In this document: piece by piece, positions 1 to 64,000 of the stretch
Position numbering within the stretch: position 1 is the first letter of the stretch
Layout: every line of letters begins with the position of its first letter
Assembly (NCBI GenBank): GCA_944388215.1
Contig: CALXHT010000001.1
Location: forward strand, 1-64,000
From: an uncultured Gemmiger sp.
GTDB lineage: Bacteria > Bacillota > Clostridia > Oscillospirales > Ruminococcaceae
Direction of reading: 5' to 3'
Length of the DNA stretch: 64,000 nucleotides
Notes under the pieces: generated by a model
Databases searched by the model: none
Told to the model about the DNA's origin: nothing
What the model saw: only the letters and a program-made list of their open reading frames with translations
Position numbers and translations under genes: made by a program

Positions 1-2
1 CA

Positions 3-362
3 CTGCCGCGCAGCGACTTTGAAAACCTGCTCCATGCAGCCAAACAGTATGTGGTGTACCGCCGTCAAGATGAGCAGTTGCAGAAACTGCTGGATGCCGC
101 CCAGGAGAAAATCCGTCAGCTGGAAAGTGTGCTGAACGGTCTGAAAGAGAAAATGGCCGATCTGACCAACAGACTGACCGAGCAGACTGCCCGGTACCGT
201 CAGGCACTCATGGGGGAAAGAGCCCAGCGGATGCAGATGGAAAAGGAAAACACACGCCTCCAACGGGAAAAAGCAGGCATGGCGGCGCTTCTGCGCAAAC
301 ACGGGATTGCCTGGAAGGAACCCCCGTTGGAGAGGACGAAAGAAGAGTTGAATATCAGATAA
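3..362 (+). CDS. C-terminal part of a probable mobilization relaxase (truncated by window edge)
   Basis: The reading frame is open to the left edge, so only the last 119 residues are visible. They form a strongly charged, heptad-rich helix from about residue 20 to 95 (many K, E, Q and L), which fits a long coiled coil. The stop lies 18 bases before the excisionase gene, and the integrase follows. A relaxase with a coiled-coil tail (Pre/MobV or MobA/MobL type) directly before xis and int is common in Firmicutes mobilizable elements, so that is the inferred identity. No catalytic motif is inside the window, so a different coiled-coil element protein is possible. Confidence 0.45.
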   Translation: MPRSDFENLLHAAKQYVVYRRQDEQLQKLLDAAQEKIRQLESVLNGLKEKMADLTNRLTEQTARYRQALMGERAQRMQMEKENTRLQREKAGMAALLRKHGIAWKEPPLERTKEELNIR

Positions 363-380
363 GAGCTATGGAGGTGGCTT

Positions 381-614
381 ATGGACAATGAAAAGGCAAT
401 GGCCTGTGAGAAAAAGGGTTCGGATGTTCCGGTTTGGCACCGGTATACATTGACCATCGAGGAAGCCGCCGGATACTACCATATCGGGGAAACCAAGCTG
501 CGGATGTTGGTTGACGAGCATCCCAACGAGGATTTCTTTGTGATGAATGGGAACCGCGTCTTGATCAAGCGGGAAAAATTCGAGCGGTATCTGGATGGGG
601 CAACGGCTGTATAA
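381..614 (+). CDS. xis: Excisionase, Tn916 Xis family
   Basis: A 77-residue protein. Residues 21-75 match the Tn916 Xis pattern: a YTLTIEEAAGYYHIGETKL helix-turn-helix start, then a short wing ending in VLIKREKFERYL. Such proteins bind next to the attachment site and steer the integrase towards excision. The gene sits between the relaxase tail and a Tn916-like integrase, the standard order for these elements. A GGAGG-like site precedes the ATG. Family assignment is confident from the motif and context. Confidence 0.85.
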   Translation: MDNEKAMACEKKGSDVPVWHRYTLTIEEAAGYYHIGETKLRMLVDEHPNEDFFVMNGNRVLIKREKFERYLDGATAV

Positions 615-669
615 CAGCCTTTCCAAGGAGGCAACGGCAGATTGCCGATTTCCTGAGGCATAGCTATGC

Positions 670-723
670 GGAGAGCCAAACTTGTGCTATGATAAGAGTG
701 CAAGTCTGGCTCTCCTTTCTTTT
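670..723 (+). terminator. Hairpin with T-rich tail between xis and int (terminator or attenuator)
   Basis: GGAGAGCC at 670-677 pairs with GGCTCTCC at 708-715. A second inner block, ACTTG at 680-684 with CAAGT at 701-705, extends the stem. TTTCTTTT follows directly. The tail ends only about 17 bases before the GTG start of the integrase, so the structure could stop transcripts coming from xis or tune integrase expression. Confidence 0.6.
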
Positions 724-739
724 ATAAGGAGAGATTTCC

Positions 740-1939
740 GTGAGCGAAAAAAGACGTGACAATCGAAATCGGATTTTGCGCGATGGAGAGTATCAGCGCA
801 AGGATGGGAGGTATCGGTATCGCTACGTTGACGAAAACGGCAAAGAGCAAAGTGTATACAGTTGGCGGCTGGATAAGAACGATCCCATGCCCAAAGGAAA
901 AAAGCCCGAACTTTCTCTGAGAGAAAAGAAAAAGCGGATTGAGGCGGATCTGTATGACCACATTGTAACCAATGGCGGAGACTACACTGTTCTGGAACTG
1001 GTAGAGAAATACATATCTCTGAAAACCGGCGTCCGCCAGAATACCATTGCAGGCTACAAGACGGTGATTGCCACCCTGAGAAAAGACACCTTCGCCGGGC
1101 AGCGCATCGACAGGGTACACCTGTCCGATGCCAAGGCGTGGCTGATCAAGCTGCAGCAGGTGGACGGCAAAGGGTACAGTTCCATCCATTCCATCCGGGG
1201 CGTTCTGCGCCCGGCTTTCCAGATGGCGGTGGATGATGACTTGCTCCGCAAGAATCCCTTTGATTTTGAGCTGGCCTCGGTGGTGGTCAATGATTCGGTG
1301 ACCCGGGAGGCCATTACCCGGAAGCAGGAACGGGATCTGCTGCAGTTTATCAAGGCGGATAAGCATTACAGCAGATGCTACGACGGGATCTACATCCTCT
1401 TTCACACAGGGCTGCGTATCTCGGAATTCTGCGGACTGACCATGCAGGATATTGAATTTTCCGAGATGCGTATCAAGGTGGACCATCAGCTCCAGAGAAC
1501 GTCCCAGATGGAGTATGTGATCCAGCGGCCCAAGACGGAACGCGGCATCCGTTATATTCCCATGACGGAGGATGTGGCAGCGTGTTTCCGGCGGATCATT
1601 GCCAACCGGCGTAAGCCGAAAGGGGAGCCGATGGTAAACGGATACGCGGGTTTTCTGTTCCTGGACAAGAACGACATGCCCATGGTGGCGCTCCACTGGC
1701 AAAAGTATCTGCAGCATATTGTGGAGAAGTACAACAGGATCTACCGCATCCCCATGCCCAAGGTGACGCCCCATGTGTGCAGGCACACCTTCTGTTCCAA
1801 TATGGCAAAATCCGGCATGAATCCCAAAAACCTGCAGTACATCATGGGCCATGCGGATATCAGCGTTACCCTCAACACCTACACCCATGTGAGCTATGAA
1901 GATGCCAAAGGAGAGCTGCTGCGTTTGGCCCATGCCTGA
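740..1939 (+). CDS. int: Tyrosine recombinase integrase, Tn916 type
   Basis: A 399-residue integrase that inserts and excises the element ending here. The N-terminal about 65 residues are an arm-binding domain with the RDGEYQRKDGRYRYRYVD pattern of Tn916-like integrases. A SAM-like core-binding domain follows at about 85-170, then the catalytic domain. Visible catalytic residues are R226 (in TGLRISE), H345 and R348 (HVCRH), a GHADIS histidine box and the nucleophile Y381 (NTYTHVS). The start is a GTG with an AAGGAG site eight to nine bases upstream. The gene appears intact and follows xis in the same direction. Confidence 0.93.
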   Translation: MSEKRRDNRNRILRDGEYQRKDGRYRYRYVDENGKEQSVYSWRLDKNDPMPKGKKPELSLREKKKRIEADLYDHIVTNGGDYTVLELVEKYISLKTGVRQNTIAGYKTVIATLRKDTFAGQRIDRVHLSDAKAWLIKLQQVDGKGYSSIHSIRGVLRPAFQMAVDDDLLRKNPFDFELASVVVNDSVTREAITRKQERDLLQFIKADKHYSRCYDGIYILFHTGLRISEFCGLTMQDIEFSEMRIKVDHQLQRTSQMEYVIQRPKTERGIRYIPMTEDVAACFRRIIANRRKPKGEPMVNGYAGFLFLDKNDMPMVALHWQKYLQHIVEKYNRIYRIPMPKVTPHVCRHTFCSNMAKSGMNPKNLQYIMGHADISVTLNTYTHVSYEDAKGELLRLAHA

Positions 1940-1946
1940 AAAGGGC

Positions 1947-1984
1947 CGTTGGTAAACTTTTTGAATTTACCAACGATTTACCAA
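1947..1984. repeat. Inverted and direct repeats just after int, probable recombination-protein sites near the element end
   Basis: CGTTGGTAAA at 1947-1956 and TTTACCAACG at 1966-1975 form a perfect 10-bp inverted repeat with a 9-base spacer. A second TTTACCAA copy lies at 1977-1984, 11 bases from the first. The repeats start eight bases after the integrase stop. Position and spacing fit integrase or Xis binding sites next to the right attachment site, but the exact crossover cannot be fixed because the left end is outside the window. The stem alone is AT-rich and lacks a U-run, so a terminator is less likely. Confidence 0.5.
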
Positions 1985-2134
1985 TGTTGCAGGGAAAAAC
2001 ATGGGAAGTGCTGAGAAGATGTGAAAAGATATCTTCCCGGAACGGGTCTTTGAAACACAAGAGAAAACAACGATACACCAAATAATATTGAACATTTGAA
2101 ACGAAATGAAGCACTTTTGAGGAGTTCTGAAAAG

Positions 2135-2584
2135 ATGGTAAAAATCCTGTTTGTTTGCCACGGCAATATCTGCCGCAGTCCCATGGCAGAATTCGTGATG
2201 AAAGATCTGGTGGAAAAGGCCGGTCTGGCCGGAAATTTTGCAATCGCCTCGGCCGCCACCAGCACCGAGGAGATCGGCAACCCGGTCTATCCGCCGGCCC
2301 GGCGCAAGCTGGCGGAGCACGGTATCTCCTGTGCAGGCAAGACGGCCCGGCAGATGACCCGGGCGGATTATGACCGCTATGACCTGCTCATCGGGATGGA
2401 CCACGCCAATCTGCGCAACATGACGCGCATCTGCGGTGGCGACCCGGCGGGCAAAATCCACGCTCTGCTGGACTACACCGGCCGCCCCGGCGAGGTGGCC
2501 GACCCCTGGTATACCGGGGATTTTGAGGCCACCTGGCGGGATGTGTATGAGGGCTGTACGGCGCTGCTGCGCAATCTTCTATAA
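2135..2584 (+). CDS. Low-molecular-weight protein-tyrosine phosphatase
   Basis: A 149-residue cytoplasmic phosphatase. The N-terminus carries the complete P-loop CHGNICRS (nucleophile C8, R14). The general acid loop DPWYTG is present with D123. ATG at 2135 is preferred over an upstream TTG because GAGGAG lies about ten bases before it and the CX5R motif then sits at the usual position. In bacteria these enzymes often dephosphorylate tyrosine kinases of exopolysaccharide synthesis, but no such kinase is adjacent, so the substrate is unknown. It is the first gene after the mobile-element end, and a lipoprotein gene follows 16 bases downstream. Confidence 0.93.
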   Translation: MVKILFVCHGNICRSPMAEFVMKDLVEKAGLAGNFAIASAATSTEEIGNPVYPPARRKLAEHGISCAGKTARQMTRADYDRYDLLIGMDHANLRNMTRICGGDPAGKIHALLDYTGRPGEVADPWYTGDFEATWRDVYEGCTALLRNLL

Positions 2585-2600
2585 AAGGGAGGACACCGTG

Positions 2601-3791
2601 ATGAGAAAACTGCCCCTGGCAATCCCTGCTTTGCTGCTGGCGGCGCTGACCGCCTGCGGTCCGTTGGCCGCCCCCGAGGCGACGCCGGTGCCCACGGCGA
2701 CCCCGGCGGCGACGGAGCAGCCCACACCGACACCCACGGCGGCACCCACTCCTACGCCGGACCCCAGCGCCGGGCTGGACTACGAGATGCTGACGCTGCC
2801 TACCACGCCCCAGCCGCCCCATATCTATGACAGCTATTTTATGGCCCGGGACGATCTCGAAACCGAACGCAGCAACGGTGTCACTTTCGTGGAGGCATTG
2901 TACACCAACGATGCCGAAAAGCTGCGGAGCGTTTTGTCCGATTCCCTGCTGGAAAGCAGCCTGCCGCTGCCCGACCTGACCGGTCTGGTCATCACCGATG
3001 TGTCCATGGGCGGCGGTGTATACGAAGCCCCCTATGCAACGCTGACCATCGCGGACCCGGGCGCCACCGGATTGCCTGCGGGGGATCACGAGTTCCGCTT
3101 CTCCTTCGATGAGGAGGGCAAGGTGAAAGAATTTTACCTGCAGAGCGGTGACCTGGAGGATGCTGTGGCCCAGGGAATGGGGCTGGAACCCGGTGCCTGG
3201 GAGGCGCTGGGGAGTCTGGATGTGAAGGATACCTTCGAGGACGATGTCCACCTGACAACCGCCACCCGGGTGGTGGGCCGCAAACTGGACGCCCTGGGCT
3301 GGACGGTGGGGGAGGTACGGGCCTTTGCCATCACCGAACGCAAAGTGTACGATGGGCACAGCAATCTGACGGAATACGCCATGACCTCCTGCGAGGAAAT
3401 GCCGGGGGATTGGCCGGCACCCCGGGACCGGTATGAATGGTATACCCGACCGCCCGAGGGCAACTGCCTGAGCGAAGCGCAGCTGCAATCGGTCAGCGAC
3501 CAGCTGAACACGGTATTCTCCCAGCTGCGGGAGGGAACCTACACCTGGGAATGGGAGGATGACCCCGACCAGGCCGCCCTGCATCTCTGGGAGGCATCCC
3601 GCCCGGTTCCGGTGGCGGTGACGCCGGATGTGCTGCGCAGCGACGAACAGGTGGATTTCAACCCGCAGTGCACCCGCCTCTGGGTGCCGCTGCCCGAGGG
3701 CTGCTGGGCAGTCTGTACCCTTGCGGAGGACGGTTCGCTGGACCTGTTTTCGGGGTTCAGCTTTGCTTTGGCGTCGCCCGCAGCCGAATAG
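2601..3791 (+). CDS. Lipoprotein of unknown function with Thr/Pro-rich stalk
   Basis: A 396-residue protein with a type II signal: a hydrophobic run and the lipobox LTAC around residues 14-17, followed by a stalk of repeated TPTPT/TPAPT units to about residue 55. The remaining 340 residues are a globular extracellular region rich in aromatic and acidic residues, with no motif I recognise. ATG 2601 is chosen because GGGAGG lies seven to eight bases upstream; a GTG one codon earlier is also possible. It is probably co-transcribed with the phosphatase gene and is followed by a strong terminator. No function is proposed beyond surface exposure. Confidence 0.75.
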   Translation: MRKLPLAIPALLLAALTACGPLAAPEATPVPTATPAATEQPTPTPTAAPTPTPDPSAGLDYEMLTLPTTPQPPHIYDSYFMARDDLETERSNGVTFVEALYTNDAEKLRSVLSDSLLESSLPLPDLTGLVITDVSMGGGVYEAPYATLTIADPGATGLPAGDHEFRFSFDEEGKVKEFYLQSGDLEDAVAQGMGLEPGAWEALGSLDVKDTFEDDVHLTTATRVVGRKLDALGWTVGEVRAFAITERKVYDGHSNLTEYAMTSCEEMPGDWPAPRDRYEWYTRPPEGNCLSEAQLQSVSDQLNTVFSQLREGTYTWEWEDDPDQAALHLWEASRPVPVAVTPDVLRSDEQVDFNPQCTRLWVPLPEGCWAVCTLAEDGSLDLFSGFSFALASPAAE

Positions 3792-3812
3792 ACGCAGCAG
3801 GTACAATCCAGT

Positions 3813-3849
3813 GCAACCGCGCTTTCCCCAAAGTGCGGTTGCTTTTTTT
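3813..3849 (+). terminator. Rho-independent terminator after the lipoprotein gene
   Basis: GCAACCGC at 3813-3820 pairs perfectly with GCGGTTGC at 3835-3842 and is followed by seven T residues. It sits 22 bases after the lipoprotein stop. Confidence 0.9.
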
Positions 3850-3867
3850 GGATGGTTGTGCTACACT
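3839..3867 (+). promoter_or_regulatory. Promoter for guanine deaminase, -35 box inside the upstream terminator
   Basis: TTGCTT at 3839-3844 and TACACT at 3862-3867 are separated by 17 bases. The -35 hexamer overlaps the 3' arm and first T residues of the terminator at 3813-3849. The predicted start is about 35 bases before the guaD ATG. Confidence 0.55.
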
Positions 3868-3907
3868 GACCCGCGGAAAATATTTCGATTCAAAAGGAGT
3901 AATTCCC

Positions 3908-5173
3908 ATGCAAACCGCCTTTGCCGTCAAAGGCAATCTTTTATACACGCCAGTCTGCGGGGAGCTGGCCCGGCATCCCGGGGCCTACCTGGTCTGTGAG
4001 AACGGTACCGTGGCGGGCATCTTTGCCACGCTGCCCGATCGGTATCAGGGCATCCCGGTGGAGGACTACGGCGACAAGCTGATTCTGCCCGGTCTTGTGG
4101 ACCTGCACGTCCACGGGGGACAGTACGCCTACCGCGGGCTGGGCATGGACATGGAACTGCTGGACTGGCTGGAGAAGAATGCCTTCCCGGAGGAGAGCCG
4201 CTTTGCCGAAGCCGCCTACGCCGAGGCGGCCTACCGCATTTTTGTGGACGCACTGCTGCACAGTGCCACCACCCGGGCCAGCATTTTTGCCACGCTGCAC
4301 CGCCCGGCCACGCTGCGGCTCATGGAGATGCTGGAGCAAGCGGGGCTGCCCTGCTTTGTGGGCAAGGTCAACATGGACCGCAACAGCCCCGACTACCTGC
4401 GGGAATCCACCGGGGAGTCCCTGGCCGAGACCCGCCGCTGGCTGGAAGAGAGCCAGGATTTTGTCGTTGTGCGCCCCATTCTGACGCCGCGGTTCACCCC
4501 CAGCTGCACCGACGAGCTGATGGACGGCCTGGGAAAACTGCACCGGGAGTTCGGCACGCCCGTGCAGTCCCATCTGTCGGAAAATCTCTCCGAGATCGCC
4601 TGGGTGCAGCAGCTCTGCCCCAATACCCGGTTCTATGGCGAAGCCTATGCCCGGTTCGGCCTCTTTGGCGGCGACTGTCCCACCATCATGGCCCACTGCG
4701 TCTGGAGCGGGGAGGAGGAGCGTGCCCTCATGAAGGAGCAGGGCGTCTTCATCGCCCACTGCCCCCAGTCCAACATGAATGTCTCTTCGGGCATCGCCCC
4801 CGTCAAGCAGTATCTGCGGGAGGGCCAGAAGGTGGGCCTGGGCAGCGACGTGGCAGGCGGCGCCCATCTGTCCATCTTCCGCGCCATGACCGATGCCATC
4901 CAGTGCTCCAAGCTGCGGTGGCGGCTGGTGGATCAGGACACCCCGGCCCTCACCCTGCCCGAGGCGCTGTACATGGCCACCAAGGGCGGCGGGGCCTTCT
5001 TCGGCAAGGTGGGAAGCTTTGAGCCGGGCTACCAGTTCGACGCCGTGGTGCTGGACGACAGCACCCTGCCCACCACCCGCAGCTGTACCCTGGACGAACG
5101 GCTGGAACGGTTGGTCTATCTCTCGGATGGCCGCCCCTGCGCCAAGTACGCGGCGGGCCGCAAACTGTTCTGA
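3908..5173 (+). CDS. guaD: Guanine deaminase
   Basis: A 421-residue amidohydrolase that converts guanine to xanthine and ammonia in purine salvage. Metal-binding signatures are visible: PGLVDLHVHGG (H67 and H69), QSHLSEN, IMAHCVW and GSDVAGG with the catalytic aspartate. The order and spacing match the guanine deaminase branch of the TatD/urease-like superfamily. ATG 3908 is chosen from an AAAAGGAG site seven bases upstream; longer upstream extensions run into the terminator. It is flanked by terminators on both sides and so is probably monocistronic. Confidence 0.9.
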   Translation: MQTAFAVKGNLLYTPVCGELARHPGAYLVCENGTVAGIFATLPDRYQGIPVEDYGDKLILPGLVDLHVHGGQYAYRGLGMDMELLDWLEKNAFPEESRFAEAAYAEAAYRIFVDALLHSATTRASIFATLHRPATLRLMEMLEQAGLPCFVGKVNMDRNSPDYLRESTGESLAETRRWLEESQDFVVVRPILTPRFTPSCTDELMDGLGKLHREFGTPVQSHLSENLSEIAWVQQLCPNTRFYGEAYARFGLFGGDCPTIMAHCVWSGEEERALMKEQGVFIAHCPQSNMNVSSGIAPVKQYLREGQKVGLGSDVAGGAHLSIFRAMTDAIQCSKLRWRLVDQDTPALTLPEALYMATKGGGAFFGKVGSFEPGYQFDAVVLDDSTLPTTRSCTLDERLERLVYLSDGRPCAKYAAGRKLF

Positions 5174-5181
5174 ATTGCAAA

Positions 5182-5212
5182 AATGCCCCGGATCCTTTGG
5201 ATCCGGGGCATT
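5182..5212 (-). terminator. Terminator between convergent guaD and dipeptidase genes
   Basis: A 14-bp perfect stem, AATGCCCCGGATCC at 5182-5195 and its complement at 5199-5212, encloses a TTT loop. The T-run lies on the minus strand, so it mainly ends the dipeptidase transcript; it may also slow guaD transcription. Confidence 0.85.
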
Positions 5213-5227
5213 GCTGTGTAAAACGGA

Positions 5228-6547
5228 TCAGTCAGCCAGTACCAGATAGGAGAACGCCCGGCGGTACACTTCGGCGGCCTGCATCAGTTTGATGAGGGAG
5301 ACCCGCTCATTGGGCTGGTGCTCGGTGGTGGGGCTGTGGGGCATGTTGGCCCCGAAGGCCACGCAGTTGTCAAAGGCGCGGGCAAAGGTGGCGCCGGCCG
5401 AGATGTAGGGCTCGGTTCTGGCGTCGCCGGTCACCTCCCGGTAGGCCTGGAGCAGTTTGGATACCAGGGGACTGTTCAGCGGCACATGGATGGGCCGCAG
5501 CCAGTCGAATTCCTCCACCGTCAGGTGGTAGGCGGCGGCCTTCTCCCGGATGATCTGGAGGACCTCCTCCTTTTCCAGCGTCACCGGCAGGCGCAGGTCC
5601 AGCCCCAGTACGGCGCCCTGCTCGCCCAGCGTGAACTGGCCCAGGTTGACCGTCACCGGCCCCGAAAAGTCCGACAGATCCCGGTCGGTGAAGCCCTCGA
5701 AGCGGAACTTGCCGTCCAGCACGTCGCAGGCAAAAGCGATGGCATCATGCTGGTACCCGGCCTTGCCCAGGGCGCGCAGCAGGTTCAGGTTGGCGCTGAC
5801 CCCCTTCCAGGGATTCTTGGCGTGGGCGGTCAGGCCCTCGGCGCAGACCTGGGTGTCCGTCACATGGAAGGGCAGTTCCAGTTCCTCCAGGGCGTGCTCC
5901 ACCGCCTCGTTCCGGGGACATTCGGCGTGGGAGGATACGGCGTTCATGCTGTCGCCGCCGCTGCAGGCCAGGGCAAAGGGCTTGTCCGAGCGGACCTTCA
6001 GCTGCAGCAGCCCCTTCTCGGCGTAGGTGAGGGGGAAGGTGGAGTCCGGCACAAAGCCGCTCACCGGCAGTTCCTCCCGTTCGCAGTAGGCGTGGATGGA
6101 ATGCCACATGGTCTCCTCGTCGATGCCGAAGATGAACCGTACCCGCTTGTTCAGTGTATGGCCCTCATCCAGCAGCGATTTGAGGGCAAAGACGGCGGCC
6201 ACCGTGGGGCCCTTGTCGTCCTGGGTGCCGCGGCCGCAGAGCCAGTCCCCCTGCACCATGGGGCGGAAGGGATCGTGGTCCCAGCCGTCCTCCTGGCGGG
6301 CCTGCACCACGTCCAGGTGGCACAGCACACCGAACAGTTCGCCCTCACCGATCTCGGCATAGCCGTACAGACCGTCGGGGGCCTTGAAGGTGCGGAAGCC
6401 CAGGTCCTTCATCATGGAGAGGGTAACATCCAGGCAGTGGTCCACCGCGGGACCGAAGGGAAAGTCGGGACTTTCGGCAAAGACCGAGGGAATCTCGACA
6501 AGGCGGCTGATGGCAGCGATCATCGCGGCCCGATAATTGTTCATCAT
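5228..6547 (-). CDS. M20 family metallo-dipeptidase (PepV/Sapep type)
   Basis: A 439-residue cytoplasmic zinc peptidase likely to cleave dipeptides. Metal and catalytic motifs are in order: CHLDVV, GRGTQDDKGP and DEETMWHS. A lid domain insertion follows, and the C-terminal ISAGATFAR and AFGANMPHSPTTEHQPNE segments complete the active site. Start 6547 is preferred over an upstream codon because AGGAG lies nine bases before it and homology starts here. A divergent YfcC-type transporter gene lies opposite, which suggests peptide or amino-acid uptake and breakdown. Confidence 0.9.
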   Translation of the reverse strand: MMNNYRAAMIAAISRLVEIPSVFAESPDFPFGPAVDHCLDVTLSMMKDLGFRTFKAPDGLYGYAEIGEGELFGVLCHLDVVQARQEDGWDHDPFRPMVQGDWLCGRGTQDDKGPTVAAVFALKSLLDEGHTLNKRVRFIFGIDEETMWHSIHAYCEREELPVSGFVPDSTFPLTYAEKGLLQLKVRSDKPFALACSGGDSMNAVSSHAECPRNEAVEHALEELELPFHVTDTQVCAEGLTAHAKNPWKGVSANLNLLRALGKAGYQHDAIAFACDVLDGKFRFEGFTDRDLSDFSGPVTVNLGQFTLGEQGAVLGLDLRLPVTLEKEEVLQIIREKAAAYHLTVEEFDWLRPIHVPLNSPLVSKLLQAYREVTGDARTEPYISAGATFARAFDNCVAFGANMPHSPTTEHQPNERVSLIKLMQAAEVYRRAFSYLVLAD

Positions 6548-6596
6548 GGCAAAGCTCCTGTGGTTGAAACTTGTGCACAAACGTGCAGACAATAGC

Positions 6597-6625
6597 AGTA
6601 TAGCCTTTTGAGAAGATAATTGCAA
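6597..6625 (-). promoter_or_regulatory. Promoter of the dipeptidase gene
   Basis: On the minus strand TTGCAA (6620-6625) and TATACT (6597-6602) are spaced by exactly 17 bases, giving a leader of about 43 bases before the ATG at 6547. Confidence 0.7.
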
Positions 6626-6643
6626 ATATTTTTACATTTTGGA

Positions 6644-6672
6644 TTGCATTTTCTTACATTTTACGCTACTAT
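6644..6672 (+). promoter_or_regulatory. Promoter of the YfcC-type transporter gene
   Basis: TTGCAT at 6644-6649 and TACTAT at 6667-6672 have a 17-base spacer. It diverges from the dipeptidase promoter, with the two -35 boxes only 18 bases apart, so one regulator could act on both. Confidence 0.65.
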
Positions 6673-6750
6673 AGTAGGGCACTTGGCGGGGTATGCGGTG
6701 AAAATCCATGCATACCGCGCCAGATTTTATGCAGGAAGTGATAAGGAATC

Positions 6751-8268
6751 GTGGAAAAACAGAAGAAAAAGACCATCCAGATGCCGCACACCTATGTGAT
6801 CATCTTTGCGGTGGTGGTCGTCTGCGCGCTGCTGACCTACCTGATCCCGGTGGGCAGCTTCCAGACGCAGGACATCAGCTACATGGTGGGGGACACCGAA
6901 AAGACCCGCACCGTCATTGTGGCGGACAGCTTCTCCTATGCGATGGATGAAGCTGGCAACCGGGTACGCAACGGCGTGCCGCTGTTCGGCACCGAGGACT
7001 TCGGCGGCCAGGGCATGCTCAACTATGTGTTTGAGGGCCTGACCTCCGGCGACAAGTCCGGCAGTGCGGTGGGCATTGTGGCCTTCATTCTGGTCATCGG
7101 CGGTGCCTTCGGCATCGTCATGCGCACCGGCGCGGTGGATGCGGGCATCCACGCTATGATCCGCCGGACCAAGGGCCGGGAGATCATCCTGGTCCCCGTG
7201 CTGTTCACCCTCTTTTCGCTGGGCGGCGCGGTCTTCGGCATGGGCGAGGAGGCCATCCCCTTCGCCATGGTCATTGTGCCGCTGACCATCGCCATGGGCT
7301 ATGACGCCGTGGTGGCCGTCTGTGTGACCTACGGCGCCACCCAGATCGGCTTCGGCACCAGCTGGATGAACCCCTTCGGCCTGGCCATCGCCCAGGGCAT
7401 CGCCGGGGTGCCGGTTCTGTCCGGTGCCGCCTTCCGCATCGTCATGTGGGCGGTCTTCACGCTGGCCGGCATCGCCTTCACCATGGTGTATGCCCGCAAG
7501 ATCAAGAAGAATCCCCAGCTCTCGGTGGCCTATGAGAGCGACGCCTATTACCGCAACCAGATGTCCAAGTCTGACGGCGAGGCAGTGCCCTTCACGCTGG
7601 GCCAGGCCCTGGTGCTGCTCAGCGTGCTGGCCACTATCGTATGGACGGTGTGGGGCGTGGTGACCCAGGGCTACTACATCCCGGAGATCGCCTCCCAGTT
7701 CTTCGTGATGGGCCTGGTGGCCGGCATCATCGGCTGCATCTTCCACCTCAACGGCATGCGGCCCTCCGACATGGCCTCCTCCTTCCAGAGCGGCGCCGCC
7801 GACCTGGTGGGCGCGGCTCTCGTGGTGGGCATGGCCCAGGGCATCGTCATCGTGCTGGGCGGCACCGATCCCACCACCCCCAGCGTCATGAACACCATCC
7901 TGTACACCCTGGGCAACCTGCTCAGCGGCGTGCCCGGTGTGCTGGCGGCCTGGCTTATGTATGTCTTCCAGAGCCTGTTCAACTTCGTGGTGGTCTCCGG
8001 CTCCGGGCAGGCGGCCCTCACCATGCCCATCATGGCGCCGCTGGCCGACCTGGCCGGTATCACCCGGCAGGTGGCCGTGCTGGCCTACCAGCTGGGCGAC
8101 GGCCTGACCAACCTCATCGTGCCCACCTCCGGCTGCCTGCTGGGCGTGCTGGGTGTGGCCCGTCTGGAATGGGGCAAGTGGGCCAAATTCCAGATCAAGA
8201 TGCAGGGCATGCTCTTTGTGCTGTCCACCATCTTCGTGGTGGTGGCGGTCATGATCGGTTTCGCCTGA
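6751..8268 (+). CDS. YfcC-family membrane transporter (DcuC-like superfamily)
   Basis: A 505-residue integral membrane protein with about 12 hydrophobic segments. It starts with a short basic N-terminus and a PHTYVIIF...LTYLIPVGSF first helix typical of YfcC proteins. Further matches are the LGGAVFGMGEEAIPF and YGATQIGFGTSWMNPF blocks. YfcC proteins are thought to move amino acids, short peptides or organic acids; the substrate is not proven. The GTG start has an AAGGA site five bases upstream. The divergent M20 dipeptidase supports a role in peptide or amino-acid handling. A strong terminator follows. Confidence 0.82.
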   Translation: MEKQKKKTIQMPHTYVIIFAVVVVCALLTYLIPVGSFQTQDISYMVGDTEKTRTVIVADSFSYAMDEAGNRVRNGVPLFGTEDFGGQGMLNYVFEGLTSGDKSGSAVGIVAFILVIGGAFGIVMRTGAVDAGIHAMIRRTKGREIILVPVLFTLFSLGGAVFGMGEEAIPFAMVIVPLTIAMGYDAVVAVCVTYGATQIGFGTSWMNPFGLAIAQGIAGVPVLSGAAFRIVMWAVFTLAGIAFTMVYARKIKKNPQLSVAYESDAYYRNQMSKSDGEAVPFTLGQALVLLSVLATIVWTVWGVVTQGYYIPEIASQFFVMGLVAGIIGCIFHLNGMRPSDMASSFQSGAADLVGAALVVGMAQGIVIVLGGTDPTTPSVMNTILYTLGNLLSGVPGVLAAWLMYVFQSLFNFVVVSGSGQAALTMPIMAPLADLAGITRQVAVLAYQLGDGLTNLIVPTSGCLLGVLGVARLEWGKWAKFQIKMQGMLFVLSTIFVVVAVMIGFA

Positions 8269-8299
8269 TCCTGTTCCCAACACCGGAAGACCGGTTCCA

Positions 8300-8342
8300 G
8301 GAGGCGTTTCTCCCCGCGGGGAGAAACGCCTCCTTTTTCTTT
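8300..8342 (+). terminator. Strong Rho-independent terminator after the transporter gene
   Basis: A perfect 16-bp stem (8300-8315 with 8318-8333) with a two-base centre is followed by TTTTTCTTTT. Confidence 0.92.
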
Positions 8343-8462
8343 TGTAACGGAAAAACCGGAAGAATCCAGAAAAATATGAAAATATAAATGTTCGTCAAAA
8401 TGCATAGTTTTGAAATTCAAATAGAACCAACAAATTATTTTATAACAAATTTCGCAAAAGAC

Positions 8463-8491
8463 TTGATTTCCTAGTGCTTTTATAGTAGAAT
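8463..8491 (+). promoter_or_regulatory. Promoter of the M60 peptidase/cohesin-like operon
   Basis: TTGATT at 8463-8468 and TAGAAT at 8486-8491 are separated by 17 bases. About 100 bases of very AT-rich DNA with A- and T-tracts lie upstream in an otherwise GC-rich region, a possible UP element. The start codon is about 60 bases downstream of the expected start site. Confidence 0.6.
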
Positions 8492-8558
8492 GTGCGCTGC
8501 ACACAAGCAACCCAGCGCAGACTCTATGTGGGTCTGCCCAACGAAAGGACGGAATCAA

Positions 8559-11500
8559 GTGAAAAGAGCCATCGCCACCTTGCTGAGCAGCTGCATGCTG
8601 CTGGGCATCCTGGCCCAGGGCCCGGCCGCCCTGGCGGAAGAGATCTTCACCGCAGAGCCTGCTGTGCAGGCCGCGGAACCGGACGAGGCGCAGCCTGCGG
8701 CCAGCGCCACCGGGGAGACCGCTTCCCCCGAGGCGGAGTCTCCTGCCGACGAAGAGACGGCGGAGGAGAACGCCCCGGAACAGCTGGAGGAAGCAGTCCC
8801 GGCGGAGGAAGAGACCGAGACAGAGGAAGAGACAACCGGGGCGGAACAGGCCCCGGAGAATACGGCGGAAGTGGCCGTGACGCTGCTGACGGGTCTGCCG
8901 CTGCAGGGGAACGCCGACTTCACGGTGAGCCTGAACGGCCCCGAGGCACAGACCCAGTCCGTCACGCTGCCCGCCTCGGAGGGCAGTGAACCTGCCCGGC
9001 GTGAGGTGCGCTTCCGGGACCTGCCCCGGGGCCAGTACACCCTGACGGTGCAGGGCAGCGGCTTTGCCACCTACACCCAGACCCTGGAGGTGGGCACCCA
9101 ACTCTACAGCGTGCAGCTCTACACCGGGTTCCTGGCCGGCTACACCTACACGGCGGACAGCCTCCATCCCGGTGCCCTGCGCATCGGCGATGTGGACGGC
9201 GACGGCCAGCTCACCGACGGGGACGCCAGTGTTCTGATCGATGCCATCGAAGGGGGACAGGCCGGTGTGGCCGACCTGGACCGCAGCGGCGCGGCGGACC
9301 TGGTGGACCTGCAGATGCTGGCGGCCTCCCTGGAAGAGACGGGGGACGGCACTGCCTCGGTGCTGGTGCGGGTCCCCGAAAGCCTGATGGCTCTGGAGAA
9401 AGAAAAATCCACCCAGGTGGTCAGCGGCAGTCTGGAGGATCTGCTCACCGGCGACAGCGCCGTGGCGCTGAAGCCCGCCGACGGTGCCGCCATCTCGGAG
9501 GAAAACCCCGTCACGGTCAGCTTTGACTTTGAGAAAGCGGCCAAGGCGGCGGTGCCCATGGCCGGTATGGTGCTCCAGACCCCGCCCGCAGCGGAGAACG
9601 CTGTCAGCGGCGCCACCGTGCTGGTGGAGTACGAGGAAGACGGCGAGACAAAGACCATGCCCATCACGGTGGGCGGTTCGCTGATCGCCCGCTTCCTGGG
9701 GGCGGCCACCGTGCAGCCCGACGGCTCCATCGCGGTGGACTTCGGCGGCCAGATCGCCGTCAAGAAGGTCACCATTAAAATTACGGCGGTTTCGGGGGGC
9801 GGCAGCCTGGCGGAAATCTCCCAGGTGGAATTCCTCAACGATATGGAATCCCGCATCCCGCCGCCCTCCATGGACATCCCCACCGGCCTTGCGGCCGAGG
9901 CGGAAAGCCAGGCCTTCACACTGACCTGGGAACCGGCGGTGAACGTCACCGGCTATGAGGTGGAGATCACCTTTGACGGAAAGACCGAGACGGTCCGCAC
10001 GGCGGCCAACACGCTGGCGGTGACCTCCTTCGGCGGCGAGAAACTGCAGAACAGCAAGACCTACACCGTGCGGGTGCAGTCGGTGAACGGCGGATGGCGC
10101 AGCGGCTACAGCGAGGCCATCACGCTGGTGCCCAAGGCGGACAAACTGCCCGCCGCCCCCGACGCCCTGCGCCTGACCGGGCGGTTCCAGCGCATCGAAG
10201 CCTCCTGGAAGGACATGAAGGACACCGACAGCTACAATGTCTACTACCGCAAACAGGGGGATGCCGACTTCACCAAGGTGGCCGGCATCGACCAGAACAG
10301 CTACACCATCCAGAGCCTGGAAAACAATACCGTCTATGAGGTGTACGTCACCGGCGTCAACGAGCTGGGCGAAGGTCCCGCCTCGCTGACCTCCACGGCG
10401 TCCACGGCCAATGTCAGCCCGGTGAAGCTGCCTGCCTACAGGCTCATCAACACGGTGGGCGCGGCAGGGGAGGTCACGGCGCACATCGCGTCGGTGACCC
10501 ACGAGGCCGGCTACATGAAGGACAGCCCGCTGGATTCCGGCAAGACCGCCTGGGGCGTGGTGGACAACGACTTCACCTCCTGGTACGGCCTGGACGACTG
10601 GGACGACGGTGCCGCCTACCCCGACAACGGCGGTGTGCGCATCACCTTTGACGCCCGCTACCACATCGGCAGCCTGTCGCTGTCCCCCTCGGAGGACCGG
10701 GGCACCTACGGCAATGTGCGCCTGTTCGCCCGCGGGGAGGATGGCCGTGAATACCAGGTGCCCGGCGTGACCATCGCCAAGCACAGCGACGGCAGCCAGA
10801 ACTACTACACCATCAAGATCCCCGGCGGTGTCACCACCGATTACCTGCGGGTCTGTGTGGGATACATCTATAATAACCGCCCCATCTCCATCTCGGAGAT
10901 GCGGTTCTACACCTACGACAGCCTGGAGGATGACATCCTGGCCCTCTATGCCGACGACCTGCATGTGACGCTGCGCGACAGCGTGGACGAGCAGACCATC
11001 GAGGCGCTGCAGACCCGCCTGGACACCCCCGACGAGGCCAGCGGTGAGCTGCATACCGAGCGGGAGGCCCTGCAGAAGGAGCTGGACAACGCCCGCGGCC
11101 TGCTGACCACCGCCCTCAGCGATGTGGTGGAGGTGCATACCGCCATCACGGCCAAGAAGGACGGTCACCTGGGCTTCACCGGGCTCAACGCCTGGCAGCC
11201 TCTGGGCGTCACCGCCAGGGCCGGGGAGGAGATCATCGTCTATGTGGGCAGCAGCAATGTGGCCACCGGCGCCAACGCCTGGCTGCAGCTGGTAGCCACC
11301 CAGTACAACTCCGAATCGGGCGAGGTGGTCTCCCAGCCCATCCAGCTCAAGGTGGGCCGCAACGAGATCATGATCCCCGAGCTGGTCACCTTTGACGCCG
11401 AGCACGGCGGTGCCCTCTATGTGCAGTATACCGGCAACAGTGCCAATGACCGCTACTCGGTGCGGGTCAGCGGCGGGGAAACCATCCCTGTGCTGGACCT

Positions 11501-13787
11501 CTACGGCATCGACGACCCGGCCCAGCGCAAGGAGCGCGTCACCGCCTACGTGGCGGCCCTGGAAGCGGCGGCCGACAGCTTGAACAGCCGTCACGACGAA
11601 CTGCACGGCGACCACGGCGCCTATGAGGCCGGGACCTGCATCCTCAACACCACCGACGTGCTGCTGGATCAGATGATGTACTCGGTGCCGGTCAGCCAGC
11701 TGCTGGCGGGTCTGGGCAGCGGTTCCACGGCCGACAAGGCCGCCCGCCTGCTCAGCTCGGTGGACGCCATGGACCAGATGATGGTCCTGTTCTACCAGCA
11801 CAAGGGCCTGACCGACCTGGCCGGGGCAGGGGACAAGAACCGTCTGCCCTCCCAGCACCTGAATATCCGGTATATGCGGATGTTTGCCGGCGCCTTCATG
11901 TATGCGGCGGGCAACCACATCGGCATCGGCTGGGATTCGGTGCCCGGTCTGGGCGGCGGCGAGCCCATCACTCTGCATGAGGATGGCAGCTATCGCAGCG
12001 GCGACCTTTTCGGCTGGGGCATCGCCCACGAGATCGGCCACAACATCAACCAGGGCAGCTATGCCGTGGCGGAAGTCACCAACAACTATTTCTCCCAGAT
12101 CTCCCAGGCCCACGAGGGCGTCCGCTTCGGCTACGACGCCATCTACAGCAAGGTCACCAGCGGCACCACCGGCCATTCCAGCGACGTTTTCACCCAGCTG
12201 GGGCTGTACTGGCAGCTGCACCTGGCCTACGACAAGGGCTACGAGTACGAGATCTACAGTAATTACGACGAACTGTTTGCCAGCCGTTTCTATGCCCGGG
12301 TGGATACCTACGCCCGGAACACGGCCCAGGCTCCGGCCCCCGGCGGCGTCCAGCTGGCGCTGGGCGGGGATGCCGACCAGAACTTCATGCGGCTGGCCTC
12401 GGCGGCGGCCCAGAAGGACCTGACGGACTTCTTTGTCCGCTGGGGCATGATGCCCGATGCCGCCACGGCGGCCTACCTGGCCCAGTTTGAGCCGGAGACC
12501 CGGGCACTCTACTACGGCAACGACGCCTCCCGCAACTACCGCTTCACCCACAGTGAGAGCAGCAGCTTCGCGGGCAAGGCCGTGTTGGCCGACAGCACCG
12601 CCGCCGTGTTGGACGAACGCACCCCCAACCAGGTGAACCTGACGCTGGGCTGTGACGCCGGCGACCTGCTGCTGGGCTACGAGATCGCCCGCATCACCTG
12701 GGAGAACGGCCAGGCCACAACCGAGGTGGTGGGCTTCACCACCGGCAGCCACTACACCGACACGATCACCACCGTGAACAACCGCACCATCGCCTACCAG
12801 ATCACGGCGGTGGATCAGTTCCTGAACCGTTCCCAGCCGATGACGCTGCCCGCTGTGAAGATCAGCCATGACGGCAGCTACGACAAGAGCCTGTGGACGG
12901 TGACCACCAACATGACCTCGGCCGATGACACCATCCCCGATGCCGGCGAGCAGGATCCCTGCGAGCCGGAACCGGTCTCGGCCATCAGCCGGGTGGTGGA
13001 CAACAACAAGAACACCACCTACACCGGCCGTGCCGACGGCGAGGCGGTCATCACGCTGAACTTCGGCAAGACGCTGGCCGTGACGGGACTTAAGTACACC
13101 GTCACCGGGGGCACGCCCATCCGGGACTACGAGATCCAGATCCCGGCGGCGGAGGGCGGCTGGCAGACGCTGGCCACCGGCACCTTTACGGGCGGCGAAG
13201 TCAGCACCGTCTACTTCCGCAACGAGAACAACGACCCCTGGGTCTGCACCTACGACGCGGCCCAGCTGCGGCTGGTCGTCAAGGCACCCGCCGGTGAAAT
13301 TTCCGTCAGCGAGCTGGACGTGCTGGGCCCCACCGGCGACAACGTGGAGCTGCTGTCCAGCGGCATCGGCACTCTGTCGGCGCCCTATGTCTATGAAGAG
13401 AGCACCGGCCAGGCCATCCCCGAAGGTTCGCTGGTCTTCACCGGCAGCTACAAGGGCAACCCTGCCTACAACGTGGTGCTGCTCTATGACGAGAACGGCA
13501 ACGTGGTGGGCGGCGTGGACGCCGAGGGCAGCATTGTGGCCCACCAGATCATTCTGGCGCCCGACCCGCAGAACGGCCAGCTGGGCGAAGTCAGCGAAGG
13601 CCACTGGGTCTACTGGATCGGACCCCAGGATCTGGAAGGCATGACGATGCCCGAAACCGTGCGGGTGGAACTCTACCGCGTGGACAACGCAACGACCAAC
13701 GAGGGCCAGCGCCTGACCAGCGATACGCTGGCGGTGACGATGCCCGATCCGCTGCCGTCCCTGACCATGGGCAGCCAGGCGGACTGA
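8559..13787 (+). CDS. Secreted multidomain M60-family metallopeptidase with a dockerin
   Basis: A 1742-residue exported protein. Residues 1-26 are a signal peptide; 30-100 are a Glu/Ala-rich acidic stretch; about 105-205 is a beta-rich module. A dockerin spans about 207-262 with two calcium loops, DVDGDGQLTDGD (211-222) and DLDRSGAADLVD (239-250). A beta-sandwich, possibly discoidin-like, covers 270-430, two fibronectin III domains 437-620 and an F5/8C-like domain 628-786. The M60 (enhancin) domain contains HEIGH at 1157-1161 and the third zinc ligand E1172, matching HEXXHX(8-24)E. Another F5/8C-like region lies near 1460-1590. M60 enzymes commonly cut mucin-type glycoproteins, so mucin is a likely but untested substrate. 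There is no LPXTG or transmembrane anchor. The GTG start has AAAGGA nine bases upstream. Confidence 0.88.
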   Translation: MKRAIATLLSSCMLLGILAQGPAALAEEIFTAEPAVQAAEPDEAQPAASATGETASPEAESPADEETAEENAPEQLEEAVPAEEETETEEETTGAEQAPENTAEVAVTLLTGLPLQGNADFTVSLNGPEAQTQSVTLPASEGSEPARREVRFRDLPRGQYTLTVQGSGFATYTQTLEVGTQLYSVQLYTGFLAGYTYTADSLHPGALRIGDVDGDGQLTDGDASVLIDAIEGGQAGVADLDRSGAADLVDLQMLAASLEETGDGTASVLVRVPESLMALEKEKSTQVVSGSLEDLLTGDSAVALKPADGAAISEENPVTVSFDFEKAAKAAVPMAGMVLQTPPAAENAVSGATVLVEYEEDGETKTMPITVGGSLIARFLGAATVQPDGSIAVDFGGQIAVKKVTIKITAVSGGGSLAEISQVEFLNDMESRIPPPSMDIPTGLAAEAESQAFTLTWEPAVNVTGYEVEITFDGKTETVRTAANTLAVTSFGGEKLQNSKTYTVRVQSVNGGWRSGYSEAITLVPKADKLPAAPDALRLTGRFQRIEASWKDMKDTDSYNVYYRKQGDADFTKVAGIDQNSYTIQSLENNTVYEVYVTGVNELGEGPASLTSTASTANVSPVKLPAYRLINTVGAAGEVTAHIASVTHEAGYMKDSPLDSGKTAWGVVDNDFTSWYGLDDWDDGAAYPDNGGVRITFDARYHIGSLSLSPSEDRGTYGNVRLFARGEDGREYQVPGVTIAKHSDGSQNYYTIKIPGGVTTDYLRVCVGYIYNNRPISISEMRFYTYDSLEDDILALYADDLHVTLRDSVDEQTIEALQTRLDTPDEASGELHTEREALQKELDNARGLLTTALSDVVEVHTAITAKKDGHLGFTGLNAWQPLGVTARAGEEIIVYVGSSNVATGANAWLQLVATQYNSESGEVVSQPIQLKVGRNEIMIPELVTFDAEHGGALYVQYTGNSANDRYSVRVSGGETIPVLDLYGIDDPAQRKERVTAYVAALEAAADSLNSRHDELHGDHGAYEAGTCILNTTDVLLDQMMYSVPVSQLLAGLGSGSTADKAARLLSSVDAMDQMMVLFYQHKGLTDLAGAGDKNRLPSQHLNIRYMRMFAGAFMYAAGNHIGIGWDSVPGLGGGEPITLHEDGSYRSGDLFGWGIAHEIGHNINQGSYAVAEVTNNYFSQISQAHEGVRFGYDAIYSKVTSGTTGHSSDVFTQLGLYWQLHLAYDKGYEYEIYSNYDELFASRFYARVDTYARNTAQAPAPGGVQLALGGDADQNFMRLASAAAQKDLTDFFVRWGMMPDAATAAYLAQFEPETRALYYGNDASRNYRFTHSESSSFAGKAVLADSTAAVLDERTPNQVNLTLGCDAGDLLLGYEIARITWENGQATTEVVGFTTGSHYTDTITTVNNRTIAYQITAVDQFLNRSQPMTLPAVKISHDGSYDKSLWTVTTNMTSADDTIPDAGEQDPCEPEPVSAISRVVDNNKNTTYTGRADGEAVITLNFGKTLAVTGLKYTVTGGTPIRDYEIQIPAAEGGWQTLATGTFTGGEVSTVYFRNENNDPWVCTYDAAQLRLVVKAPAGEISVSELDVLGPTGDNVELLSSGIGTLSAPYVYEESTGQAIPEGSLVFTGSYKGNPAYNVVLLYDENGNVVGGVDAEGSIVAHQIILAPDPQNGQLGEVSEGHWVYWIGPQDLEGMTMPETVRVELYRVDNATTNEGQRLTSDTLAVTMPDPLPSLTMGSQAD

Positions 13788-13806
13788 GCACAACAAGGAG
13801 ACAATC

Positions 13807-14787
13807 ATGAAAAAATTTCTGGCCACCCTGCTGCTGGGCCTGGCCCTGACCGTGGCGGCGCTGCCCGCTGCGGCCGAGACCTCCGGCAGCCCGGTGACAT
13901 TGACGGCCACCGACGGGGGCGCGTCGGTCCGCCTGGACCTGCCCGCCGATACCGTGCAGGGCGTCAAGGCGCTGCGCCTGCGCTTCGCGGTGGAGAGCGC
14001 CGACCCCGTGGAGGCGAATTTCGCCTTTGACAGCGCGCTGCCCGGCAGCGTGCAGCAGTACCGTTACGATGCCGCCACCGGCACCATGACGGTCTACGTG
14101 GCCGGCGGGCAGGAGCTGTTCCCCCAGGGCACGGCTTCGCTGGGCAGCATTCAGGTGGATGTTCCGGCAGGCGGCACCGCCACGGTGCACCTGGTGGAAA
14201 ATTCCCTGGAACTGGTCAACGGCGCTTTCGGCCGCACCGAGGCCCCCGCGGTGGGGAATGTGTCGGTGGAGGTATCGGCGGCGGAGGAACCCCCGGCGCC
14301 CACTCCGACGCCTGACCCGAAGCCCACCCCGGCGCCCACCCAGACGCCGGCAGAAAAGCCCACCCAGCAAAACACGGCGGGGCAGCAGAGCGGCAACACC
14401 CAGAGCACCCAGTCCGCTTCCAACGCGGCTCCCACCGCCACGCCTGCCGCACCTGCGGCAACGGAGCAGGCCCCGGTCCCCTCCGCGGGCAGCGGACAGA
14501 CGGCGGCCTCCGGCAATTCCGGCGGCACCAAAAAGCCCGCCAAGGGCAGCGGCAGTGCCTCCACGGAGACCCGGGTGACCCCCAACCCCACCGAAGTCTC
14601 CGCCGCCACTGCCACGCCGGAGCCTGATGAGCAACCCGCCGTCACGCCGGCACCCGCCACCCCCGAACAGGCCGAAACGGCGGCCGCTTCCGCGATGAAT
14701 CTGCCGCTGGCGGCCCTGATCGCCGTGGCCTGCCTGGCCGTGGTGGTCCTGATCGGCATCGCGGTGATCCGTTTCCGCAGCCGATAA
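13807..14787 (+). CDS. Membrane-anchored protein with a cohesin-like domain
   Basis: A 326-residue protein. It has a signal peptide (1-24), a beta-rich domain at about 28-155, a long Pro/Thr/Ala linker (160-295) and one transmembrane helix (298-320) followed by a basic RFRSR tail. The beta domain follows the cohesin pattern: an opening VRLDLPADTVQGVKALRLRFAV, a central YRYDAATGTMTVYVAGG and then ASLGSIQVDVP. It starts 19 bases after the dockerin-bearing peptidase, with an AAGGAG site, and shares its terminator. I infer that it displays the peptidase on the cell surface through cohesin-dockerin binding. The fold call comes from pattern reading only; a generic carbohydrate-binding-like fold is the alternative. 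Confidence 0.6.
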   Translation: MKKFLATLLLGLALTVAALPAAAETSGSPVTLTATDGGASVRLDLPADTVQGVKALRLRFAVESADPVEANFAFDSALPGSVQQYRYDAATGTMTVYVAGGQELFPQGTASLGSIQVDVPAGGTATVHLVENSLELVNGAFGRTEAPAVGNVSVEVSAAEEPPAPTPTPDPKPTPAPTQTPAEKPTQQNTAGQQSGNTQSTQSASNAAPTATPAAPAATEQAPVPSAGSGQTAASGNSGGTKKPAKGSGSASTETRVTPNPTEVSAATATPEPDEQPAVTPAPATPEQAETAAASAMNLPLAALIAVACLAVVVLIGIAVIRFRSR

Positions 14788-14824
14788 CCCCCTGACGCAG
14801 TTCCCCACGGCAGTATACAAAAGC

Positions 14825-14865
14825 ACGACGCCCTCCCGATGCAAGCCGGGAGGGCGTCGTTTTTT
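14825..14865 (+). terminator. Terminator of the peptidase/cohesin-like operon
   Basis: ACGACGCCCTCCCG at 14825-14838 pairs perfectly with 14847-14860, followed by six T residues. Confidence 0.92.
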
Positions 14866-14916
14866 GGTTTGAACAGCAGGGGGACCTGGCCGGAAGCGGG
14901 CGGAAATTCCGGACGT

Positions 14917-15648
14917 TCAGTCCTGCCGGTAGCGCTCGATGCGGTAGCGGCCCTTGTCCTCGGTGCCTTTGCCGTACTGGATGGCCTGCACGGGGCAGCG
15001 GTGCAGGCAGCGCAGACACTGGTAGCAGTGCTCGCCCCATACAGGCCTGCCGTTTTCCAGCCGGATGGTGCCGGCCGGGCAGTCGCGGGCGCACTGGCCG
15101 CAGCCGGTACAGGCGTCGGTGGCATAAAAAGGCTTGGTGCTGCGGGCAAAACGGTTGAAGCCGTAGTGCACCAGGCTGGACTTCAGCCCCGCCAGGGAAC
15201 CCTCGTGGACGCGGCAGACCGGCCGAGCGGCGGCGATCTCCTCCGCCATGACGGCCAGCGCTTTCTCTGCGGCGTCCAGCTTGGCCCGGGCGGTGGCGTC
15301 GTCGTCCAGGTCGGCCCCGGCAATATAGTTGTTGGGCATCACCAGGCTGTAGCTGCTGCCCAGCGGAAAAATTTTATCCAGCTGGTTCAGCGCGTGGCCC
15401 GCCTCGGACCCGCAGGTGGCCACCCCGAAGGTGAAAGCGGCAGTGCGGGGCAGCCGGGCGGCAAAGCGCTCCACCGGCTCGGGCAGGCCCCAGGCATAGA
15501 CGGGAAAAACCAGCCCCAGGCGCTTTTCCCCGGAGCAGTCGGGGAGGTTGTCCAGGCCAATCAGGTCCACAGCGGTATCCTCCAGCCGGGCGGCCAGCTG
15601 CCGGGCGGCCCAGCGGGAGTTGCCGGTGCCGGAAAAATAGAAAATCAT
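14917..15648 (-). CDS. EFR1-family flavodoxin/ferredoxin protein
   Basis: A 243-residue redox protein. Residues 1-150 are flavodoxin-like, with an FMN-phosphate loop FSGTGNSRW at 4-12. The C-terminus has two 4Fe-4S ferredoxin motifs, CTGCGQCARDCP and CYQCLRCLHRCP. This combination defines the EFR1 family found in anaerobes; the electron partner is not known. The ATG follows an AAAGGAAG site. The gene is monocistronic with its own promoter and ends opposite the cohesin-like operon. Confidence 0.88.
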   Translation of the reverse strand: MIFYFSGTGNSRWAARQLAARLEDTAVDLIGLDNLPDCSGEKRLGLVFPVYAWGLPEPVERFAARLPRTAAFTFGVATCGSEAGHALNQLDKIFPLGSSYSLVMPNNYIAGADLDDDATARAKLDAAEKALAVMAEEIAAARPVCRVHEGSLAGLKSSLVHYGFNRFARSTKPFYATDACTGCGQCARDCPAGTIRLENGRPVWGEHCYQCLRCLHRCPVQAIQYGKGTEDKGRYRIERYRQD

Positions 15649-15716
15649 GGATTCTGCTTCCTTTCTTTGGCGTTCTCCACCACACGGAGTCAGGAGCCGA
15701 TTTGGTTTCTGCTATC

Positions 15717-15745
15717 AGTATAGTCCAAATACAGCCGGGATGCAA
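15717..15745 (-). promoter_or_regulatory. Promoter of the EFR1-family gene
   Basis: On the minus strand TTGCAT (15740-15745) and TATACT (15717-15722) are spaced by 17 bases. A run of nine G residues lies just upstream at 15748-15756. Confidence 0.7.
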
Positions 15746-15780
15746 TCGGGGGGGGGCAGACGTTCCTGCCCCGGGGCAGC

Positions 15781-15806
15781 AAAAAAGCGCCCCCCGAAGG
15801 GGACGC
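15781..15806 (-). terminator. Terminator of the chromate-type transporter operon
   Basis: On the minus strand GCGTCCCC pairs with GGGGCGC-type sequence across a TTC-containing loop and is followed by six T residues. It lies 16 bases after the stop of the downstream transporter gene. Confidence 0.75.
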
Positions 15807-15821
15807 AGCAAGGACAGCCGA

Positions 15822-16385
15822 TCAGGCGGGGATCAGAAGATGGAGCACCAGGCCGGCCACGCCGCACAGGCACATGGTCAGGATGGGGTTCCACTTGAAT
15901 TTGCGCAGCAGCACAAAGGCTACCACAAAGCTGCCGGCGCCGATCCAGTCCACGATGTTGAGGGCGGGGGTCTCGCCGTTGAAGAGCACCAGCGAGAGGA
16001 TGGACAGCCCGGCCACGAGAATCAGGGCCACCACCACCGGCCGCAGGCAGGCCAGTACATTCTGTAAAACAGAGATATCTTTATACTTGTTGTAAACATA
16101 TGCCAGCAGGGACACCAGGATCAGCGCGGGGGTGATGCAGCCCAGCGTGGCGATGAGGGCACCGGGGATGCCGGCGATGCGGATGCCCACGAAGGTGGCC
16201 GAGTTGACGGCGATGGGGCCGGGGGTCATCTGGGAGATGGTGATCAGGTCGGTGAACTCCTGCAGGGTCAGCCAGGGATGCTGTTCCACCACCTGGCTCT
16301 GGATCAGCGGCATGGTGGCATAGCCGCCGCCCACGCTGAAAAGTCCTACTTGCAAAAAACTGAAAAATAGTTGAAAATAGATCAT
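15822..16385 (-). CDS. ChrA-type chromate transporter half, second subunit
   Basis: A 187-residue membrane protein with about five to six helices. It shows the ChrA half-domain signature: FLQVGLFSVGGGYATMPLI near the N-terminus and then QMTPGPIAVNSATFVG. ChrA proteins move chromate or related oxyanions; in short-chain (split) systems two half-proteins are made from adjacent genes. It overlaps the upstream half by four bases (ATGA), which implies translational coupling. The physiological anion in a gut anaerobe is unknown. Confidence 0.88.
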   Translation of the reverse strand: MIYFQLFFSFLQVGLFSVGGGYATMPLIQSQVVEQHPWLTLQEFTDLITISQMTPGPIAVNSATFVGIRIAGIPGALIATLGCITPALILVSLLAYVYNKYKDISVLQNVLACLRPVVVALILVAGLSILSLVLFNGETPALNIVDWIGAGSFVVAFVLLRKFKWNPILTMCLCGVAGLVLHLLIPA

Positions 16386-16969
16386 GAACGGGCCGCCTTT
16401 CTGTACTGGAGCAGGGCACGCACGACGCCGAAGGCGGCAGCGGCCAGGATGATGAGGATGACGTTGACATCAAACACGAAGCTGGCGATGAAGGCGAGCA
16501 CCATCAGTCCGATGTAGATGGCCGAGCGGGTCTTGAGCACATCGCGGCCCAGACCGCAGACCACGTCCAGAATGACGGCGGCCACGCCGGCCTGCATGCC
16601 CTTGAGCACCAGTGCCACATAGGTGTTGGTGGCGAAGGCCGCGTAGAAGAAGGAGATCACCGACAGGATGACCATGGGCGGAATGATGGTGCCCAGCACG
16701 GCCACCACCATGCCGGCCAGCCCTTCCACATGCCAGCCCACCAGGATGGCGGCGTTGACGGCGATGGCGCCGGGGGAGGACTGGGCCAGGGCAGCCATAT
16801 CCAGCATTTCCTGGTCATCGATCCAGTGGAGTTCGTCCACGAATTTGCGCTTCATGAAGGTGACGATGACGAAACCGCCGCCGAAGGTGAAGGCGCTGAT
16901 GTACAGGGCACTGAAAAACAGGGCGCGCAGCCGTGCGGCGCGGGTCTGGGGCTGGGGATGCTGATCCAT
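16382..16969 (-). CDS. ChrA-type chromate transporter half, first subunit
   Basis: A 195-residue membrane protein and the partner half of the preceding entry. Signature segments are SAFTFGGGFVIVTFMKRKFV and ALAQSSPGAIAVNAAILVG. The N-terminal 15 residues are charged and the rest is polytopic. It is the first gene of the two-gene operon, with a strong AAGGAGG site before the ATG. A LysR gene diverges from it, so that regulator probably controls the pair. A likely minus-strand promoter (TATGAT near 17005 with a weak TTTCAC -35 box) lies in the 117-base gap. Confidence 0.87.
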   Translation of the reverse strand: MDQHPQPQTRAARLRALFFSALYISAFTFGGGFVIVTFMKRKFVDELHWIDDQEMLDMAALAQSSPGAIAVNAAILVGWHVEGLAGMVVAVLGTIIPPMVILSVISFFYAAFATNTYVALVLKGMQAGVAAVILDVVCGLGRDVLKTRSAIYIGLMVLAFIASFVFDVNVILIILAAAAFGVVRALLQYRKAARS

Positions 16970-17086
16970 AGAGGTCCTCCTTGTTCACATTTTCTCTGGT
17001 ACTATCATAGCGCAAAGCGGCGCCGGTGTGAAATACCGATTTCTTATCACAGTCATGCGTTTTTTGTGGGAAAGGAAGTTTTTGCG

Positions 17087-17962
17087 ATGACCATACGACA
17101 TCTGCGTATCTTTGTGGCGGTATACCAGGCGGAAAACGCCACCCATGCGGCGGAGGAACTCCACATGACCCAGCCGGCGGTGACCCGGGCCATCCAGGAA
17201 CTGGAGCAGTACTACGGGGCGCGGCTGTTTGAGCGGATGTACCGGCATCTGTCGCCCACCGAGTGTGCCAAGCGGCTCTATCCCCAGGCGGTGCACCTGC
17301 TGGATTCCTTCGACCGTATCGAGACGGGCCTGCGCAACTGGGATTCCCTGGGGCTCATCCGAGTGGGAGCCACCGTCACGCTGGGCAGCACGGTACTGCC
17401 GGGGCTGGCCCGGCAGTTCGCCCAGGAAAATCCCGGCATCCAGCTGCGGGTCACGGTGGCCAACGGCGGCACCCTGACCGCCGCCCTCTGTGAGAACCGG
17501 CTGGACCTGGCCCTGCTGGAGAGTACGCCCTCCATGCCGGACCTGCACACCGAGGAGATCGGCACCGATCTGCTGTGCGCCGTGATGGCTCCCGACGATC
17601 CGCTGGCCGCCGGGGAGAGCCTGACGCTGGAGCAGCTGTCCGCGGCGCCGCTGCTGGTGCGGGAGCAGGGGAGCACCGCCCGGGCGGCTCTGCAGAGCGC
17701 CCTGGAAGCCCGGGGGCTGCCGCTGTCCATCGCCTGGGAGAGCGTCAGCACCGAAGCGCTGCTCCAGGCAGCCGCCCAGGGGCTGGGGGTGGCGGTGCTG
17801 CCCGAGGCCCGGGTGCGCGGTGCGGTGGCATCGGGGCTTGTCTGCACCCGGCCCATCCAGGGGGAGGCGCTGCGGCGCCACCGGGTGGCCGCCTGGCACA
17901 AGGAGAAGTATCTCTCCGAATCCATGCAGCGGTTCCTGGAACTCTGCCGCCGCAGCCGGTAG
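17087..17962 (+). CDS. LysR-family transcriptional regulator
   Basis: A 291-residue regulator. Residues 1-60 are a classic LysR helix-turn-helix: MTIRHLRIFVAVYQAEN, HAAEELHMTQPAVTRAIQEL, then LFERMYRHLSPT. Residues 90-290 are the periplasmic-binding-like effector domain. ATG 17087 is chosen because AAAGGAAG lies upstream and homology begins there. It is divergent from the chrA-type pair, the usual arrangement for a LysR target. A GTGA-N15-TCAC dyad in the gap (around 17027-17049) is a possible binding site. Confidence 0.9.
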   Translation: MTIRHLRIFVAVYQAENATHAAEELHMTQPAVTRAIQELEQYYGARLFERMYRHLSPTECAKRLYPQAVHLLDSFDRIETGLRNWDSLGLIRVGATVTLGSTVLPGLARQFAQENPGIQLRVTVANGGTLTAALCENRLDLALLESTPSMPDLHTEEIGTDLLCAVMAPDDPLAAGESLTLEQLSAAPLLVREQGSTARAALQSALEARGLPLSIAWESVSTEALLQAAAQGLGVAVLPEARVRGAVASGLVCTRPIQGEALRRHRVAAWHKEKYLSESMQRFLELCRRSR

Positions 17963-17966
17963 GGAC

Positions 17967-17995
17967 TTGCCGGCCGGTGCCGGATGCGCTACAAT
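17967..17995 (+). promoter_or_regulatory. Promoter of the metallo-beta-lactamase-fold gene
   Basis: TTGCCG at 17967-17972 and TACAAT at 17990-17995 have a 17-base spacer. It starts five bases after the LysR stop. Confidence 0.55.
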
Positions 17996-18041
17996 ACAGC
18001 CAGGGGCGGCCGCCAATACGCCGCCGGGGAGGGTATGTTTT

Positions 18042-18920
18042 ATGTATGAACTGATGCAAGTTGCAGGGAACAGCTATTATCTCCAGAGCCCGGCCAAGAT
18101 CGGGCTGTACAAACTCAGCGATACCGATGTCTGCCTGTTTGACAGCGGCAACGACAAGGCCGCCGGGCGGAAGATCCGCCAGCTGCTGGACGCCAACGGC
18201 TGGCACCTCAAGGCCATTTACAACACCCACTCCCACGCCGACCACACCGGCGGCAACCAGTACCTGCAGAACCAGACCGGCTGCAGGATCTATGCCCCGG
18301 GCATCGAGTGCGACTTCACCTGCCATCCGGTGCTGGAACCGGCCTTCCTGTACGGCGGATATCCCTGCAAGGACCTGCGCCACAAGTTCCTCATGGCCCA
18401 GGAGAGCCGCGCCGAACCGCTGACGCCGGAGGTGCTGCCCCAGGGTTTTGAGCTCATCCAACTGCCGGGGCATTTCTTCTCGATGGTGGGTTTCCGCACC
18501 CCCGACGATGTGGTCTACCTGGCGGACTGCCTGTCCAGCAAGGAGACGCTGGACAAATACCAGATCGGTGTGCTCTACGATGTGGGCGCCTATCTGGACA
18601 CGCTGGAAAAGGTCAAGACGATGCAGGCCAGATGCTTTGTGCCGTCCCACGCCGCACCCACCGAGGATATTGCGCCCCTGGCCCAGTACAACATCGACAA
18701 GGTGCAGCAGATCGCCGCCAAGATCCTGGACCTGTGCGCCGCGCCGCTCTGCTTTGAGGAACTGCTGCGCCAGCTGTTTGCCGCCTACGGCCTGACCATG
18801 ACGATGGAGCAGTATGTGCTGGTGGGCAGCACGGTGCGGTCCTATCTCTCCTGGCTGAAGGACACCGGCCGCATCACCGTGCAGTTTGACGACAACCGCC
18901 TGCTCTGGCAGCGGGTATGA
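18042..18920 (+). CDS. Metallo-beta-lactamase-fold hydrolase
   Basis: A 292-residue soluble protein. The metal motif THSHADHTGG gives H63, H65, D67 and H68. Later ligands are plausible in the FTCHPV, LPGHFFSM and YLADCL segments. About 70 C-terminal residues form a winged-helix-like domain (CFEELLRQLFAAYGLTMTMEQYVLVGSTVRSYLSWLKDTG), as in some thioesterase or glyoxalase-like members. Substrate unknown. ATG 18042 is supported by a GGGAGGG site. The next gene starts 15 bases after its stop. Confidence 0.83.
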   Translation: MYELMQVAGNSYYLQSPAKIGLYKLSDTDVCLFDSGNDKAAGRKIRQLLDANGWHLKAIYNTHSHADHTGGNQYLQNQTGCRIYAPGIECDFTCHPVLEPAFLYGGYPCKDLRHKFLMAQESRAEPLTPEVLPQGFELIQLPGHFFSMVGFRTPDDVVYLADCLSSKETLDKYQIGVLYDVGAYLDTLEKVKTMQARCFVPSHAAPTEDIAPLAQYNIDKVQQIAAKILDLCAAPLCFEELLRQLFAAYGLTMTMEQYVLVGSTVRSYLSWLKDTGRITVQFDDNRLLWQRV

Positions 18921-18935
18921 TCGGGGAGGCTGTTT

Positions 18936-19433
18936 ATGAACAAACAGGAAGTGTACGCGTTTCTGGATGCCAAAAACATCTCCCACGAGATCACCGAGCA
19001 CGCCGCTGTATATAATATGGAAGAACTGGCCCAGGTGACGCTGCCCTATCCCGACCGGGACGCCAAGAACCTTTTTGTGCGGGATGACAAGCGCCGCAAT
19101 TATTACCTCATCACCGTCCGGGGGGACAAGCGGGTGAACCTGAAGAAATTCCGCCGCCGCCAGGGCACCAAACCACTGACCTTCGCCTCCCCGGAGGAAC
19201 TGCAGGCCATTCTCGGCCTGATTCCCGGGGCGGTGACGCCCTTCGGCCTGCTCAACGACGAGGAATGCCGGGTACATTTTTATATTGACCGGGATTTCTG
19301 GCAGGGGTCCGGGCTGATCGGGGTGCACCCCAACGACAACACCGCCACCGTCTGGCTGCAGGCGGAGGACCTGGTGGCGCTGCTGCAGGAGCACAGCACC
19401 ACGGTGGACATCGTGGAACTGGGCGAAGCCTGA
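18936..19433 (+). CDS. YbaK/ProX-type tRNA-editing domain protein
   Basis: A 165-residue protein of the YbaK/aminoacyl-tRNA deacylase fold. Marks are HEITEHAAVYNMEEL near the N-terminus, AKNLFVRDDKRRNYYLITVRGDKRVNLKKF in the middle and GLIPGAVTPFGLLND. The pattern fits free-standing ProXp/PrdX proteins, which remove alanine mistakenly loaded on tRNA-Pro. It follows the metallohydrolase gene closely and probably shares its promoter. Confidence 0.85.
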   Translation: MNKQEVYAFLDAKNISHEITEHAAVYNMEELAQVTLPYPDRDAKNLFVRDDKRRNYYLITVRGDKRVNLKKFRRRQGTKPLTFASPEELQAILGLIPGAVTPFGLLNDEECRVHFYIDRDFWQGSGLIGVHPNDNTATVWLQAEDLVALLQEHSTTVDIVELGEA

Positions 19434-19447
19434 AACTGAAATAAATG

Positions 19448-19490
19448 TGCGCCGGGAGAGACCCTTCGTAAGAGGGCCTGTCCCGGCGCA
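19448..19490 (+). terminator. Hairpin after the editing-domain gene, without a U-run
   Basis: TGCGCCGGGA at 19448-19457 pairs perfectly with TCCCGGCGCA at 19481-19490, and an inner CCCT/AGGG pairing lies in the loop. No T-run follows, so it may be a weak or factor-dependent terminator, or a structure in the sigma-factor leader. Confidence 0.45.
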
Positions 19491-19535
19491 TCTTGCTGCC
19501 ACCCGCTGCATAGGCTGGGCCAGGGGGGTGGCGTT

Positions 19536-20237
19536 ATGTTGGAAATTCTGGGCCTGTTTTTGCAGGCGGCGGCCGGGCATGTACTGTACTTCATGCTGCA
19601 TCTGGAGAGCGGTTCCTTCCCGCGGCCGCTTTCACCGGCGAAAGAAAGGGAGGCCTTTGCGGTCCTGCGGGCAGGCGGCGGGGAGGCGGCCGCGGCCCGG
19701 GACCGGCTGATCCGGCACAATCTGCGGCTGGTGGCCCATGTGACGAAGAAATACTATGCGGCCCATGCCTCCCAGGACGATTTGATCTCCATCGGGACCA
19801 TCGGCCTCATCAAGGCGGTGGACACCTATGACCCGGTGCGGGCCAGCAAGTTTTCCAGTTATGCCAGCCGCTGCATTGAAAATGAGCTGCGGATGGAGCT
19901 GCGGCGCGTCCGGCGGGAGGGCACCATGCTCTCGCTGCAGGAGCCGCTGGAGGGCAGCGAAGGGCAGCTGACCCTGGCGGATACGCTGCCCGACCCGGCG
20001 GTGATGGAGGATGCCTGCGAGCAGCGGGCCGACGCGGCCCGCCTGCGCAAGCTGCTGAACACGCTGCCGCCCCGGGAACAGCAGGTGCTGACCCGGCGCT
20101 ACGGCCTGGACGGGCGGCCGCCCTGCACCCAGCAGGAAATCGCCGGGGAGATGGGCATCAGCCGGAGCTATATTTCCCGGCTGGAAAAACGGGCACTGGA
20201 GGCGCTTTCGGCCCGATGGCAGGGGAACGGAAAATGA
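19536..20237 (+). CDS. sigK: Sigma-70 family factor of the SigK sporulation type
   Basis: A 233-residue sigma factor. The start has a short hydrophobic pro-like segment (LEILGLFLQAAAGHVLYFMLHL), as in pro-sigma-K. Region 2 follows with LIRHNLRLVAHVTKKYY and DLISIGTIGLIKAVDTYDP, then SYASRCIENELRMELR. Region 4 reads LPPREQQVLTRRYGLDG and ISRSYISRLEKRALEAL. The match to SigK is strong. The gene is continuous and not split by a skin element. Known SigK controls late mother-cell genes; whether this organism sporulates cannot be seen here. No strong promoter is evident in the short upstream gap. Confidence 0.88.
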   Translation: MLEILGLFLQAAAGHVLYFMLHLESGSFPRPLSPAKEREAFAVLRAGGGEAAAARDRLIRHNLRLVAHVTKKYYAAHASQDDLISIGTIGLIKAVDTYDPVRASKFSSYASRCIENELRMELRRVRREGTMLSLQEPLEGSEGQLTLADTLPDPAVMEDACEQRADAARLRKLLNTLPPREQQVLTRRYGLDGRPPCTQQEIAGEMGISRSYISRLEKRALEALSARWQGNGK

Positions 20238-20457
20238 GCGGAAAATCCATGCGTGAAAATGGAATTATGTGGTGTATCTGTCTGTGTTTTTTAAGGGAGG
20301 ACACTTGCAGAATTCCGAAATAATATGCAAAATTTTGGAATAAACATCCGATGTATCGCTAAAATGGCAAGGCGTTATATGCCTGTGTCGGAAATATGAA
20401 TAAATGTTAAATAATTATTAAATAACAGGAATCGACAACAAAAATGAGCGAAACACA

Positions 20458-20495
20458 TTGACATTTCAACCAAAAGCGGATACTATCTAAGTATC
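20458..20495 (+). promoter_or_regulatory. BlaI-type gene promoter with an operator over the -10 box
   Basis: TTGACA at 20458-20463 and TACTAT at 20481-20486 have a 17-base spacer. GATACT at 20479-20484 and AGTATC at 20490-20495 form a perfect dyad with a five-base centre that covers the -10 box. This is the expected position for autorepression by the BlaI/MecI-type product. The other 220 bases of the upstream gap from 20238 are AT-rich and show no gene. Confidence 0.65.
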
Positions 20496-20520
20496 TTATA
20501 GCGAGGGAGAGTAGACTGTC

Positions 20521-20889
20521 GTGCATCTGACAAAAAGTGAACAGCAGATCATGGAAATCTTCTGGCAGGCGGACCATCCGATGGCCCAGACCGAGGTGGT
20601 TTCCACCTGCGTGGACCGTAAATGGAAAGAGCGTTCGATTTTTTCCATGCTGAACAGCCTGATGGAAAAGGGCGTGCTGAAGGAAGTAGGCTTTGTCCGC
20701 AGCGGCAAGACCTATGCCCGCACCTTTGAGCCGGCCATGTCCCATGCGGAATACCTGGCGGAAGTGATCGTGGAACAGCTTCCGGCGGATCAGTTCCCGG
20801 GACTGTTGGCCGCCCTGCTCAAGAGGGTGGAAATCACGCCGGCCATTCAGAAGGAGCTGCGCGCTGCGGTACGGGAAAATGGCCAGTGA
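20521..20889 (+). CDS. BlaI/MecI/CopY-family repressor
   Basis: A 122-residue winged-helix repressor. The N-terminus HLTKSEQQIMEIFWQADHPM, a recognition helix region WKERSIFSMLNSLMEKG and the wing VGFVRSGKTYARTF match BlaI/MecI. The C-terminal half is the dimerization region. The start is GTG with a GAGGGAG site upstream. No BlaR1-type sensor protease is adjacent and a terminator follows immediately, so the inducer and targets lie elsewhere. Autoregulation is likely from the operator at 20479-20495. Confidence 0.88.
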   Translation: MHLTKSEQQIMEIFWQADHPMAQTEVVSTCVDRKWKERSIFSMLNSLMEKGVLKEVGFVRSGKTYARTFEPAMSHAEYLAEVIVEQLPADQFPGLLAALLKRVEITPAIQKELRAAVRENGQ

Positions 20890-20916
20890 AGAAAATCCAG
20901 CAAGGTGTATGAAAAA

Positions 20917-20950
20917 CAGCCCACCGTAAAATACGGTAGGCTGCTTTTTT
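20917..20950. terminator. Bidirectional terminator between repressor and aminotransferase genes
   Basis: CAGCCCACCGTA at 20917-20928 pairs with TACGGTAGGCTG at 20932-20943 with one mismatch. T6 follows on the plus strand and T5 on the minus strand. Confidence 0.85.
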
Positions 20951-20973
20951 GTTTGTATGGCAATACCAGGGGG

Positions 20974-22146
20974 TCAGCCGCGGGCGATCATGCCGCTGGC
21001 ATCGATGGCGGCCACGGCCTGCCGGATCTTTTCCACCGGCAGGGTCAGGGCGAAGCGCACATAGCCTTCACCGCTGGGACCGAAGCTGGAACCGGGGGTG
21101 CAGATGACGTTGGCCTTCTCGATGAGGGCCAGGCAGAATTCCATGCTGGTCTTGTACCCGGCGGGCACGGGCGCCCAGACAAACATGCTGCCGTGGCTGT
21201 CCGGCACATTCCAGCCGATGCTGCGCAGGCCGCCGCACAGAGCGTCCCGGCGGCGCTGGTATTCGGCGCACTGGCGCTTCACGCCGTCCAGGGGGCCGGT
21301 CAGTGCGGCAATGGCAGCTTTCTGGACGGGCAGGAACATGCCAAAATCGATCTGGGTGCGCAGCTTCTTGCAGGCGGCCACCACGTCGGGGCGGCCCACC
21401 AGGAAGCTGATGCGGGCACCCGTCACGTTGAAGCTCTTGCTCAGGCTGAAGAACTCCACCGCGCAGTCCTCGGCGCCCGGCGTGTTGAAGACGCTGCCGC
21501 CGTGGGCGCCGTCAAAGATGATGTCGCTGTAGGCGTTGTCGTGGACCAGCAGGATGTCGTACTTGCGGCAGAACGCCACGATCTCGGCGTAGAGTTCCGG
21601 CGTGCCGATGCTGCCCACCGGGTTGGCCGGCAGACTGACCAGCATGAGCTTGGCGGCCTTTGCCACCTCCTCCGGAATGGAGGAAACGTCGGGCAGGAAG
21701 TGGTTCTCCTTGGTCAGGTGGTAGTACCAGGGCTTGGCGCCGCCCAGCATGCAGCCGGTCATGAACACCGGGTAGCAGGGGTCGGGCAGCAGCACGGTGT
21801 CGCCGTCGTTGCACAGCGCCAGGCCCAGGTGGCCGATGCCGTCCTGGCTGCCGGAAAAACTCATGACTTTGTCCGGCGTGATGGTGTCCACGCCGAAGCG
21901 GCGCTTGTAGTAATCACAGACGGCCTGCAGCATCTCGGGCAGGTCGCGCAGACTGTACTTCCAGTTCTCGTCGTCCTGCGCTGCATCGATGAGCGCCTGC
22001 TTGATGTGGGCTGCCGGGGCAAAATCCGGCGTGCCCACGCTCAAATTATACAGATGACGGCCCTCTGCCTCCAGGGCGACCTTCTTGTCGTTGAGGGCGG
22101 CGAAGATCTCGGGGCCGAACAGTTCCAACCGATGGGAAAATTCCAT
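20974..22146 (-). CDS. Class I/II PLP-dependent aminotransferase
   Basis: A 390-residue fold-type I aminotransferase. Signatures are YNLSVGTPDF near the N-terminus, SLPANPVGSIG, HDNAYSDIIFDG and the PLP-lysine motif SLSKSFNVTGARISFLVG. It resembles the LL-diaminopimelate/alanine aminotransferase group, but the precise amino acid cannot be read from sequence. Start 22146 is chosen over an upstream codon because it fits the conserved N-terminus and follows a GAGG site. It is transcribed alone from a clear promoter and converges on the repressor gene. Confidence 0.85.
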   Translation of the reverse strand: MEFSHRLELFGPEIFAALNDKKVALEAEGRHLYNLSVGTPDFAPAAHIKQALIDAAQDDENWKYSLRDLPEMLQAVCDYYKRRFGVDTITPDKVMSFSGSQDGIGHLGLALCNDGDTVLLPDPCYPVFMTGCMLGGAKPWYYHLTKENHFLPDVSSIPEEVAKAAKLMLVSLPANPVGSIGTPELYAEIVAFCRKYDILLVHDNAYSDIIFDGAHGGSVFNTPGAEDCAVEFFSLSKSFNVTGARISFLVGRPDVVAACKKLRTQIDFGMFLPVQKAAIAALTGPLDGVKRQCAEYQRRRDALCGGLRSIGWNVPDSHGSMFVWAPVPAGYKTSMEFCLALIEKANVICTPGSSFGPSGEGYVRFALTLPVEKIRQAVAAIDASGMIARG

Positions 22147-22183
22147 GCCAAAAAACCTCGTTTCCAAAGTGGGAATAGACCCT

Positions 22184-22212
22184 ATTATACGCCCGCTTTC
22201 GACTCCTTGCAA
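22184..22212 (-). promoter_or_regulatory. Aminotransferase promoter sharing its -35 box with a divergent promoter
   Basis: On the minus strand TTGCAA (22207-22212) and a perfect TATAAT (22184-22189) are 17 bases apart. The -35 hexamer is its own reverse complement and also serves the plus-strand promoter. Confidence 0.75.
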
Positions 22213-22235
22213 GCCCTGTCGGTTCGTGTTATCAT
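22207..22235 (+). promoter_or_regulatory. Promoter of the small membrane protein gene, sharing the palindromic -35 box
   Basis: TTGCAA at 22207-22212 and TATCAT at 22230-22235 are 17 bases apart. The same six base pairs form the -35 box of the aminotransferase promoter on the other strand. Confidence 0.65.
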
Positions 22236-22271
22236 TAGAAAAATCAAACCTTTTTGTACAGGAGAATCCCT

Positions 22272-22766
22272 ATGGAAAAACACAATCATATGGCGCTGGC
22301 CTATCTTCTGGTGGGCATCTCGGCGGCCGGCCGGGCCCTGCTGGCCATGCCGGAAACCACCCAGCTGCAGGAACTGTCCCTGACGGTGCTGGCGGTGGTG
22401 GGCTATCTGCTGGTTGCCCGCCGCACCGTGCTGCCCCTGGTGTGCGGGGCGGTGCAGATCGTGCTGGAACTGATCCTCTGCGGCAGCCAGAGCGGTGGGG
22501 TCTGGGTATGGCTTCTGCCGCTGCTGCGTTCGGTTGACCTCTGGGTGCTGGTCCTCTCGGCGGTGCTCATGCTGCGCCAGGCCGGGCTGCCCCACCGCCT
22601 GATGCCGGGGGCGGCTGCCGTTCCCCTGGCCGTCTACACCGTGACCCACCAGCTGGGCGGTCCCCTGGCGGTATCCTCGGGGGCGTTCATCCTCTTCAGC
22701 GTGCTGCTTCTGTGGTATGCGGTGCTGATGATCCGTGCCTACAACGCGGCCCGGGCCAAGGAGTGA
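22272..22766 (+). CDS. Small polytopic membrane protein of unknown function
   Basis: A 164-residue protein with about five predicted transmembrane helices and short loops. I recognise no family motif. ATG 22272 has an AGGAGA site seven bases upstream. It precedes the glycan locus but has its own promoter, and the next gene has another, so co-function is not implied. Confidence 0.7.
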   Translation: MEKHNHMALAYLLVGISAAGRALLAMPETTQLQELSLTVLAVVGYLLVARRTVLPLVCGAVQIVLELILCGSQSGGVWVWLLPLLRSVDLWVLVLSAVLMLRQAGLPHRLMPGAAAVPLAVYTVTHQLGGPLAVSSGAFILFSVLLLWYAVLMIRAYNAARAKE

Positions 22767-22774
22767 GCCGGAGG

Positions 22775-22803
22775 TTGTAGAATCGGGCCGAATATGGTAT
22801 ACT
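22775..22803 (+). promoter_or_regulatory. Promoter of the surface-glycan operon
   Basis: TTGTAG at 22775-22780 and TATACT at 22798-22803 are 17 bases apart, about 38 bases before the first start site. The seven genes downstream overlap or are tightly spaced up to the terminator at 29225. Confidence 0.65.
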
Positions 22804-22846
22804 GCTTATAATTGTTGAATCTATGCCCAGGAAAGAAGGCTTATCT

Positions 22847-23977
22847 ATGATTCCTTTCAACGTACCCCCCTGTGTCGGGGACGAGATCGAGTATGTGAAA
22901 CAGGCTATCGAATCCCACAAGATCTGTGGCGACGGTGCCTTTACCAAGGAGTGCAACGCCTGGATGGAGGAGCGCTTCGGCGCCCAGAAGGTGCTGCTGA
23001 CCACCAGCGGCACCACCGCGCTGGACATGGCCATGCTGCTGTGCGGCCTGGAGCCGGGGGATGAGGTCATCCTGCCCAGCTACACCTTCTCCAGCACGGC
23101 CACGTCGGCGGTGCTGGCCGGGGCCAGGCTGGTGTTTGTGGACATCCGTCCCGACACGATGAACATCGACGAGACCAAGATCGAGGCGGCCATCACCGAC
23201 CGCACCAAGGTCATCATCGTCATGCACTATGCGGGCGTCGCCTGCGAGATGGACACCATCCTGGATATTGCCCACCGCCACAACCTGATGGTGGTGGAGG
23301 ATGCGGCCCAGGGCGTCATGAGCACCTACAAGGGCAAGGCGCTGGGCACCATCGGCGACTTCGGCTGCTATTCCTTCCATGAGACCAAGAACTACTCCAT
23401 GGGCGAGGGCGGCGCGCTGGTCATCAACAACCCCGACTACAACGAGCGGGCCGAGATCCTGCGGGAGAAGGGCACCAACCGTGCCAAGTTCTTCCGCGGC
23501 CAGGTGGACAAGTACACCTGGGTGGACTTCGGCGACAGCTACCTGCCCAGCGAGCTGAACGCGGCCTACCTGTGGGCGCAGCTGCTCCATGCCGACGAAA
23601 TCAACGACAACCGCATGGCCACCTGGAATGCCTACCGGGCGGCCTTCACGCCGCTGGCCCAGGCCGGCAAGGTGGAGATGCAGACCATCCCCGAAGGGTG
23701 TGTACACAACGCCCACATGTTCTACCTCAAGTGCAAGGACCTGGAGGAGCGCACCGCACTGATCCGCTACCTCAAGGACAACGGCATCCTGGCGGTGTTC
23801 CACTATATTCCGCTGCACTCCGCCCCGGCGGGCCGCAAGTTCGGCCGCTTTGACGGCGAGGACCGCTATACCACCAAGGAGAGCGAGCGTCTGGTACGGC
23901 TGCCGCTCTACTACGGCATGACCGAAGAGGACCGCAACAAGGTCATCCAGCGGGTCCTTGCGTTCTATGCGCAGTAA
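22847..23977 (+). CDS. wecE: dTDP-4-amino-4,6-dideoxygalactose transaminase (WecE/RffA type)
   Basis: A 376-residue DegT/DnrJ/EryC1-family PLP enzyme that converts a dTDP-4-keto-6-deoxyhexose to the 4-amino sugar using glutamate. Near-verbatim enterobacterial WecE blocks are visible: MIPFNVPP, DIRPDTMNIDET, HYAGVACEMDTI, VVEDAAQGVMSTYKG, FHETKNY (PLP lysine), REKGTNR and FRGQVDKYTW. ATG 22847 aligns with the WecE start and has an AAGAAGG site. It heads an operon with an acetyltransferase and lipid-linked sugar genes, so the product is likely dTDP-Fuc4N for a surface glycan. The nucleotide-sugar steps before it are not in the window. Confidence 0.92.
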   Translation: MIPFNVPPCVGDEIEYVKQAIESHKICGDGAFTKECNAWMEERFGAQKVLLTTSGTTALDMAMLLCGLEPGDEVILPSYTFSSTATSAVLAGARLVFVDIRPDTMNIDETKIEAAITDRTKVIIVMHYAGVACEMDTILDIAHRHNLMVVEDAAQGVMSTYKGKALGTIGDFGCYSFHETKNYSMGEGGALVINNPDYNERAEILREKGTNRAKFFRGQVDKYTWVDFGDSYLPSELNAAYLWAQLLHADEINDNRMATWNAYRAAFTPLAQAGKVEMQTIPEGCVHNAHMFYLKCKDLEERTALIRYLKDNGILAVFHYIPLHSAPAGRKFGRFDGEDRYTTKESERLVRLPLYYGMTEEDRNKVIQRVLAFYAQ

Positions 23978-25460
23978 GTCCTTCTGGCTGGGCGCGGCGG
24001 CTACCCTGGCTGCCGCGCTGGCCTTTTTGCTGCTTTACGAGTGGCTGGTTTACAAGGTGCCGGTCACCGGCATCTACCTGCCCGCCAGCTCCTGGAGCGA
24101 CGAGGTGGTCTACAGCAAGCAGCTGTCGGCGGTGGTGGAATACGGAGCACCCCAGGGGTACTTCGGCTTCAACGAATCCCACGCCGATATCGGCACCTTT
24201 GCAGCCTGGGGTCCGGCCATCTTCTGGCTGTACGCCATCCCCGGCTTTTTCCTCCGGGGGCAGAACGCCTTTCTCTGGTGTAACCTGTTTTTTGTGGCGG
24301 CGGGCTGGCTGGTCTTTGCCCGGGCGGCCCGGCTCAAAGCCTGGCAGCAGGCGGCCTTCGGCGTGGTGCTGGCCTGCCTGAATGCCCCGGTGCGCTATGT
24401 CTTCTCCGCCATGCAGGAGCCGCTGCACTACGCTTTGGTGCTGGCCATCACCGGCACGGCGGTGCTGGTGCGTAAAACCGGCCGCAAACCGGCCTGGGCA
24501 GCTTTGTGCATCCTCTGCGCCGCGGCCACCCTGGCCCGGCCCTATAACGCCGTCTACTGGCTCTATCCGCTGGTGCTGGCCTGGCCCCGCCGGCGGGCTT
24601 TGCTGCGTTGCGGGGCGGGGGCGCTGGCTTCGCTGGCGGTGACGCTTGTGCTGATGGCCAAGTTCTACGCGCCCTATTTCTTTACCAATGTGGATACCGC
24701 GCCGCTCAAGATGCTGGCCCACCTGCAGGTGTTCTCGGCAGTCCGCTACACGGCGGACAAACTGGGCACCGCCTTCACCCAGGTGGGGCAGGAGATCGCC
24801 GGGGCGCTGCGGGGCGAGGGCGGCGGCTACTATTTGATTTTTTTGCTGCTGCTGGCGGTGACGCTGGTCTGCCTTCTGTGGGACTGGCACCACAAGCGGC
24901 CGTTCTTCTGGAAGGGCTGTGCCGCAGCGGCCGCGCTGGTGATCTTTTTTGCCCTGATGCTGATGTACCGCACGGCGGAGGCCTCCCGCCACACGCTGGT
25001 GCTGGACATTCTGCTGCTGGCGGCGCTGGTGCTGGAAAGTCCGCGTCCCGCCCTGGGCACGGCGGCGGTGACGCTGACGCTGACGGCGGCGGGCATTCTG
25101 GGGCTGACCGCTTCGGGCGGCTTCGGCATGCCCGGCTGGCATGAAGCCATCGCCACAGAGAGCATCCAGCTCACCGCGGCCCTCACCCAGAGCCAGGCGG
25201 CCGTGGAGAGTGACGACCCCTGGGACCACACGGTGGCCTATTCCTTCGGGGATGCGGCCCATGTGGGCATGCTCTACGCCGTGCCGGACGGCATGGGGCT
25301 GCAGTTTGACGAGGCAGCCTACCTGGAGGATGAAAGCCATGCCATCCGGTCACGTTATATGATGACATCCCCGGGCAGCGGGGTGGAAGCCCGGCTGCTG
25401 GACGAGGGATGGACGCTCCTGTACCAGGGGCAGTATTGTACCGTGTATGAGCGGGGATAA
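23967..25460 (+). CDS. GT-C-like polytopic membrane glycosyltransferase, paralog 1
   Basis: A 497-residue membrane protein with about ten helices. The first extracellular loop carries an acidic DE pair in SSWSDEVVYSKQL, then GYFGFNESHADIGTFAAWGPAIFWLYAIPG. This matches GT-C enzymes, which use polyprenyl-phosphate sugars outside the membrane. It shares the same layout and many residues with the protein from 26022, so the two are paralogs. Its ATG overlaps the transaminase end by 11 bases. The acceptor is unknown; a cell-wall glycopolymer is likely. Confidence 0.68.
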   Translation: MRSKSFWLGAAATLAAALAFLLLYEWLVYKVPVTGIYLPASSWSDEVVYSKQLSAVVEYGAPQGYFGFNESHADIGTFAAWGPAIFWLYAIPGFFLRGQNAFLWCNLFFVAAGWLVFARAARLKAWQQAAFGVVLACLNAPVRYVFSAMQEPLHYALVLAITGTAVLVRKTGRKPAWAALCILCAAATLARPYNAVYWLYPLVLAWPRRRALLRCGAGALASLAVTLVLMAKFYAPYFFTNVDTAPLKMLAHLQVFSAVRYTADKLGTAFTQVGQEIAGALRGEGGGYYLIFLLLLAVTLVCLLWDWHHKRPFFWKGCAAAAALVIFFALMLMYRTAEASRHTLVLDILLLAALVLESPRPALGTAAVTLTLTAAGILGLTASGGFGMPGWHEAIATESIQLTAALTQSQAAVESDDPWDHTVAYSFGDAAHVGMLYAVPDGMGLQFDEAAYLEDESHAIRSRYMMTSPGSGVEARLLDEGWTLLYQGQYCTVYERG

Positions 25461-25476
25461 GAGAGGAATGAATCGT

Positions 25477-26025
25477 ATGCAGGAACTTCCCATCCTGACC
25501 GGGCAGCTGGTGGTGCTGCGTCCCATCACCGATGCCGACACCGACCGCATCGTGGCCTGGCGCAACACGCCGTCGGTGATGCAGAATTTCATCTTCCGCG
25601 AGAAGTTTACCCCCGAGATGCACCGCAACTGGCTGGCCACCAAGGTGGCCACCGGACAGGTGGTGCAGTATATCATCGAGGACAAAGCCACCGGCCAGCC
25701 GGTGGGGTCTGTCTACTACCGGGATGTGAACCACGCCTACCACAGTGCCGAGTATGGCATCTTCATCGGGGAGGAGTCCGCCCGGGGCAAGGGCTTCGGC
25801 ACCGAGACCGCCCGTCTGTTCACGGCCTTCGGCTTTGAGACGCTCCATCTGCACCGCATCAGTCTGCGGCTGCTGGCGGAGAATCTGCCCGCCCGCCGCA
25901 GCTACGAGAAAGCCGGGTTTGTGCTGGAGGGCACCTTCCGGGACATGGTGGTGCTGGACGGGCGCTACCGCGATGTGGTGTTCATGGCCAGGCTGGCCGG
26001 GGAGGGCCAGGGAGGACCGGCATGA
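25477..26025 (+). CDS. GNAT-family N-acetyltransferase, probable amino-sugar acetylation
   Basis: A 182-residue GNAT protein of the RimJ/RimL type. It has VLRPITDADTDRIVAWRN at the N-terminus, then YGIFIGEESARGKGFGTETARL (acetyl-CoA loop) and ENLPARRSYEKAGFVLEG. GNAT enzymes with this layout acetylate nucleotide 4-amino sugars in PseH/WecD-like pathways. Next to WecE it probably makes dTDP-Fuc4NAc, but this is inference. ATG 25477 has GAGAGG ten bases upstream; ATG 25468 is an alternative. It overlaps the next gene by four bases (ATGA). Confidence 0.75.
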   Translation: MQELPILTGQLVVLRPITDADTDRIVAWRNTPSVMQNFIFREKFTPEMHRNWLATKVATGQVVQYIIEDKATGQPVGSVYYRDVNHAYHSAEYGIFIGEESARGKGFGTETARLFTAFGFETLHLHRISLRLLAENLPARRSYEKAGFVLEGTFRDMVVLDGRYRDVVFMARLAGEGQGGPA

Positions 26026-27563
26026 CGATCATCTGGAAAAATCCATGGATACGCCGCGGCCGGAACTGGCTGCAGAAGACCCCCAACGCGCTGCTCTGCG
26101 TTTTGGGGGCAGTCCTGTTTTTGCTGGTGTTTTATTCGCTGGCCTACCGCACACCGCTGAACCAGGTCTGGATGGCCCCCAACATGGACAACGACGAGGT
26201 CATCTATAACCGCCAGGTGGTCAGCGTGCTGACCCACGGCGGGCCCCGGGGATATTTTGGCTACGAGGAAACCCACGCCAACATCGGCCGGTACGGTACC
26301 TGGGGCCCCTTCCTGATCTGGACGTACGCCCTGCCGGGCTTTCTGTTCGGCGCCAGTGTCAACACGGTGTTCTGGTGCAATATTCTTTTCACCATCGTGG
26401 GCATCGCCTTCTTTGTGCGCGCGGCCCGGCTCCGGGTATGGCAGCAGATGGTCTGTGGCCTCACGCTGGTCTGCCTGTGGGTGCCGCTGAGCCTGGTGTT
26501 CTGCGGTTCCTCCGAGGCGCTGCACTACGCCCTGGCGCTGGTCATTGTGGGCAGCGCGGCGGCGCTGCAGCGGAAATTCCACCCCGGCTGGTGTGCTGCT
26601 GCGGTGATTGCCTGCGCCCTGGAAACCCTCTTCCGGCCCTATGCGCTGCTCTTCTGGGCCTTCCCGCTGGCAGCGCTGTGGCAGGGCTCCCGGCGCCGCA
26701 AACTGCTCTGCGGCGGGGCGGCGGTCCTCAGCTTCGGGGCGGCGCTGTTCTCCATGACGGAACTCTCGGCACCCTATTTCAGCGGCGGCGGGATGGATTT
26801 CGGCGGCCTGCAGAAGCTGCTGGCCGGGGACGTGGCCGGCGCGGTGGGGTATGAACTGGCCCGCGGGGCAAAGGAGCTGCACACCGCCTGGCTGGGCATC
26901 CTGCCCACCCTGCAGGGCGACCCCCAGTATCTGGGCACCGGCTGCCTGGTCTTTGTGGTGATGGTGCTGGTCACGGTGGGCTGCCTTGTGTACGATCTGC
27001 GCCGGGGTCGGCCCTGCCGCTTCAAGATCTGTGCGCTGCTCTGCGCCGGCGTCATCACGCTGCTGCTGATTTTCATGTACAACATCGCCCCGCGGCATCT
27101 GGCGCTGCTCTGCATGCTGATGCTGGGGGCCGTCACGGTGGAAAATGCCCGCCAGGCGGTGGTCTATCTGCCGGTGATGATGATCCTGCTGCTGCCCATG
27201 AATGCCCGGCGCAGCAGCCTTTCCACCTGGAACGCCGGCATGGGGGAGCAGATCACTGCCGTGGAGACTGCCCTCACCCGGAGCGTACAGGCCCGGCAGA
27301 GCGACGATCCCTGGGATTACACGCTGGCCTACGCCTACGACGACGATGTGTTCCACGGCTACCTCTACGCGGTGCCCGCCGGTATGGGCATCGAGTTTGA
27401 CTGGAATACCTACCTGGCCGACGAAACGCAGACCATTTATTCCCGGTACGCCATGGTGAACCACGGCACCGACGCCGAAGCCCGTCTTTTGAAGGACGGC
27501 TGGCAGGAGGTTGTCTCCACCGAAGATCTGGTGGTCTACCAGCGGCCGGATACCCTGTCATAA
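26022..27563 (+). CDS. GT-C-like polytopic membrane glycosyltransferase, paralog 2
   Basis: A 513-residue polytopic protein. After a basic N-terminus and first helix, the outer loop reads MDNDEVIYNRQVV, then GYFGYEETHANIGRYGTWGPFLIWTYALPG, aligned with the protein from 23967. The C-terminal about 130 residues are soluble and also similar between the two, including DDPWD and MGIEFDWNTYLADE. Two related enzymes in one operon suggest two acceptor sites or successive additions. Function is inferred from fold and context. Confidence 0.68.
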   Translation: MTIIWKNPWIRRGRNWLQKTPNALLCVLGAVLFLLVFYSLAYRTPLNQVWMAPNMDNDEVIYNRQVVSVLTHGGPRGYFGYEETHANIGRYGTWGPFLIWTYALPGFLFGASVNTVFWCNILFTIVGIAFFVRAARLRVWQQMVCGLTLVCLWVPLSLVFCGSSEALHYALALVIVGSAAALQRKFHPGWCAAAVIACALETLFRPYALLFWAFPLAALWQGSRRRKLLCGGAAVLSFGAALFSMTELSAPYFSGGGMDFGGLQKLLAGDVAGAVGYELARGAKELHTAWLGILPTLQGDPQYLGTGCLVFVVMVLVTVGCLVYDLRRGRPCRFKICALLCAGVITLLLIFMYNIAPRHLALLCMLMLGAVTVENARQAVVYLPVMMILLLPMNARRSSLSTWNAGMGEQITAVETALTRSVQARQSDDPWDYTLAYAYDDDVFHGYLYAVPAGMGIEFDWNTYLADETQTIYSRYAMVNHGTDAEARLLKDGWQEVVSTEDLVVYQRPDTLS

Positions 27564-27579
27564 AAGGGGAGAAGAAGCT

Positions 27580-28521
27580 ATGCAGAAACTATCCTATGTG
27601 ATTCCCTGTTACCGCTCGGAACACACCCTGGCGGCGGTGGTGGAGGAGATCACCCGTACCATGGCCGCCCTGCCGCAGTATGATTATGAAATCGTGCTGG
27701 TCAACGATTGCTCGCCGGACGGCACGCTGAATACCATCCGCAGCCTGGTGGCGGCGGATCCCCACGTGCAGGGTGTGGACCTGGCCCGCAACTTCGGCCA
27801 GCACGCCGCGCTGATGGCGGGCTTCCACCAGTGCAGCGGAGATATCATCGTCTGCCTGGACGACGACGGCCAGACCCCTGCCGACGAGGTGGGCAAGCTG
27901 CTGGACAAGATCGAGGCCGGCTACGACGTGGTCTATGCCAGCTACGACAACAAGCGGCAGGCGGGCTGGCGCAACCTGGGCAGCTGGGTCAACAGCAAGA
28001 TGACCGAGATCATGCTGGGCAAGCCGCCCGAGCTGGTGGTCAACAGCTACTTTGCGGCCCGCCGCTTTGTGGTGGACGAGATGCTGCGCTATGAGCACTG
28101 CTACCCCTATGTGATCGGGCTGGTACTGCGCAGCACCAAGCATATCTGCAACGTGCCGGTGCATCACCGCGCCCGGGAGGAGGGCCGTTCCGGCTACACG
28201 CTGGGCAAGCTGCTGGGGCTGTGGATGAACGGTTTTACCTCCTTCTCGGTGAAGCCGCTGCGCATCGCCAGCTACTTCGGCACGCTGTCGGCGGTGGCGG
28301 GCTTTCTCTATATGATCTATATCATCATCAACCACTTTACCCGCCACACCGCACCTCTGGGCTGGGCTTCCACCACAGCGCTGCTGCTCCTTCTGGGCGG
28401 GGTGATCCTGCTGGTGCTGGGGCTCATCGGGGAATACGTGGGCCGCATCTATATGTGCGCCAACAACGCCCCCCAGTATGTGGCGCGGGAATATCTCCAC
28501 CATGAGGAGGCGTCCCGTTGA
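27580..28521 (+). CDS. Polyprenyl-phosphate glycosyltransferase (GT2, ArnC/GtrB/DPM type)
   Basis: A 313-residue enzyme that would load a sugar on undecaprenyl phosphate at the inner membrane face. The GT2 domain starts at SYVIPCYRSEHTL, with VNDCSPDGT, the metal motif CLDDDGQTP and RNFGQHAALMAGF. Two C-terminal helices (about 230-300) anchor it. The pattern matches ArnC and GtrB. ATG 27580 has an AAGGGGAGAAG site. The two flippase-like genes follow with a four-base overlap, as in arn-type clusters. Confidence 0.87.
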   Translation: MQKLSYVIPCYRSEHTLAAVVEEITRTMAALPQYDYEIVLVNDCSPDGTLNTIRSLVAADPHVQGVDLARNFGQHAALMAGFHQCSGDIIVCLDDDGQTPADEVGKLLDKIEAGYDVVYASYDNKRQAGWRNLGSWVNSKMTEIMLGKPPELVVNSYFAARRFVVDEMLRYEHCYPYVIGLVLRSTKHICNVPVHHRAREEGRSGYTLGKLLGLWMNGFTSFSVKPLRIASYFGTLSAVAGFLYMIYIIINHFTRHTAPLGWASTTALLLLLGGVILLVLGLIGEYVGRIYMCANNAPQYVAREYLHHEEASR

Positions 28522-28877
28522 AACAGGCTAAATGGTATCTGGTGCTGCATGTCTTCCTGGGCATCTACGCCCTGAGCAGCGTCTGCAGCAAACTGGCCTC
28601 CCGGCAGGCCTTTCTCAGCCTGCCCTTCCTGCTGCTCTACGGCTGCATGCTGGCCGCGCTGGTGGCCTACGCCTTCGGCTGGCAGCAGGTCATCAAGCAT
28701 CTGCCGCTGACCACCGCCTATGCCAACAAGGCTGTCACGGTGGTCTGGGGCATCCTGCTGGGTCTGCTGATCTTCGGCGAGACGGTCACTCCCCGGCAGC
28801 TGGTTGGGGCCCTTGTCATCATTGTGGGCATCGTGCTCTTTGTGCGGGCCGACCACGAAGGGGAGGACCGCTCATGA
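28518..28877 (+). CDS. Small EamA/SMR-type membrane protein, ArnE-like flippase subunit 1
   Basis: A 119-residue protein with four helices. Segments ALSSVCSKLASRQ, LPLTTAYANKAVTVVWGILLGLLIFGE and a final GALVIIVGIVLFVRAD match the small multidrug resistance fold. In arn clusters two such proteins flip the lipid-linked amino sugar. The start is TTG overlapping the glycosyltransferase stop. Confidence 0.75.
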   Translation: MKQAKWYLVLHVFLGIYALSSVCSKLASRQAFLSLPFLLLYGCMLAALVAYAFGWQQVIKHLPLTTAYANKAVTVVWGILLGLLIFGETVTPRQLVGALVIIVGIVLFVRADHEGEDRS

Positions 28878-29221
28878 CACAGGCACAGTTTCCCTATCTG
28901 CTGCTCTATCTTTTCAGCACTTTTCTGGCTTCGGTGTCCCAGGTGCTGCTCAAAAAGGCCGCCCTGCGGGAACACAAATCCCTGCTGGCCGAATACACCG
29001 ACTGGCGGGTGCTGCTGGGCTACGGCCTGTTTGTGGGCTGCACGCTGCTGACCATGCTGGCCTACAAGGGCGTGCCCCTCAACGTGGGTCCCGTGCTGGA
29101 AGCTACCGGCTATCTGTATGTGACGGTGTTCGGCGTCACCATCTTCCACGAGAAGATGAACCCCCGCAAGGTGGCAGCCCTGGCCATCATCATCGTGGGC
29201 ATCCTGATTTATGCACTGTAA
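28874..29221 (+). CDS. Small EamA/SMR-type membrane protein, ArnF-like flippase subunit 2
   Basis: A 115-residue protein with four helices (LLYLFSTFLASVSQVLLKKAA, VLLGYGLFVGCTLLTMLAYKGVPL, VLEATGYLYVTVFGVTIFHEKM and a last helix). It is distantly related to the preceding gene. The ATGA overlap and GGGAGG site indicate coupled translation, so a heterodimer is likely. It closes the operon and is followed by a terminator. Confidence 0.75.
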   Translation: MTQAQFPYLLLYLFSTFLASVSQVLLKKAALREHKSLLAEYTDWRVLLGYGLFVGCTLLTMLAYKGVPLNVGPVLEATGYLYVTVFGVTIFHEKMNPRKVAALAIIIVGILIYAL

Positions 29222-29224
29222 ACA

Positions 29225-29256
29225 AAAACCCCGACGAATTTTCGTCGGGGTTTTTT
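29225..29256. terminator. Bidirectional terminator between the glycan operon and the PAP2 gene
   Basis: CCCCGACGAA at 29229-29238 pairs with TTCGTCGGGG at 29241-29250. A-tract and T-tract flanks give a U-run in both directions. Confidence 0.9.
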
Positions 29257-29262
29257 ACTGTG

Positions 29263-29949
29263 TTACCACCATTCGGGCAGACGCTGTTTGCGGTGGCGGC
29301 TGTGGTGGTGCAGCGGAGAAGTTTCCGCCTGCAGCACGGTGGCGGCGTAATCCAGGGCCAGGGCCAGCAGGATGCCGAACACCACATCGATGACGCTGTG
29401 CTGCTTGAGCAGCATGGTGGAAAGGGTGATGGCCAGGCAGAGCACCGCGGCGGCGGGACGCATCCAGCGGCGGCGGGGTGCATCAAAGCAGCTGCAGCGG
29501 TAGTAGGCCAGCATCAGCGTGACCGAGTTGGACACGTGAATGGACGGGCAGACGTTGGTGGGGGTGTCGTGCCGGTAGAGGGCGCGCACCGCCTCGGCGA
29601 AGAAGTCGCTGCCGGGAACGCTGTGGGGACGCAGTGCCAGTCCGTTGGGAACCATCACATAGAACAGCAGCGACAGCGTCATGCCGGCAAACAGCGGCAG
29701 GCAGAGCCGCCAGAAATCAGCGCGCGGCGCATGCCACAGTATGTAGAACAGCGTGAAAGGAATCCACGGGAACCACATCACATAGGGGACGACGGCATAC
29801 TTGCAGAAGGGAATCAGGTCGTCCAGACGGCAGTGCACCCACAGGTCCGGCACCAGGATGGCCTTTTCCAGAAAACCGAAACAGGTCAGATAAAACAATG
29901 CATACAGCGTCATGAACCATACGGGATGACGCATACACCAATTACGCAT
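29263..29949 (-). CDS. PAP2-family membrane phosphatase
   Basis: A 228-residue membrane protein with about six helices. PAP2 motifs are visible: NGLALRP (motif 1 remnant), CPSIHVSNS (motif 2 with the catalytic His) and LKQHSVIDVVFG (motif 3). This family removes phosphate from lipid phosphates such as undecaprenyl pyrophosphate or phosphatidic acid. Beside a polyprenyl-phosphate glycan locus, carrier recycling is a reasonable guess. Start 29949 has an AAGGAG site. Confidence 0.85.
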   Translation of the reverse strand: MRNWCMRHPVWFMTLYALFYLTCFGFLEKAILVPDLWVHCRLDDLIPFCKYAVVPYVMWFPWIPFTLFYILWHAPRADFWRLCLPLFAGMTLSLLFYVMVPNGLALRPHSVPGSDFFAEAVRALYRHDTPTNVCPSIHVSNSVTLMLAYYRCSCFDAPRRRWMRPAAAVLCLAITLSTMLLKQHSVIDVVFGILLALALDYAATVLQAETSPLHHHSRHRKQRLPEWW

Positions 29950-29998
29950 AGGAAACTCCTTATACATCTCAAAAACAGCATACCTATGGCGATGTATT

Positions 29999-30028
29999 AT
30001 TATACGCCGGAACCCTCGACAAAAGCAA
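29999..30028 (-). promoter_or_regulatory. Promoter of the PAP2 gene
   Basis: On the minus strand TTGCTT (30023-30028) and a perfect TATAAT (29999-30004) are 18 bases apart. The rest of the gap to 30214 is AT-rich with no gene seen. Confidence 0.6.
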
Positions 30029-30214
30029 GCGGAAAAGCCGACAAGAAAAAACAGTACAATCTGTAAGAATCTGTACGACCTGGCGATGCTATGCCGTAAA
30101 TCGGGGTTCTGTATACTATAACGACGCAAAATCAAAAAGCATTGCAATCTTTGTAAAATTTTTCCGGGTAATATTTCGCAGGTAAATCCCCGGAAAAGAC
30201 CGTTTCAGGCAAAA

Positions 30215-32539
30215 TCAGCGGGGCTTGCGGCGCCGTACCAGCGCCAGGATCAGGCATCCGGCGGCGCACACAAGGGAGACCAGCTCGCAGCCCCGCCACC
30301 ACGCAGGGCTCTGCCAGGCGATGGCGATGGTACCGGTGTAACCGGCGGGGATGGTCAGCACCACCCGGGCGTTCTCGCCGCTGGTCAGGGGGAAGGCGGT
30401 GCCGGTAACGGTGTCGGCGGCGGTGTAATGGCCGTAGTTGAAAATGGGCACCGAGATGTCGGCCTCCTCCCCGGCGTTCTCCACGCTCAGGTAGGCAACC
30501 CCCTGCCGCTTCTCGTAGCCGGTCAGGGTCATGTCCTCGCTGCCCGGCTTGGGCTGGGCCCAGATCGTCTCATAGATGCTGCACCCGTCGATCATATACT
30601 CGCCGATGCCCACATCCCGGGTGTCGTCCCGGCTGATGGTGTTGGCGGTGAGTTCCGTGCAGGTCAGCAGCTGCATCTGGAAGACCCCCACGCTCAAGGC
30701 GGCGGCCACCGCCAGACCGCCCGCCGCCAGACGGGCCGCGGCGGCGTGGTGCCGGGCGATCAGCTGCAGGGCCAGCAGGGCGGCAGCGCAGAGCAGCAGT
30801 GTGGCCGGGGCCAGGAACCGCCAGGGATACTGGAAGGTGCCCGCCAGTTTGCCGGCGGTAAAGCCCAGCCAGCTTTCCACAAAATCCCAGGGGAAGATCT
30901 GCAGCGAGAGCACCACGGCCAGCACACCCAGACCGGCGGTCAGCCGCAGGGAACTGCCCAGTTCCCACCGGTCACGGCGCAGCAGGCAGAACACCACCAG
31001 CGCCACGCCCAGCACCAGGGGCAGTCCCAGTGTCAGGCTCATGTCGTTGGAAGTGCCGGGGGTGGTGCCGCCGAACCCGGGGCCGAAGGGGTTCAGCAGC
31101 TGCATCAGGGTCAGCCCCTCGCTCTGGGGCTTGCCCGGCAGGCCCTCGTTGACCTGCAGCGGCACCGAGAGGGCGGTGGACGCAAAGGGGACCAGGAACC
31201 AGGCGCTGAGCCCGAAGGCCAGCAGGGCGGCTTTCACCCAGGCCAGCAGCCGGGCGGGGCGGAGCGTCTGCCGCAGCCGCAGCAGACAGAACAGCAAAAG
31301 GAAAGCGCCGGTGAGTTCGGTGGAGATCAGATGGCTCTGCACCAGGGCCGCCATGCCCAGGGCCAGCGGGGCCCACTGGGCGAAGCGGGGCTTTTCGCAG
31401 GTGTAGATCTCATAGACGCCCAGCAGCACCAGGGGCAGGAAACTCATGGCGGTGTATTCGCCCACCGCGGCCCGGAAATAGACGCAGACCAGCCGGTAGA
31501 CCGACAGGGTATAGAGGGCCGCACCCAGCACACCGCCCCGGCGGCTGCGGGAGATGCGGGCAAAGCAGAGGTAGCTGAAGCCGCAGGCGGCTAGCGTCAC
31601 GGCAAAGACATAGACCTGGTAGCAGGTGCGCAGCGGCAGCCAGGCGTTATATAAAAGGGCGGGCAGCAGCAAAAACAGCTCGCAGTAGCACAGCGGGTTG
31701 ATGTAGCCGTAGCCGTTGAGGGTGGTGGTGGCGATGCGCACCGGGAACTGCCCGTAGGACAGCTCGGCGGCCATGGCGGTGATGCGCTGCAGATGGTAGC
31801 GCAGGTCGTGGCCGAAATAGAGGTGGTCGCTGAAAAGGGGCAGGCAGGCCAGCACCGTGATGCCCAGCAGGGCCAGGGGCAGGCGCAGGGCGCGGCGGCG
31901 GGCAGCGCCCTGGGCGCCGGTGCAGGCCACCAGCAGCCAGCCGAGAAAATCCACCACGCCAAAGAAGAAGAGGAAACAGACAAGCCGGGTCAGCCGGTAG
32001 ATGGGCTGCTCGGTGAACTGGATGCCGTACAGGTAGAGCTGGCCCTCGCCGTAGTGCAGGGTGGCGGTCAGGTCCTGCAGCCGTGCGCCGGAACTGATCC
32101 ACAGCCGGGTGGTGACGGTGCGGTGGCCGTCGTCCAGGGTCAGGGTGTCGGCCTGGACGGCGGAGGGCACTTTGTCGGAGGCAAAGGTCAGTGAACCGGC
32201 ACTCTGCTGCACGCTGAAGGTGGGGGCGTCGGGGGTCTGGCAGGAGAAATAGTCCACCGTCACCTCGTAGGCGCCGGAGGGCAGAGCCACCCCCGCTGTG
32301 GAGAAGGTGATCTCCTTGTCGGAGGTGAAGCCGTTGTTGTTGTAGATCTGCAGGGCGCTGCCGTCTTCAGTAAGTGCCGCAAAGTCGGGAAAGCCGTTGG
32401 AAAAGGCGTCGGGCGTCAGCGAGAGGCGGTAGGCCGGACCGAACAGCCCTGCCGCCAGCCAGACCACCACCGCCAGCTCCGCCACCAGGGCGGCGGCCAG
32501 CAGTTTGTTTTTCCGCAGCAGGGAAACCAGGTGTTCCAT
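30215..32539 (-). CDS. Large polytopic membrane protein of the PTPS-related/YfhO-like type
   Basis: A 774-residue protein with about 14 helices and a C-terminal soluble beta-rich domain ending in one helix and a basic RRRKPR tail. The region LRYHLQRITAMAAELSYGQFPVRI followed by YRLVCVYFRAAVGEYTAMSFLPLVLLGVYEI matches the 6-pyruvoyl-tetrahydropterin-synthase-related membrane family, a GT-C-like group that includes YfhO-like glycosyltransferases. It is probably a sugar transferase or polymerase for surface polymers. It lies 22 bases after another membrane gene in the same operon, opposite the glycan operon. Confidence 0.7.
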   Translation of the reverse strand: MEHLVSLLRKNKLLAAALVAELAVVVWLAAGLFGPAYRLSLTPDAFSNGFPDFAALTEDGSALQIYNNNGFTSDKEITFSTAGVALPSGAYEVTVDYFSCQTPDAPTFSVQQSAGSLTFASDKVPSAVQADTLTLDDGHRTVTTRLWISSGARLQDLTATLHYGEGQLYLYGIQFTEQPIYRLTRLVCFLFFFGVVDFLGWLLVACTGAQGAARRRALRLPLALLGITVLACLPLFSDHLYFGHDLRYHLQRITAMAAELSYGQFPVRIATTTLNGYGYINPLCYCELFLLLPALLYNAWLPLRTCYQVYVFAVTLAACGFSYLCFARISRSRRGGVLGAALYTLSVYRLVCVYFRAAVGEYTAMSFLPLVLLGVYEIYTCEKPRFAQWAPLALGMAALVQSHLISTELTGAFLLLFCLLRLRQTLRPARLLAWVKAALLAFGLSAWFLVPFASTALSVPLQVNEGLPGKPQSEGLTLMQLLNPFGPGFGGTTPGTSNDMSLTLGLPLVLGVALVVFCLLRRDRWELGSSLRLTAGLGVLAVVLSLQIFPWDFVESWLGFTAGKLAGTFQYPWRFLAPATLLLCAAALLALQLIARHHAAAARLAAGGLAVAAALSVGVFQMQLLTCTELTANTISRDDTRDVGIGEYMIDGCSIYETIWAQPKPGSEDMTLTGYEKRQGVAYLSVENAGEEADISVPIFNYGHYTAADTVTGTAFPLTSGENARVVLTIPAGYTGTIAIAWQSPAWWRGCELVSLVCAAGCLILALVRRRKPR

Positions 32540-32561
32540 CGTCGTAACCTCTTTTCGGGAC

Positions 32562-34322
32562 TCAGCCGTCCCAGATCATGATCTTGGCGTTGAGGATGGA
32601 GGAATCCTCCACCGTGGCCAGATAGTCGCCCCGGGCGTTGCGCTCGGTCTTGGTGCAGTCCAGCAGGCAGATGGACCGGGCCTCCTCGCTGCCGTCCGGC
32701 AGGCGGACCTTATACTTGATGACGGCGTTGTCCGGCACCACGGCCCCCTGCACATAGACCTGCAGGGTGTCCAGCAGCTCGCCGGTGGCGTCCTGGGCGC
32801 GGCCGCACCAGGCCAGATCGTAGCCGCCGTAGTCGCGGTAGGTCTGGTAGCCGTAGACGCTGCCGGTCAGATCGTCGGGCACCTCCCCGGCGCCCATCAC
32901 CTGGGCATGGAGTTCCCGGCCGGTGAACCGGCTGAAGAAGTAGGATTCGGCGTCGGGGTTGCTGGCCCAGACGTTTTCATTGCAGAGGATCAGGTCCTCA
33001 TCGGTGATGGGGTTTGCCAGCCCGGCATCCAGGGTGTTCACGAAGAAATAGTAGTTGTCCAGGTTCTGGGCGTGGTGGTTGCGCAGGCAGGCCCGGGTGT
33101 AGGCGCCGTTGGCGCACAGTCCCACGGCGATGGCCCAGGCCAGCACCAGCCGCAGCAGTACGCCGGGCACAAGGGGCAGCCTGGCCAGTGCGCCGGCCAG
33201 CAGCACGATGAGGGCGGCCAGCAGCAGCGCCAGGCCCACGGCACTGGCCGCCGCCGGAATGTAACCCCACTTCCAGGTGATGGCCTCGGGGGCCTGGTAC
33301 CGCTCGGAACAGGCCAGCAGCAGGGCCGGGGCAAACCACAGCCCCAGTCCCAGAAGCGCCAGCCCGCCCAGCGTTTTGGGGGCGGTTTTCAGCCGCGGGG
33401 CGGCAAAACAGAGCACAAGGCCCGCCACAAGGCCCAGCAGCAGCGGCCAGAGCTTGTCGCCGCCGGTGATGGCACCGGGGTCCTGGCCCTGCACCAGCGG
33501 GTTGAGGAAGGGGATGGCCGAGGCCATCTGCTGCACCGTGACCCGGGCGATCTCGGGCAGATTCAGCGAGAGGGCGTTGCCGGTGGAACCCGTCCCGCGG
33601 GAGCAGCCCAGATGGAAGGCCAGGGCCACCGCGGTGCCCGCCAGGGCGGGGGCACAGCCCAGCAGGCCCTGTTTCAGGCTGCGGCGCAGCACCGCCCACA
33701 GCACTACGGCCAGCACGGTGTACATGTAGCCGATCTCGTAGGTGCCGCAGGAAATAAATACCAGAATGCCGGCGGCCACGCCCCAGCGGCGATGGCCGGT
33801 ATCCTGCATCCGCAGCAGGCAGAGCCAGCCCGCCATGGCCCAGAACAGCGCCTTCTGGGGCACGGCGTAGTAGCTGTACATGCCCTCGTTGAAGATGGGC
33901 GCCAGCGACAGGGCCAGGGCAAACCCGCCCAGGGCCAGAGCGTCGCTGCGGCTGAGCCGGGCCACCACCCGGCTGGTCAGAAAGCCCGCTGCCGCCGTCA
34001 CACCGATGATGTACAGCCGGTAGCTGGTCAGGCTGCCGTAAAAGAGCAGCGAGAAGGCCGACGGGTAGTGGAACGGGAAGAAGCGGACTTCCTGCAGGGT
34101 GAAATACCGCAGCCGCTCGCCCAGGTCCCGCCAGAGATATTCCAGGAAGGGTGTGCGGTCGAACTCGAACATCCATTTGTTCAGCGTCAGCCGGTCGTCG
34201 CCCTCGGGCGGAACGCTGATGGTGACCCGCAGGTACATCACGGCCAGGGCCAGGACCAGCAGATAGCCGACGGCCAGCAGCAGCCGGCGGTGCCGCCGGC
34301 AAAGGGGGGAGAGGGAATTCAT
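32562..34322 (-). CDS. Polytopic membrane protein, probable GT-C-like glycosyltransferase
   Basis: A 586-residue protein with about 11 helices. The first outer loop holds an acidic GDDRLTLNKWMFEFDRTPF segment, which resembles the metal-binding loop of GT-C enzymes. The last about 150 residues are soluble. No closer family is recognised. Start 34322 has a perfect AAGGAGG site seven to eight bases upstream, better than an ATG 27 bases earlier. It heads a two-gene operon with the 774-residue protein. Confidence 0.65.
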   Translation of the reverse strand: MNSLSPLCRRHRRLLLAVGYLLVLALAVMYLRVTISVPPEGDDRLTLNKWMFEFDRTPFLEYLWRDLGERLRYFTLQEVRFFPFHYPSAFSLLFYGSLTSYRLYIIGVTAAAGFLTSRVVARLSRSDALALGGFALALSLAPIFNEGMYSYYAVPQKALFWAMAGWLCLLRMQDTGHRRWGVAAGILVFISCGTYEIGYMYTVLAVVLWAVLRRSLKQGLLGCAPALAGTAVALAFHLGCSRGTGSTGNALSLNLPEIARVTVQQMASAIPFLNPLVQGQDPGAITGGDKLWPLLLGLVAGLVLCFAAPRLKTAPKTLGGLALLGLGLWFAPALLLACSERYQAPEAITWKWGYIPAAASAVGLALLLAALIVLLAGALARLPLVPGVLLRLVLAWAIAVGLCANGAYTRACLRNHHAQNLDNYYFFVNTLDAGLANPITDEDLILCNENVWASNPDAESYFFSRFTGRELHAQVMGAGEVPDDLTGSVYGYQTYRDYGGYDLAWCGRAQDATGELLDTLQVYVQGAVVPDNAVIKYKVRLPDGSEEARSICLLDCTKTERNARGDYLATVEDSSILNAKIMIWDG

Positions 34323-34360
34323 CAGGGGCCTCCTTGTCACAGGATACAAAAATACACCTT

Positions 34361-34389
34361 ATTATAACACGCGCCCGCCCGGCGCGCAA
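34361..34389 (-). promoter_or_regulatory. Promoter of the two-gene membrane protein operon
   Basis: On the minus strand TTGCGC (34384-34389) and TATAAT (34361-34366) have a 17-base spacer. Confidence 0.65.
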
Positions 34390-34458
34390 TGCGACAGGCT
34401 TTGCGCATCCCGGCGCCCGCAGAACCTGCATCTGTTTTGCATCCTGGTCCGCGCCATC

Positions 34459-34487
34459 TTGCGTTTTGCGGCAAAGTATGGTATCAT
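34459..34487 (+). promoter_or_regulatory. Promoter of the CNNM/CorC gene
   Basis: TTGCGT at 34459-34464 and TATCAT at 34482-34487 are 17 bases apart. The leader to the ATG at 34568 is about 75 bases. Confidence 0.6.
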
Positions 34488-34567
34488 ACATTACAATATG
34501 CGTTCACTGTACTTTGCGCGGAACGCATAAAATTTGAATACAGAAAGTTGAGTTGGTAGTTTCCCCA

Positions 34568-35899
34568 ATGGACGATGGCAGTATATTGATGATCGTGGCA
34601 CTGGTTATTCTGGTGTGCATGTCGGCCTTCTTTTCTTCGGCCGAGACCGCGTATTCTTCCCTGAACCTCATCCGTCTGCGCAGCCGCGCCGACGCCGGCG
34701 ACCGGCAGGCCGCCAAGGTCCTCTCGCTGGCTGAGCGGTATGACAGTCTGCTCAGCACCATCCTCATCGGCAACAACATCGTGAACATCGGCGCTTCTTC
34801 CATCGGCACGGTGCTCTTCACCAAGGTGCTGGGCGGGGCGTACGGCCCCACGGTGTCCACCATCGTGATGACGCTGGTGGTGCTCACCTTCGGTGAGATC
34901 ACCCCCAAGAGCATGGCCAAGGAGATGCCGGAGTCGCTGGCTTTGAGCTTTGCGCCCGCCCTGAGCGTGCTGGTCACGGTGTTCACGCCGCTGAACTGGA
35001 TCTTCGGGCAGTGGAAAAACTTCCTGGCCAAGCGCTTTTACAAGGGCGAACGGGACACCATCACCGAAGGGGAGCTGGTGACGATGGTCAGCGAGGCCGA
35101 GAAGGACGGCGAGCTGACCGACCGGGAGAGCGAACTGATCCGCAGCGCCATCGAGTTCGATGACGTGGAAGTGGAGGATGTGCTGACCCCCCGCGTGGAC
35201 GTGGTGGCCGTGGAGGACGACACCCCCATGGACGAAGTGGTGGATATGTTCGCCGAGAGCGGGTATTCCCGCCTGCCGGTCTACCACGAGACCATCGACA
35301 ACATCATCGGCGTGGTGCATGAGAAGGACTGCTTCGCGGCGCTGCGCAAGGGCAACGTGAAGGAAGTCAAGCTGGAGAACCTGGTCAGTCCCACGCTGTA
35401 CACCACCACCGCCACCCAGATTTCCACCCTGCTGCTGACCCTGCGGGAGAGCAAGCACCACATGGCTGTGGTGGTGGATGAATACGGCGGCACCGCCGGC
35501 ATCATCACGCTGGAGGACATTCTGGAGGAGCTGGTGGGCGAGATCTGGGATGAACACGACGACGTGGTGGAGGATATCCGCCAGCAGAGCGACGGCAGCT
35601 GGCTGGTGTCCGGCACCGCCGGCATCGACGATGTGGCGGAGGAACTCTCCATCCGCGACAAGGAGGAGATCGACGCCATTGCCATCAGCGGGCTGGTCCA
35701 GGAAAAGCTGGGCCGGCTGCCCAAGGTGGGGGACCACTTCGTGTGGGGCGACTGCGACGGCACGGTGACCCGTGTGAGCCACCGCCGCGTGCAGGAAGTC
35801 CGCCTGACCCGCCGCCCGCCCCAGGAGGAACCCCGCAAGGGGGACCGCCGGGAGCACCGGGAACGGGAGAAGGATCGGGAAAACCGCCGCGCCCAATAA
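34568..35899 (+). CDS. CNNM/CorC (HlyC)-family membrane protein with CBS domains
   Basis: A 443-residue protein. Residues 1-180 form the DUF21 transmembrane domain (SAFFSSAETAYSSLNLIRLRS and ITPKSMAKE). Two CBS motifs follow at about 200-320 (VLTPRVDVVAVEDD, then VVVDEYGGTAGIITLEDILEELVG). A CorC_HlyC C-terminal domain covers about 340-420, ending in a charged tail. Members are linked to magnesium or cobalt transport. The ribosome site is weak; a TTG 15 bases earlier is an alternative start. A strong terminator follows. Confidence 0.88.
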   Translation: MDDGSILMIVALVILVCMSAFFSSAETAYSSLNLIRLRSRADAGDRQAAKVLSLAERYDSLLSTILIGNNIVNIGASSIGTVLFTKVLGGAYGPTVSTIVMTLVVLTFGEITPKSMAKEMPESLALSFAPALSVLVTVFTPLNWIFGQWKNFLAKRFYKGERDTITEGELVTMVSEAEKDGELTDRESELIRSAIEFDDVEVEDVLTPRVDVVAVEDDTPMDEVVDMFAESGYSRLPVYHETIDNIIGVVHEKDCFAALRKGNVKEVKLENLVSPTLYTTTATQISTLLLTLRESKHHMAVVVDEYGGTAGIITLEDILEELVGEIWDEHDDVVEDIRQQSDGSWLVSGTAGIDDVAEELSIRDKEEIDAIAISGLVQEKLGRLPKVGDHFVWGDCDGTVTRVSHRRVQEVRLTRRPPQEEPRKGDRREHREREKDRENRRAQ

Positions 35900-35915
35900 T
35901 TGCGGATAAAAACCA

Positions 35916-35957
35916 CAGCGGCGTGCAGGCCGGAAGACCTGCACGCCGCTGCTTTTT
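35916..35957 (+). terminator. Terminator of the CNNM/CorC gene
   Basis: A perfect 14-bp stem pairs CAGCGGCGTGCAGG (35916-35929) with 35938-35951 and is followed by CTTTTT. Confidence 0.92.
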
Positions 35958-35973
35958 CGCAAGAAGACAAAAG

Positions 35974-36000
35974 TAAAAACCCGGAACCTTCCGTTCCGGG
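35974..36000 (-). terminator. Original terminator of tRNA-Val, now separated from the gene
   Basis: On the minus strand CCCGGAAC and GTTCCGGG (35980-35987 and 35993-36000) form a perfect 8-bp stem followed by TTTTT. It lies just outside the left copy of the tRNA 3' end, where the native terminator would be before insertion of the element. Confidence 0.7.
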
Positions 36001-36006
36001 CTGATC

Positions 36007-36031
36007 TGGTGGACGGTACAGGACTCGAACC
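36007..36031. repeat. Left attachment site (displaced tRNA 3' end)
   Basis: These 25 bases are identical to 45993-46017, the CCA end, acceptor and T-arm of tRNA-Val. The sequence diverges at once on the inner side (36032), so this is a remnant and not a tRNA gene. Confidence 0.9.
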
Positions 36032-36143
36032 GTTCCCGGCGGGCATGGCCCTGTGGAGCAGTGCCCGCGCAAGGCTTTGTTACGGCCCGCCGGGCGGTCT
36101 GGCGTTTGTGGTGGGGAACGGTGCAAGCCGCTCCAAAAGGCAA

Positions 36144-36168
36144 AAGTGCGGTCAAAAATGCGGTCAAA
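36144..36168. repeat. Integrase arm-site repeats, left end
   Basis: TGCGGTCAAA occurs twice at 12- to 13-base spacing, starting at 36147 and 36159. AAGTGCGGTCAAAA at 36144-36157 recurs exactly at 45923-45936. These are probable arm-type sites for the element integrase. Confidence 0.6.
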
Positions 36169-36177
36169 TGTGTGGTA

Positions 36178-37251
36178 TTATTGGGCGTTCTTCAGCACCC
36201 GAAGAAACACACCGTTGACGGCCTGGGCGGTGGTCTCATCGTCGCCGGTCAGGGCGTGGCCGTAGATGCCAAAGGTGTCCATGTCCTGGCTGTGGCCCAC
36301 CAACTGCTTGACTTCCCCGGCGGGCAGCGTCTTGACTACCGACACAAAGGTGTGCCGCAGTTCATACAGTGTGCAAGGTGTCAGGCCGTTGGCGGCGCAG
36401 TAGGCTTTCCACCGGGCATAGTAGGTCTTTTCCCGCTGGATGCAGAACACGCTTTCCTGGTCGCCGGTGATCCGGCGTTGATCCTCCAGCACCCGCCGGG
36501 CCATGTCGGACAGGATGAAGGACCTCACCGCGTTCTGGTTCTTGCCCTGGGTTTCTTCCCCCTGGACATTCACCGCCCGGCGGATCTCCACGGTGCGGCC
36601 GCGTACGTCCACCCAGCGCAGGCCGATCAGCTCCCCTGGACGTAGGCCGGTAAGTACCTGGAAGCGGTAGGCGTTGATATACTCGTCCCGGACAACCTTG
36701 CCGCGCCACAGCGTGGTGTCGGTATTCAGCAGCTGCAAAAGGTCACCCGGCTGCAATACCTGTTTGCCCTTGTACCTGGCCCCGGCGGGCACGCGCAGCC
36801 CTTCAGGATTGAAGGTGCTGACCTTGCAGGCCCGGCAATACTTGCAGAAGGCCCGTAGATCCGCGCACAGAGATTGCAGCGTCTTTTTGCTTCGCCCGGC
36901 GGCGTATGCTTGGTTGACGATGCCCTGCAGGTCCTGTTCGGTCAGGCTGGTGATCCGCTTGGGCCCGATCCGGGGCAGCACCCAAACCTTCCACCGGCTG
37001 GCAATGTTCTGGCAGTTACCGGCGGAGGTGGTTTCCTGCTGGACGGTGTACCATTCCCGGTACAGATCTTCCACTCTGGCGCCGCGTGGGTCTATGCCCT
37101 CATCCAGCCAGGCGTCTGCCTTGGCGTTGGCCTCTCGCTGGCCGGTGCGTCCCGGCTTTGAGCTGTAGAAACTCTTGCGGGTGCCGTCCTTCTGCACGTC
37201 GATTCGCCAGCGCTTGCCGTTCCAGGCGGCGGTGTTGGTTCTTCTTCCCAT
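36178..37251 (-). CDS. int: Tyrosine recombinase integrase of the tRNA-Val element
   Basis: A 357-residue integrase distinct from the one at 740. The N-terminal domain reads TNTAAWNGKRWRIDVQKDGTRKSF, an AP2-like arm-binding fold; a SAM-like domain follows. The catalytic domain shows R in TGLRPGELIGL, YELRHTF (Tyr in place of the first His, common in this branch), LVGHSQDMDTF and the nucleophile Y330 (FGIYGHA). Start 37251 has a perfect AAGGAGG site. It lies 146 bases from the left attachment site and reads towards it. Confidence 0.92.
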   Translation of the reverse strand: MGRRTNTAAWNGKRWRIDVQKDGTRKSFYSSKPGRTGQREANAKADAWLDEGIDPRGARVEDLYREWYTVQQETTSAGNCQNIASRWKVWVLPRIGPKRITSLTEQDLQGIVNQAYAAGRSKKTLQSLCADLRAFCKYCRACKVSTFNPEGLRVPAGARYKGKQVLQPGDLLQLLNTDTTLWRGKVVRDEYINAYRFQVLTGLRPGELIGLRWVDVRGRTVEIRRAVNVQGEETQGKNQNAVRSFILSDMARRVLEDQRRITGDQESVFCIQREKTYYARWKAYCAANGLTPCTLYELRHTFVSVVKTLPAGEVKQLVGHSQDMDTFGIYGHALTGDDETTAQAVNGVFLRVLKNAQ

Positions 37252-37277
37252 AAAAATAACCTCCTTGTGGGTACACT

Positions 37278-37307
37278 TTGACAAGCCCACACAGAAGGTT
37301 GTATAAT
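37278..37307 (+). promoter_or_regulatory. Consensus promoter driving a short non-coding unit
   Basis: A perfect TTGACA at 37278-37283 and perfect TATAAT at 37302-37307 are 18 bases apart. The promoter points away from the integrase, towards 37314-37397, where no plus-strand gene exists. Confidence 0.65.
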
Positions 37308-37313
37308 AGCAGA

Positions 37314-37397
37314 TGCTAGGGCTGCTTATACACTGGCTGTGTGAGCTGTTCTATTCAAAACCGTTCCCGGTTGCCGCCGGGGGCGGTTTTTTCTTTT
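37314..37397 (+). ncRNA. Candidate small RNA of about 80 nt
   Basis: Downstream of the consensus promoter the transcript would end at a Rho-independent terminator: AAAACCG (37357-37363) pairs with CGGTTTT (37384-37390), with an inner CCCGG/CCGGG stem, followed by TTTTTTCTTTT. There is no ribosome site or reading frame. The tail overlaps the last two bases of the HEPN toxin stop on the other strand. Role unknown; an antisense or regulatory RNA of the element is possible. Confidence 0.45.
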
Positions 37398-37782
37398 ATT
37401 CGCGGTAAAATGTGCCCAGCTTTTGCAGCACAGGCAAAAACTCCCGGGCGATCTGGTAGGCCACGGTCTGGGCGGTCTTTTCGTCATAGACGTGGCTGGT
37501 GATGTTGCGGGCCTCTATGATGCGGTTCCAGGTTTCTGCGTCGGTGATGACCCCGGCTGCGTAGGCCTCTTTGAGTACTCCGCGCGGGGAGGCGATGCCC
37601 AGGACGGCGCCCTGATCCTCCAGATATTCCTTAAGGGACTTCCAGGCGAGTTCTACCGTGAACTCAAACCGCTGGATCAGGCCGTCGCGGTAGAGCGCGT
37701 CGCCGGGGTCAGCCGTGTAGATCTGGACGGCCTCGGCCAGCTGGGCAAGGGCGTGGTGGTAGTTTTCAATCTTCTGCAGCAT
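37396..37782 (-). CDS. hepT: HEPN-family toxin (HepT/HI0074 type)
   Basis: A 128-residue helical protein of the nucleotidyltransferase-substrate-binding family. The HEPN RNase motif R-X4-H is visible in EARNITSHVYD. Known HepT toxins cut RNA and are silenced when the partner MNT protein AMPylates the Tyr near that motif; a Tyr is present (HVYD). It overlaps the MNT gene by 17 bases and is therefore translationally coupled. Confidence 0.88.
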   Translation of the reverse strand: MLQKIENYHHALAQLAEAVQIYTADPGDALYRDGLIQRFEFTVELAWKSLKEYLEDQGAVLGIASPRGVLKEAYAAGVITDAETWNRIIEARNITSHVYDEKTAQTVAYQIAREFLPVLQKLGTFYRE

Positions 37783-38050
37783 ACAGTGTCACTCCATCCC
37801 GTTCTATGTTTTCGAGAAAGGCCGGATTCATGCCCGGTTCTATGTGGACAATGTCCAGCTTCAGCAGCGTGGGCAGCTCCTCCGCGTCCATCCAAAAGGC
37901 GGCGCGATTGGCTTGCGGCATGTCATATACGGCCAGGTCAATGTCACTGTTGTGGCGGTTGTCACCGCGCGCCCGGGAGCCGAACAGCACCAGCCGCCGG
38001 GCGCCGTACCGGCGGGCCAATGCGGCCAACCGGGTATAGATTTCCTGCAT
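37766..38050 (-). CDS. mntA: MNT-family nucleotidyltransferase antitoxin (MntA/HI0073 type)
   Basis: A 94-residue minimal nucleotidyltransferase. GSRARGDNRHNSDIDLAV is the full catalytic GSX10DXD signature. It is the first gene of the pair, with a GGAGGTGAC ribosome site. A perfect dyad GTGTCC-AATGC-GGACAC at 38081-38097, about 30 bases upstream, could be the autoregulatory operator of the module. Confidence 0.9.
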   Translation of the reverse strand: MQEIYTRLAALARRYGARRLVLFGSRARGDNRHNSDIDLAVYDMPQANRAAFWMDAEELPTLLKLDIVHIEPGMNPAFLENIERDGVTLYAAED

Positions 38051-38111
38051 GGTCTGTCACCTCCGTGTGATCGCTTGGGCGTGTCCAATGCGGACACATT
38101 CACCCGGCGGG

Positions 38112-38669
38112 TCACTCCATCGCCTGCATCAGTTCTACCAACCAGGCGGGACGCTTGCTGCCAATGGGCAGGATCTCCCCGTTGCGGTACTCGGCCACCA
38201 GGACAAAGCCGTTGTCATTGTCGAAGAAGCGGGCTTCGTCGCAGTAGGGCAGAATCTTGACCACGTCGGAGAACCGTCGGGCAAAGCGGGTTTCCACGTC
38301 CCGCCGGGGAATATCGTGCCCGCCTTTGCGGACCCGATTCTCGATTCGCAGCAGGCTCTCCTGCAGGCTGTCCAGGCCCACATAGTACAGCCGGATGTAA
38401 TACCCGGCCTCCTTGGCCCGGCGGGCCAGCTTGCGGGCATAGCCGCCGGAAAGGGTGGTTTCCTGGGTGAAGCTGACGCCGTCGGCCAGTGCCCGCTCTA
38501 GCTTCTCCACGGCCACCTTGCCGCCCTCATATTCATCCCCGCCCAGTTCGGCAGTGATCTTGTCCGGGTCTACGATAATTCCCAGGTCGGTGCGCTCGGC
38601 TTTGATGGAGCCGGTCAGACTGGATTTGCCGCAGCCATTTACACCGCCAATGATAGTGTAGATCTTCAT
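38112..38669 (-). CDS. Zeta-toxin-like P-loop kinase, intact copy
   Basis: A 185-residue protein. Walker A is GGVNGCGKSS; then DPDKITAELGGDEYEGG and TQETTLSGGYARKLARRAKE match zeta-toxin-like kinases, which phosphorylate UDP-amino sugars of the cell wall. The C-terminus FFDNDNGFVLVAEYRNGEILP is shared with the broken copy at 44329. Start 38669 aligns with that copy. A TTGACA-like box on the minus strand at 38724-38729 may be part of its promoter. No antitoxin gene sits beside it, so it may be a housekeeping-type kinase and not a toxin. The gap 38670-38933 holds no convincing gene; a 14-bp GC palindrome is at 38863-38876. Confidence 0.8.
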   Translation of the reverse strand: MKIYTIIGGVNGCGKSSLTGSIKAERTDLGIIVDPDKITAELGGDEYEGGKVAVEKLERALADGVSFTQETTLSGGYARKLARRAKEAGYYIRLYYVGLDSLQESLLRIENRVRKGGHDIPRRDVETRFARRFSDVVKILPYCDEARFFDNDNGFVLVAEYRNGEILPIGSKRPAWLVELMQAME

Positions 38670-38933
38670 GGGCTTTGCCCTCTTTCTGGTTTTAGGTTTT
38701 ATCAAGTTTTCCTGCGCGTATCGTGTCAAGAAATGCTGCCGCTTTGCCGACCAGCCCCGCAGACAGGGCTACAGGAGCCGCCGCAGAGGCGAAACAAGAC
38801 CGGGCAACTTTCCTTTCTGCGCAGAAAAACGCCCTGTAAAGGGGCTGGCCGGGCTGTTTCCGGGCGGGCGCCCGCCGGGCGTGTGCGAGGAGTTGGGGGA
38901 TAGGATGTTCACATCAAACAGCGCGTGTGTGGG

Positions 38934-39449
38934 CTAGTCCGCGTCATTATTTTCTGGAAGCCAGTCGGAAACCTTGCGCTGTGGCAAATGGCTTAATACG
39001 GATTCCAACATGGAACAGAGGCTGTCTATATTTTGAACGGATCCTTCGAGTAGTTCGCGGAGTTGTTCTTCTGAAAGCCTATAGGTACCGGTTTTCCCGA
39101 CCATACAATAAGATCCAGCAGATTGATACAAGTCGAAGCCGTTGACGTTCATCAAGTGACGCAATGCTTCTAAATCTGGATCCGGCAATTTTGCATGACC
39201 TAAATCCGTTTTATCTGGCTGACCTTGCTCTTTAGTTTTGGATAAAGAGGCATAATACAGGCGCATAAATTCTGGAAAGTAATAGCCAATAGCCTCGGAA
39301 AGTTTTTCAAGCATTTCCGGTTTTGGGCTTCTCACACCACGTTCGTACTGGCTTAACTGCTGGTAAGAAATACCGACTTTTGAGGCGAGGTCTTGCTGTG
39401 TCATTCCTGCCGATTGGCGTTTCTGTTTTATGTACTCACCTATTGTCAT
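38934..39449 (-). CDS. XRE-family repressor (CI-like) of the element
   Basis: A 171-residue protein. Residues 1-60 are a helix-turn-helix (GEYIKQKRQSAGMTQQDLASKVGISYQQLSQYERGVRSP). The rest has no RecA-cleavable peptidase motif, so induction must be by another route. It diverges from a small Cro-like gene, with matching operator dyads between them, the layout of a lysogeny-type switch. ATG has a GAGG site. Confidence 0.87.
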   Translation of the reverse strand: MTIGEYIKQKRQSAGMTQQDLASKVGISYQQLSQYERGVRSPKPEMLEKLSEAIGYYFPEFMRLYYASLSKTKEQGQPDKTDLGHAKLPDPDLEALRHLMNVNGFDLYQSAGSYCMVGKTGTYRLSEEQLRELLEGSVQNIDSLCSMLESVLSHLPQRKVSDWLPENNDAD

Positions 39450-39511
39450 GGCTGAACCTCTTCATAGTGTCAGTTAAATTAAGCATAGTATAGCACATAA
39501 CATTCAAAAAA

Positions 39512-39589
39512 TAAAGCAGAATGTTTTAGTTTTGAGTTGACAAAAGCAAATAGCTCTATTATACTCTTATAGTAAAGCAAACTGCTTTA
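39512..39589 (+). promoter_or_regulatory. Switch region: rightward promoter flanked by two operators
   Basis: TTGACA (39537-39542) and TATACT (39560-39565) with a 17-base spacer form a near-consensus promoter for the Cro-like gene and those after it. A perfect dyad TAAAGCA-AAC-TGCTTTA lies at 39573-39589, and a second copy with one mismatch, TAAAGCA-GAA-TGTTTTA, at 39512-39528. They sit 61 bases apart on either side of the promoter. Confidence 0.75.
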
Positions 39590-39613
39590 GTCCTCGAGTG
39601 GAGGTGAACAGAA

Positions 39614-39814
39614 TTGAGAATCGACCGTGTAAAACTGATTGCCGAAATGGCGCGGCAGGAAATTACCAGTATTCGCCTTGCGGAGATGGCTGGGGTGTCC
39701 CGCGTGACCGTTTCCGCTGTGCGGTGCGGGAAAGCGTGCGCCCCCACAACCGCTGAGAAGATCGCCGCTGCTCTGGGCGTATCGGTGGAAAGCATCATCG
39801 GAAAGGAGGAATGA
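39614..39814 (+). CDS. Cro-like small XRE-family regulator
   Basis: A 66-residue helix-turn-helix protein: SIRLAEMAGVSRVTVSAVRCGKACAPTTAEKIAAALGV. TTG start with a GAGGTG site. It is the first gene of the rightward operon under the operator-flanked promoter and is followed after three bases by the ATPase gene. Confidence 0.8.
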   Translation: MRIDRVKLIAEMARQEITSIRLAEMAGVSRVTVSAVRCGKACAPTTAEKIAAALGVSVESIIGKEE

Positions 39815-39817
39815 ACA

Positions 39818-40969
39818 ATGCAAACAAGAGATTGGGGCGATGACCTCATAATAAAAGGACACGACTACAAGACCAGGCTTCTGCTGGAACCGAACGACGA
39901 TGATCTGCCGGAGATCGTCAGCGCAGCGGACTACCTCGGAAAGCTGCCAAATCTGAAAAGCGAACTGATCGACGGCGTGCTGCGGCAGGGACACAAGATG
40001 CTTCTGGCTGGTCCCAGCAAAGCTGGTAAGAGTTTTGCTCTCATCGAGCTGTGTATATGCATCGCAGAGGGCAGCAAGTGGATGGGGCGCTTTGACTGTG
40101 CGCAAGGAAAAGTTCTCTATGTAAACCTAGAGATTGACCGGGCCAGCTTTTATAACAGAATCCAGGCCGTTTATAAGGCGCTGGATGTGGAGCCCCTGAG
40201 TCTGGAAAACATTGCCGTGTGGAATCTTCGTGGGGTTCCGATCACTTTTAACCAGTTCGTGCCGGCCGTCATACGCAGGGCAAAGGCCAACGGTTGCACT
40301 GCCGTTATCCTGGATCCCATCTATAAGCTGGGCACCGGAAACGAAAACGACGCCAGAGCGATTTCTAGTTTCTGCAACGGCCTAGACAGAATCAGTGACC
40401 AAACGGGCTGCGCGGTGATCTACTGCCATCATCACAGCAAAGGGGACCAGAGTTGGAAAGTGAGCGCTGACAGGGCTGCCGGTTCCGGCGTCTTTGCCAG
40501 GGACGTTGACGCGCTGCTGGATGTTATTGAGCTGGAGTTGCCGCCGGGTAAGCGCCGGGACGGCGTGACAGCCTGGCGCATCGAGGGCACACTGCGGGAG
40601 TTTGCCAGATTTGAGCCGGTGGATGTCTGGTTCAATTATCCAATCCATGTTATGGAGCACTTCGACCCTGCCGACAATGTGGCGCCGCACGCGCAGCTCC
40701 CGCCGCACCAGCGCGCAATGAACGCCCGCAAGAGCAAGAAACAGAAACTGAGAAAACGCCAGCACCGCCTTGAAGCCGCCGTTGATATTCTTCAGGCTGA
40801 CGGCAAAGCACCGACCATCCAGGCGCTGGCCGAGTATCTGGGAGTAAGTACGCGTACCATTCGCAACATGGTAGACGAACACCCGGCGTTTGATAGAGAT
40901 AACAGCAAAAGTGGTTCGGAAAACGAAGTCTTTAGAAGTCAGCAGAACTTGGAAAAAAACAGAAATTAA
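39818..40969 (+). CDS. RepA-like AAA ATPase (AAA_25 type), probable replication helicase
   Basis: A 383-residue protein. Walker A is GPSKAGKSF, Walker B is AVILDPIYKL, and CAVIYCHHHSKGDQ with SGVFARDVDALLDV matches RepA/AAA_25 hexameric helicases of plasmids and phages. A basic linker follows, then a C-terminal helix-turn-helix (TIQALAEYLGVSTRTIRNMV). It is likely to act in replication of the excised element. An AAGGAGG site precedes the ATG. Confidence 0.83.
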   Translation: MQTRDWGDDLIIKGHDYKTRLLLEPNDDDLPEIVSAADYLGKLPNLKSELIDGVLRQGHKMLLAGPSKAGKSFALIELCICIAEGSKWMGRFDCAQGKVLYVNLEIDRASFYNRIQAVYKALDVEPLSLENIAVWNLRGVPITFNQFVPAVIRRAKANGCTAVILDPIYKLGTGNENDARAISSFCNGLDRISDQTGCAVIYCHHHSKGDQSWKVSADRAAGSGVFARDVDALLDVIELELPPGKRRDGVTAWRIEGTLREFARFEPVDVWFNYPIHVMEHFDPADNVAPHAQLPPHQRAMNARKSKKQKLRKRQHRLEAAVDILQADGKAPTIQALAEYLGVSTRTIRNMVDEHPAFDRDNSKSGSENEVFRSQQNLEKNRN

Positions 40970-41014
40970 GGCATATTCAAAACGGCATCCCAGTTGGAAA
41001 AAAACACTATTATA

Positions 41015-41119
41015 TATAGCAAAAAACATATGTGTATAGCAAAAAACATATGTGTAAGGGTGTCCCCAAGTATGGGGGCTGAGAGTGCCCCATACCTTGG
41101 GGAAAACCCTCCCTTACAC
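41015..41119. repeat. Tandem 20-bp repeats and long hairpin, candidate replication origin
   Basis: Two identical 20-bp units (41015-41034 and 41035-41054, beginning TATAGCAAAAAACATATGTG) are directly adjacent. A long imperfect hairpin follows: GTGTAAGGG at 41052-41060 pairs with CCCTTACAC at 41111-41119, and an inner CCCCAAG-TATGGGG arm pairs with CCCCATACCTTGGGG with one bulge. Iteron-like repeats beside an AT-rich stretch, just after a RepA-like gene, suggest an origin. A structured terminator is the alternative. Confidence 0.5.
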
Positions 41120-41151
41120 CTTGGCATGAACAGGAAAGGAGAGATAACCAC

Positions 41152-41304
41152 ATGACCGCAGCCGAAAAGGTTGACGCTTACCTGGACAGGTTGCTGCGTT
41201 ACCTGGCTACGTCCTGGAGCCAGCGGGATCCGGGTGAGTATGAAGCGCTTATGGCCATGAAGGCCGAGATCTACACCATGAGTAAAGGAGATGCAACAAC
41301 ATGA
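41152..41304 (+). CDS. Small element protein, 50 residues, unknown
   Basis: A short gene with a good AGGAAAGGAGAG ribosome site about eight bases before the ATG. It encodes a helical acidic protein (MTAAEKVDAYLDRLLRYL, then DPGEYEALMAMKAEIYTM). Its stop overlaps the next ATG (ATGA), so it is translated with that gene. No family is recognised. Confidence 0.65.
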   Translation: MTAAEKVDAYLDRLLRYLATSWSQRDPGEYEALMAMKAEIYTMSKGDATT

Positions 41305-41531
41305 GACCGTTTTACAATCTGCGTGTCCGCTTTGCGGAATGCGAAATGAGCCAGAATGAAGTGGCTCGGCGGGCCGGTATGGCTCCCAGCACTATGACGG
41401 CCCGTATGACCGGGCAGCAGCCTTTCGACGCCTGGCAGATGGATGCCATAGCCCGCACCCTGGGCATTGACCGTGCAGACTACGGCAAGTACTTCTTTGA
41501 GACCAACCACAAGAAAGGAAAGACAGCATGA
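41301..41531 (+). CDS. Small helix-turn-helix protein
   Basis: A 76-residue protein with an XRE-type core: RFAECEMSQNEVARRAGMAPSTMTARMTGQQPFDAWQMDAIARTLGI. It is likely a DNA-binding regulator of the element. ATGA overlaps occur at both ends. Confidence 0.75.
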   Translation: MRPFYNLRVRFAECEMSQNEVARRAGMAPSTMTARMTGQQPFDAWQMDAIARTLGIDRADYGKYFFETNHKKGKTA

Positions 41532-42241
41532 ACGAGCAGAACACTATGGCCACCAGTGCCATGAATGAGTACGGATTCCGGGCTTACACCTTCCCGGCGG
41601 AAATGGAAGAGCGCGGCGAGCTGCAGCGCATTGACCTGGACTTTTGCAAGTATGCCCAGGCCACCGGTAGCAACTACATAGAGACCTGCAAGCGCGTGGC
41701 CGCCATGCACGCCAAGCTAGCCCGCACCGGACGATATGGCGGAGGGCAGTGGACAGCTTGGTGCAAGGCTAGGGGGTTGAGCGAAGGGAACGCTCGCAAA
41801 ATGGTTACGATCGGAAACAATTTTAATTCCGCACAGTGTGCGGAATTAAAAAATCTTGACTCTATGCCCAGATCGCTTCTGTATGCGGCCAGCAAGGTGC
41901 AGGCCTCACCGATCACGATGGAACTTCTGGCCAGCGGTGACCCGGAAAAAGTCAAGAAGGGTAGGGAACTGTTGGACGCGGAAAAGATGCTGCAGGAAGC
42001 CCGGGAAGAGTTCCAGCAGGGAACGGAGCAATACTGGAATGCGGCACGGCGCTTTGCCGATGAAGCCCGCAAGTATCCTGCCTTGTACAATGCGCCGGAG
42101 TATGCGGAAATAAGGGAAATTGGCGAGTGTTCCACAGTGGAAGAGGCCAATGATGTGATGTTCCGTCAATTCGAAAACATGCTGAAAACCTCAACGCCGG
42201 AAGAAATTGCCGCCCGGATGCAGGCGGCTATCCGTGAGTGA
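41528..42241 (+). CDS. Phage/plasmid-type protein of unknown function (DUF3102-like)
   Basis: A 237-residue soluble protein, largely helical. The middle (SNYIETCKRVAAMHAKLARTGRYGGGQWTAWCKARGLSEGNARKMVTIG) resembles DUF3102-type phage and plasmid proteins, which have an HTH-like helical core; this is a tentative match. A long charged coiled-coil-like stretch spans about 130-200. A 31-bp palindrome sits in its coding sequence at 41821-41851. Confidence 0.55.
   Translation: MNEQNTMATSAMNEYGFRAYTFPAEMEERGELQRIDLDFCKYAQATGSNYIETCKRVAAMHAKLARTGRYGGGQWTAWCKARGLSEGNARKMVTIGNNFNSAQCAELKNLDSMPRSLLYAASKVQASPITMELLASGDPEKVKKGRELLDAEKMLQEAREEFQQGTEQYWNAARRFADEARKYPALYNAPEYAEIREIGECSTVEEANDVMFRQFENMLKTSTPEEIAARMQAAIRE
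41821..41851. repeat. 31-bp near-perfect palindrome inside the DUF3102-like gene
   Basis: TTTTAATTCCGCACA at 41821-41835 and its exact complement at 41837-41851 flank one central G. It lies inside a reading frame, is much more AT-rich than the surroundings and has no U-run, so it is better explained as a protein-binding or recombination site than as a terminator. Confidence 0.6.
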
Positions 42242-42380
42242 CCAGGGCAGCCAGAGAGCGAAGAAAGCCGCGCTCTGGCTGCTGAGGAAGGGCGTGGAGC
42301 TGGCCGCCGCTGCATTTGTGGCTGGTTGCACCTATGCCGTTGAGAAGGAGGGCAAGAGCCATGATATGCGGAATGTATAG
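42234..42380 (+). CDS. Small element protein, 48 residues, unknown
   Basis: GTG start overlapping the end of the previous gene by eight bases. The product is basic at the N-terminus with one hydrophobic stretch (VELAAAAFVAGCTYAV), so a small membrane peptide is possible. Its end overlaps the next gene. No family is recognised and the call rests on gene packing. Confidence 0.4.
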   Translation: MSDQGSQRAKKAALWLLRKGVELAAAAFVAGCTYAVEKEGKSHDMRNV

Positions 42381-42570
42381 CGGGCTTCCTGTACACGAAT
42401 TTGAAATTAAAGGCCACACTGTTGATGTTGTTCACAAAGACGGCAAAGGCATACGTGCAGGGATCAACCTGAAAACAGGTGATATCGTGGTACTTGCCCC
42501 GCCGGGCATAAGCTACCATCAAGCCGCGCTAGAATCTGTAGCAGCGTTGGAAAGGGGAGAGTTTCGTTGA
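42361..42570 (+). CDS. Small element protein, 69 residues, unknown
   Basis: ATG 42361 has a GGAGGGC site seven to nine bases upstream. The product (IKGHTVDVVHKDGKGIRAGINLKTGDIVVLAPPG) looks beta-rich. It overlaps its neighbours at both ends, as do other genes in this string. Confidence 0.55.
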   Translation: MICGMYSGLPVHEFEIKGHTVDVVHKDGKGIRAGINLKTGDIVVLAPPGISYHQAALESVAALERGEFR

Positions 42571-42755
42571 AAATCAAGATTACATACACCGAGTCGGAAA
42601 AGCAGATGTTTGAGAGTGTCCGTTCCGAGTTGATCCAAACAGTACCGGGACAACGGACGCACGAAAGCACTGCCCCCGGAGGGCGCCGTGTCTGGTATCT
42701 GACCAGTCGAAAAAACCAGAATGGCTCTTCACAGCGCACGGGCAATATGGTATAA
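42567..42755 (+). CDS. Small element protein, 62 residues, unknown
   Basis: TTG start overlapping the previous stop, with GGAAAGGGGAG upstream. It is a charged basic protein with no recognised motif. A promoter and terminator-like hairpin follow inside and after its 3' end. Confidence 0.5.
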   Translation: MKIKITYTESEKQMFESVRSELIQTVPGQRTHESTAPGGRRVWYLTSRKNQNGSSQRTGNMV

Positions 42756-42756
42756 T
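42728..42756 (+). promoter_or_regulatory. Promoter ahead of a terminator-like hairpin and the sigma-like genes
   Basis: TTCACA at 42728-42733 and a perfect TATAAT at 42751-42756 are 17 bases apart. The promoter overlaps the 3' end of the 62-residue gene. Confidence 0.65.
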
Positions 42757-42762
42757 ATCCAC

Positions 42763-42846
42763 ACTAAGTACCGCCGCAAAGGTTAGCCGAACAGGCGCAG
42801 GGAAACAGTTTGAATGCTGTTCCTTGCGCCTGTTTTCTTTTGCGGC
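42763..42846 (+). terminator. Structured leader with terminator, attenuator or small RNA
   Basis: ACAGGCGCA at 42791-42799 pairs with TGCGCCTGT at 42825-42833, and the stem continues inward to CAG/CTG; TTTCTTTT follows. An outer pair, GCCGCAAA (42773-42780) with TTTGCGGC (42839-42846), encloses the hairpin and part of its U-run. The unit starts at the promoter at 42728, so it could be an attenuator for the sigma-like genes or an 80-nt RNA. Confidence 0.6.
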
Positions 42847-42872
42847 AAATTAAGGAAAGGAGGCCGGAAATA

Positions 42873-43217
42873 GTGAAGAATGTGGCGGCCCGGCGGGCAT
42901 GGCTGAACCGATATCGGCAGGCGATCAAGCGGGAAGACGCTTTGTGCGCCCGCATCGAACAGGCGGCAGCGCCCCTGGTAGAATGGCGAGAACAACTCGC
43001 CTTGCAGGTGGTACAGGGCCTTGCCGTCCGCCGGGAGGTTGAGCAGGCCATTGAAAGGCTGCCGGACGCTATGCAAGTTTGTGTGTTGCGGTACCGCTTC
43101 CTAGCGTGTATGACCACCAAGCAAACGGCCCAAAGGCTGGGGCATACCGCCGGGCAGATAAACCGCATACAGGCCGCCGCGCTGGATGCGCTGACGGTGC
43201 CAGAGGTGCAAGCATGA
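42873..43217 (+). CDS. Phage-type transcriptional regulator (DUF1492/ArpU-like, sigma region 4 type)
   Basis: A 114-residue protein. The C-terminal half has a sigma-4-like helix-turn-helix: AIERLPDAMQVCVLRYRFLACMTTKQTAQRLGHTAGQINRIQAAALDAL. Such proteins drive late genes in phages and related elements. GTG 42873 is chosen for a perfect AAGGAGG site nine bases upstream. ATGA overlap with the next gene. Confidence 0.7.
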   Translation: MKNVAARRAWLNRYRQAIKREDALCARIEQAAAPLVEWREQLALQVVQGLAVRREVEQAIERLPDAMQVCVLRYRFLACMTTKQTAQRLGHTAGQINRIQAAALDALTVPEVQA

Positions 43218-44080
43218 ATGAAACGAACCTAGAGCGAAGCGAGAAGAACACAGCCACCGCTGGGCAGCAGGAAGCAAACGCAGCGCTTGCAGCTCTGGCC
43301 GCCACCGGCAATGCCTTTGCCCTGGGGCAACTGTGGGAGATCAATAAAGGGCTACTGCGCTCCATGTTCTGGAAGTGGTACCCGGCCAATAAAGCACTTG
43401 CCGACGCCCACGGTCTGACGGCGGACGATTTCGAGCAAGATGGCTATTTTGCCGTCCAGTATGCCGCCGAGCACTACGACCCAGGCAAGGGCTTTGCGTT
43501 CTCCACATGGCTTGCTTACGCCATGAAACGGCAGATACAGCAGACCTTGACAGGCGGCCACCGGCGCAACATCATCGGGCCGGATGGAAAGACGCGGCAG
43601 GTATCCGCCAATCCTCTGGATCACTGTACCAGCCTGGATGTCCAACTGGATACGGAGGATGACGGCGCGGCTACCTTGGGGGAGATACAACCAGACCTAA
43701 CCGCTGCCGAGGCGTTCCAGAATGTAGAGGAACGAATCTATCAGGAAGAACTACACGCTGCCCTGGAAGAAGCTTTGCACAAGTTGTCCGAGCGGGAAGA
43801 AATGGTTATACGGGGCCGTTTCTATGAGCAAAAGACCTTGAAAGAAATTGCCGCAGATGACGGAACTTCCCTTGAAAACGTGCGTCAGATAACAGCAAAA
43901 GCATTCCGCAATCTACGCAAAAATCCTCATCTACGCCGCTGGCATGATGAAATCATCACTTCCCATGCCTGGCGCGGAACCGGCTTAACAGCCTGGGCCG
44001 CTGGCGGCAGCGCGGAAGAACGCACCGTTGAGTACCTGGAAAGCCGCGGGGCGTACATAGGGGAGGAAAGCCCGCCGTAA
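43214..44080 (+). CDS. Element-encoded sigma-70 family factor
   Basis: A 288-residue protein with region 2 (DDFEQDGYFAVQYAAEHYDP, GFAFSTWLAYAMKRQIQQ) and region 4 (LSEREEMVIRGRFYEQKTLKEIAADDGTSLENVRQITAKAFRNLRK). The linker resembles region 3. It likely redirects RNA polymerase to element genes. Coupled to the preceding regulator by ATGA and followed by a hairpin. Confidence 0.83.
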   Translation: MNETNLERSEKNTATAGQQEANAALAALAATGNAFALGQLWEINKGLLRSMFWKWYPANKALADAHGLTADDFEQDGYFAVQYAAEHYDPGKGFAFSTWLAYAMKRQIQQTLTGGHRRNIIGPDGKTRQVSANPLDHCTSLDVQLDTEDDGAATLGEIQPDLTAAEAFQNVEERIYQEELHAALEEALHKLSEREEMVIRGRFYEQKTLKEIAADDGTSLENVRQITAKAFRNLRKNPHLRRWHDEIITSHAWRGTGLTAWAAGGSAEERTVEYLESRGAYIGEESPP

Positions 44081-44097
44081 ATACTAACAAAGACTAA

Positions 44098-44130
44098 CCC
44101 CGGCGGAGCCGATTTGGCAGCCCGCCGGGG
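44098..44130 (+). terminator. Terminator-like hairpin after the sigma factor gene
   Basis: CCCCGGCGG at 44098-44106 pairs perfectly with CCGCCGGGG at 44122-44130; the T-run is weak (TGCTTTG). The remaining gap to 44328 has no gene that I can support. Confidence 0.6.
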
Positions 44131-44328
44131 TGCTTTGTCTCGTTGTTCGTTCGTTGTTTGATGCGCTATCCCTTTTCCCGTCAATCGGCCCAGAGATGGA
44201 AAGGCCGACCCACGCCATGACGGCGGTGTGTTCGGCTGTTATCCAGGGGTGGGGGGATACCCCGCCCCGCCAGGGCAGCGCCCCATGCCGTCCAGCGCCG
44301 ATTTACACACAGGACGTTTCCCGGCGGG

Positions 44329-44889
44329 TCACAGCCCCAGCTCTTGCCGCAGCTGAGCCAGCCAGGCGGGCGGCGTGTCGGTGGTGGACAGCAGTTCGCC
44401 ATTGCGGTAGAACGCCACCACCCGGAACCCGTTTCCGTTGTCGTAGAAGGTAGCCTCGTTGCACAGCGGCAGCAGCTTGCCCAGGTCGCGGAACCGCCGG
44501 GCAAAGCGGCGCTCCACGTCCGTGCTGGCAATGTTGTGCCCGCCGTGCGCAACGCGGTTGGCGATGCGCTAGATGGATTCCTTGGCGGTGTCCAGCCCCA
44601 CATAGTACAGCCGCACCGTATAGCCTGCATCGCGGGCCGCGCGGGCCATTTTGCGGGAGAAACTGCCCGACAGGGTGCTTTCCTCGGTGAAGTCGATGCG
44701 CTGGGCCAGGCAGTCCTGCAACCGGGCCACAGCCGCCTGCCCGCCCGCGTATTCATCGCCGCCCAGCTGCGCGGTGATCTTGTCCGGGTCCACGATCACG
44801 CCCAAATCGTCCAGGCAGTCTTTCAGCACGCCGGACAGGCTGCTTTTGCCTGCGCCGTTGACGCCGCCTACAATGGTAAACATCGGCAT
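44329..44889 (-). pseudogene. Zeta-toxin-like kinase copy broken by one in-frame TAG
   Basis: A 187-codon frame with a start at 44889 (GAGGTG site) and Walker A GGVNGAGKSS, DPDKITAQLGGDEYAGG and FTEESTLSGSFSRKMARAA. It is close to the intact copy at 38112. A single TAG at 44569-44571 interrupts it at the position aligned to Leu in the intact copy (KESI-stop-RIANRV against QESLLRIENRV). The frame then continues correctly to the natural stop, with no other damage, so the mutation looks recent. Confidence 0.85.
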
Positions 44890-44891
44890 GG

Positions 44892-45101
44892 TTATTGCAC
44901 CTCCCCGGCGGGCGGTTCTTCCTCTGCGCCCACGCACTGATCTACGTATTCCAGCAGCTGCTTGTGTACGCTGTTGCCGTGCTCTTTGGCGTACTGGCGG
45001 AACTGTTCCGCCTTCTTCTTGCTTACCTTGCAACCCAAGACGGTCATGTTCTCTTTGTCCCACTTTGCGTTGCTGGCCTTTTTCTTTTCGGATACCGCCA
45101 T
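44892..45101 (-). CDS. Small DNA-binding-like protein, probable partner of the zeta-like kinase
   Basis: A 69-residue protein. KKKASNAKWDKENMTVLGCKVSKKKAEQFRQYAKEHGNSVHKQLLEYV fits a ribbon-helix-helix-like pattern common in mobile elements. It ends two bases before the kinase start, so it is co-transcribed and could be its antitoxin or operon repressor. The start has a GGAAAGGAGC site. Operator-like repeats lie in its promoter. Confidence 0.65.
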   Translation of the reverse strand: MAVSEKKKASNAKWDKENMTVLGCKVSKKKAEQFRQYAKEHGNSVHKQLLEYVDQCVGAEEEPPAGEVQ

Positions 45102-45133
45102 CTTATTGCCTGCTCCTTTCCTATTGTACCAAC

Positions 45134-45162
45134 AGTATAGCACAAAACGGCACGGTTTACAA
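45134..45162 (-). promoter_or_regulatory. Leftward promoter of the small DNA-binding protein/kinase pair
   Basis: On the minus strand TTGTAA (45157-45162) and TATACT (45134-45139) are 17 bases apart. The spacer carries a GCACGGTT block that recurs in the operator at 45182. Confidence 0.65.
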
Positions 45163-45181
45163 TGCTGAATTTTAACGAAAA

Positions 45182-45239
45182 AGCACGGTTAACATTGTGC
45201 AAGACGCCAGTAGACAAACACTGTTAACCGTGCTATAAT
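45182..45239 (+). promoter_or_regulatory. Rightward promoter with a 12-bp inverted-repeat operator
   Basis: AGCACGGTTAAC at 45182-45193 and GTTAACCGTGCT at 45223-45234 are perfect inverted repeats. TAGACA (45211-45216) and TATAAT (45234-45239), 17 bases apart, form a promoter that the second repeat covers. A third related block, GCACGGTTTAC, is at 45150-45160 in the leftward promoter. Confidence 0.65.
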
Positions 45240-45245
45240 GATACT

Positions 45246-45483
45246 GTCGAAAGGGACAAGGCACGGTGAAAACCTCCGGGGAACACCGATAAGCGCCAGA
45301 AACGGACTGCGCAACGTACTTGCACGCAAGGGTTAAACAAGCATCGGGCACTGGCCGCCTGCAACTGATCGGCAAAAGAAAAAGGCACCGCGAACGCCGA
45401 CCAAAGCAACCCGCGATGCCAAACCCAACCAAGGGCAGCCCCATTATAGCATGGGCCGCCCGCGATCTCAAGGAGGCATTCCC
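45246..45483 (+). other. Long untranslated leader of about 235 bases
   Basis: From the rightward promoter to the next clear ATG no convincing gene is seen. A hairpin (GGGCAGCCCCAT with ATGGGCCGCCC, about 45434-45462) lies just before the ribosome site. A 23-codon frame from 45416 lacks a ribosome site. The stretch may be a regulatory leader. Confidence 0.4.
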
Positions 45484-45606
45484 ATGAAAGTCTTTGTCTA
45501 CACCTTCCGCGATGGTTACCGCTGCTGGCAGTCCGCCATGAGCGCCGCCGAACGCCGGGCCGAGGAACGCAAGCACGGCCCGCTGGTCAGCAAGGCCCCG
45601 GCCTGA
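45484..45606 (+). CDS. Small element protein, 40 residues, unknown
   Basis: ATG with a perfect CAAGGAGG site. The product, MKVFVYTFRDGYRCWQSAMS followed by AAERRAEERKHG, is short and basic. No family is recognised; the strong ribosome site and packing with the next gene support it. Confidence 0.55.
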   Translation: MKVFVYTFRDGYRCWQSAMSAAERRAEERKHGPLVSKAPA

Positions 45607-45620
45607 AAGGAGGGCACACC

Positions 45621-45896
45621 ATGAGCAGCACCGAGTTGATCTCCCTCGTGGAGCAGTACCGCGAGGCGCAGCAGCTGATCGAAGCCGCCCAGGCAGAACT
45701 GGAAGCGATCAAAGCCCAGGTCACGGCCGAGATGGACCGCCGGGGCGTGTCGCAGATGGATGCCGGCACGCACCGCATCCGGCTGCAACAGGTGACTACC
45801 AGCCGCCTGGACAGCAAAGCATTGCGGGCCGCCGTCCCCGACCTGGCCGCCCGCTTTATCCGTCAGACCACAACCCGCCGTTTTACCGTTGCTTGA
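45621..45896 (+). CDS. Phage-type hypothetical protein, 91 residues
   Basis: Residues 5-45 are a heptad-rich helix (LISLVEQYREAQQLIEAAQAELEAI as two parts) followed by a beta-rich end TTSRLDSKALRAAVPDLAARFIRQTTTRRFTV. That ending is familiar from small Firmicutes phage proteins of unknown role. It is the last gene before the right attachment site. An AAAGGAGG site precedes the ATG. Confidence 0.65.
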   Translation: MSSTELISLVEQYREAQQLIEAAQAELEAIKAQVTAEMDRRGVSQMDAGTHRIRLQQVTTSRLDSKALRAAVPDLAARFIRQTTTRRFTVA

Positions 45897-45922
45897 CCCG
45901 CCTTTGCACTCGGTTTCAAAGC

Positions 45923-45946
45923 AAGTGCGGTCAAAACTGCGGTAAA
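45923..45946. repeat. Integrase arm-site repeats, right end
   Basis: AAGTGCGGTCAAAA at 45923-45936 and TGCGGT at 45938-45943 repeat, in the same orientation, the block at 36144-36168 near the left end. Confidence 0.6.
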
Positions 45947-45950
45947 GCAA

Positions 45951-45985
45951 AAAGAAAAAGCCTAAGAACTTGCGTTCCTAGGCTT
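45951..45985 (-). terminator. Terminator of tRNA-Val carried by the element
   Basis: On the minus strand AAGCCTAGGAAC pairs with GTTCTTAGGCTT (with one G-T pair) and is followed by a T-rich tail. It replaces the original terminator left at 35974-36000. Confidence 0.8.
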
Positions 45986-45992
45986 TTTTCTT

Positions 45993-46017
45993 TGGTGGAC
46001 GGTACAGGACTCGAACC
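45993..46017. repeat. Right attachment site
   Basis: This is the second copy of the 25-bp repeat at 36007-36031. It forms the CCA, acceptor and T-arm end of the intact tRNA gene. Confidence 0.9.
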
Positions 46018-46068
46018 TGTGACCTCCTGCACGTCAAGCAGATGCTCTACCAGCTGAGCTAACCGTCC
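45993..46068 (-). tRNA. tRNA-Val (anticodon GAC)
   Basis: A 76-base tRNA with encoded CCA. The acceptor GGACGGT pairs with ACCGTCC; D-arm GCTCAGCTGGTAGAGC; anticodon stem TCTGC/GCAGG with loop TTGACGT (anticodon GAC); T-arm ACAGG-TTCGAGT-CCTGT. The 25 bases at 45993-46017 are supplied by the inserted element and keep the gene functional. Confidence 0.96.
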
Positions 46069-46104
46069 ATATTCGGTTGCGCCGCGCTTCTTGCGACGCC
46101 AATA

Positions 46105-46133
46105 ATCATACCAAACCCGGAAGAAAAAATCAA
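46105..46133 (-). promoter_or_regulatory. Promoter of tRNA-Val
   Basis: On the minus strand TTGATT (46128-46133) and TATGAT (46105-46110) are 17 bases apart, about 37 bases before the tRNA. Confidence 0.65.
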
Positions 46134-46217
46134 GCCCTTTTTGCAAAAAAAATCAACTTTTTTTGAAAAGCACGGCAAAACGCCGTTTTTCTCATCCCGA
46201 AAAGCGGGAACGCACGG

Positions 46218-46246
46218 TGGACGGCACCGGAATTTTGTGGTATACT
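46218..46246 (+). promoter_or_regulatory. Promoter of ruvCAB
   Basis: TGGACG at 46218-46223 (weak) and TATACT at 46241-46246 are 17 bases apart. The start codon of ruvC follows about 25 bases after the predicted start site. Confidence 0.5.
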
Positions 46247-46276
46247 ATATCGGTTAAAGTGGGGAGGTGTAGAGAG

Positions 46277-46774
46277 TTGCGGGTACTGGGCATTGACCCC
46301 GGGTATGCCATCGTGGGCTGGGGCGTTGTGGAGTATGTGGGCAACCGGTTTGCTCCCGTGGGCTACGGCGCCATCCTCACCGAGAAGGACACCCCCTTTG
46401 AACAGCGCCTGTGCGAAATCTACGACGCGGTGCTGGATGTCTGCCGCCGGTATCAGCCGGAGGCCATCTCGCTGGAAAAACTCTACTACCAGCACAACCA
46501 GACCACCGTCATCGGCGTGGCGGAAGCCCGCGGGGTGATTCTGCTGGCAGCCGCCCAGTGCGGTGTGCCCGTCTACGAATACACCCCCATGCAGGTCAAG
46601 CAGGCCATCACCGGTTACGGCAAGGCCGTGAAGAAGCAGATTCAGGAGATGACCCGCATGATGCTGCACCTGGATACCATCCCCAAACCCGACGACACGG
46701 CGGATGCCCTGGGCATGGCCATTGCCCACTGCCATTGCAGCCGCAGCCGACTGATGGGTACCCGGCCGCGCTGA
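46277..46774 (+). CDS. ruvC: Holliday junction endonuclease RuvC
   Basis: A 165-residue endonuclease that resolves Holliday junctions with RuvAB. The N-terminal RVLGIDPGYAIVGWGVV carries the first catalytic Asp; LEKLYYQHNQTT the Glu; PKPDDTADALGMAIAH the last acidic residues. TTG 46277 is chosen because GGGGAGG lies ten bases upstream and the RVLGIDPG start then fits. First gene of ruvCAB. Confidence 0.95.
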   Translation: MRVLGIDPGYAIVGWGVVEYVGNRFAPVGYGAILTEKDTPFEQRLCEIYDAVLDVCRRYQPEAISLEKLYYQHNQTTVIGVAEARGVILLAAAQCGVPVYEYTPMQVKQAITGYGKAVKKQIQEMTRMMLHLDTIPKPDDTADALGMAIAHCHCSRSRLMGTRPR

Positions 46775-46810
46775 GCGCCGCGCCCCGTTTGAATCAGAAG
46801 GAAGGATACC

Positions 46811-47416
46811 ATGATCTATTGCCTGACCGGCAAAATTCTGAAAAAGACCCTGGACACCGCCGTCATCAGCTGCGGCGGTGTGGGCTATGCCGTGCAGATC
46901 CCCGCCACCACCGGCGAGGCGCTGCCCGCCCCGGGCCAGGATGGCACGGTCTACACCGTCATGAACGTCAGTGAGAACGACGTTTCCCTCTACGGCTTTG
47001 CCACCGAGGAGCAGCGGGACTGCTTCAAGATGCTCACCGCCGTCTCCGGCGTGGGCCCCAAGGCGGGGCTGGCCATCCTTTCGGTGATGAGCCCCGAAAA
47101 AATCGCCCTGGCTGCCTCTTCGGGGGACCACAAGGCCTTCACCAAGGCCTCCGGCGTGGGTCCCAAGCTGGCCCAGCGCATTACGCTGGAACTGAAGGAC
47201 AAGGTGGGCAAGGGCCTGGCCGACGGCACCGGCTTCGGCGGCGCCGACCTTTCCGCCGCGGTGCCCAGCTCCGCCCCCGCCCAGGCGGTGGCCGCCCTGG
47301 TCAGCCTGGGCTATACGCCCTCCGACGCGGCGGCCGCCGTGGCCCGGGTGGACGAGACCCTGCCTGTGCAGGACATCATCAAAGTGGCGCTGCGCGGCCT
47401 TTCGCGCGCCCGGTAA
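46811..47416 (+). CDS. ruvA: Holliday junction branch-migration protein RuvA
   Basis: A 201-residue protein with an OB-fold N-terminus (MIYCLTGKILKKTLDTAVISCGGVGYAVQIP), two helix-hairpin-helix motifs (VSGVGPKAGLAILSV and ASGVGPKLAQRITLELK) and a C-terminal RuvB-binding domain (AVAALVSLGYTPSDAAAAV). It binds the junction and guides RuvB. Lies 36 bases after ruvC. Confidence 0.96.
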   Translation: MIYCLTGKILKKTLDTAVISCGGVGYAVQIPATTGEALPAPGQDGTVYTVMNVSENDVSLYGFATEEQRDCFKMLTAVSGVGPKAGLAILSVMSPEKIALAASSGDHKAFTKASGVGPKLAQRITLELKDKVGKGLADGTGFGGADLSAAVPSSAPAQAVAALVSLGYTPSDAAAAVARVDETLPVQDIIKVALRGLSRAR

Positions 47417-47434
47417 AGGAGGGGACAGACCGCA

Positions 47435-48490
47435 ATGAATCAGGAATACACCGTGGACCCCAGCCGGCTGGTCAGTCCCGACGCCATCCCCGCCGATGCC
47501 GAGGAAGTCAGCCTTCGCCCCAAAACCCTGGACGACTATGTGGGCCAGGAGAAGGCCAAGGGCAACCTGCGGGTCTATCTGCGGGCGGCCCAGCAGCGGG
47601 GCGAGCCCATGGACCATATTCTGCTCTACGGCCCGCCGGGCCTGGGCAAAACCACGCTGGCGGGCATTGTGGCCCAGGAGATGGGGGTGCAGATCCGCAT
47701 CACTTCGGGCCCGGCCATCGAGAAGCCCGGCGACCTGGCTGCCCTGCTCACCAACCTGCAGGAGGGGGATGTGCTCTTCATCGATGAGATCCACCGCCTT
47801 TCCCGCCAGGTGGAAGAGGTGCTCTACCCGGCGCTGGAGGATTACGCCCTGGATATCATGATCGGCAAGGGTCCCAGCGCCCAGAGCATCCGCATCAACC
47901 TGCCCCGGTTCACCCTCATCGGTGCCACCACCCGGGCCGGACAGCTCACCGGGCCGCTGCGGGACCGCTTCGGCATCCTGCTCAAGCTGGAACCCTACAG
48001 CCCCAACGAGCTGGCCCGGATCATCACCCGCAGCGCCGGCATCCTGGGCATTCCCATCACCGAGGAAGGGGCTCTGGAACTGGCCCGCTGCAGCCGGGGC
48101 ACGCCCCGTATCGCCAACCGGCTGCTCAAGCGGGTGCGGGACTTTGCCACCGTCCAGGGGGACGGCACCATCGACGGGGAGACCGCCGTGGAGGCCCGCA
48201 AGTGGATGGATATTGACGAGATGGGCCTGGACGAGCTGGACCGCAGTCTGCTGCGCGCCATCATCGAGATGTACGGCGGCGGGCCGGTGGGTCTGGAAAC
48301 GCTGGCCGCCGCCCTGGGGGAGGAGAGCGTCACGCTGGAGGACCTGTGTGAGCCCTATCTGATGCAGATGGGAATGCTCACCCGCACGCCCCGGGGCCGC
48401 TGCGTGACCCGGCTGGCCTACGAGCATCTGCACATGGCGGTGCCCCGCCGCTTCGACGGGGAAGAGGACGGCCAGCAGAGCATGTTCTGA
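47435..48490 (+). CDS. ruvB: Holliday junction helicase RuvB
   Basis: A 351-residue AAA+ motor. Walker [12 protein letters not shown] lies near residue 65; Walker [21 protein letters not shown], sensor [18 protein letters not shown] and arginine-finger region follow; a winged-helix C-terminus ([20 protein letters not shown]) binds DNA. Complete, with a AAAGGAGGGG site and 18 bases from ruvA. Confidence 0.97.
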
Positions 48491-48569
48491 GGAAGTCATC
48501 ACCGCACCGGCGGACAGGCCGGACGCATAGAATAGAAAAAACACTGCAACTGAAAGGAATTGATCGAGT

Positions 48570-49940
48570 ATGGGTAAACTGTTTGGAACCGACGGTGTCC
48601 GCGGCGTGGCGGGCAAGGACCTGACCTGTGAACTGGCTCTGCAGATCGGCCGCGGCACCGCGGCGGTGCTGACCAGCCTGGACGGCCACCGCCCCAAGAT
48701 TCTCATCGGCAAGGATACCCGTGTGTCCGGCGATATGCTGGAGTCCACCCTGGCGGCGGGCCTGTGCAGCGTGGGCGCCGACGTGGACCTGCTGGGTGTG
48801 ATCCCCACTCCCGGCGTGGCCTACCTGGTGCGCAAGTACCATGCCGACGCCGGCATCATGATCTCGGCCTCCCACAACCCCATGGAGTTCAACGGCATCA
48901 AGATCTTCAAGGGGGACGGCTACAAGCTGCCCGATGAGGTGGAGGACCAGATCGAGGCCCATGTCTTCAACAACTGCGCCGACATCCGCCTGGCGGAGGG
49001 CGCCGACATCGGCCGCATCCATATGTGCCGCACCGGCATCGACGATTATGTGGATTTCCTGCAGGAGCACATCGACGCCGACCTCACCGGCCTGAAGGTG
49101 CTGTTTGACTGCGCCAACGGTGCCTCGGCGGCGGTGGCCCAGAAGCTGTTCCCCCGCCTGGGCTGCGAGTGCGGCTTCATGGGCACGCTGCAGGACGGCG
49201 TCACGGTGAACGACGGCTGCGGCTCCACCCATCTGGAGGCGCTGGAGGCGGCTGTCAAGGAGGGCGGCTATGACTGCGGCATTGCCTTTGACGGCGACGC
49301 CGACCGCTGCCTGGGCTGCGACGAGAACGGCGCCGAGATGGACGGCGACAAGATCATCGCCCTGGTGGGCGCCGACATGAAGGAGCGCGGCCGCCTGGAC
49401 GGCAACACCGTGGTGGTGACCGTCATGTCCAACCTGGGCTTCATGAAGCATATGGAATCCCTGGGCATCGAGACCGCCCGCACGGCGGTGGGTGACCGTT
49501 ACGTGCTGGAGGAGATGCGGGCCCGCGGCTACGCCATCGGCGGCGAGCAGAGCGGCCACGTGATCTTCCTGCACCACTCCACCACCGGCGACGGCGAGCT
49601 GACTGCCGGCAAGCTGCTCAAGGTGCTGGCCCGCAAGAAGGCGGAGAACCCCGCCACCAAGATGAGCGATCTGAACGCGGTGTACACCAAGTTCCCCCAG
49701 GTGCTCATCAACCTGAGTGCCAACAAGGAACAGAAACAGGCCTACAAAGAGGATGAGTATATTGCCGGCTTCATCGAGAGCCAGCAGCAGAGCCTGATGG
49801 GCATGGGCCGCGTGCTGGTGCGCGTCTCCGGCACCGAGCCGAAGATCCGTGTCATGGTGGAGGGCGAAGACCGCGCCGCCATCCAGACCAGCGCCGACCG
49901 CATCGCGGATATGATCCGCCAGCGCATCCTGGACAAATAA
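48570..49940 (+). CDS. glmM: Phosphoglucosamine mutase GlmM
   Basis: A 456-residue enzyme that converts glucosamine-6-phosphate to the 1-phosphate for UDP-GlcNAc synthesis. It starts MGKLFGTDGVRGVAGKDLT; the phosphoserine loop ISASHNPMEFNG has S101; the metal loop is DGDADRCLGCD; a sugar loop is GGEQSGHVIF; the phosphate loop is RVSGTEPKIRVMVEG. Full length. No strong promoter is seen in the 79-base gap after ruvB. Confidence 0.96.
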   Translation: MGKLFGTDGVRGVAGKDLTCELALQIGRGTAAVLTSLDGHRPKILIGKDTRVSGDMLESTLAAGLCSVGADVDLLGVIPTPGVAYLVRKYHADAGIMISASHNPMEFNGIKIFKGDGYKLPDEVEDQIEAHVFNNCADIRLAEGADIGRIHMCRTGIDDYVDFLQEHIDADLTGLKVLFDCANGASAAVAQKLFPRLGCECGFMGTLQDGVTVNDGCGSTHLEALEAAVKEGGYDCGIAFDGDADRCLGCDENGAEMDGDKIIALVGADMKERGRLDGNTVVVTVMSNLGFMKHMESLGIETARTAVGDRYVLEEMRARGYAIGGEQSGHVIFLHHSTTGDGELTAGKLLKVLARKKAENPATKMSDLNAVYTKFPQVLINLSANKEQKQAYKEDEYIAGFIESQQQSLMGMGRVLVRVSGTEPKIRVMVEGEDRAAIQTSADRIADMIRQRILDK

Positions 49941-49956
49941 GGAAGGAGAATCGCCT

Positions 49957-50820
49957 ATGCGCCCTGCCGATAGCTGGCGGGATTATGAACTGCTGGACGC
50001 CACCAACCACAACCGGCTGGAGCGCTGGGGCAGCACACTGCTGATCCGCCCCGACCCGCAGGTCATCTGGAAAAACGACGAGGCCAGCCCGCTGTGGGCC
50101 CAGGCCGACGCCATCTACTACCGCTCCGCCAAGGGGGGCGGCCGGTGGAACTACCACAAGAAGCTGCCCCAGAAATGGCAGATCCACTGGCAGGACCTGA
50201 CGCTCATCGTCAGCCCCACCGGCTTCAAGCACACCGGCGTCTTCCCGGAACAGGCCGTCAACTGGGCCTGGTATCAGGAGAAAATCAAGGCCGCAGGCCG
50301 TCCCGTCAAGGTGCTCAACCTCTTCGGGTACACCGGAGGCGCCACGCTGGCCTGCCTGGCGGCAGGTGCCAGCGTGACCCATGTGGATGCCAGCAAGGGC
50401 ATGGTGGCCTGGGCGCGGGAAAACGCCGCGGCCAGCCAACTGGCCGACCGGCCCTGCCGCTGGATCGTGGATGACTGCACCAAGTTCGTGCAGCGGGAGA
50501 TCCGCCGCGGCAACCGGTACGACGGCATCATCATGGACCCGCCCAGCTACGGGCGGGGCCCCGGCGGGGAGATCTGGAAGCTGGAGGACAACGTCTACGA
50601 CCTGATCACCCTCACCGAGCAGGTGCTCAGCGATGACCCGCTGTTCTTTGCCATCAACTCCTACACCGAGGGCCTGAGCCCCGCGGTGATGGAATACATC
50701 GTCAAAACGACCCTCTGCCCCGTGCAGGGCGGCCGGACGCACTGCGACGAGATCGGGCTGCCGGTCTCGGCCACCGGCGGTGTGGTGCCCTGCGGTGCCA
50801 CCGCCATATGGGAGAAATGA
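49957..50820 (+). CDS. Class I SAM-dependent methyltransferase (RlmI-like)
   Basis: A 287-residue methyltransferase. VLNLFGYTGGATLACLAAGA is the SAM-binding motif, VDASKGMVAWARENA motif II, and IIMDPPSYGRGPGGE the catalytic motif IV. The arrangement matches RlmI-like 23S rRNA cytosine-5 methyltransferases, but the N-terminal PUA domain is short or absent, so the exact substrate is open. It lies 16 bases after glmM and directly before the ECF genes. Confidence 0.85.
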   Translation: MRPADSWRDYELLDATNHNRLERWGSTLLIRPDPQVIWKNDEASPLWAQADAIYYRSAKGGGRWNYHKKLPQKWQIHWQDLTLIVSPTGFKHTGVFPEQAVNWAWYQEKIKAAGRPVKVLNLFGYTGGATLACLAAGASVTHVDASKGMVAWARENAAASQLADRPCRWIVDDCTKFVQREIRRGNRYDGIIMDPPSYGRGPGGEIWKLEDNVYDLITLTEQVLSDDPLFFAINSYTEGLSPAVMEYIVKTTLCPVQGGRTHCDEIGLPVSATGGVVPCGATAIWEK

Positions 50821-50822
50821 GT

Positions 50823-51668
50823 ATGCCGAGCGAAACGCCGATGCTCCAGGTGCAGGAGGTTAAATTCCGCTACGATCCCGACCAGCCGCGCTATGCGGTG
50901 GACGGGGTGAGTATGGATCTGCACCGGGGCGAATTTGTGGCGGTGCTGGGGGCCAACGGCTGCGGCAAAAGCACGCTGGCCAAGCACCTGAACGCCATTT
51001 TGCTGCCCGAGACCGGCACCGTGCTGGTGGAGGGCATGGACACCCGCAACGAGGAACACCTCTATGATATCCGCCAGAAGGTGGGCATGGTGTTCCAGAA
51101 CCCCGACAACCAGATCGTGGCGACGATCGTGGAGGAGGATGTGGCCTTTGCGCCGGAGAACCTGGGCGTGCCGCCTGCGGAGATCCGCACCCGTATCGAT
51201 GAGGCCATGAAACTGGCGGGCATCTACGAAAAGCGGGATGCCGCGCCCTACAAGCTGTCGGGCGGACAGAAGCAGCGGGTGGCCATCGCGGGTGTCATTG
51301 CCATGCGCCCCGACTGCCTGGTGCTGGACGAAGCCACCGCCATGCTGGACCCCCACGGCCGTGCCCAGGTCATGCGCACCATCCGCCAGCTGCGGGAGGC
51401 GGGCATCACCATCGTCTCCATCACCCACTATATGGAGGAGGCCGCCCAGGCCGACCGGGTGCTGGTGATGAGCCGGGGCCGGGTGGTCATGGAGGGCACT
51501 CCCGAGGAGATCTTCAGCCAGACCGAGCGGCTGCACGGCTACCATCTGGATGTGCCCCAGGCCGCCGAGCTGCGGGATGAGCTGGTGAAGGCCGGCATCC
51601 CCATGCCGGAGAACGTCATCACCCCCGACCGCTGTGCCGAGGAACTGTTCCAACTGCTCAAGGATTGA
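50823..51668 (+). CDS. ecfA1: ECF transporter ATPase EcfA1
   Basis: A 281-residue ABC ATPase that powers group II energy-coupling factor vitamin importers. Walker A GANGCGKST, Q-loop, signature LSGGQKQRVAIAG, Walker B LVLDEATAMLDP and H-loop SITHYMEEA are complete. ATG 50823 fits the GGAG site eight bases upstream; two earlier in-frame ATGs overlap the methyltransferase end. It forms an operon with ecfA2, ecfT and truA. Confidence 0.94.
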   Translation: MPSETPMLQVQEVKFRYDPDQPRYAVDGVSMDLHRGEFVAVLGANGCGKSTLAKHLNAILLPETGTVLVEGMDTRNEEHLYDIRQKVGMVFQNPDNQIVATIVEEDVAFAPENLGVPPAEIRTRIDEAMKLAGIYEKRDAAPYKLSGGQKQRVAIAGVIAMRPDCLVLDEATAMLDPHGRAQVMRTIRQLREAGITIVSITHYMEEAAQADRVLVMSRGRVVMEGTPEEIFSQTERLHGYHLDVPQAAELRDELVKAGIPMPENVITPDRCAEELFQLLKD

Positions 51669-51738
51669 CAAACCCAGCCAAGGCGGAAACGGCACCGGCG
51701 CAGAACCGGGCGGTATTCCGCGGGAAAGGAATCAAACT

Positions 51739-52614
51739 GTGTCAGAGATCATTCGTGTCGAACATCTGAAGTATGTCTATAACCCCGGCATGCCGGACGC
51801 CACCACCGCCCTGGACGATGTGTCCTTCTCGGTGGAGGAGGGGGACTTTGTGGGCATCATCGGCTCCACCGGCAGCGGCAAGTCCACCCTGATCAGCCAT
51901 TTCAACGGCATCAACCGTCCCACCTCGGGCCGGGTGCTGGTGGACGGCAAGGACCTGTGGGCGCCCGGCGCCGATCTGCGCTCCTTCCGCTTCCTGGTGG
52001 GACTGGTCATGCAGTACCCCGAATACCAGCTGTTTGAGGAGACATGCGCCAAGGATATCGCCTACGGCCCCCGCAACATGGGGCTGGACGAGGCGGAGAT
52101 CCAGCGCCGGGTCAAACAGGCGGCGGCCTTTGTGGGCCTCACCGACGAACTGCTGGAAAAGAGCCCCTTCGAGCTGTCGGGCGGCCAGAAGCGCCGGGTG
52201 GCCATTGCCGGCGTCATGGCCATGCAGCCCCGGGTGCTGGTGCTGGACGAGCCCGCCGCGGGCCTGGACCCCGAGGGCCGGGACACCATCCTGGGCCAGA
52301 TCAAGGCCTACCACGAAAAAACCGGCATCACGGTGCTGCTGGTGAGCCACTCCATGGAGGACATCGCCAAGTACGCCAACCGGGTGCTGGTGCTGCACAA
52401 GGCGGGCATCGCCATGTACGATACGGTGGAGAACGTCTTTGCCCGGGCACAGGAACTGCTGGACCTGGGCCTCTCGGTGCCCCAGGTGACCCAGATCTTC
52501 CTGAAACTGCGCAAGATGGGCCTGGATATCCCCACCGATGTCTACACCATTCCCTATGCGGTCAAGACCATCCGCAAGGCGCTGGCCGCCAAACAGAACA
52601 AGGGGGTGGACTGA
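51739..52614 (+). CDS. ecfA2: ECF transporter ATPase EcfA2
   Basis: A 291-residue partner ATPase. Walker A GSTGSGKST, signature LSGGQKRRVAIAG, Walker B LVLDEPAAGLDP, H-loop LLVSHSMED. GTG 51739 is set by a GAAAGGA site. The C-terminus has the extra helix typical of EcfA. It directly abuts ecfT. Confidence 0.94.
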   Translation: MSEIIRVEHLKYVYNPGMPDATTALDDVSFSVEEGDFVGIIGSTGSGKSTLISHFNGINRPTSGRVLVDGKDLWAPGADLRSFRFLVGLVMQYPEYQLFEETCAKDIAYGPRNMGLDEAEIQRRVKQAAAFVGLTDELLEKSPFELSGGQKRRVAIAGVMAMQPRVLVLDEPAAGLDPEGRDTILGQIKAYHEKTGITVLLVSHSMEDIAKYANRVLVLHKAGIAMYDTVENVFARAQELLDLGLSVPQVTQIFLKLRKMGLDIPTDVYTIPYAVKTIRKALAAKQNKGVD

Positions 52615-53436
52615 ATGCTCAAGGACATTACCATCGGGCAATATTATCCCGGCCGCTCGGTGATTCACCGCTGCGATCCGCGGCTCAAACTCATCGCCAC
52701 CATCGCCTACATTGTGGTGCTTTTTGTGGCAGCCAATCCCCTGGGCATTGCGCTGTCCCTGCTGCTGCTGGCGGCGCTCTACCGGGTGGCCCGCATTCCC
52801 GGCAAGATGATCCTGCGCAGCCTCAAACCAATCGTGCCCATCGTCATCTTCACGGCGCTGCTCAACCTCTTCTTCGTCACGGGCAAGGGGGAGCCGCTGG
52901 TGCATTTCTGGGTGTTCAGCATCTATGCCGAGGGTGTGCGCTACGCCATCCTGCTGGCGGTGCGGGTGTGCGCCCTCATCGCGGGCACCAGCCTGCTGAC
53001 CTACACCACCAGCCCCATCGTGCTCACCGACGCCATCGAGAATCTGCTCCGGCCGCTGAACCGTGTGCACTTCCCGGTGCATGAGCTGGCCATGATGATG
53101 ACCATCGCCCTGCGGTTCATCCCCACTCTGATTGAGGAAACCGAGAAGATCATGAACGCGCAGAAAGCCCGGGGCGCCATGCTGGACACCGGCAAATTCA
53201 CCCAGCGCATCAAGGCGCTGGTGCCCATCCTCATTCCGCTGTTCATCTCGGCATTCCGCCGGGCCGACGAGCTGGCCATGGCCATGGAATGCCGCTGCTA
53301 CCACGGCGGCGAGGGCCGCACCCGCCTCAAGCAGCTGCGGTTCACCGCCACCGACGCCCGCTGCGCCGTGGTGCTGGCGGTGGCGCTGGCGGTCATTGTC
53401 TCCACCCACTTCTTCGTGCCGGGGCTGGTGTCATGA
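52615..53436 (+). CDS. ecfT: ECF transporter transmembrane protein EcfT
   Basis: A 273-residue membrane protein with about five to six helices. It has the signature MNAQKARGAM and the second coupling-helix sequence AFRRADELAMAMECRCYHGG, which contact the EcfA ATPases. Its ATG follows the ecfA2 stop without a gap. The substrate-binding S-components are not in this window, as expected for a shared module. Confidence 0.94.
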   Translation: MLKDITIGQYYPGRSVIHRCDPRLKLIATIAYIVVLFVAANPLGIALSLLLLAALYRVARIPGKMILRSLKPIVPIVIFTALLNLFFVTGKGEPLVHFWVFSIYAEGVRYAILLAVRVCALIAGTSLLTYTTSPIVLTDAIENLLRPLNRVHFPVHELAMMMTIALRFIPTLIEETEKIMNAQKARGAMLDTGKFTQRIKALVPILIPLFISAFRRADELAMAMECRCYHGGEGRTRLKQLRFTATDARCAVVLAVALAVIVSTHFFVPGLVS

Positions 53437-54182
53437 CCTGTCTTTTGTGGATCGCCTACAAAGGCACGAACTACGCGGGCTTTCAGGTGCAGCCCAACGC
53501 GCCCACCGTCTGCGCCGTACTCCAGGACGCCATGCAGGCCGCCTGGGGCTGCCGGCCCGACGTGAAGGGCTGCTCCCGCACTGACGCCGGCGTTCATGCG
53601 CGGCGTTTCGCGCTCAGTTTCTGTTATACTGGCCGTGTGCCGGCGGACAAGCTGGTGCCGGCCCTCAACGCACACCTGCCCCTGGACATCCGGGCGCTGG
53701 AGGTGCAGGCGGTGCCGGAGGGCTTCCATGCCCGGTACGCCGCCCACGAAAAAACCTACTCTTACCACATCCTCAACGCCCGCATCGACGACCCCTTCAC
53801 GCTGGACACCTGCCATCGGGTGGCCCGGCCGCTGGACCTGGACGCCATGCAGGCGGCCGCTGACCGGTTTGTCGGCACCCATGACTTCCTGGCGCTCTGC
53901 GCGTCGGGCTCCTCGGTCGCTGCCCACGGCGATACCGTGCGCACCATTTCCCGGTGTACGGTGTCCCGCTGCGGTGACCGTTTTGTCATTACCGTCACAG
54001 CGGACGGTTACCTCTACAACATGGTCCGCATCCTGGCGGGCACGCTGGTGGAGGTGGGGCTGCACAAGCGCACGCCGGATTCCATCCCCGCGCTGCTGCA
54101 GAGCCGGGACCGCCGTCAGGCGGGCCCCACGCTGCCCGCCAGGGGACTGTTTCTCGAGGATGTGAGCTACCCGGACCTGTGA
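53433..54182 (+). CDS. truA: tRNA pseudouridine synthase TruA
   Basis: A 249-residue enzyme that modifies U38-40 in the tRNA anticodon stem. The catalytic Asp is D51 in GCSRTDAGVHA; further blocks are FHARYAAHEKTYSYHI, FVGTHDF and YLYNMVRILAGTLVEVG. ATGA overlap with ecfT. This ecf-truA order is typical of Firmicutes. Confidence 0.95.
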   Translation: MTCLLWIAYKGTNYAGFQVQPNAPTVCAVLQDAMQAAWGCRPDVKGCSRTDAGVHARRFALSFCYTGRVPADKLVPALNAHLPLDIRALEVQAVPEGFHARYAAHEKTYSYHILNARIDDPFTLDTCHRVARPLDLDAMQAAADRFVGTHDFLALCASGSSVAAHGDTVRTISRCTVSRCGDRFVITVTADGYLYNMVRILAGTLVEVGLHKRTPDSIPALLQSRDRRQAGPTLPARGLFLEDVSYPDL

Positions 54183-54225
54183 CCGTCCGGGAAAATATCC
54201 GCAAGCCGAAAGGAGGGAAGCCCCC

Positions 54226-55572
54226 GTGAACAAAGCCGAAAAGGAACGCCAGGAACGCCGCCGGCGGATGCTGGCCCGGGAACAGGGGCATACCTCCACG
54301 GGGGCCATCCCCGGTACCAGCGGGGACATCGGCCTGCGCACCCCCCAGCCGGTGCACCGCAGTGAACCGGCCGCGGCACCGGCCCCCGAACCCGAAAAGG
54401 GCCGCACCACCAACCTCAAATCCCTGACGCCCCTCTTCAAACAGCGGCAGCGGCGGCGCACCATCGCCCTGGGGGTGATCGTGCTGGTCATAGCGCTGGT
54501 CATTGCCATCTTCACGGGGGCCATGTCGGCCTCCATCGCGCTGCTGGCCGACGGGGTGGACAGCCTGACCCTCTACCTCAACCGGGGCAGCGGCAGCTGG
54601 CCGGTGAACACCGGCATCACCGAACCGCTGCAGATCGAGGAGCTGGCCGGCGGTTTTGTGGAGCTGGGCAGCGAGGACGTGGTGGTCTATTCCGCCTACG
54701 GCAACCAGGTCTATGAATTCCAGCCCTCCTACGCCCGGCCGGTGCTGGCGGTGGGCGGCACCCGGTTTGTGGTGTACAACCGGGCCGGCAACGAGCTGCA
54801 GGTGTCCAGCCGGACCCGCAGCCTCTTCACCCGCACCTTCGACGAGGGCATTCTAATGTGTGCCATGTCCAACAACAATACGCTGGCCGTGGTCACCGAG
54901 TCGGGGCGGTACACCGCCCAGCTGCAGATCTTTGACCCCTCCTTCCGTCTCAACTACAGCTGGGAGCTGACCCGCAACGAGGGCACGCCCATGGCGCTGG
55001 ATTTCGCGCCGGACAACCGCCGGTTTGCGGCGGGCACGCTGGCGGCCCGGGACGGGCAGCTGAGCTGCAGCGTCTATTTCATGGACACGGCGGACACCGA
55101 GGAGGGCCCGGTTTACCAGGCCACCCAGGGCAGCATGCTGCTGCAGCTGGACTGGCAGAGCGACAACCGGGTGGTGGCGGTGTTCGACACCTACATTGCG
55201 GTGCTGGACCCGCGCACGGCCACCGAGACGGCCCGCTATGATTTCGGCGGCGCCACCCTGCAGAGCGCGGCCCCCGGCGCCCGCCAGACGGCGCTGCTTT
55301 TGAACATCCGGGGCGGCAACAGCCTGGTGACCTTTGACGAGGACCTGACGGTGCTGGCCGAGATTCCGGCCCGGCAGGCCTACGGCGTGACGGCCACCGA
55401 CACCGATGTTTACCTGCTCTGCCCCAACGCCGTGGAGTGCTACAGCTACGACGGTGTGCAGAACTGGCTGCAGGACGACCTGGCGGCCCACCCCATCGCG
55501 GTGCTGGACGCGGACAAACTGCTGGTCTTCTCCGGCAGCCAGGTGGACCTGCTGACCGCCCCCGATGAATGA
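54226..55572 (+). CDS. Bitopic membrane protein with a beta-propeller-like exterior (DUF5711 type)
   Basis: A 448-residue protein. Residues 1-80 are cytoplasmic and very basic, 82-104 are one transmembrane helix, and the rest is extracellular and built of repeats (VVVYSAYGNQVYEF, LQIFDPSFRLNYSWE, IAVLDPRTATETARYDFGG) like a beta-propeller. The layout matches DUF5711 proteins of Clostridia. Function unknown. GTG start with a strong AAAGGAGGG site. The CvpA gene follows closely. Confidence 0.72.
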   Translation: MNKAEKERQERRRRMLAREQGHTSTGAIPGTSGDIGLRTPQPVHRSEPAAAPAPEPEKGRTTNLKSLTPLFKQRQRRRTIALGVIVLVIALVIAIFTGAMSASIALLADGVDSLTLYLNRGSGSWPVNTGITEPLQIEELAGGFVELGSEDVVVYSAYGNQVYEFQPSYARPVLAVGGTRFVVYNRAGNELQVSSRTRSLFTRTFDEGILMCAMSNNNTLAVVTESGRYTAQLQIFDPSFRLNYSWELTRNEGTPMALDFAPDNRRFAAGTLAARDGQLSCSVYFMDTADTEEGPVYQATQGSMLLQLDWQSDNRVVAVFDTYIAVLDPRTATETARYDFGGATLQSAAPGARQTALLLNIRGGNSLVTFDEDLTVLAEIPARQAYGVTATDTDVYLLCPNAVECYSYDGVQNWLQDDLAAHPIAVLDADKLLVFSGSQVDLLTAPDE

Positions 55573-55597
55573 TTGTGAAAGGACTCTGTACTGCATT

Positions 55598-56257
55598 ATG
55601 TCTTGGATTTACGATCTGTTGTTTTTGGTTGTCTTTGCGTTTGCGGCGGTGGCCAGCTGGCGCAAGGGCTTTCTGGCCGGCCTCACCGAGCTGATCGGCG
55701 CGGTGGTGGGCGTGGGCGTGGCCGTCTGGGCCAGCCGCATGCTGGCGGGTCCCATCTATGACCAGTTCCTCAGCGGTTCGGTCACCGAGAAGGTGGAAAC
55801 CGCCGTAGCCCAGTCGGGGGGCGACCTGGCCACTGCCGTGCAGGGGCTGGACTTCCTGCCCGAGACGGTGCGCAGCACGCTGGTCCAGATGCTCCAGGGG
55901 GCGGGGGACCTGCTGCCCGACCAGATCACCACGGCGCTGGAACCCATCCTGCTGCCCTTTGTGCAGGTGCTGCTCTTTGTGGCGGTCTGCTTCGTTGTGC
56001 GGCTGATTTTCCGGCTGCTGGTGAGCATCTTCCGCGGAATCAACGGCGTGCCGCTGGTGGGCGGCGTCAACCGGGCCCTGGGCCTGGTGCTGGGGCTTTT
56101 CACCGGCGCGCTGGACTGCTGGCTGCTGGCACTGCTGTTGTGGTTTGTGGCCAGCGTCACCGCCGGGTCACTGGAATTCCTCACGCTGCATATTCTGAAC
56201 CAGAGCGTGGGATACAGCATTTTCGGTGCATTCAATCCGTTCCTGACCCATTATTAA
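55598..56257 (+). CDS. CvpA-family membrane protein
   Basis: A 219-residue protein with four to five helices. It starts with IYDLLFLVVFAFAAVASWRKGFLAGLTELIG, the CvpA motif, and later has RALGLVLGLFTGALDC. CvpA proteins affect envelope integrity and, in E. coli, colicin V production; the role here is unknown. The ribosome site is weak; an ATG at 55565, overlapping the previous gene, is an alternative. Confidence 0.8.
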   Translation: MSWIYDLLFLVVFAFAAVASWRKGFLAGLTELIGAVVGVGVAVWASRMLAGPIYDQFLSGSVTEKVETAVAQSGGDLATAVQGLDFLPETVRSTLVQMLQGAGDLLPDQITTALEPILLPFVQVLLFVAVCFVVRLIFRLLVSIFRGINGVPLVGGVNRALGLVLGLFTGALDCWLLALLLWFVASVTAGSLEFLTLHILNQSVGYSIFGAFNPFLTHY

Positions 56258-56289
56258 ATGAAAAAATTCTAAACATTCCCAGCCATCGC

Positions 56290-56324
56290 TTGCAAAAACC
56301 GAAGGTTCACCCGATAATAGAACC
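56290..56324 (+). promoter_or_regulatory. Promoter and dyad of the ClpE-like gene
   Basis: TTGCAA at 56290-56295 and GATAAT at 56313-56318 are 17 bases apart. GGTTC at 56304-56308 and GAACC at 56320-56324 form an inverted repeat around the -10 box. It is not the GGTCAAA CtsR box, so another stress regulator is possible. Confidence 0.55.
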
Positions 56325-56373
56325 ATCGGAATTTACAAGCGAATGCTTTTTCTTATAGAGAGGTGAACCATAT

Positions 56374-58677
<2,304 letters not shown>

Positions 58678-58693
58678 ACAACAAGGAATGCCT

Positions 58694-59686
58694 ATGAAAA
58701 AACGCCTTGCGGTCCTGCTGCTGGCCCTGGTACTGCTCTGCGGCTGCGTGCAGCGGCCCGTCCGCCAGGTGGTGCCCGATATGCCCTCGGCGGGAGACCC
58801 GGCCCCCACGCCGTCGCCCACCCTGCAGCCTTCCCCCGTCCCGCAGGATGTCCAGCGCTACGGCAGTGTGCGCCTGCCGGGGGACCCCACCGTGCTGGTC
58901 AGTGTCTATCTCAACGATGCGGCCACCGGCAGCATCTGGACCAGGGAGGCCCGGGCCCAGTCCCAGCAGAGCGTGGCCATGGCGGTGGACTGGCTGACCC
59001 GTCAGGCCGCCGGTTACGGCGTCGATGCCCGGATCTACTACGACGACGGCACCGACACCAGCCCGCTGTGCTACACCTATTCGCTGAAGTCCCGGCTGCG
59101 GGGCGGCGTGGATTCCGAGGAGAGCAACGACTTCCTGGATGAGATGGACGCCCTGTGCGCCACGCTGGACACGGCAGAGCTGGAAGCAAAATACGGTACC
59201 ACCCGGGTGGGATTCCTGCTCTTCCTGCCGGTGTCCGGCACCTCCTTCACCATGGCCCACTACGCCGAGGACGGGGCCAGCTTTCCCTACGAATACTGCT
59301 GTCTGTACCGGTACGATGCCTATTCGGACCGGACCGAGCCGGAATCCCCGGCCACCTACGCCCACGAGATCCTGCATCTCTTCGGTGCGCCCGATCTCTA
59401 CGAGGGCAGCAGCGACCCCTATGTGGACGGGGACCTGACCGCCTATGTGGCGCAGACCTACCCCGACGAGATCATGTACAGCACCTATGCCGACGACGGC
59501 AGCAACCTGTACACATCCATTGACAAGGTCATCAGCCCGCTGACGGCCTACTGCATCGGCCTGACCGATACCTGCCCCGAGCTGGCACAGTTTCCCCAGC
59601 TGGACCAGGTGGAGCCGGGGGTGTTCCATTACGGCGACAGCGGCCCGCAGGATCTCTGGCCGGACAGCGGCATGGTGACTGTCTGA
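58694..59686 (+). CDS. Lipoprotein with a metzincin-type zinc protease motif
   Basis: A 330-residue protein. The lipobox LLCGC is near residue 18, and a TP/SP-rich stalk follows. The catalytic motif HEILHLFGAPD (224-234) matches HEXXHXXGXXD of metzincins; a later Met in DEIMYSTYADD may be the Met-turn. I do not recognise the exact family. ATG 58694 has AAGGA seven bases upstream. It lies 16 bases after clpE. Confidence 0.72.
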   Translation: MKKRLAVLLLALVLLCGCVQRPVRQVVPDMPSAGDPAPTPSPTLQPSPVPQDVQRYGSVRLPGDPTVLVSVYLNDAATGSIWTREARAQSQQSVAMAVDWLTRQAAGYGVDARIYYDDGTDTSPLCYTYSLKSRLRGGVDSEESNDFLDEMDALCATLDTAELEAKYGTTRVGFLLFLPVSGTSFTMAHYAEDGASFPYEYCCLYRYDAYSDRTEPESPATYAHEILHLFGAPDLYEGSSDPYVDGDLTAYVAQTYPDEIMYSTYADDGSNLYTSIDKVISPLTAYCIGLTDTCPELAQFPQLDQVEPGVFHYGDSGPQDLWPDSGMVTV

Positions 59687-59699
59687 CAAAGGAGGCACT

Positions 59700-60635
59700 A
59701 TGGCGTTCCAAGAGGATTTTCCCCTCCGCATCGAGGCGGTGACGGCGGCTTCGGCCCGGGAGTGCCGCCCCGAGGACAGCATTGCCGCCACGCCCACCCA
59801 GGGGTGGCAGCTGGTCTATGTGCGCGCCGGCACGGTGGAGGAACGCTGCAACGACAAGCGGGTGGTACTGCGGGCAGGGGGGATCCTGCTGCACCAGCCG
59901 GAGGAGATCTTTGCCATGCGCTGCATGGGGGAGATCCCGCCCGAGGTGCTGCGCATGGACTTCTACTGCTCCGCAGCGGCCATGGACCGGTTCCGGGGTA
60001 TGGTGTTCCATGCCGAACCGGGGGAGCAGCACGACCTGAACTGGCTGATGAAGCAGGCGGCGGAACTCTACGACCCGCCCGCCGAACCCGGCGCCCTGCC
60101 CGTCCCCCGGGAGGATGTACCCTTCGGCGCCCGGCAGCAGCTGGTCATTCATCTGGAAAACTTGCTGATCCTGCTGGCACGGCGCTGCAGGCGGCCCCGC
60201 AAACCCACGCTGCGTGTGCGGCGGGAGCGCCGCCAAATGGCGCTGGTGGAGGCGGCCAGGGCCTACTTTGCCCAGAACCTCACCCACGAGGTGAAGGTGG
60301 AGGAGGTCTGTGCGGCGGTGGGGTGCACCCGCACCCAGCTGCAGCAGGCCTTCCGGGCCCGTCTGCGCCATACCGCCATGGAGGAGTTTGCCGCCATGCG
60401 GCTGGAGTATGCCGCCCAGCTGCTGGCCCGGGGACTGACCCCCGGCGAGGTGGCCGCCCAGCTGGGCTATTGTTCAGGAGCCTACTTCAGTCAGAAATTC
60501 CATGCGGCCACCGGCAACACCCCCAGCGCCTACCGGCGCATGCAGCAGGGATTGCCGGCGCGGCGGCAAAATAGGCAACAAAAAGACAAAGAGGCACCGA
60601 AAACGTCTATTCCCGAAACGGACCCGAAAAAGTAG
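59700..60635 (+). CDS. AraC-family regulator with a cupin-like sensor domain
   Basis: A 311-residue regulator. The N-terminus (about 1-150) is a beta-rich sensing domain; the C-terminal AraC domain has KVEEVCAAVGCTRTQLQQAFRARL and EVAAQLGYCSGAYFSQKFHAATGNTPSAYRR. A long charged tail follows. AAAGGAGG precedes the ATG. It lies before galE, with a 71-base gap, and may respond to a sugar. Confidence 0.85.
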   Translation: MAFQEDFPLRIEAVTAASARECRPEDSIAATPTQGWQLVYVRAGTVEERCNDKRVVLRAGGILLHQPEEIFAMRCMGEIPPEVLRMDFYCSAAAMDRFRGMVFHAEPGEQHDLNWLMKQAAELYDPPAEPGALPVPREDVPFGARQQLVIHLENLLILLARRCRRPRKPTLRVRRERRQMALVEAARAYFAQNLTHEVKVEEVCAAVGCTRTQLQQAFRARLRHTAMEEFAAMRLEYAAQLLARGLTPGEVAAQLGYCSGAYFSQKFHAATGNTPSAYRRMQQGLPARRQNRQQKDKEAPKTSIPETDPKK

Positions 60636-60706
60636 AATAAAGGTAACCAAGCGGGTCGTTTCAGCCCGCAGAAAAGCAACCAGAAAACATAAAGGAGAGG
60701 ATTGGC

Positions 60707-61732
60707 ATGGCAATTTTGGTGAGCGGTGGCGCCGGGTACATCGGCAGCCACACCTGCGTGGAACTCCTGGCCGCCGGCTACGACATTGTGGTGGCGGACA
60801 ACTTCTACAATTCCTGCCCCGAGGCCCTGGCCCGCGTCAAGAAGATCGCCGGCAAGGACTTCCGCTTCGTGGAGGCGGACATGACCGACAAGGCAGCGGT
60901 GGAAAAGATTTTCGCCGACAATCCGGACATTGACTGCGTCATCCAGTTTGCCGCCTACAAGGCGGTGGGGGAGAGCGTCTCCAAGCCCATCGAGTACTAC
61001 TCCAACAACCTGGCCTGCACGCTGAACATTCTGGATGTGATGCGCCGCCACAACTGCCACAACATCATCTTCTCCTCCTCGGCCACCGTTTACGGTGACC
61101 CCGCCAGCGTGCCCATCCGGGAGGACTTCCCGGTGGGCGGCACCACCAACCCCTACGGCACCACCAAGGTGTTCACCGAGCGCATCCTCACCGACTGCTG
61201 CCACGCCGACCCCGAGCTGAACGTGGCGCTGCTGCGCTACTTCAACCCCATCGGCGCCCATCCCTCCGGCCTCATCGGCGAGGACCCCAACGGCATCCCC
61301 AACAACTTGGTGCCTTACATCGCCAAGGTGGCGGTGGGCAAGCTGGAGAAGGTCCATGTCTTCGGCAATGACTATCCCACCCCCGACGGCACCGGCGTGC
61401 GGGACTACATCCATGTGGTGGACCTGGCCCGCGGCCATGTGGCGGCCATCAAGAAGCTGGAGGAGAAGCCCGGCCTCTTCATCTGCAACCTGGGTACCGG
61501 CCATGGCTACAGCGTGCTGGATGTGATCCATGCCTTCAGCAAGGCCTGCGGCAAGGAGATCCCCTACGTGATCGACCCGCGCCGTCCCGGCGACATCGCC
61601 GAGTGCTGGTGCGATCCCGGCAAGGCCAAGCGGGAACTGGGCTGGGAGGCCCAGTACGGCATCGAGGAGATGTGTGCCCACAGCTGGAACTGGCAGAGCC
61701 ACAACCCCGACGGCTACAAGACCCAGCAGTAA
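60707..61732 (+). CDS. galE: UDP-glucose 4-epimerase GalE
   Basis: A 341-residue SDR-family enzyme that interconverts UDP-glucose and UDP-galactose. NAD motif GGAGYIGSH, SSSATVYG with the catalytic Ser/Thr, YGTTK with the Tyr-Lys pair, and RYFNPIGAHPSGLIGEDP. Full length. AAAGGAGAGG precedes the ATG. It could also supply sugars for the surface glycan genes. Confidence 0.95.
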   Translation: MAILVSGGAGYIGSHTCVELLAAGYDIVVADNFYNSCPEALARVKKIAGKDFRFVEADMTDKAAVEKIFADNPDIDCVIQFAAYKAVGESVSKPIEYYSNNLACTLNILDVMRRHNCHNIIFSSSATVYGDPASVPIREDFPVGGTTNPYGTTKVFTERILTDCCHADPELNVALLRYFNPIGAHPSGLIGEDPNGIPNNLVPYIAKVAVGKLEKVHVFGNDYPTPDGTGVRDYIHVVDLARGHVAAIKKLEEKPGLFICNLGTGHGYSVLDVIHAFSKACGKEIPYVIDPRRPGDIAECWCDPGKAKRELGWEAQYGIEEMCAHSWNWQSHNPDGYKTQQ

Positions 61733-61748
61733 CAACCCCACAAACGGC

Positions 61749-61783
61749 AACAGGCGCAGCCTTCGGGCTGCGCCTGTTTTTTT
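61749..61783 (+). terminator. Terminator of galE
   Basis: AACAGGCGCAGCC at 61749-61761 pairs perfectly with 61766-61778 across a four-base loop, followed by a T-run. Confidence 0.92.
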
Positions 61784-61793
61784 GTATGCCGTG

Positions 61794-62567
61794 TCAGACG
61801 AACATCTCGTTGCTGCGGGGCGGCAGCTTGGGTACCACGGGGGGCGGTGCCGCGGCGGCGCGCCAGGCGGCGGGGGAGACCCCCACCTCCCGCTTGAACA
61901 CCCGGCAGAGGTAGTTGGCCCCCGAAAAACCGGTCAGGCCGGCGATGGTGTCCAGGTTGTACTCGTCGGCCAGCAGCAGCGTCTTCACCGCCTCGATGCG
62001 CACGCCGGTGAGGTACTTGCCGGGCGGCACCCCCAGCGCCTGCTTGAAGGCCCGGACCAGATGGCTCTTGGTGACCCTCAGCTGTTCGCTGAGCTCCTCC
62101 ACGCCGTAGAGCGCCATGTAATTCTGGCGGATGGCCTCCACCGCCGCCGCCACCAGGGCGGGCAGCGGGCGGGTGGTCTCGTCGGCCTTGCCCACCGCGC
62201 AGAGCAGGGCGTAGGCCATGGCCGGGGCGGAACTGCCCTGCAGCCGGGCCAGCAGCTCGGCGGCCCCCGGGCAGGAGGCACCGTCCGCCCAGCGGGCCTC
62301 CCCCAGACGGACCAGGAAGCCGTCCACACAGTAGCCGGTCAGCCGCACCGCCACCAGGTGGCAGTCCGACCGGGGCACCAGCGTCAGCGGCGCGGCGCCC
62401 AGCAGCACATCGCCGCTCTGCCCGGGCTTTTCACAGCCCTCCAGCAGGCAGCTCCCGCGGGAGAGCACCCCCACCCACAGACCGGTGCCGTCCAGGGTGA
62501 GCGGTTCATCTCCGTCCCGTTCGGCGGTTTTGGTACAGCTGCAATACATTGTGGGGTCAAAAATCAA
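61794..62567 (-). CDS. AraC-family regulator, divergent from a sugar ABC ATPase gene
   Basis: A 257-residue regulator. The C-terminus has LSEQLRVTKSHLVRAFKQALGVPPGKYLTGVRI and DTIAGLTGFSGANYLCRVFKREVGVSPAAW. The TTG at 62567 is preferred because GAGGTG lies six bases upstream; GTG 62576 would fall inside that ribosome site, and ATG 62549 has none. It is divergent from an msmX-like gene, a common pairing for sugar-use control. Confidence 0.82.
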   Translation of the reverse strand: MIFDPTMYCSCTKTAERDGDEPLTLDGTGLWVGVLSRGSCLLEGCEKPGQSGDVLLGAAPLTLVPRSDCHLVAVRLTGYCVDGFLVRLGEARWADGASCPGAAELLARLQGSSAPAMAYALLCAVGKADETTRPLPALVAAAVEAIRQNYMALYGVEELSEQLRVTKSHLVRAFKQALGVPPGKYLTGVRIEAVKTLLLADEYNLDTIAGLTGFSGANYLCRVFKREVGVSPAAWRAAAAPPPVVPKLPPRSNEMFV

Positions 62568-62597
62568 TTTCGCCACCTCGATATCAATAAAATGCTA

Positions 62598-62637
62598 TTT
62601 TCAAACTGATTTTAACCTGTTATTATAGTCATGTCAA
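62598..62637. promoter_or_regulatory. Overlapping divergent promoters of the AraC and sugar ATPase genes
   Basis: Minus strand: TTGACA (62632-62637) and TAAAAT (62609-62614), 17 bases apart, for the AraC gene. Plus strand: TTTTCA (62598-62603) and TATTAT (62621-62626), 17 bases apart, a weaker promoter for the ATPase gene. The two overlap face to face, so one would hinder the other. Confidence 0.5.
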
Positions 62638-62688
62638 GTAAATGAGCCCCCACACCGGGGCAGAAATACCAAATTGGAGGGTTTTGTC

Positions 62689-63801
<1,113 letters not shown>

Positions 63802-63820
63802 TTCCCGGTCGGACAGTACA

Positions 63821-63852
63821 AAGCGGCTCCGCTGCGGCGGGGCCGCTTTTTT
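63821..63852 (+). terminator. Terminator of the sugar ATPase gene
   Basis: AAGCGGCTCCGC at 63821-63832 pairs with GCGGGGCCGCTT at 63837-63848 (one G-T pair), followed by TTTTTT. Confidence 0.9.
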
Positions 63853-63876
63853 GACATTGCACACAGGAGGAATTTC

Positions 63877-64000
63877 ATGCACATTACGGATCACCTGCAC
63901 CCCGCCAGTGTGGCACTGCGGCAGCAGGCCGATTCCATGCAGGCCGCGCTGCAGCGGCTGGTGGACCTGATGGCTGCCAACGGCAACCTGACCGATCCCC
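63877..64000 (+). CDS. Start of a probable PTS EIIA (fructose/mannitol type) gene, cut by the window edge
   Basis: Only 41 residues are visible after ATG 63877, which has a strong AGGAGG site. HITDHLHPASVALRQQADSM and then LQRLVDLMAANGNLTDP fit the start of EIIA domains of the fructose-mannitol family (or PtsN-like). The catalytic histidine would be outside the window, so the call is tentative. Confidence 0.5.
   Translation, partial: MHITDHLHPASVALRQQADSMQAALQRLVDLMAANGNLTDP

Follow-up and report, generated by a model that had tools for sequence, protein, structure and literature searches.

The question raised by this locus is how a large exported protease that lacks an anchor of its own could be held at the cell surface, and whether the small gene beside it provides the attachment. 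The DNA is from an uncultured Gemmiger sp. (GCA_944388215.1, contig CALXHT010000001.1, positions 1 to 64,000, forward strand), and this whole stretch of 64,000 nucleotides is referred to as the window. A preliminary description had read the two genes as a cohesin–dockerin pair and had proposed structure prediction for both domains, as well as a genome search for further dockerins, as checks. The analysis indicates that the two genes very probably form a device of one enzyme and one anchor, joined by putative cohesin–dockerin binding. The unit comprises the following features:

8463..8491, + strand: promoter-like site TTGATT-17-TAGAAT (consensus scan, 9/12 matches)
8559..13787, + strand: exported metalloprotease of M60 type, 1742 aa when started at GTG (1765 aa with ATG 8490), from the open reading frame and its Shine–Dalgarno sequence
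8865..9185, + strand: X-like beta domain directly 5' of the dockerin, residues 126-232 of 1765 (AF2 model with the dockerin, structural match to PDB chains)
9186..9332, + strand: dockerin with two calcium loops (Pfam Dockerin_1 24.7 bits, below cut-off in hmmscan; conserved in relatives)
12027..12074, + strand: catalytic motif HEIGH...E, residues 1180-1195 of 1765 (pattern and conservation)
13807..14787, + strand: cohesin-like membrane anchor, 326 aa (open reading frame, Shine–Dalgarno sequence AAGGAG, signal peptide, linker and helix; orthologues adjoin M60 genes)
13876..14280, + strand: cohesin-like beta domain, residues 24-158, about 130 residues (AF2, Foldseek)
14281..14676, + strand: Ala/Pro/Thr-rich linker, residues 159-290, borders approximate (composition)
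14677..14784, + strand: membrane helix at the C-terminus, with a short basic tail (hydropathy)
14825..14860, no strand assigned: terminator-like hairpin with a T-run on both strands, the 3' close of the two-gene unit

The longest open reading frame of the protease runs from 8490 to 13787 (1765 aa). GTG 8559, with AAAGGA upstream, gives a product of 1742 aa, and the frame of one relative (L034) starts opposite the residue at this GTG. The anchor gene follows after 19 bases, a gap that the preliminary description had reported and that the reading-frame coordinates confirm. Terminator-like hairpins bound the two-gene unit, and the same scan of the region detected none between its genes; the scan returned 9 sites against 4.6 expected. 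Promoter-like sites number 4 against 0.8 expected in the region and are by themselves no evidence of function.

The protease carries the HExxHx(8,28)E motif as HEIGH at residues 1180-1184 of 1765 (1157-1161 of 1742), followed by the invariant glutamate E1195 (E1172 of 1742). Pfam Peptidase_M60 (PF13402) matches at 45.3 bits against a cut-off of 25.8, over profile positions 126-275 only, and this is the sole M60 match of the genome. An fn3 match totals 60.6 bits over two stretches. Motif and profile therefore agree with the original reading of an exported 1742-residue enzyme of the M60 pattern. A hydropathy scan exceeded its threshold solely in the signal region, finding no membrane anchor within the protease, as had been claimed.

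Both dockerin calcium loops lie where they had first been placed, at residues 234-245 and 262-273 of 1765 (211-222 and 239-250 of 1742). The second is less canonical in the window protease (DLDRSGAADLVD; the loop pattern did not match) and canonical in most aligned relatives, while the first is degenerate in one relative (L165). Dockerin_1 (PF00404) scores 24.7 bits in the genome search, above the cut-off of 22.9, and 18.5 and 22.4 bits by hmmscan, under it. This match is more than chance, because the aligned N-terminal part also matches at E<=0.01 in 87 of 103 protease relatives, a set of frames of at least 1500 aa cleared of 11 duplicates or near-duplicates. With two calcium loops and the genome search score, the domain qualifies as a type I dockerin. 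Its position near the N-terminus had been called unusual; among the aligned relatives it is instead the rule for this protease family.

The X-like domain, in which a CarboxypepD_reg match stays under the cut-off (30.8 versus 32.3 bits), was modelled jointly with the dockerin (AF2; pLDDT 96.3, pTM 0.91). In the predicted model a beta module packs against the dockerin in the manner of an X-dockerin dyad. All nine PDB chains matched at E<=1e-3, from seven entries, belong to type II cohesin/X-dockerin complexes (TM 0.51-0.55 by query length).

The second protein was said to consist of a signal peptide, a cohesin-like domain, a Pro/Thr linker and a membrane helix, and composition, hydropathy and predicted fold bear this out. 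Residues 158-298 include 31 alanines, 25 prolines and 23 threonines. Windows of 19 residues starting at 291-308 have a mean hydropathy above 1.6, and the hydrophobic windows fall in residues 291-326. The predicted beta domain (AF2; pLDDT 88.2, pTM 0.82) has a cohesin fold: in a Foldseek search of the PDB, cohesins or cohesin-containing proteins from 14 entries fill ranks 1-18 of the 19 chains at E<=1e-3, at 9-18% identity and a TM of 0.48-0.67 by query length. The first condition that the preliminary description had set for refutation, a domain lacking the cohesin fold, is not borne out by this predicted model. At the sequence level the domain goes unrecognised by Pfam and NCBIfam, and the Cohesin profile (PF00963) matched one of 88 anchor domains, at E 0.012. 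The 88-row alignment omits three of 91 full-length domains (L101, L164, L186) and the four partial ones of 95. No cohesin emerged when the PDB was searched by sequence, either with the single protein or with profiles of 11 and 88 rows.

Association of the two genes extends well beyond this genome. Among the nearest 80 named M60 relatives, 79 of which are testable, a cohesin-like gene adjoins the protease in 78 and is fused to it in one (L199). The distance from protease stop to cohesin-like domain is 59-355 bp in loci from this protease search. A protease is adjacent in all 26 testable loci from the anchor search, window included (L100, which runs to its contig end, lies outside this count), and 10 contigs were judged by their length to be common to both sets. 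The pair is also adjacent in 14/14 testable loci of a second clade and in the five deeper relatives retrieved. Within the genus, protease and anchor occur in the same 10 of 35 genomes. Retrieval left out G639 and G276, the latter with its pair in pieces over two contigs.

Flanking genes are not conserved, the largest family reaching 6/60 upstream and at most 3/63 on the other side. Since these neighbours were called mechanically as the longest open reading frames of >=100 aa, some are not real genes. Chance adjacency was rejected, as the pair recurs while flanking families vary, and the low flank counts likewise led to rejection of long conserved synteny. A first contig scan with the anchor as query gave no match. 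The anchor query matched 24 of 100 genomes, strongly over the domain in only 11 (own included) and through linker or tail in the remainder. In 20 loci (L014-L032, L043), domain and protease profiles found nothing at E<=10, and two positive controls were recovered. Protease and anchor tree distances correlate (Spearman 0.67, n=81; the highest value in 500 permutations was 0.12). Many Bacillota and a few Actinomycetota inherit the two genes together. It is this side-by-side recurrence in many bacteria that leads us to see the pair as a minimal surface-holding device for one enzyme.

The means of attachment varies among partners. A C-terminal helix is found in 74 of 84 full-length anchor partners, SLH domains in L236-L238, and a second dockerin in L098. 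By hhalign, the SLH-type partners share homology with the beta domain of the window's anchor (96.7%, E 3.6e-10). The beta domain of the second clade shows weaker homology in hhalign, at 67.4% for whole proteins and 85.8% once trimmed to the first domain; the domain profile of this clade was built from 10 of 14 loci, and L207, L211 and L213 were assigned to the clade by eye. None of 12 second-clade partners matched Cohesin (PF00963) at E<=0.1. Searched against the PDB at E<0.01, the second-clade profile found only 4yle (signal-peptide region, 1.4e-4) and 5a2f (C-terminal part, 0.0075), and no cohesin. On balance, it seems likely that a widespread device family, with a cohesin lineage invisible to Pfam and NCBIfam, holds M60 proteases on the surfaces of Bacillota and some Actinomycetota, with plug and socket kept and attachment exchanged.

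One alternative is that the anchor serves as a hub for several dockerin proteins in a small cellulosome-like complex. The own genome has a second dockerin match (C6:83229-83396), carried by a small protein whose N-terminus looks signal-like on inspection and which is also present in a same-species genome, and the partner ending in its own dockerin comes from another genus. The hub is nevertheless unlikely: a second cohesin-like domain match occurs in 0/84 full-length partners (a separate search gave one weak partial match, in L093), and the own genome holds only two dockerin matches in all. Across the genus, dockerin matches occur in 10/35 genomes, nine of which carry the pair; in G025, which carries it as well, the dockerin went undetected by the profile. 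The own genome, at 88.8% assembly completeness, has one cohesin-like gene and no Pfam Cohesin match at E<=10. A cellulosome or mucinolysome was rejected, as a multi-cohesin scaffoldin and many dockerin enzymes were not found. The proposed genome search thus favours the original suggestion of a minimal scaffold and no large cellulosome: one further dockerin and no Pfam cohesin fit it, and adjacency, co-occurrence, fusion and anchor exchange support it.

A second alternative, that the partner is a membrane-held chaperone or inhibitor whose beta domain binds the protease away from the dockerin, is improbable. Adjacency and joint descent are silent on the contact site, and joint inheritance would fit this explanation too. 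Covariation showed no dockerin-specific signal: dockerin columns account for 2.6% of the 500 strongest protease–anchor column pairs, where 4.1% was expected (81 pairs, with an effective number of 51), and fall short of expectation at all six cut-offs tried, a negative result overall that lends the cohesin–dockerin pairing no support. Recognition positions, chosen post hoc after the first test, gave p 0.009 for the top ten pairs and 0.38 on the mean. However, cohesin and dockerin are standard binding partners, and here a predicted X-dockerin on the protease meets a predicted cohesin fold on the partner; moreover, the modules in which the partners end, whether helix, SLH or dockerin, are means of attachment. 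Least credible of all is the reading of the beta domain as some generic sandwich of the Ig-like or carbohydrate-binding kind, with the dockerin serving another cohesin elsewhere: rank 19 and matches above E 1e-3 do include other beta sandwiches, such as p53, pilin and adhesin domains and YcnI, and sequence profiles are blind to the domain as a cohesin, but cohesins fill every higher rank, the genome has no Pfam cohesin elsewhere at E<=10, and 0/35 genus genomes carry the anchor domain without the dockerin protease.

Under the preferred reading of a one-enzyme, one-anchor device, both proteins would be exported, as their signal peptides suggest. The C-terminal helix would hold the anchor in the membrane, and the flexible linker would raise its single cohesin-like domain outward. 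The anchorless protease would then dock through its N-terminal X-dockerin unit, and, being docked by its N-terminus, would point its catalytic and accessory domains outward. Judging from the M60 family, the likely substrate is an O-glycosylated host protein such as mucin. Between lineages the attachment is exchanged: some use a membrane helix, others SLH domains or one more dockerin.

Should the two proteins bind, a plug and socket would keep a putative mucin protease at the surface of many bacteria, and such holding would set where host glycoproteins are cut and who gains the products. The device family may show a cohesin–dockerin system before, or without, scaffoldins. The pair offers a compact cohesin–dockerin model, and its relatives a natural anchor series for testing the origin of cellulosome-like assembly.

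No description of this pair was found among the listed titles and abstract openings in the open literature. Subscription papers, which include work on C. perfringens M60, were mostly outside this scope, and the absence is therefore no proof that the pair is unpublished. The closest structural likeness is to type II cohesin/X-dockerin attachment of cellulosomes, with components such as SdbA and CipA. There, too, an X-dockerin meets the cohesin of a surface-anchored protein, and the SLH anchors recur in some relatives here. In contrast, the enzyme here bears the X-dockerin itself, at its N-terminus, and no intervening scaffoldin was found; the cohesin-like domain escapes sequence recognition, and in the window a membrane helix serves as the anchor.

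The window protease shares the motif HExxHx(8,28)E with the M60-like (PF13402) peptidases surveyed in PMC3267712, whose table of co-occurring domains already includes Dockerin type 1 (2) and S-layer homology; the word "cohesin" is absent from its main text. The Clostridium perfringens X82 complexes are also single cohesin modules outside a cellulosome, and entries from this species (PDB 2jh2, 2vo8, 2w1n) are among the anchor-domain fold matches. Their cohesins sit on glycoside hydrolases (PMC12997984), whereas here a dedicated anchor is encoded beside its one client. The Limousia mucinolysome is likewise a cohesin–dockerin assembly of gut Bacillota that includes dockerin-bearing peptidases (PMC12997984). 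Unlike the present pair, it has many dockerin enzymes, multi-cohesin scaffoldins recognised by Pfam and an LPxTG anchor, and the main text of that paper names neither M60 nor Gemmiger. The survey criterion given there is the presence of Pfam cohesins and dockerins in the same genome (PMC12997984). A cohesin-like partner of the kind described here escapes such a filter, and genomes that carry it would therefore seem to hold an orphan dockerin.

The two genes lie between terminator-like hairpins, with a promoter-like site inside these borders, and a terminator scan of the region found no such site between them.

8299-8334: terminator-like hairpin, upstream border of the unit
8463-8491: promoter-like site
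8559-13787: gene 1, exported M60-type protease of 1742 residues, GTG start with AAAGGA ahead
13807-14787: gene 2, anchor of 326 residues, starting 19 bases past the stop of gene 1
14825-14860: terminator-like hairpin, downstream border of the unit

The preliminary description placed protease and anchor 19 bases apart, and the open reading frames confirm both this gap and the layout of the anchor, which runs from a signal peptide through a beta domain and an Ala/Pro/Thr-rich linker to a C-terminal membrane helix. The protease has two fn3 stretches. Directly upstream of the unit, frames named by eye likely encode an M20-type dipeptidase (5228-6625, minus strand) and a multi-spanning transporter (6751-8268, plus strand), with a possible link to peptide uptake.

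The protease-anchor pair is a conserved unit. Within the genus (35 genomes, including the window's own and one of the same species), protease and anchor domain each occur in ten genomes, and these ten are identical. Across 396 genomes of the family, the protease is matched in 36 (E<=1e-20), the anchor domain in 22, and both together in 21; one anchor (L100) sits at a contig end. Individual inspection of the 15 proteases lacking an anchor match revealed one whose contig ends within the protease gene and 14 whose downstream neighbour codes for a protein that starts with a hydrophobic stretch. The partners in this second clade carry, by eye, a C-terminal helix where they are complete (L211 is cut by a contig end). 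Trimmed to the first domain, ten of the 14 match the window's family in hhalign at 85.8% (E 5.3e-6), and the untrimmed proteins do so at 67.4%. In a class-level sample of 226 genomes, six beyond the window's own match the protease at E<=1e-20, and at all five loci examined the adjoining gene specifies a partner whose start, by eye, resembles a signal peptide. At two loci (L086:4631-9918 and L088:3652-6528) the protease frame is interrupted, by sequencing error or decay, and the anchor gene is still present downstream.

Named genomes were searched with the protease alone, so the finding about its neighbour is independent. In 78 of the best 80 of 336 protease relatives, that is, the nearest ones, a cohesin-like gene lies directly downstream, its cohesin-like domain starting 59-355 bp past the protease stop. 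One of the 80 proteases (L189) is cut by a contig end. Another locus (L199:8920-15216) is a natural fusion, in which M60 protease, cohesin-like domain and a second dockerin (27.4 bits) share a single frame, and no C-terminal helix was seen by eye. Taxa named among the 80 include Gemmiger, Fournierella, Lachnospiraceae, Erysipelotrichaceae, Eggerthella and Gordonibacter, the last a member of Actinomycetota. Genes flanking the pair are not conserved: the largest family of neighbours accounts for 6/60 upstream and at most 3/63 on the other side.

Sequence libraries largely miss the beta domain of the anchor. Pfam cohesin has no match in the window's genome at E<=10 and only one (E 0.012) among 88 anchor-domain relatives; NCBIfam yielded no cohesin model at E<=0.01, and a PDB profile search found no cohesin. 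A structural model built on an 11-sequence alignment (pLDDT 88.2, pTM 0.82) matches 19 PDB chains at E<=1e-3. Cohesins, including cohesin-like modules of C. perfringens, take ranks 1-18 (14 entries; 9-18% identity, TM 0.48-0.67 by query length), and rank 19 is a p53 domain. A cohesin fold is thus predicted, in line with the cohesin-like domain proposed at the outset.

On the protease, Pfam Dockerin_1 scores 24.7 bits in the genome search, and 18.5 and 22.4 bits by hmmscan, under the 22.9 cut-off. The dockerin is N-terminal and constant in position across 103 long relatives, 87 of which have a Pfam dockerin match at E<=0.01; in L165 the first loop is degenerate. An AlphaFold2 model of residues 126-300 (pLDDT 96.3, pTM 0.91; numbered from the ATG at 8490) matches nine PDB chains from seven entries at E<=1e-3, all of them from type II cohesin/X-dockerin complexes or, in the case of 4fl4, from a ternary cellulosome complex. 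Consequently, the beta domain preceding the dockerin, absent from the first description, looks like an X module in this model.

Among 84 full-length partners, whose ends were classed by simple rules, the N-terminus is hydrophobic in every case, a C-terminal helix is present in 74, and five show an LPxTG-like motif. Of the ten without a detected helix, four end in basic tails (in L140 a helix can be seen ahead of the tail), fn3 or Big_2 domains occur in another four, and one (L184) has nothing known that was recognised. The L098 partner (4218-4880) terminates in its own dockerin (28.5 bits), without a membrane helix, and resembles an adaptor scaffoldin. The partners from three deeper relatives (L236-L238) carry SLH domains (81-114 bits) behind the cohesin-like domain, and no anchor was recognised in L239 or L240. 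The aligned first domains of these five partners match that of the window in hhalign at 96.7% (E 3.6e-10) and are, judged by sequence, homologous to it. A constant first domain with changing attachment would be the pattern expected of a socket.

Covariation does not single out the dockerin: dockerin and cohesin-like columns supply 13 of the 500 top pairs (2.6% vs 4.1% expected), not above other protease segments and under expectation at all six cut-offs. The top dockerin coupling joins protease residue 251 to anchor residue 86, a helix and a strand where a cohesin-dockerin interface would typically lie. A restricted test (p 0.009 for top pairs, 0.38 for the mean) counts for little because it was chosen post hoc. 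Protease and anchor tree distances correlate (Spearman 0.67, n=81); this establishes that the genes descended together but says nothing about contact between their products.

Other dockerins occur in the window's genome and in the genus. The window's genome encodes a second dockerin protein (L001:1153-1947, about 264 residues; dockerin at C6:83229-83396, Dockerin_1 39.5 bits), also present in the same-species genome. Seen by eye, its start is signal-like and its N-terminus recalls the first cohesin strands; it is a possible second client of the anchor. Another possible client, in a genus-mate, has a 47-bit dockerin within a 2955-residue frame (L241, G004:C1:2009298-2009465). Only one genome of the genus matches the dockerin profile while lacking the M60 pair, and there the match lies in a 680-residue frame (L242, G005:C7:43324-43503). 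Contig C2 of the window's genome also encodes a 1053-residue surface protein (L044:2761-5922) that resembles the anchor in its linker, here rich in Thr, Pro and Glu, and in its C-terminal helix. A weak anchor match in another family of the order (L023, G081:C67:32462-32947; 20.6 bits, residues 26-187) matches neither domain profile at E<=10 and is therefore probably low complexity.

That mucin would be the protease substrate rests on its M60 family, as described in PMC3267712. Open-literature searches for dockerin with Gemmiger, M60 or mucinase (the last by listing) returned no paper on such a pair. M60 peptidases, X-dockerins and cohesin folds are already known; PMC3267712 recorded two dockerins within M60 peptidases in 2012, and PMC12997984 describes mucin-directed cohesin-dockerin complexes. 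The pair is filed with the cohesin-dockerin kind. As far as the open literature shows, what appears new is a predicted cohesin-like family that sequence libraries miss, the constant association of this family with an enzyme itself bearing a putative X-dockerin, and the exchange of anchors.
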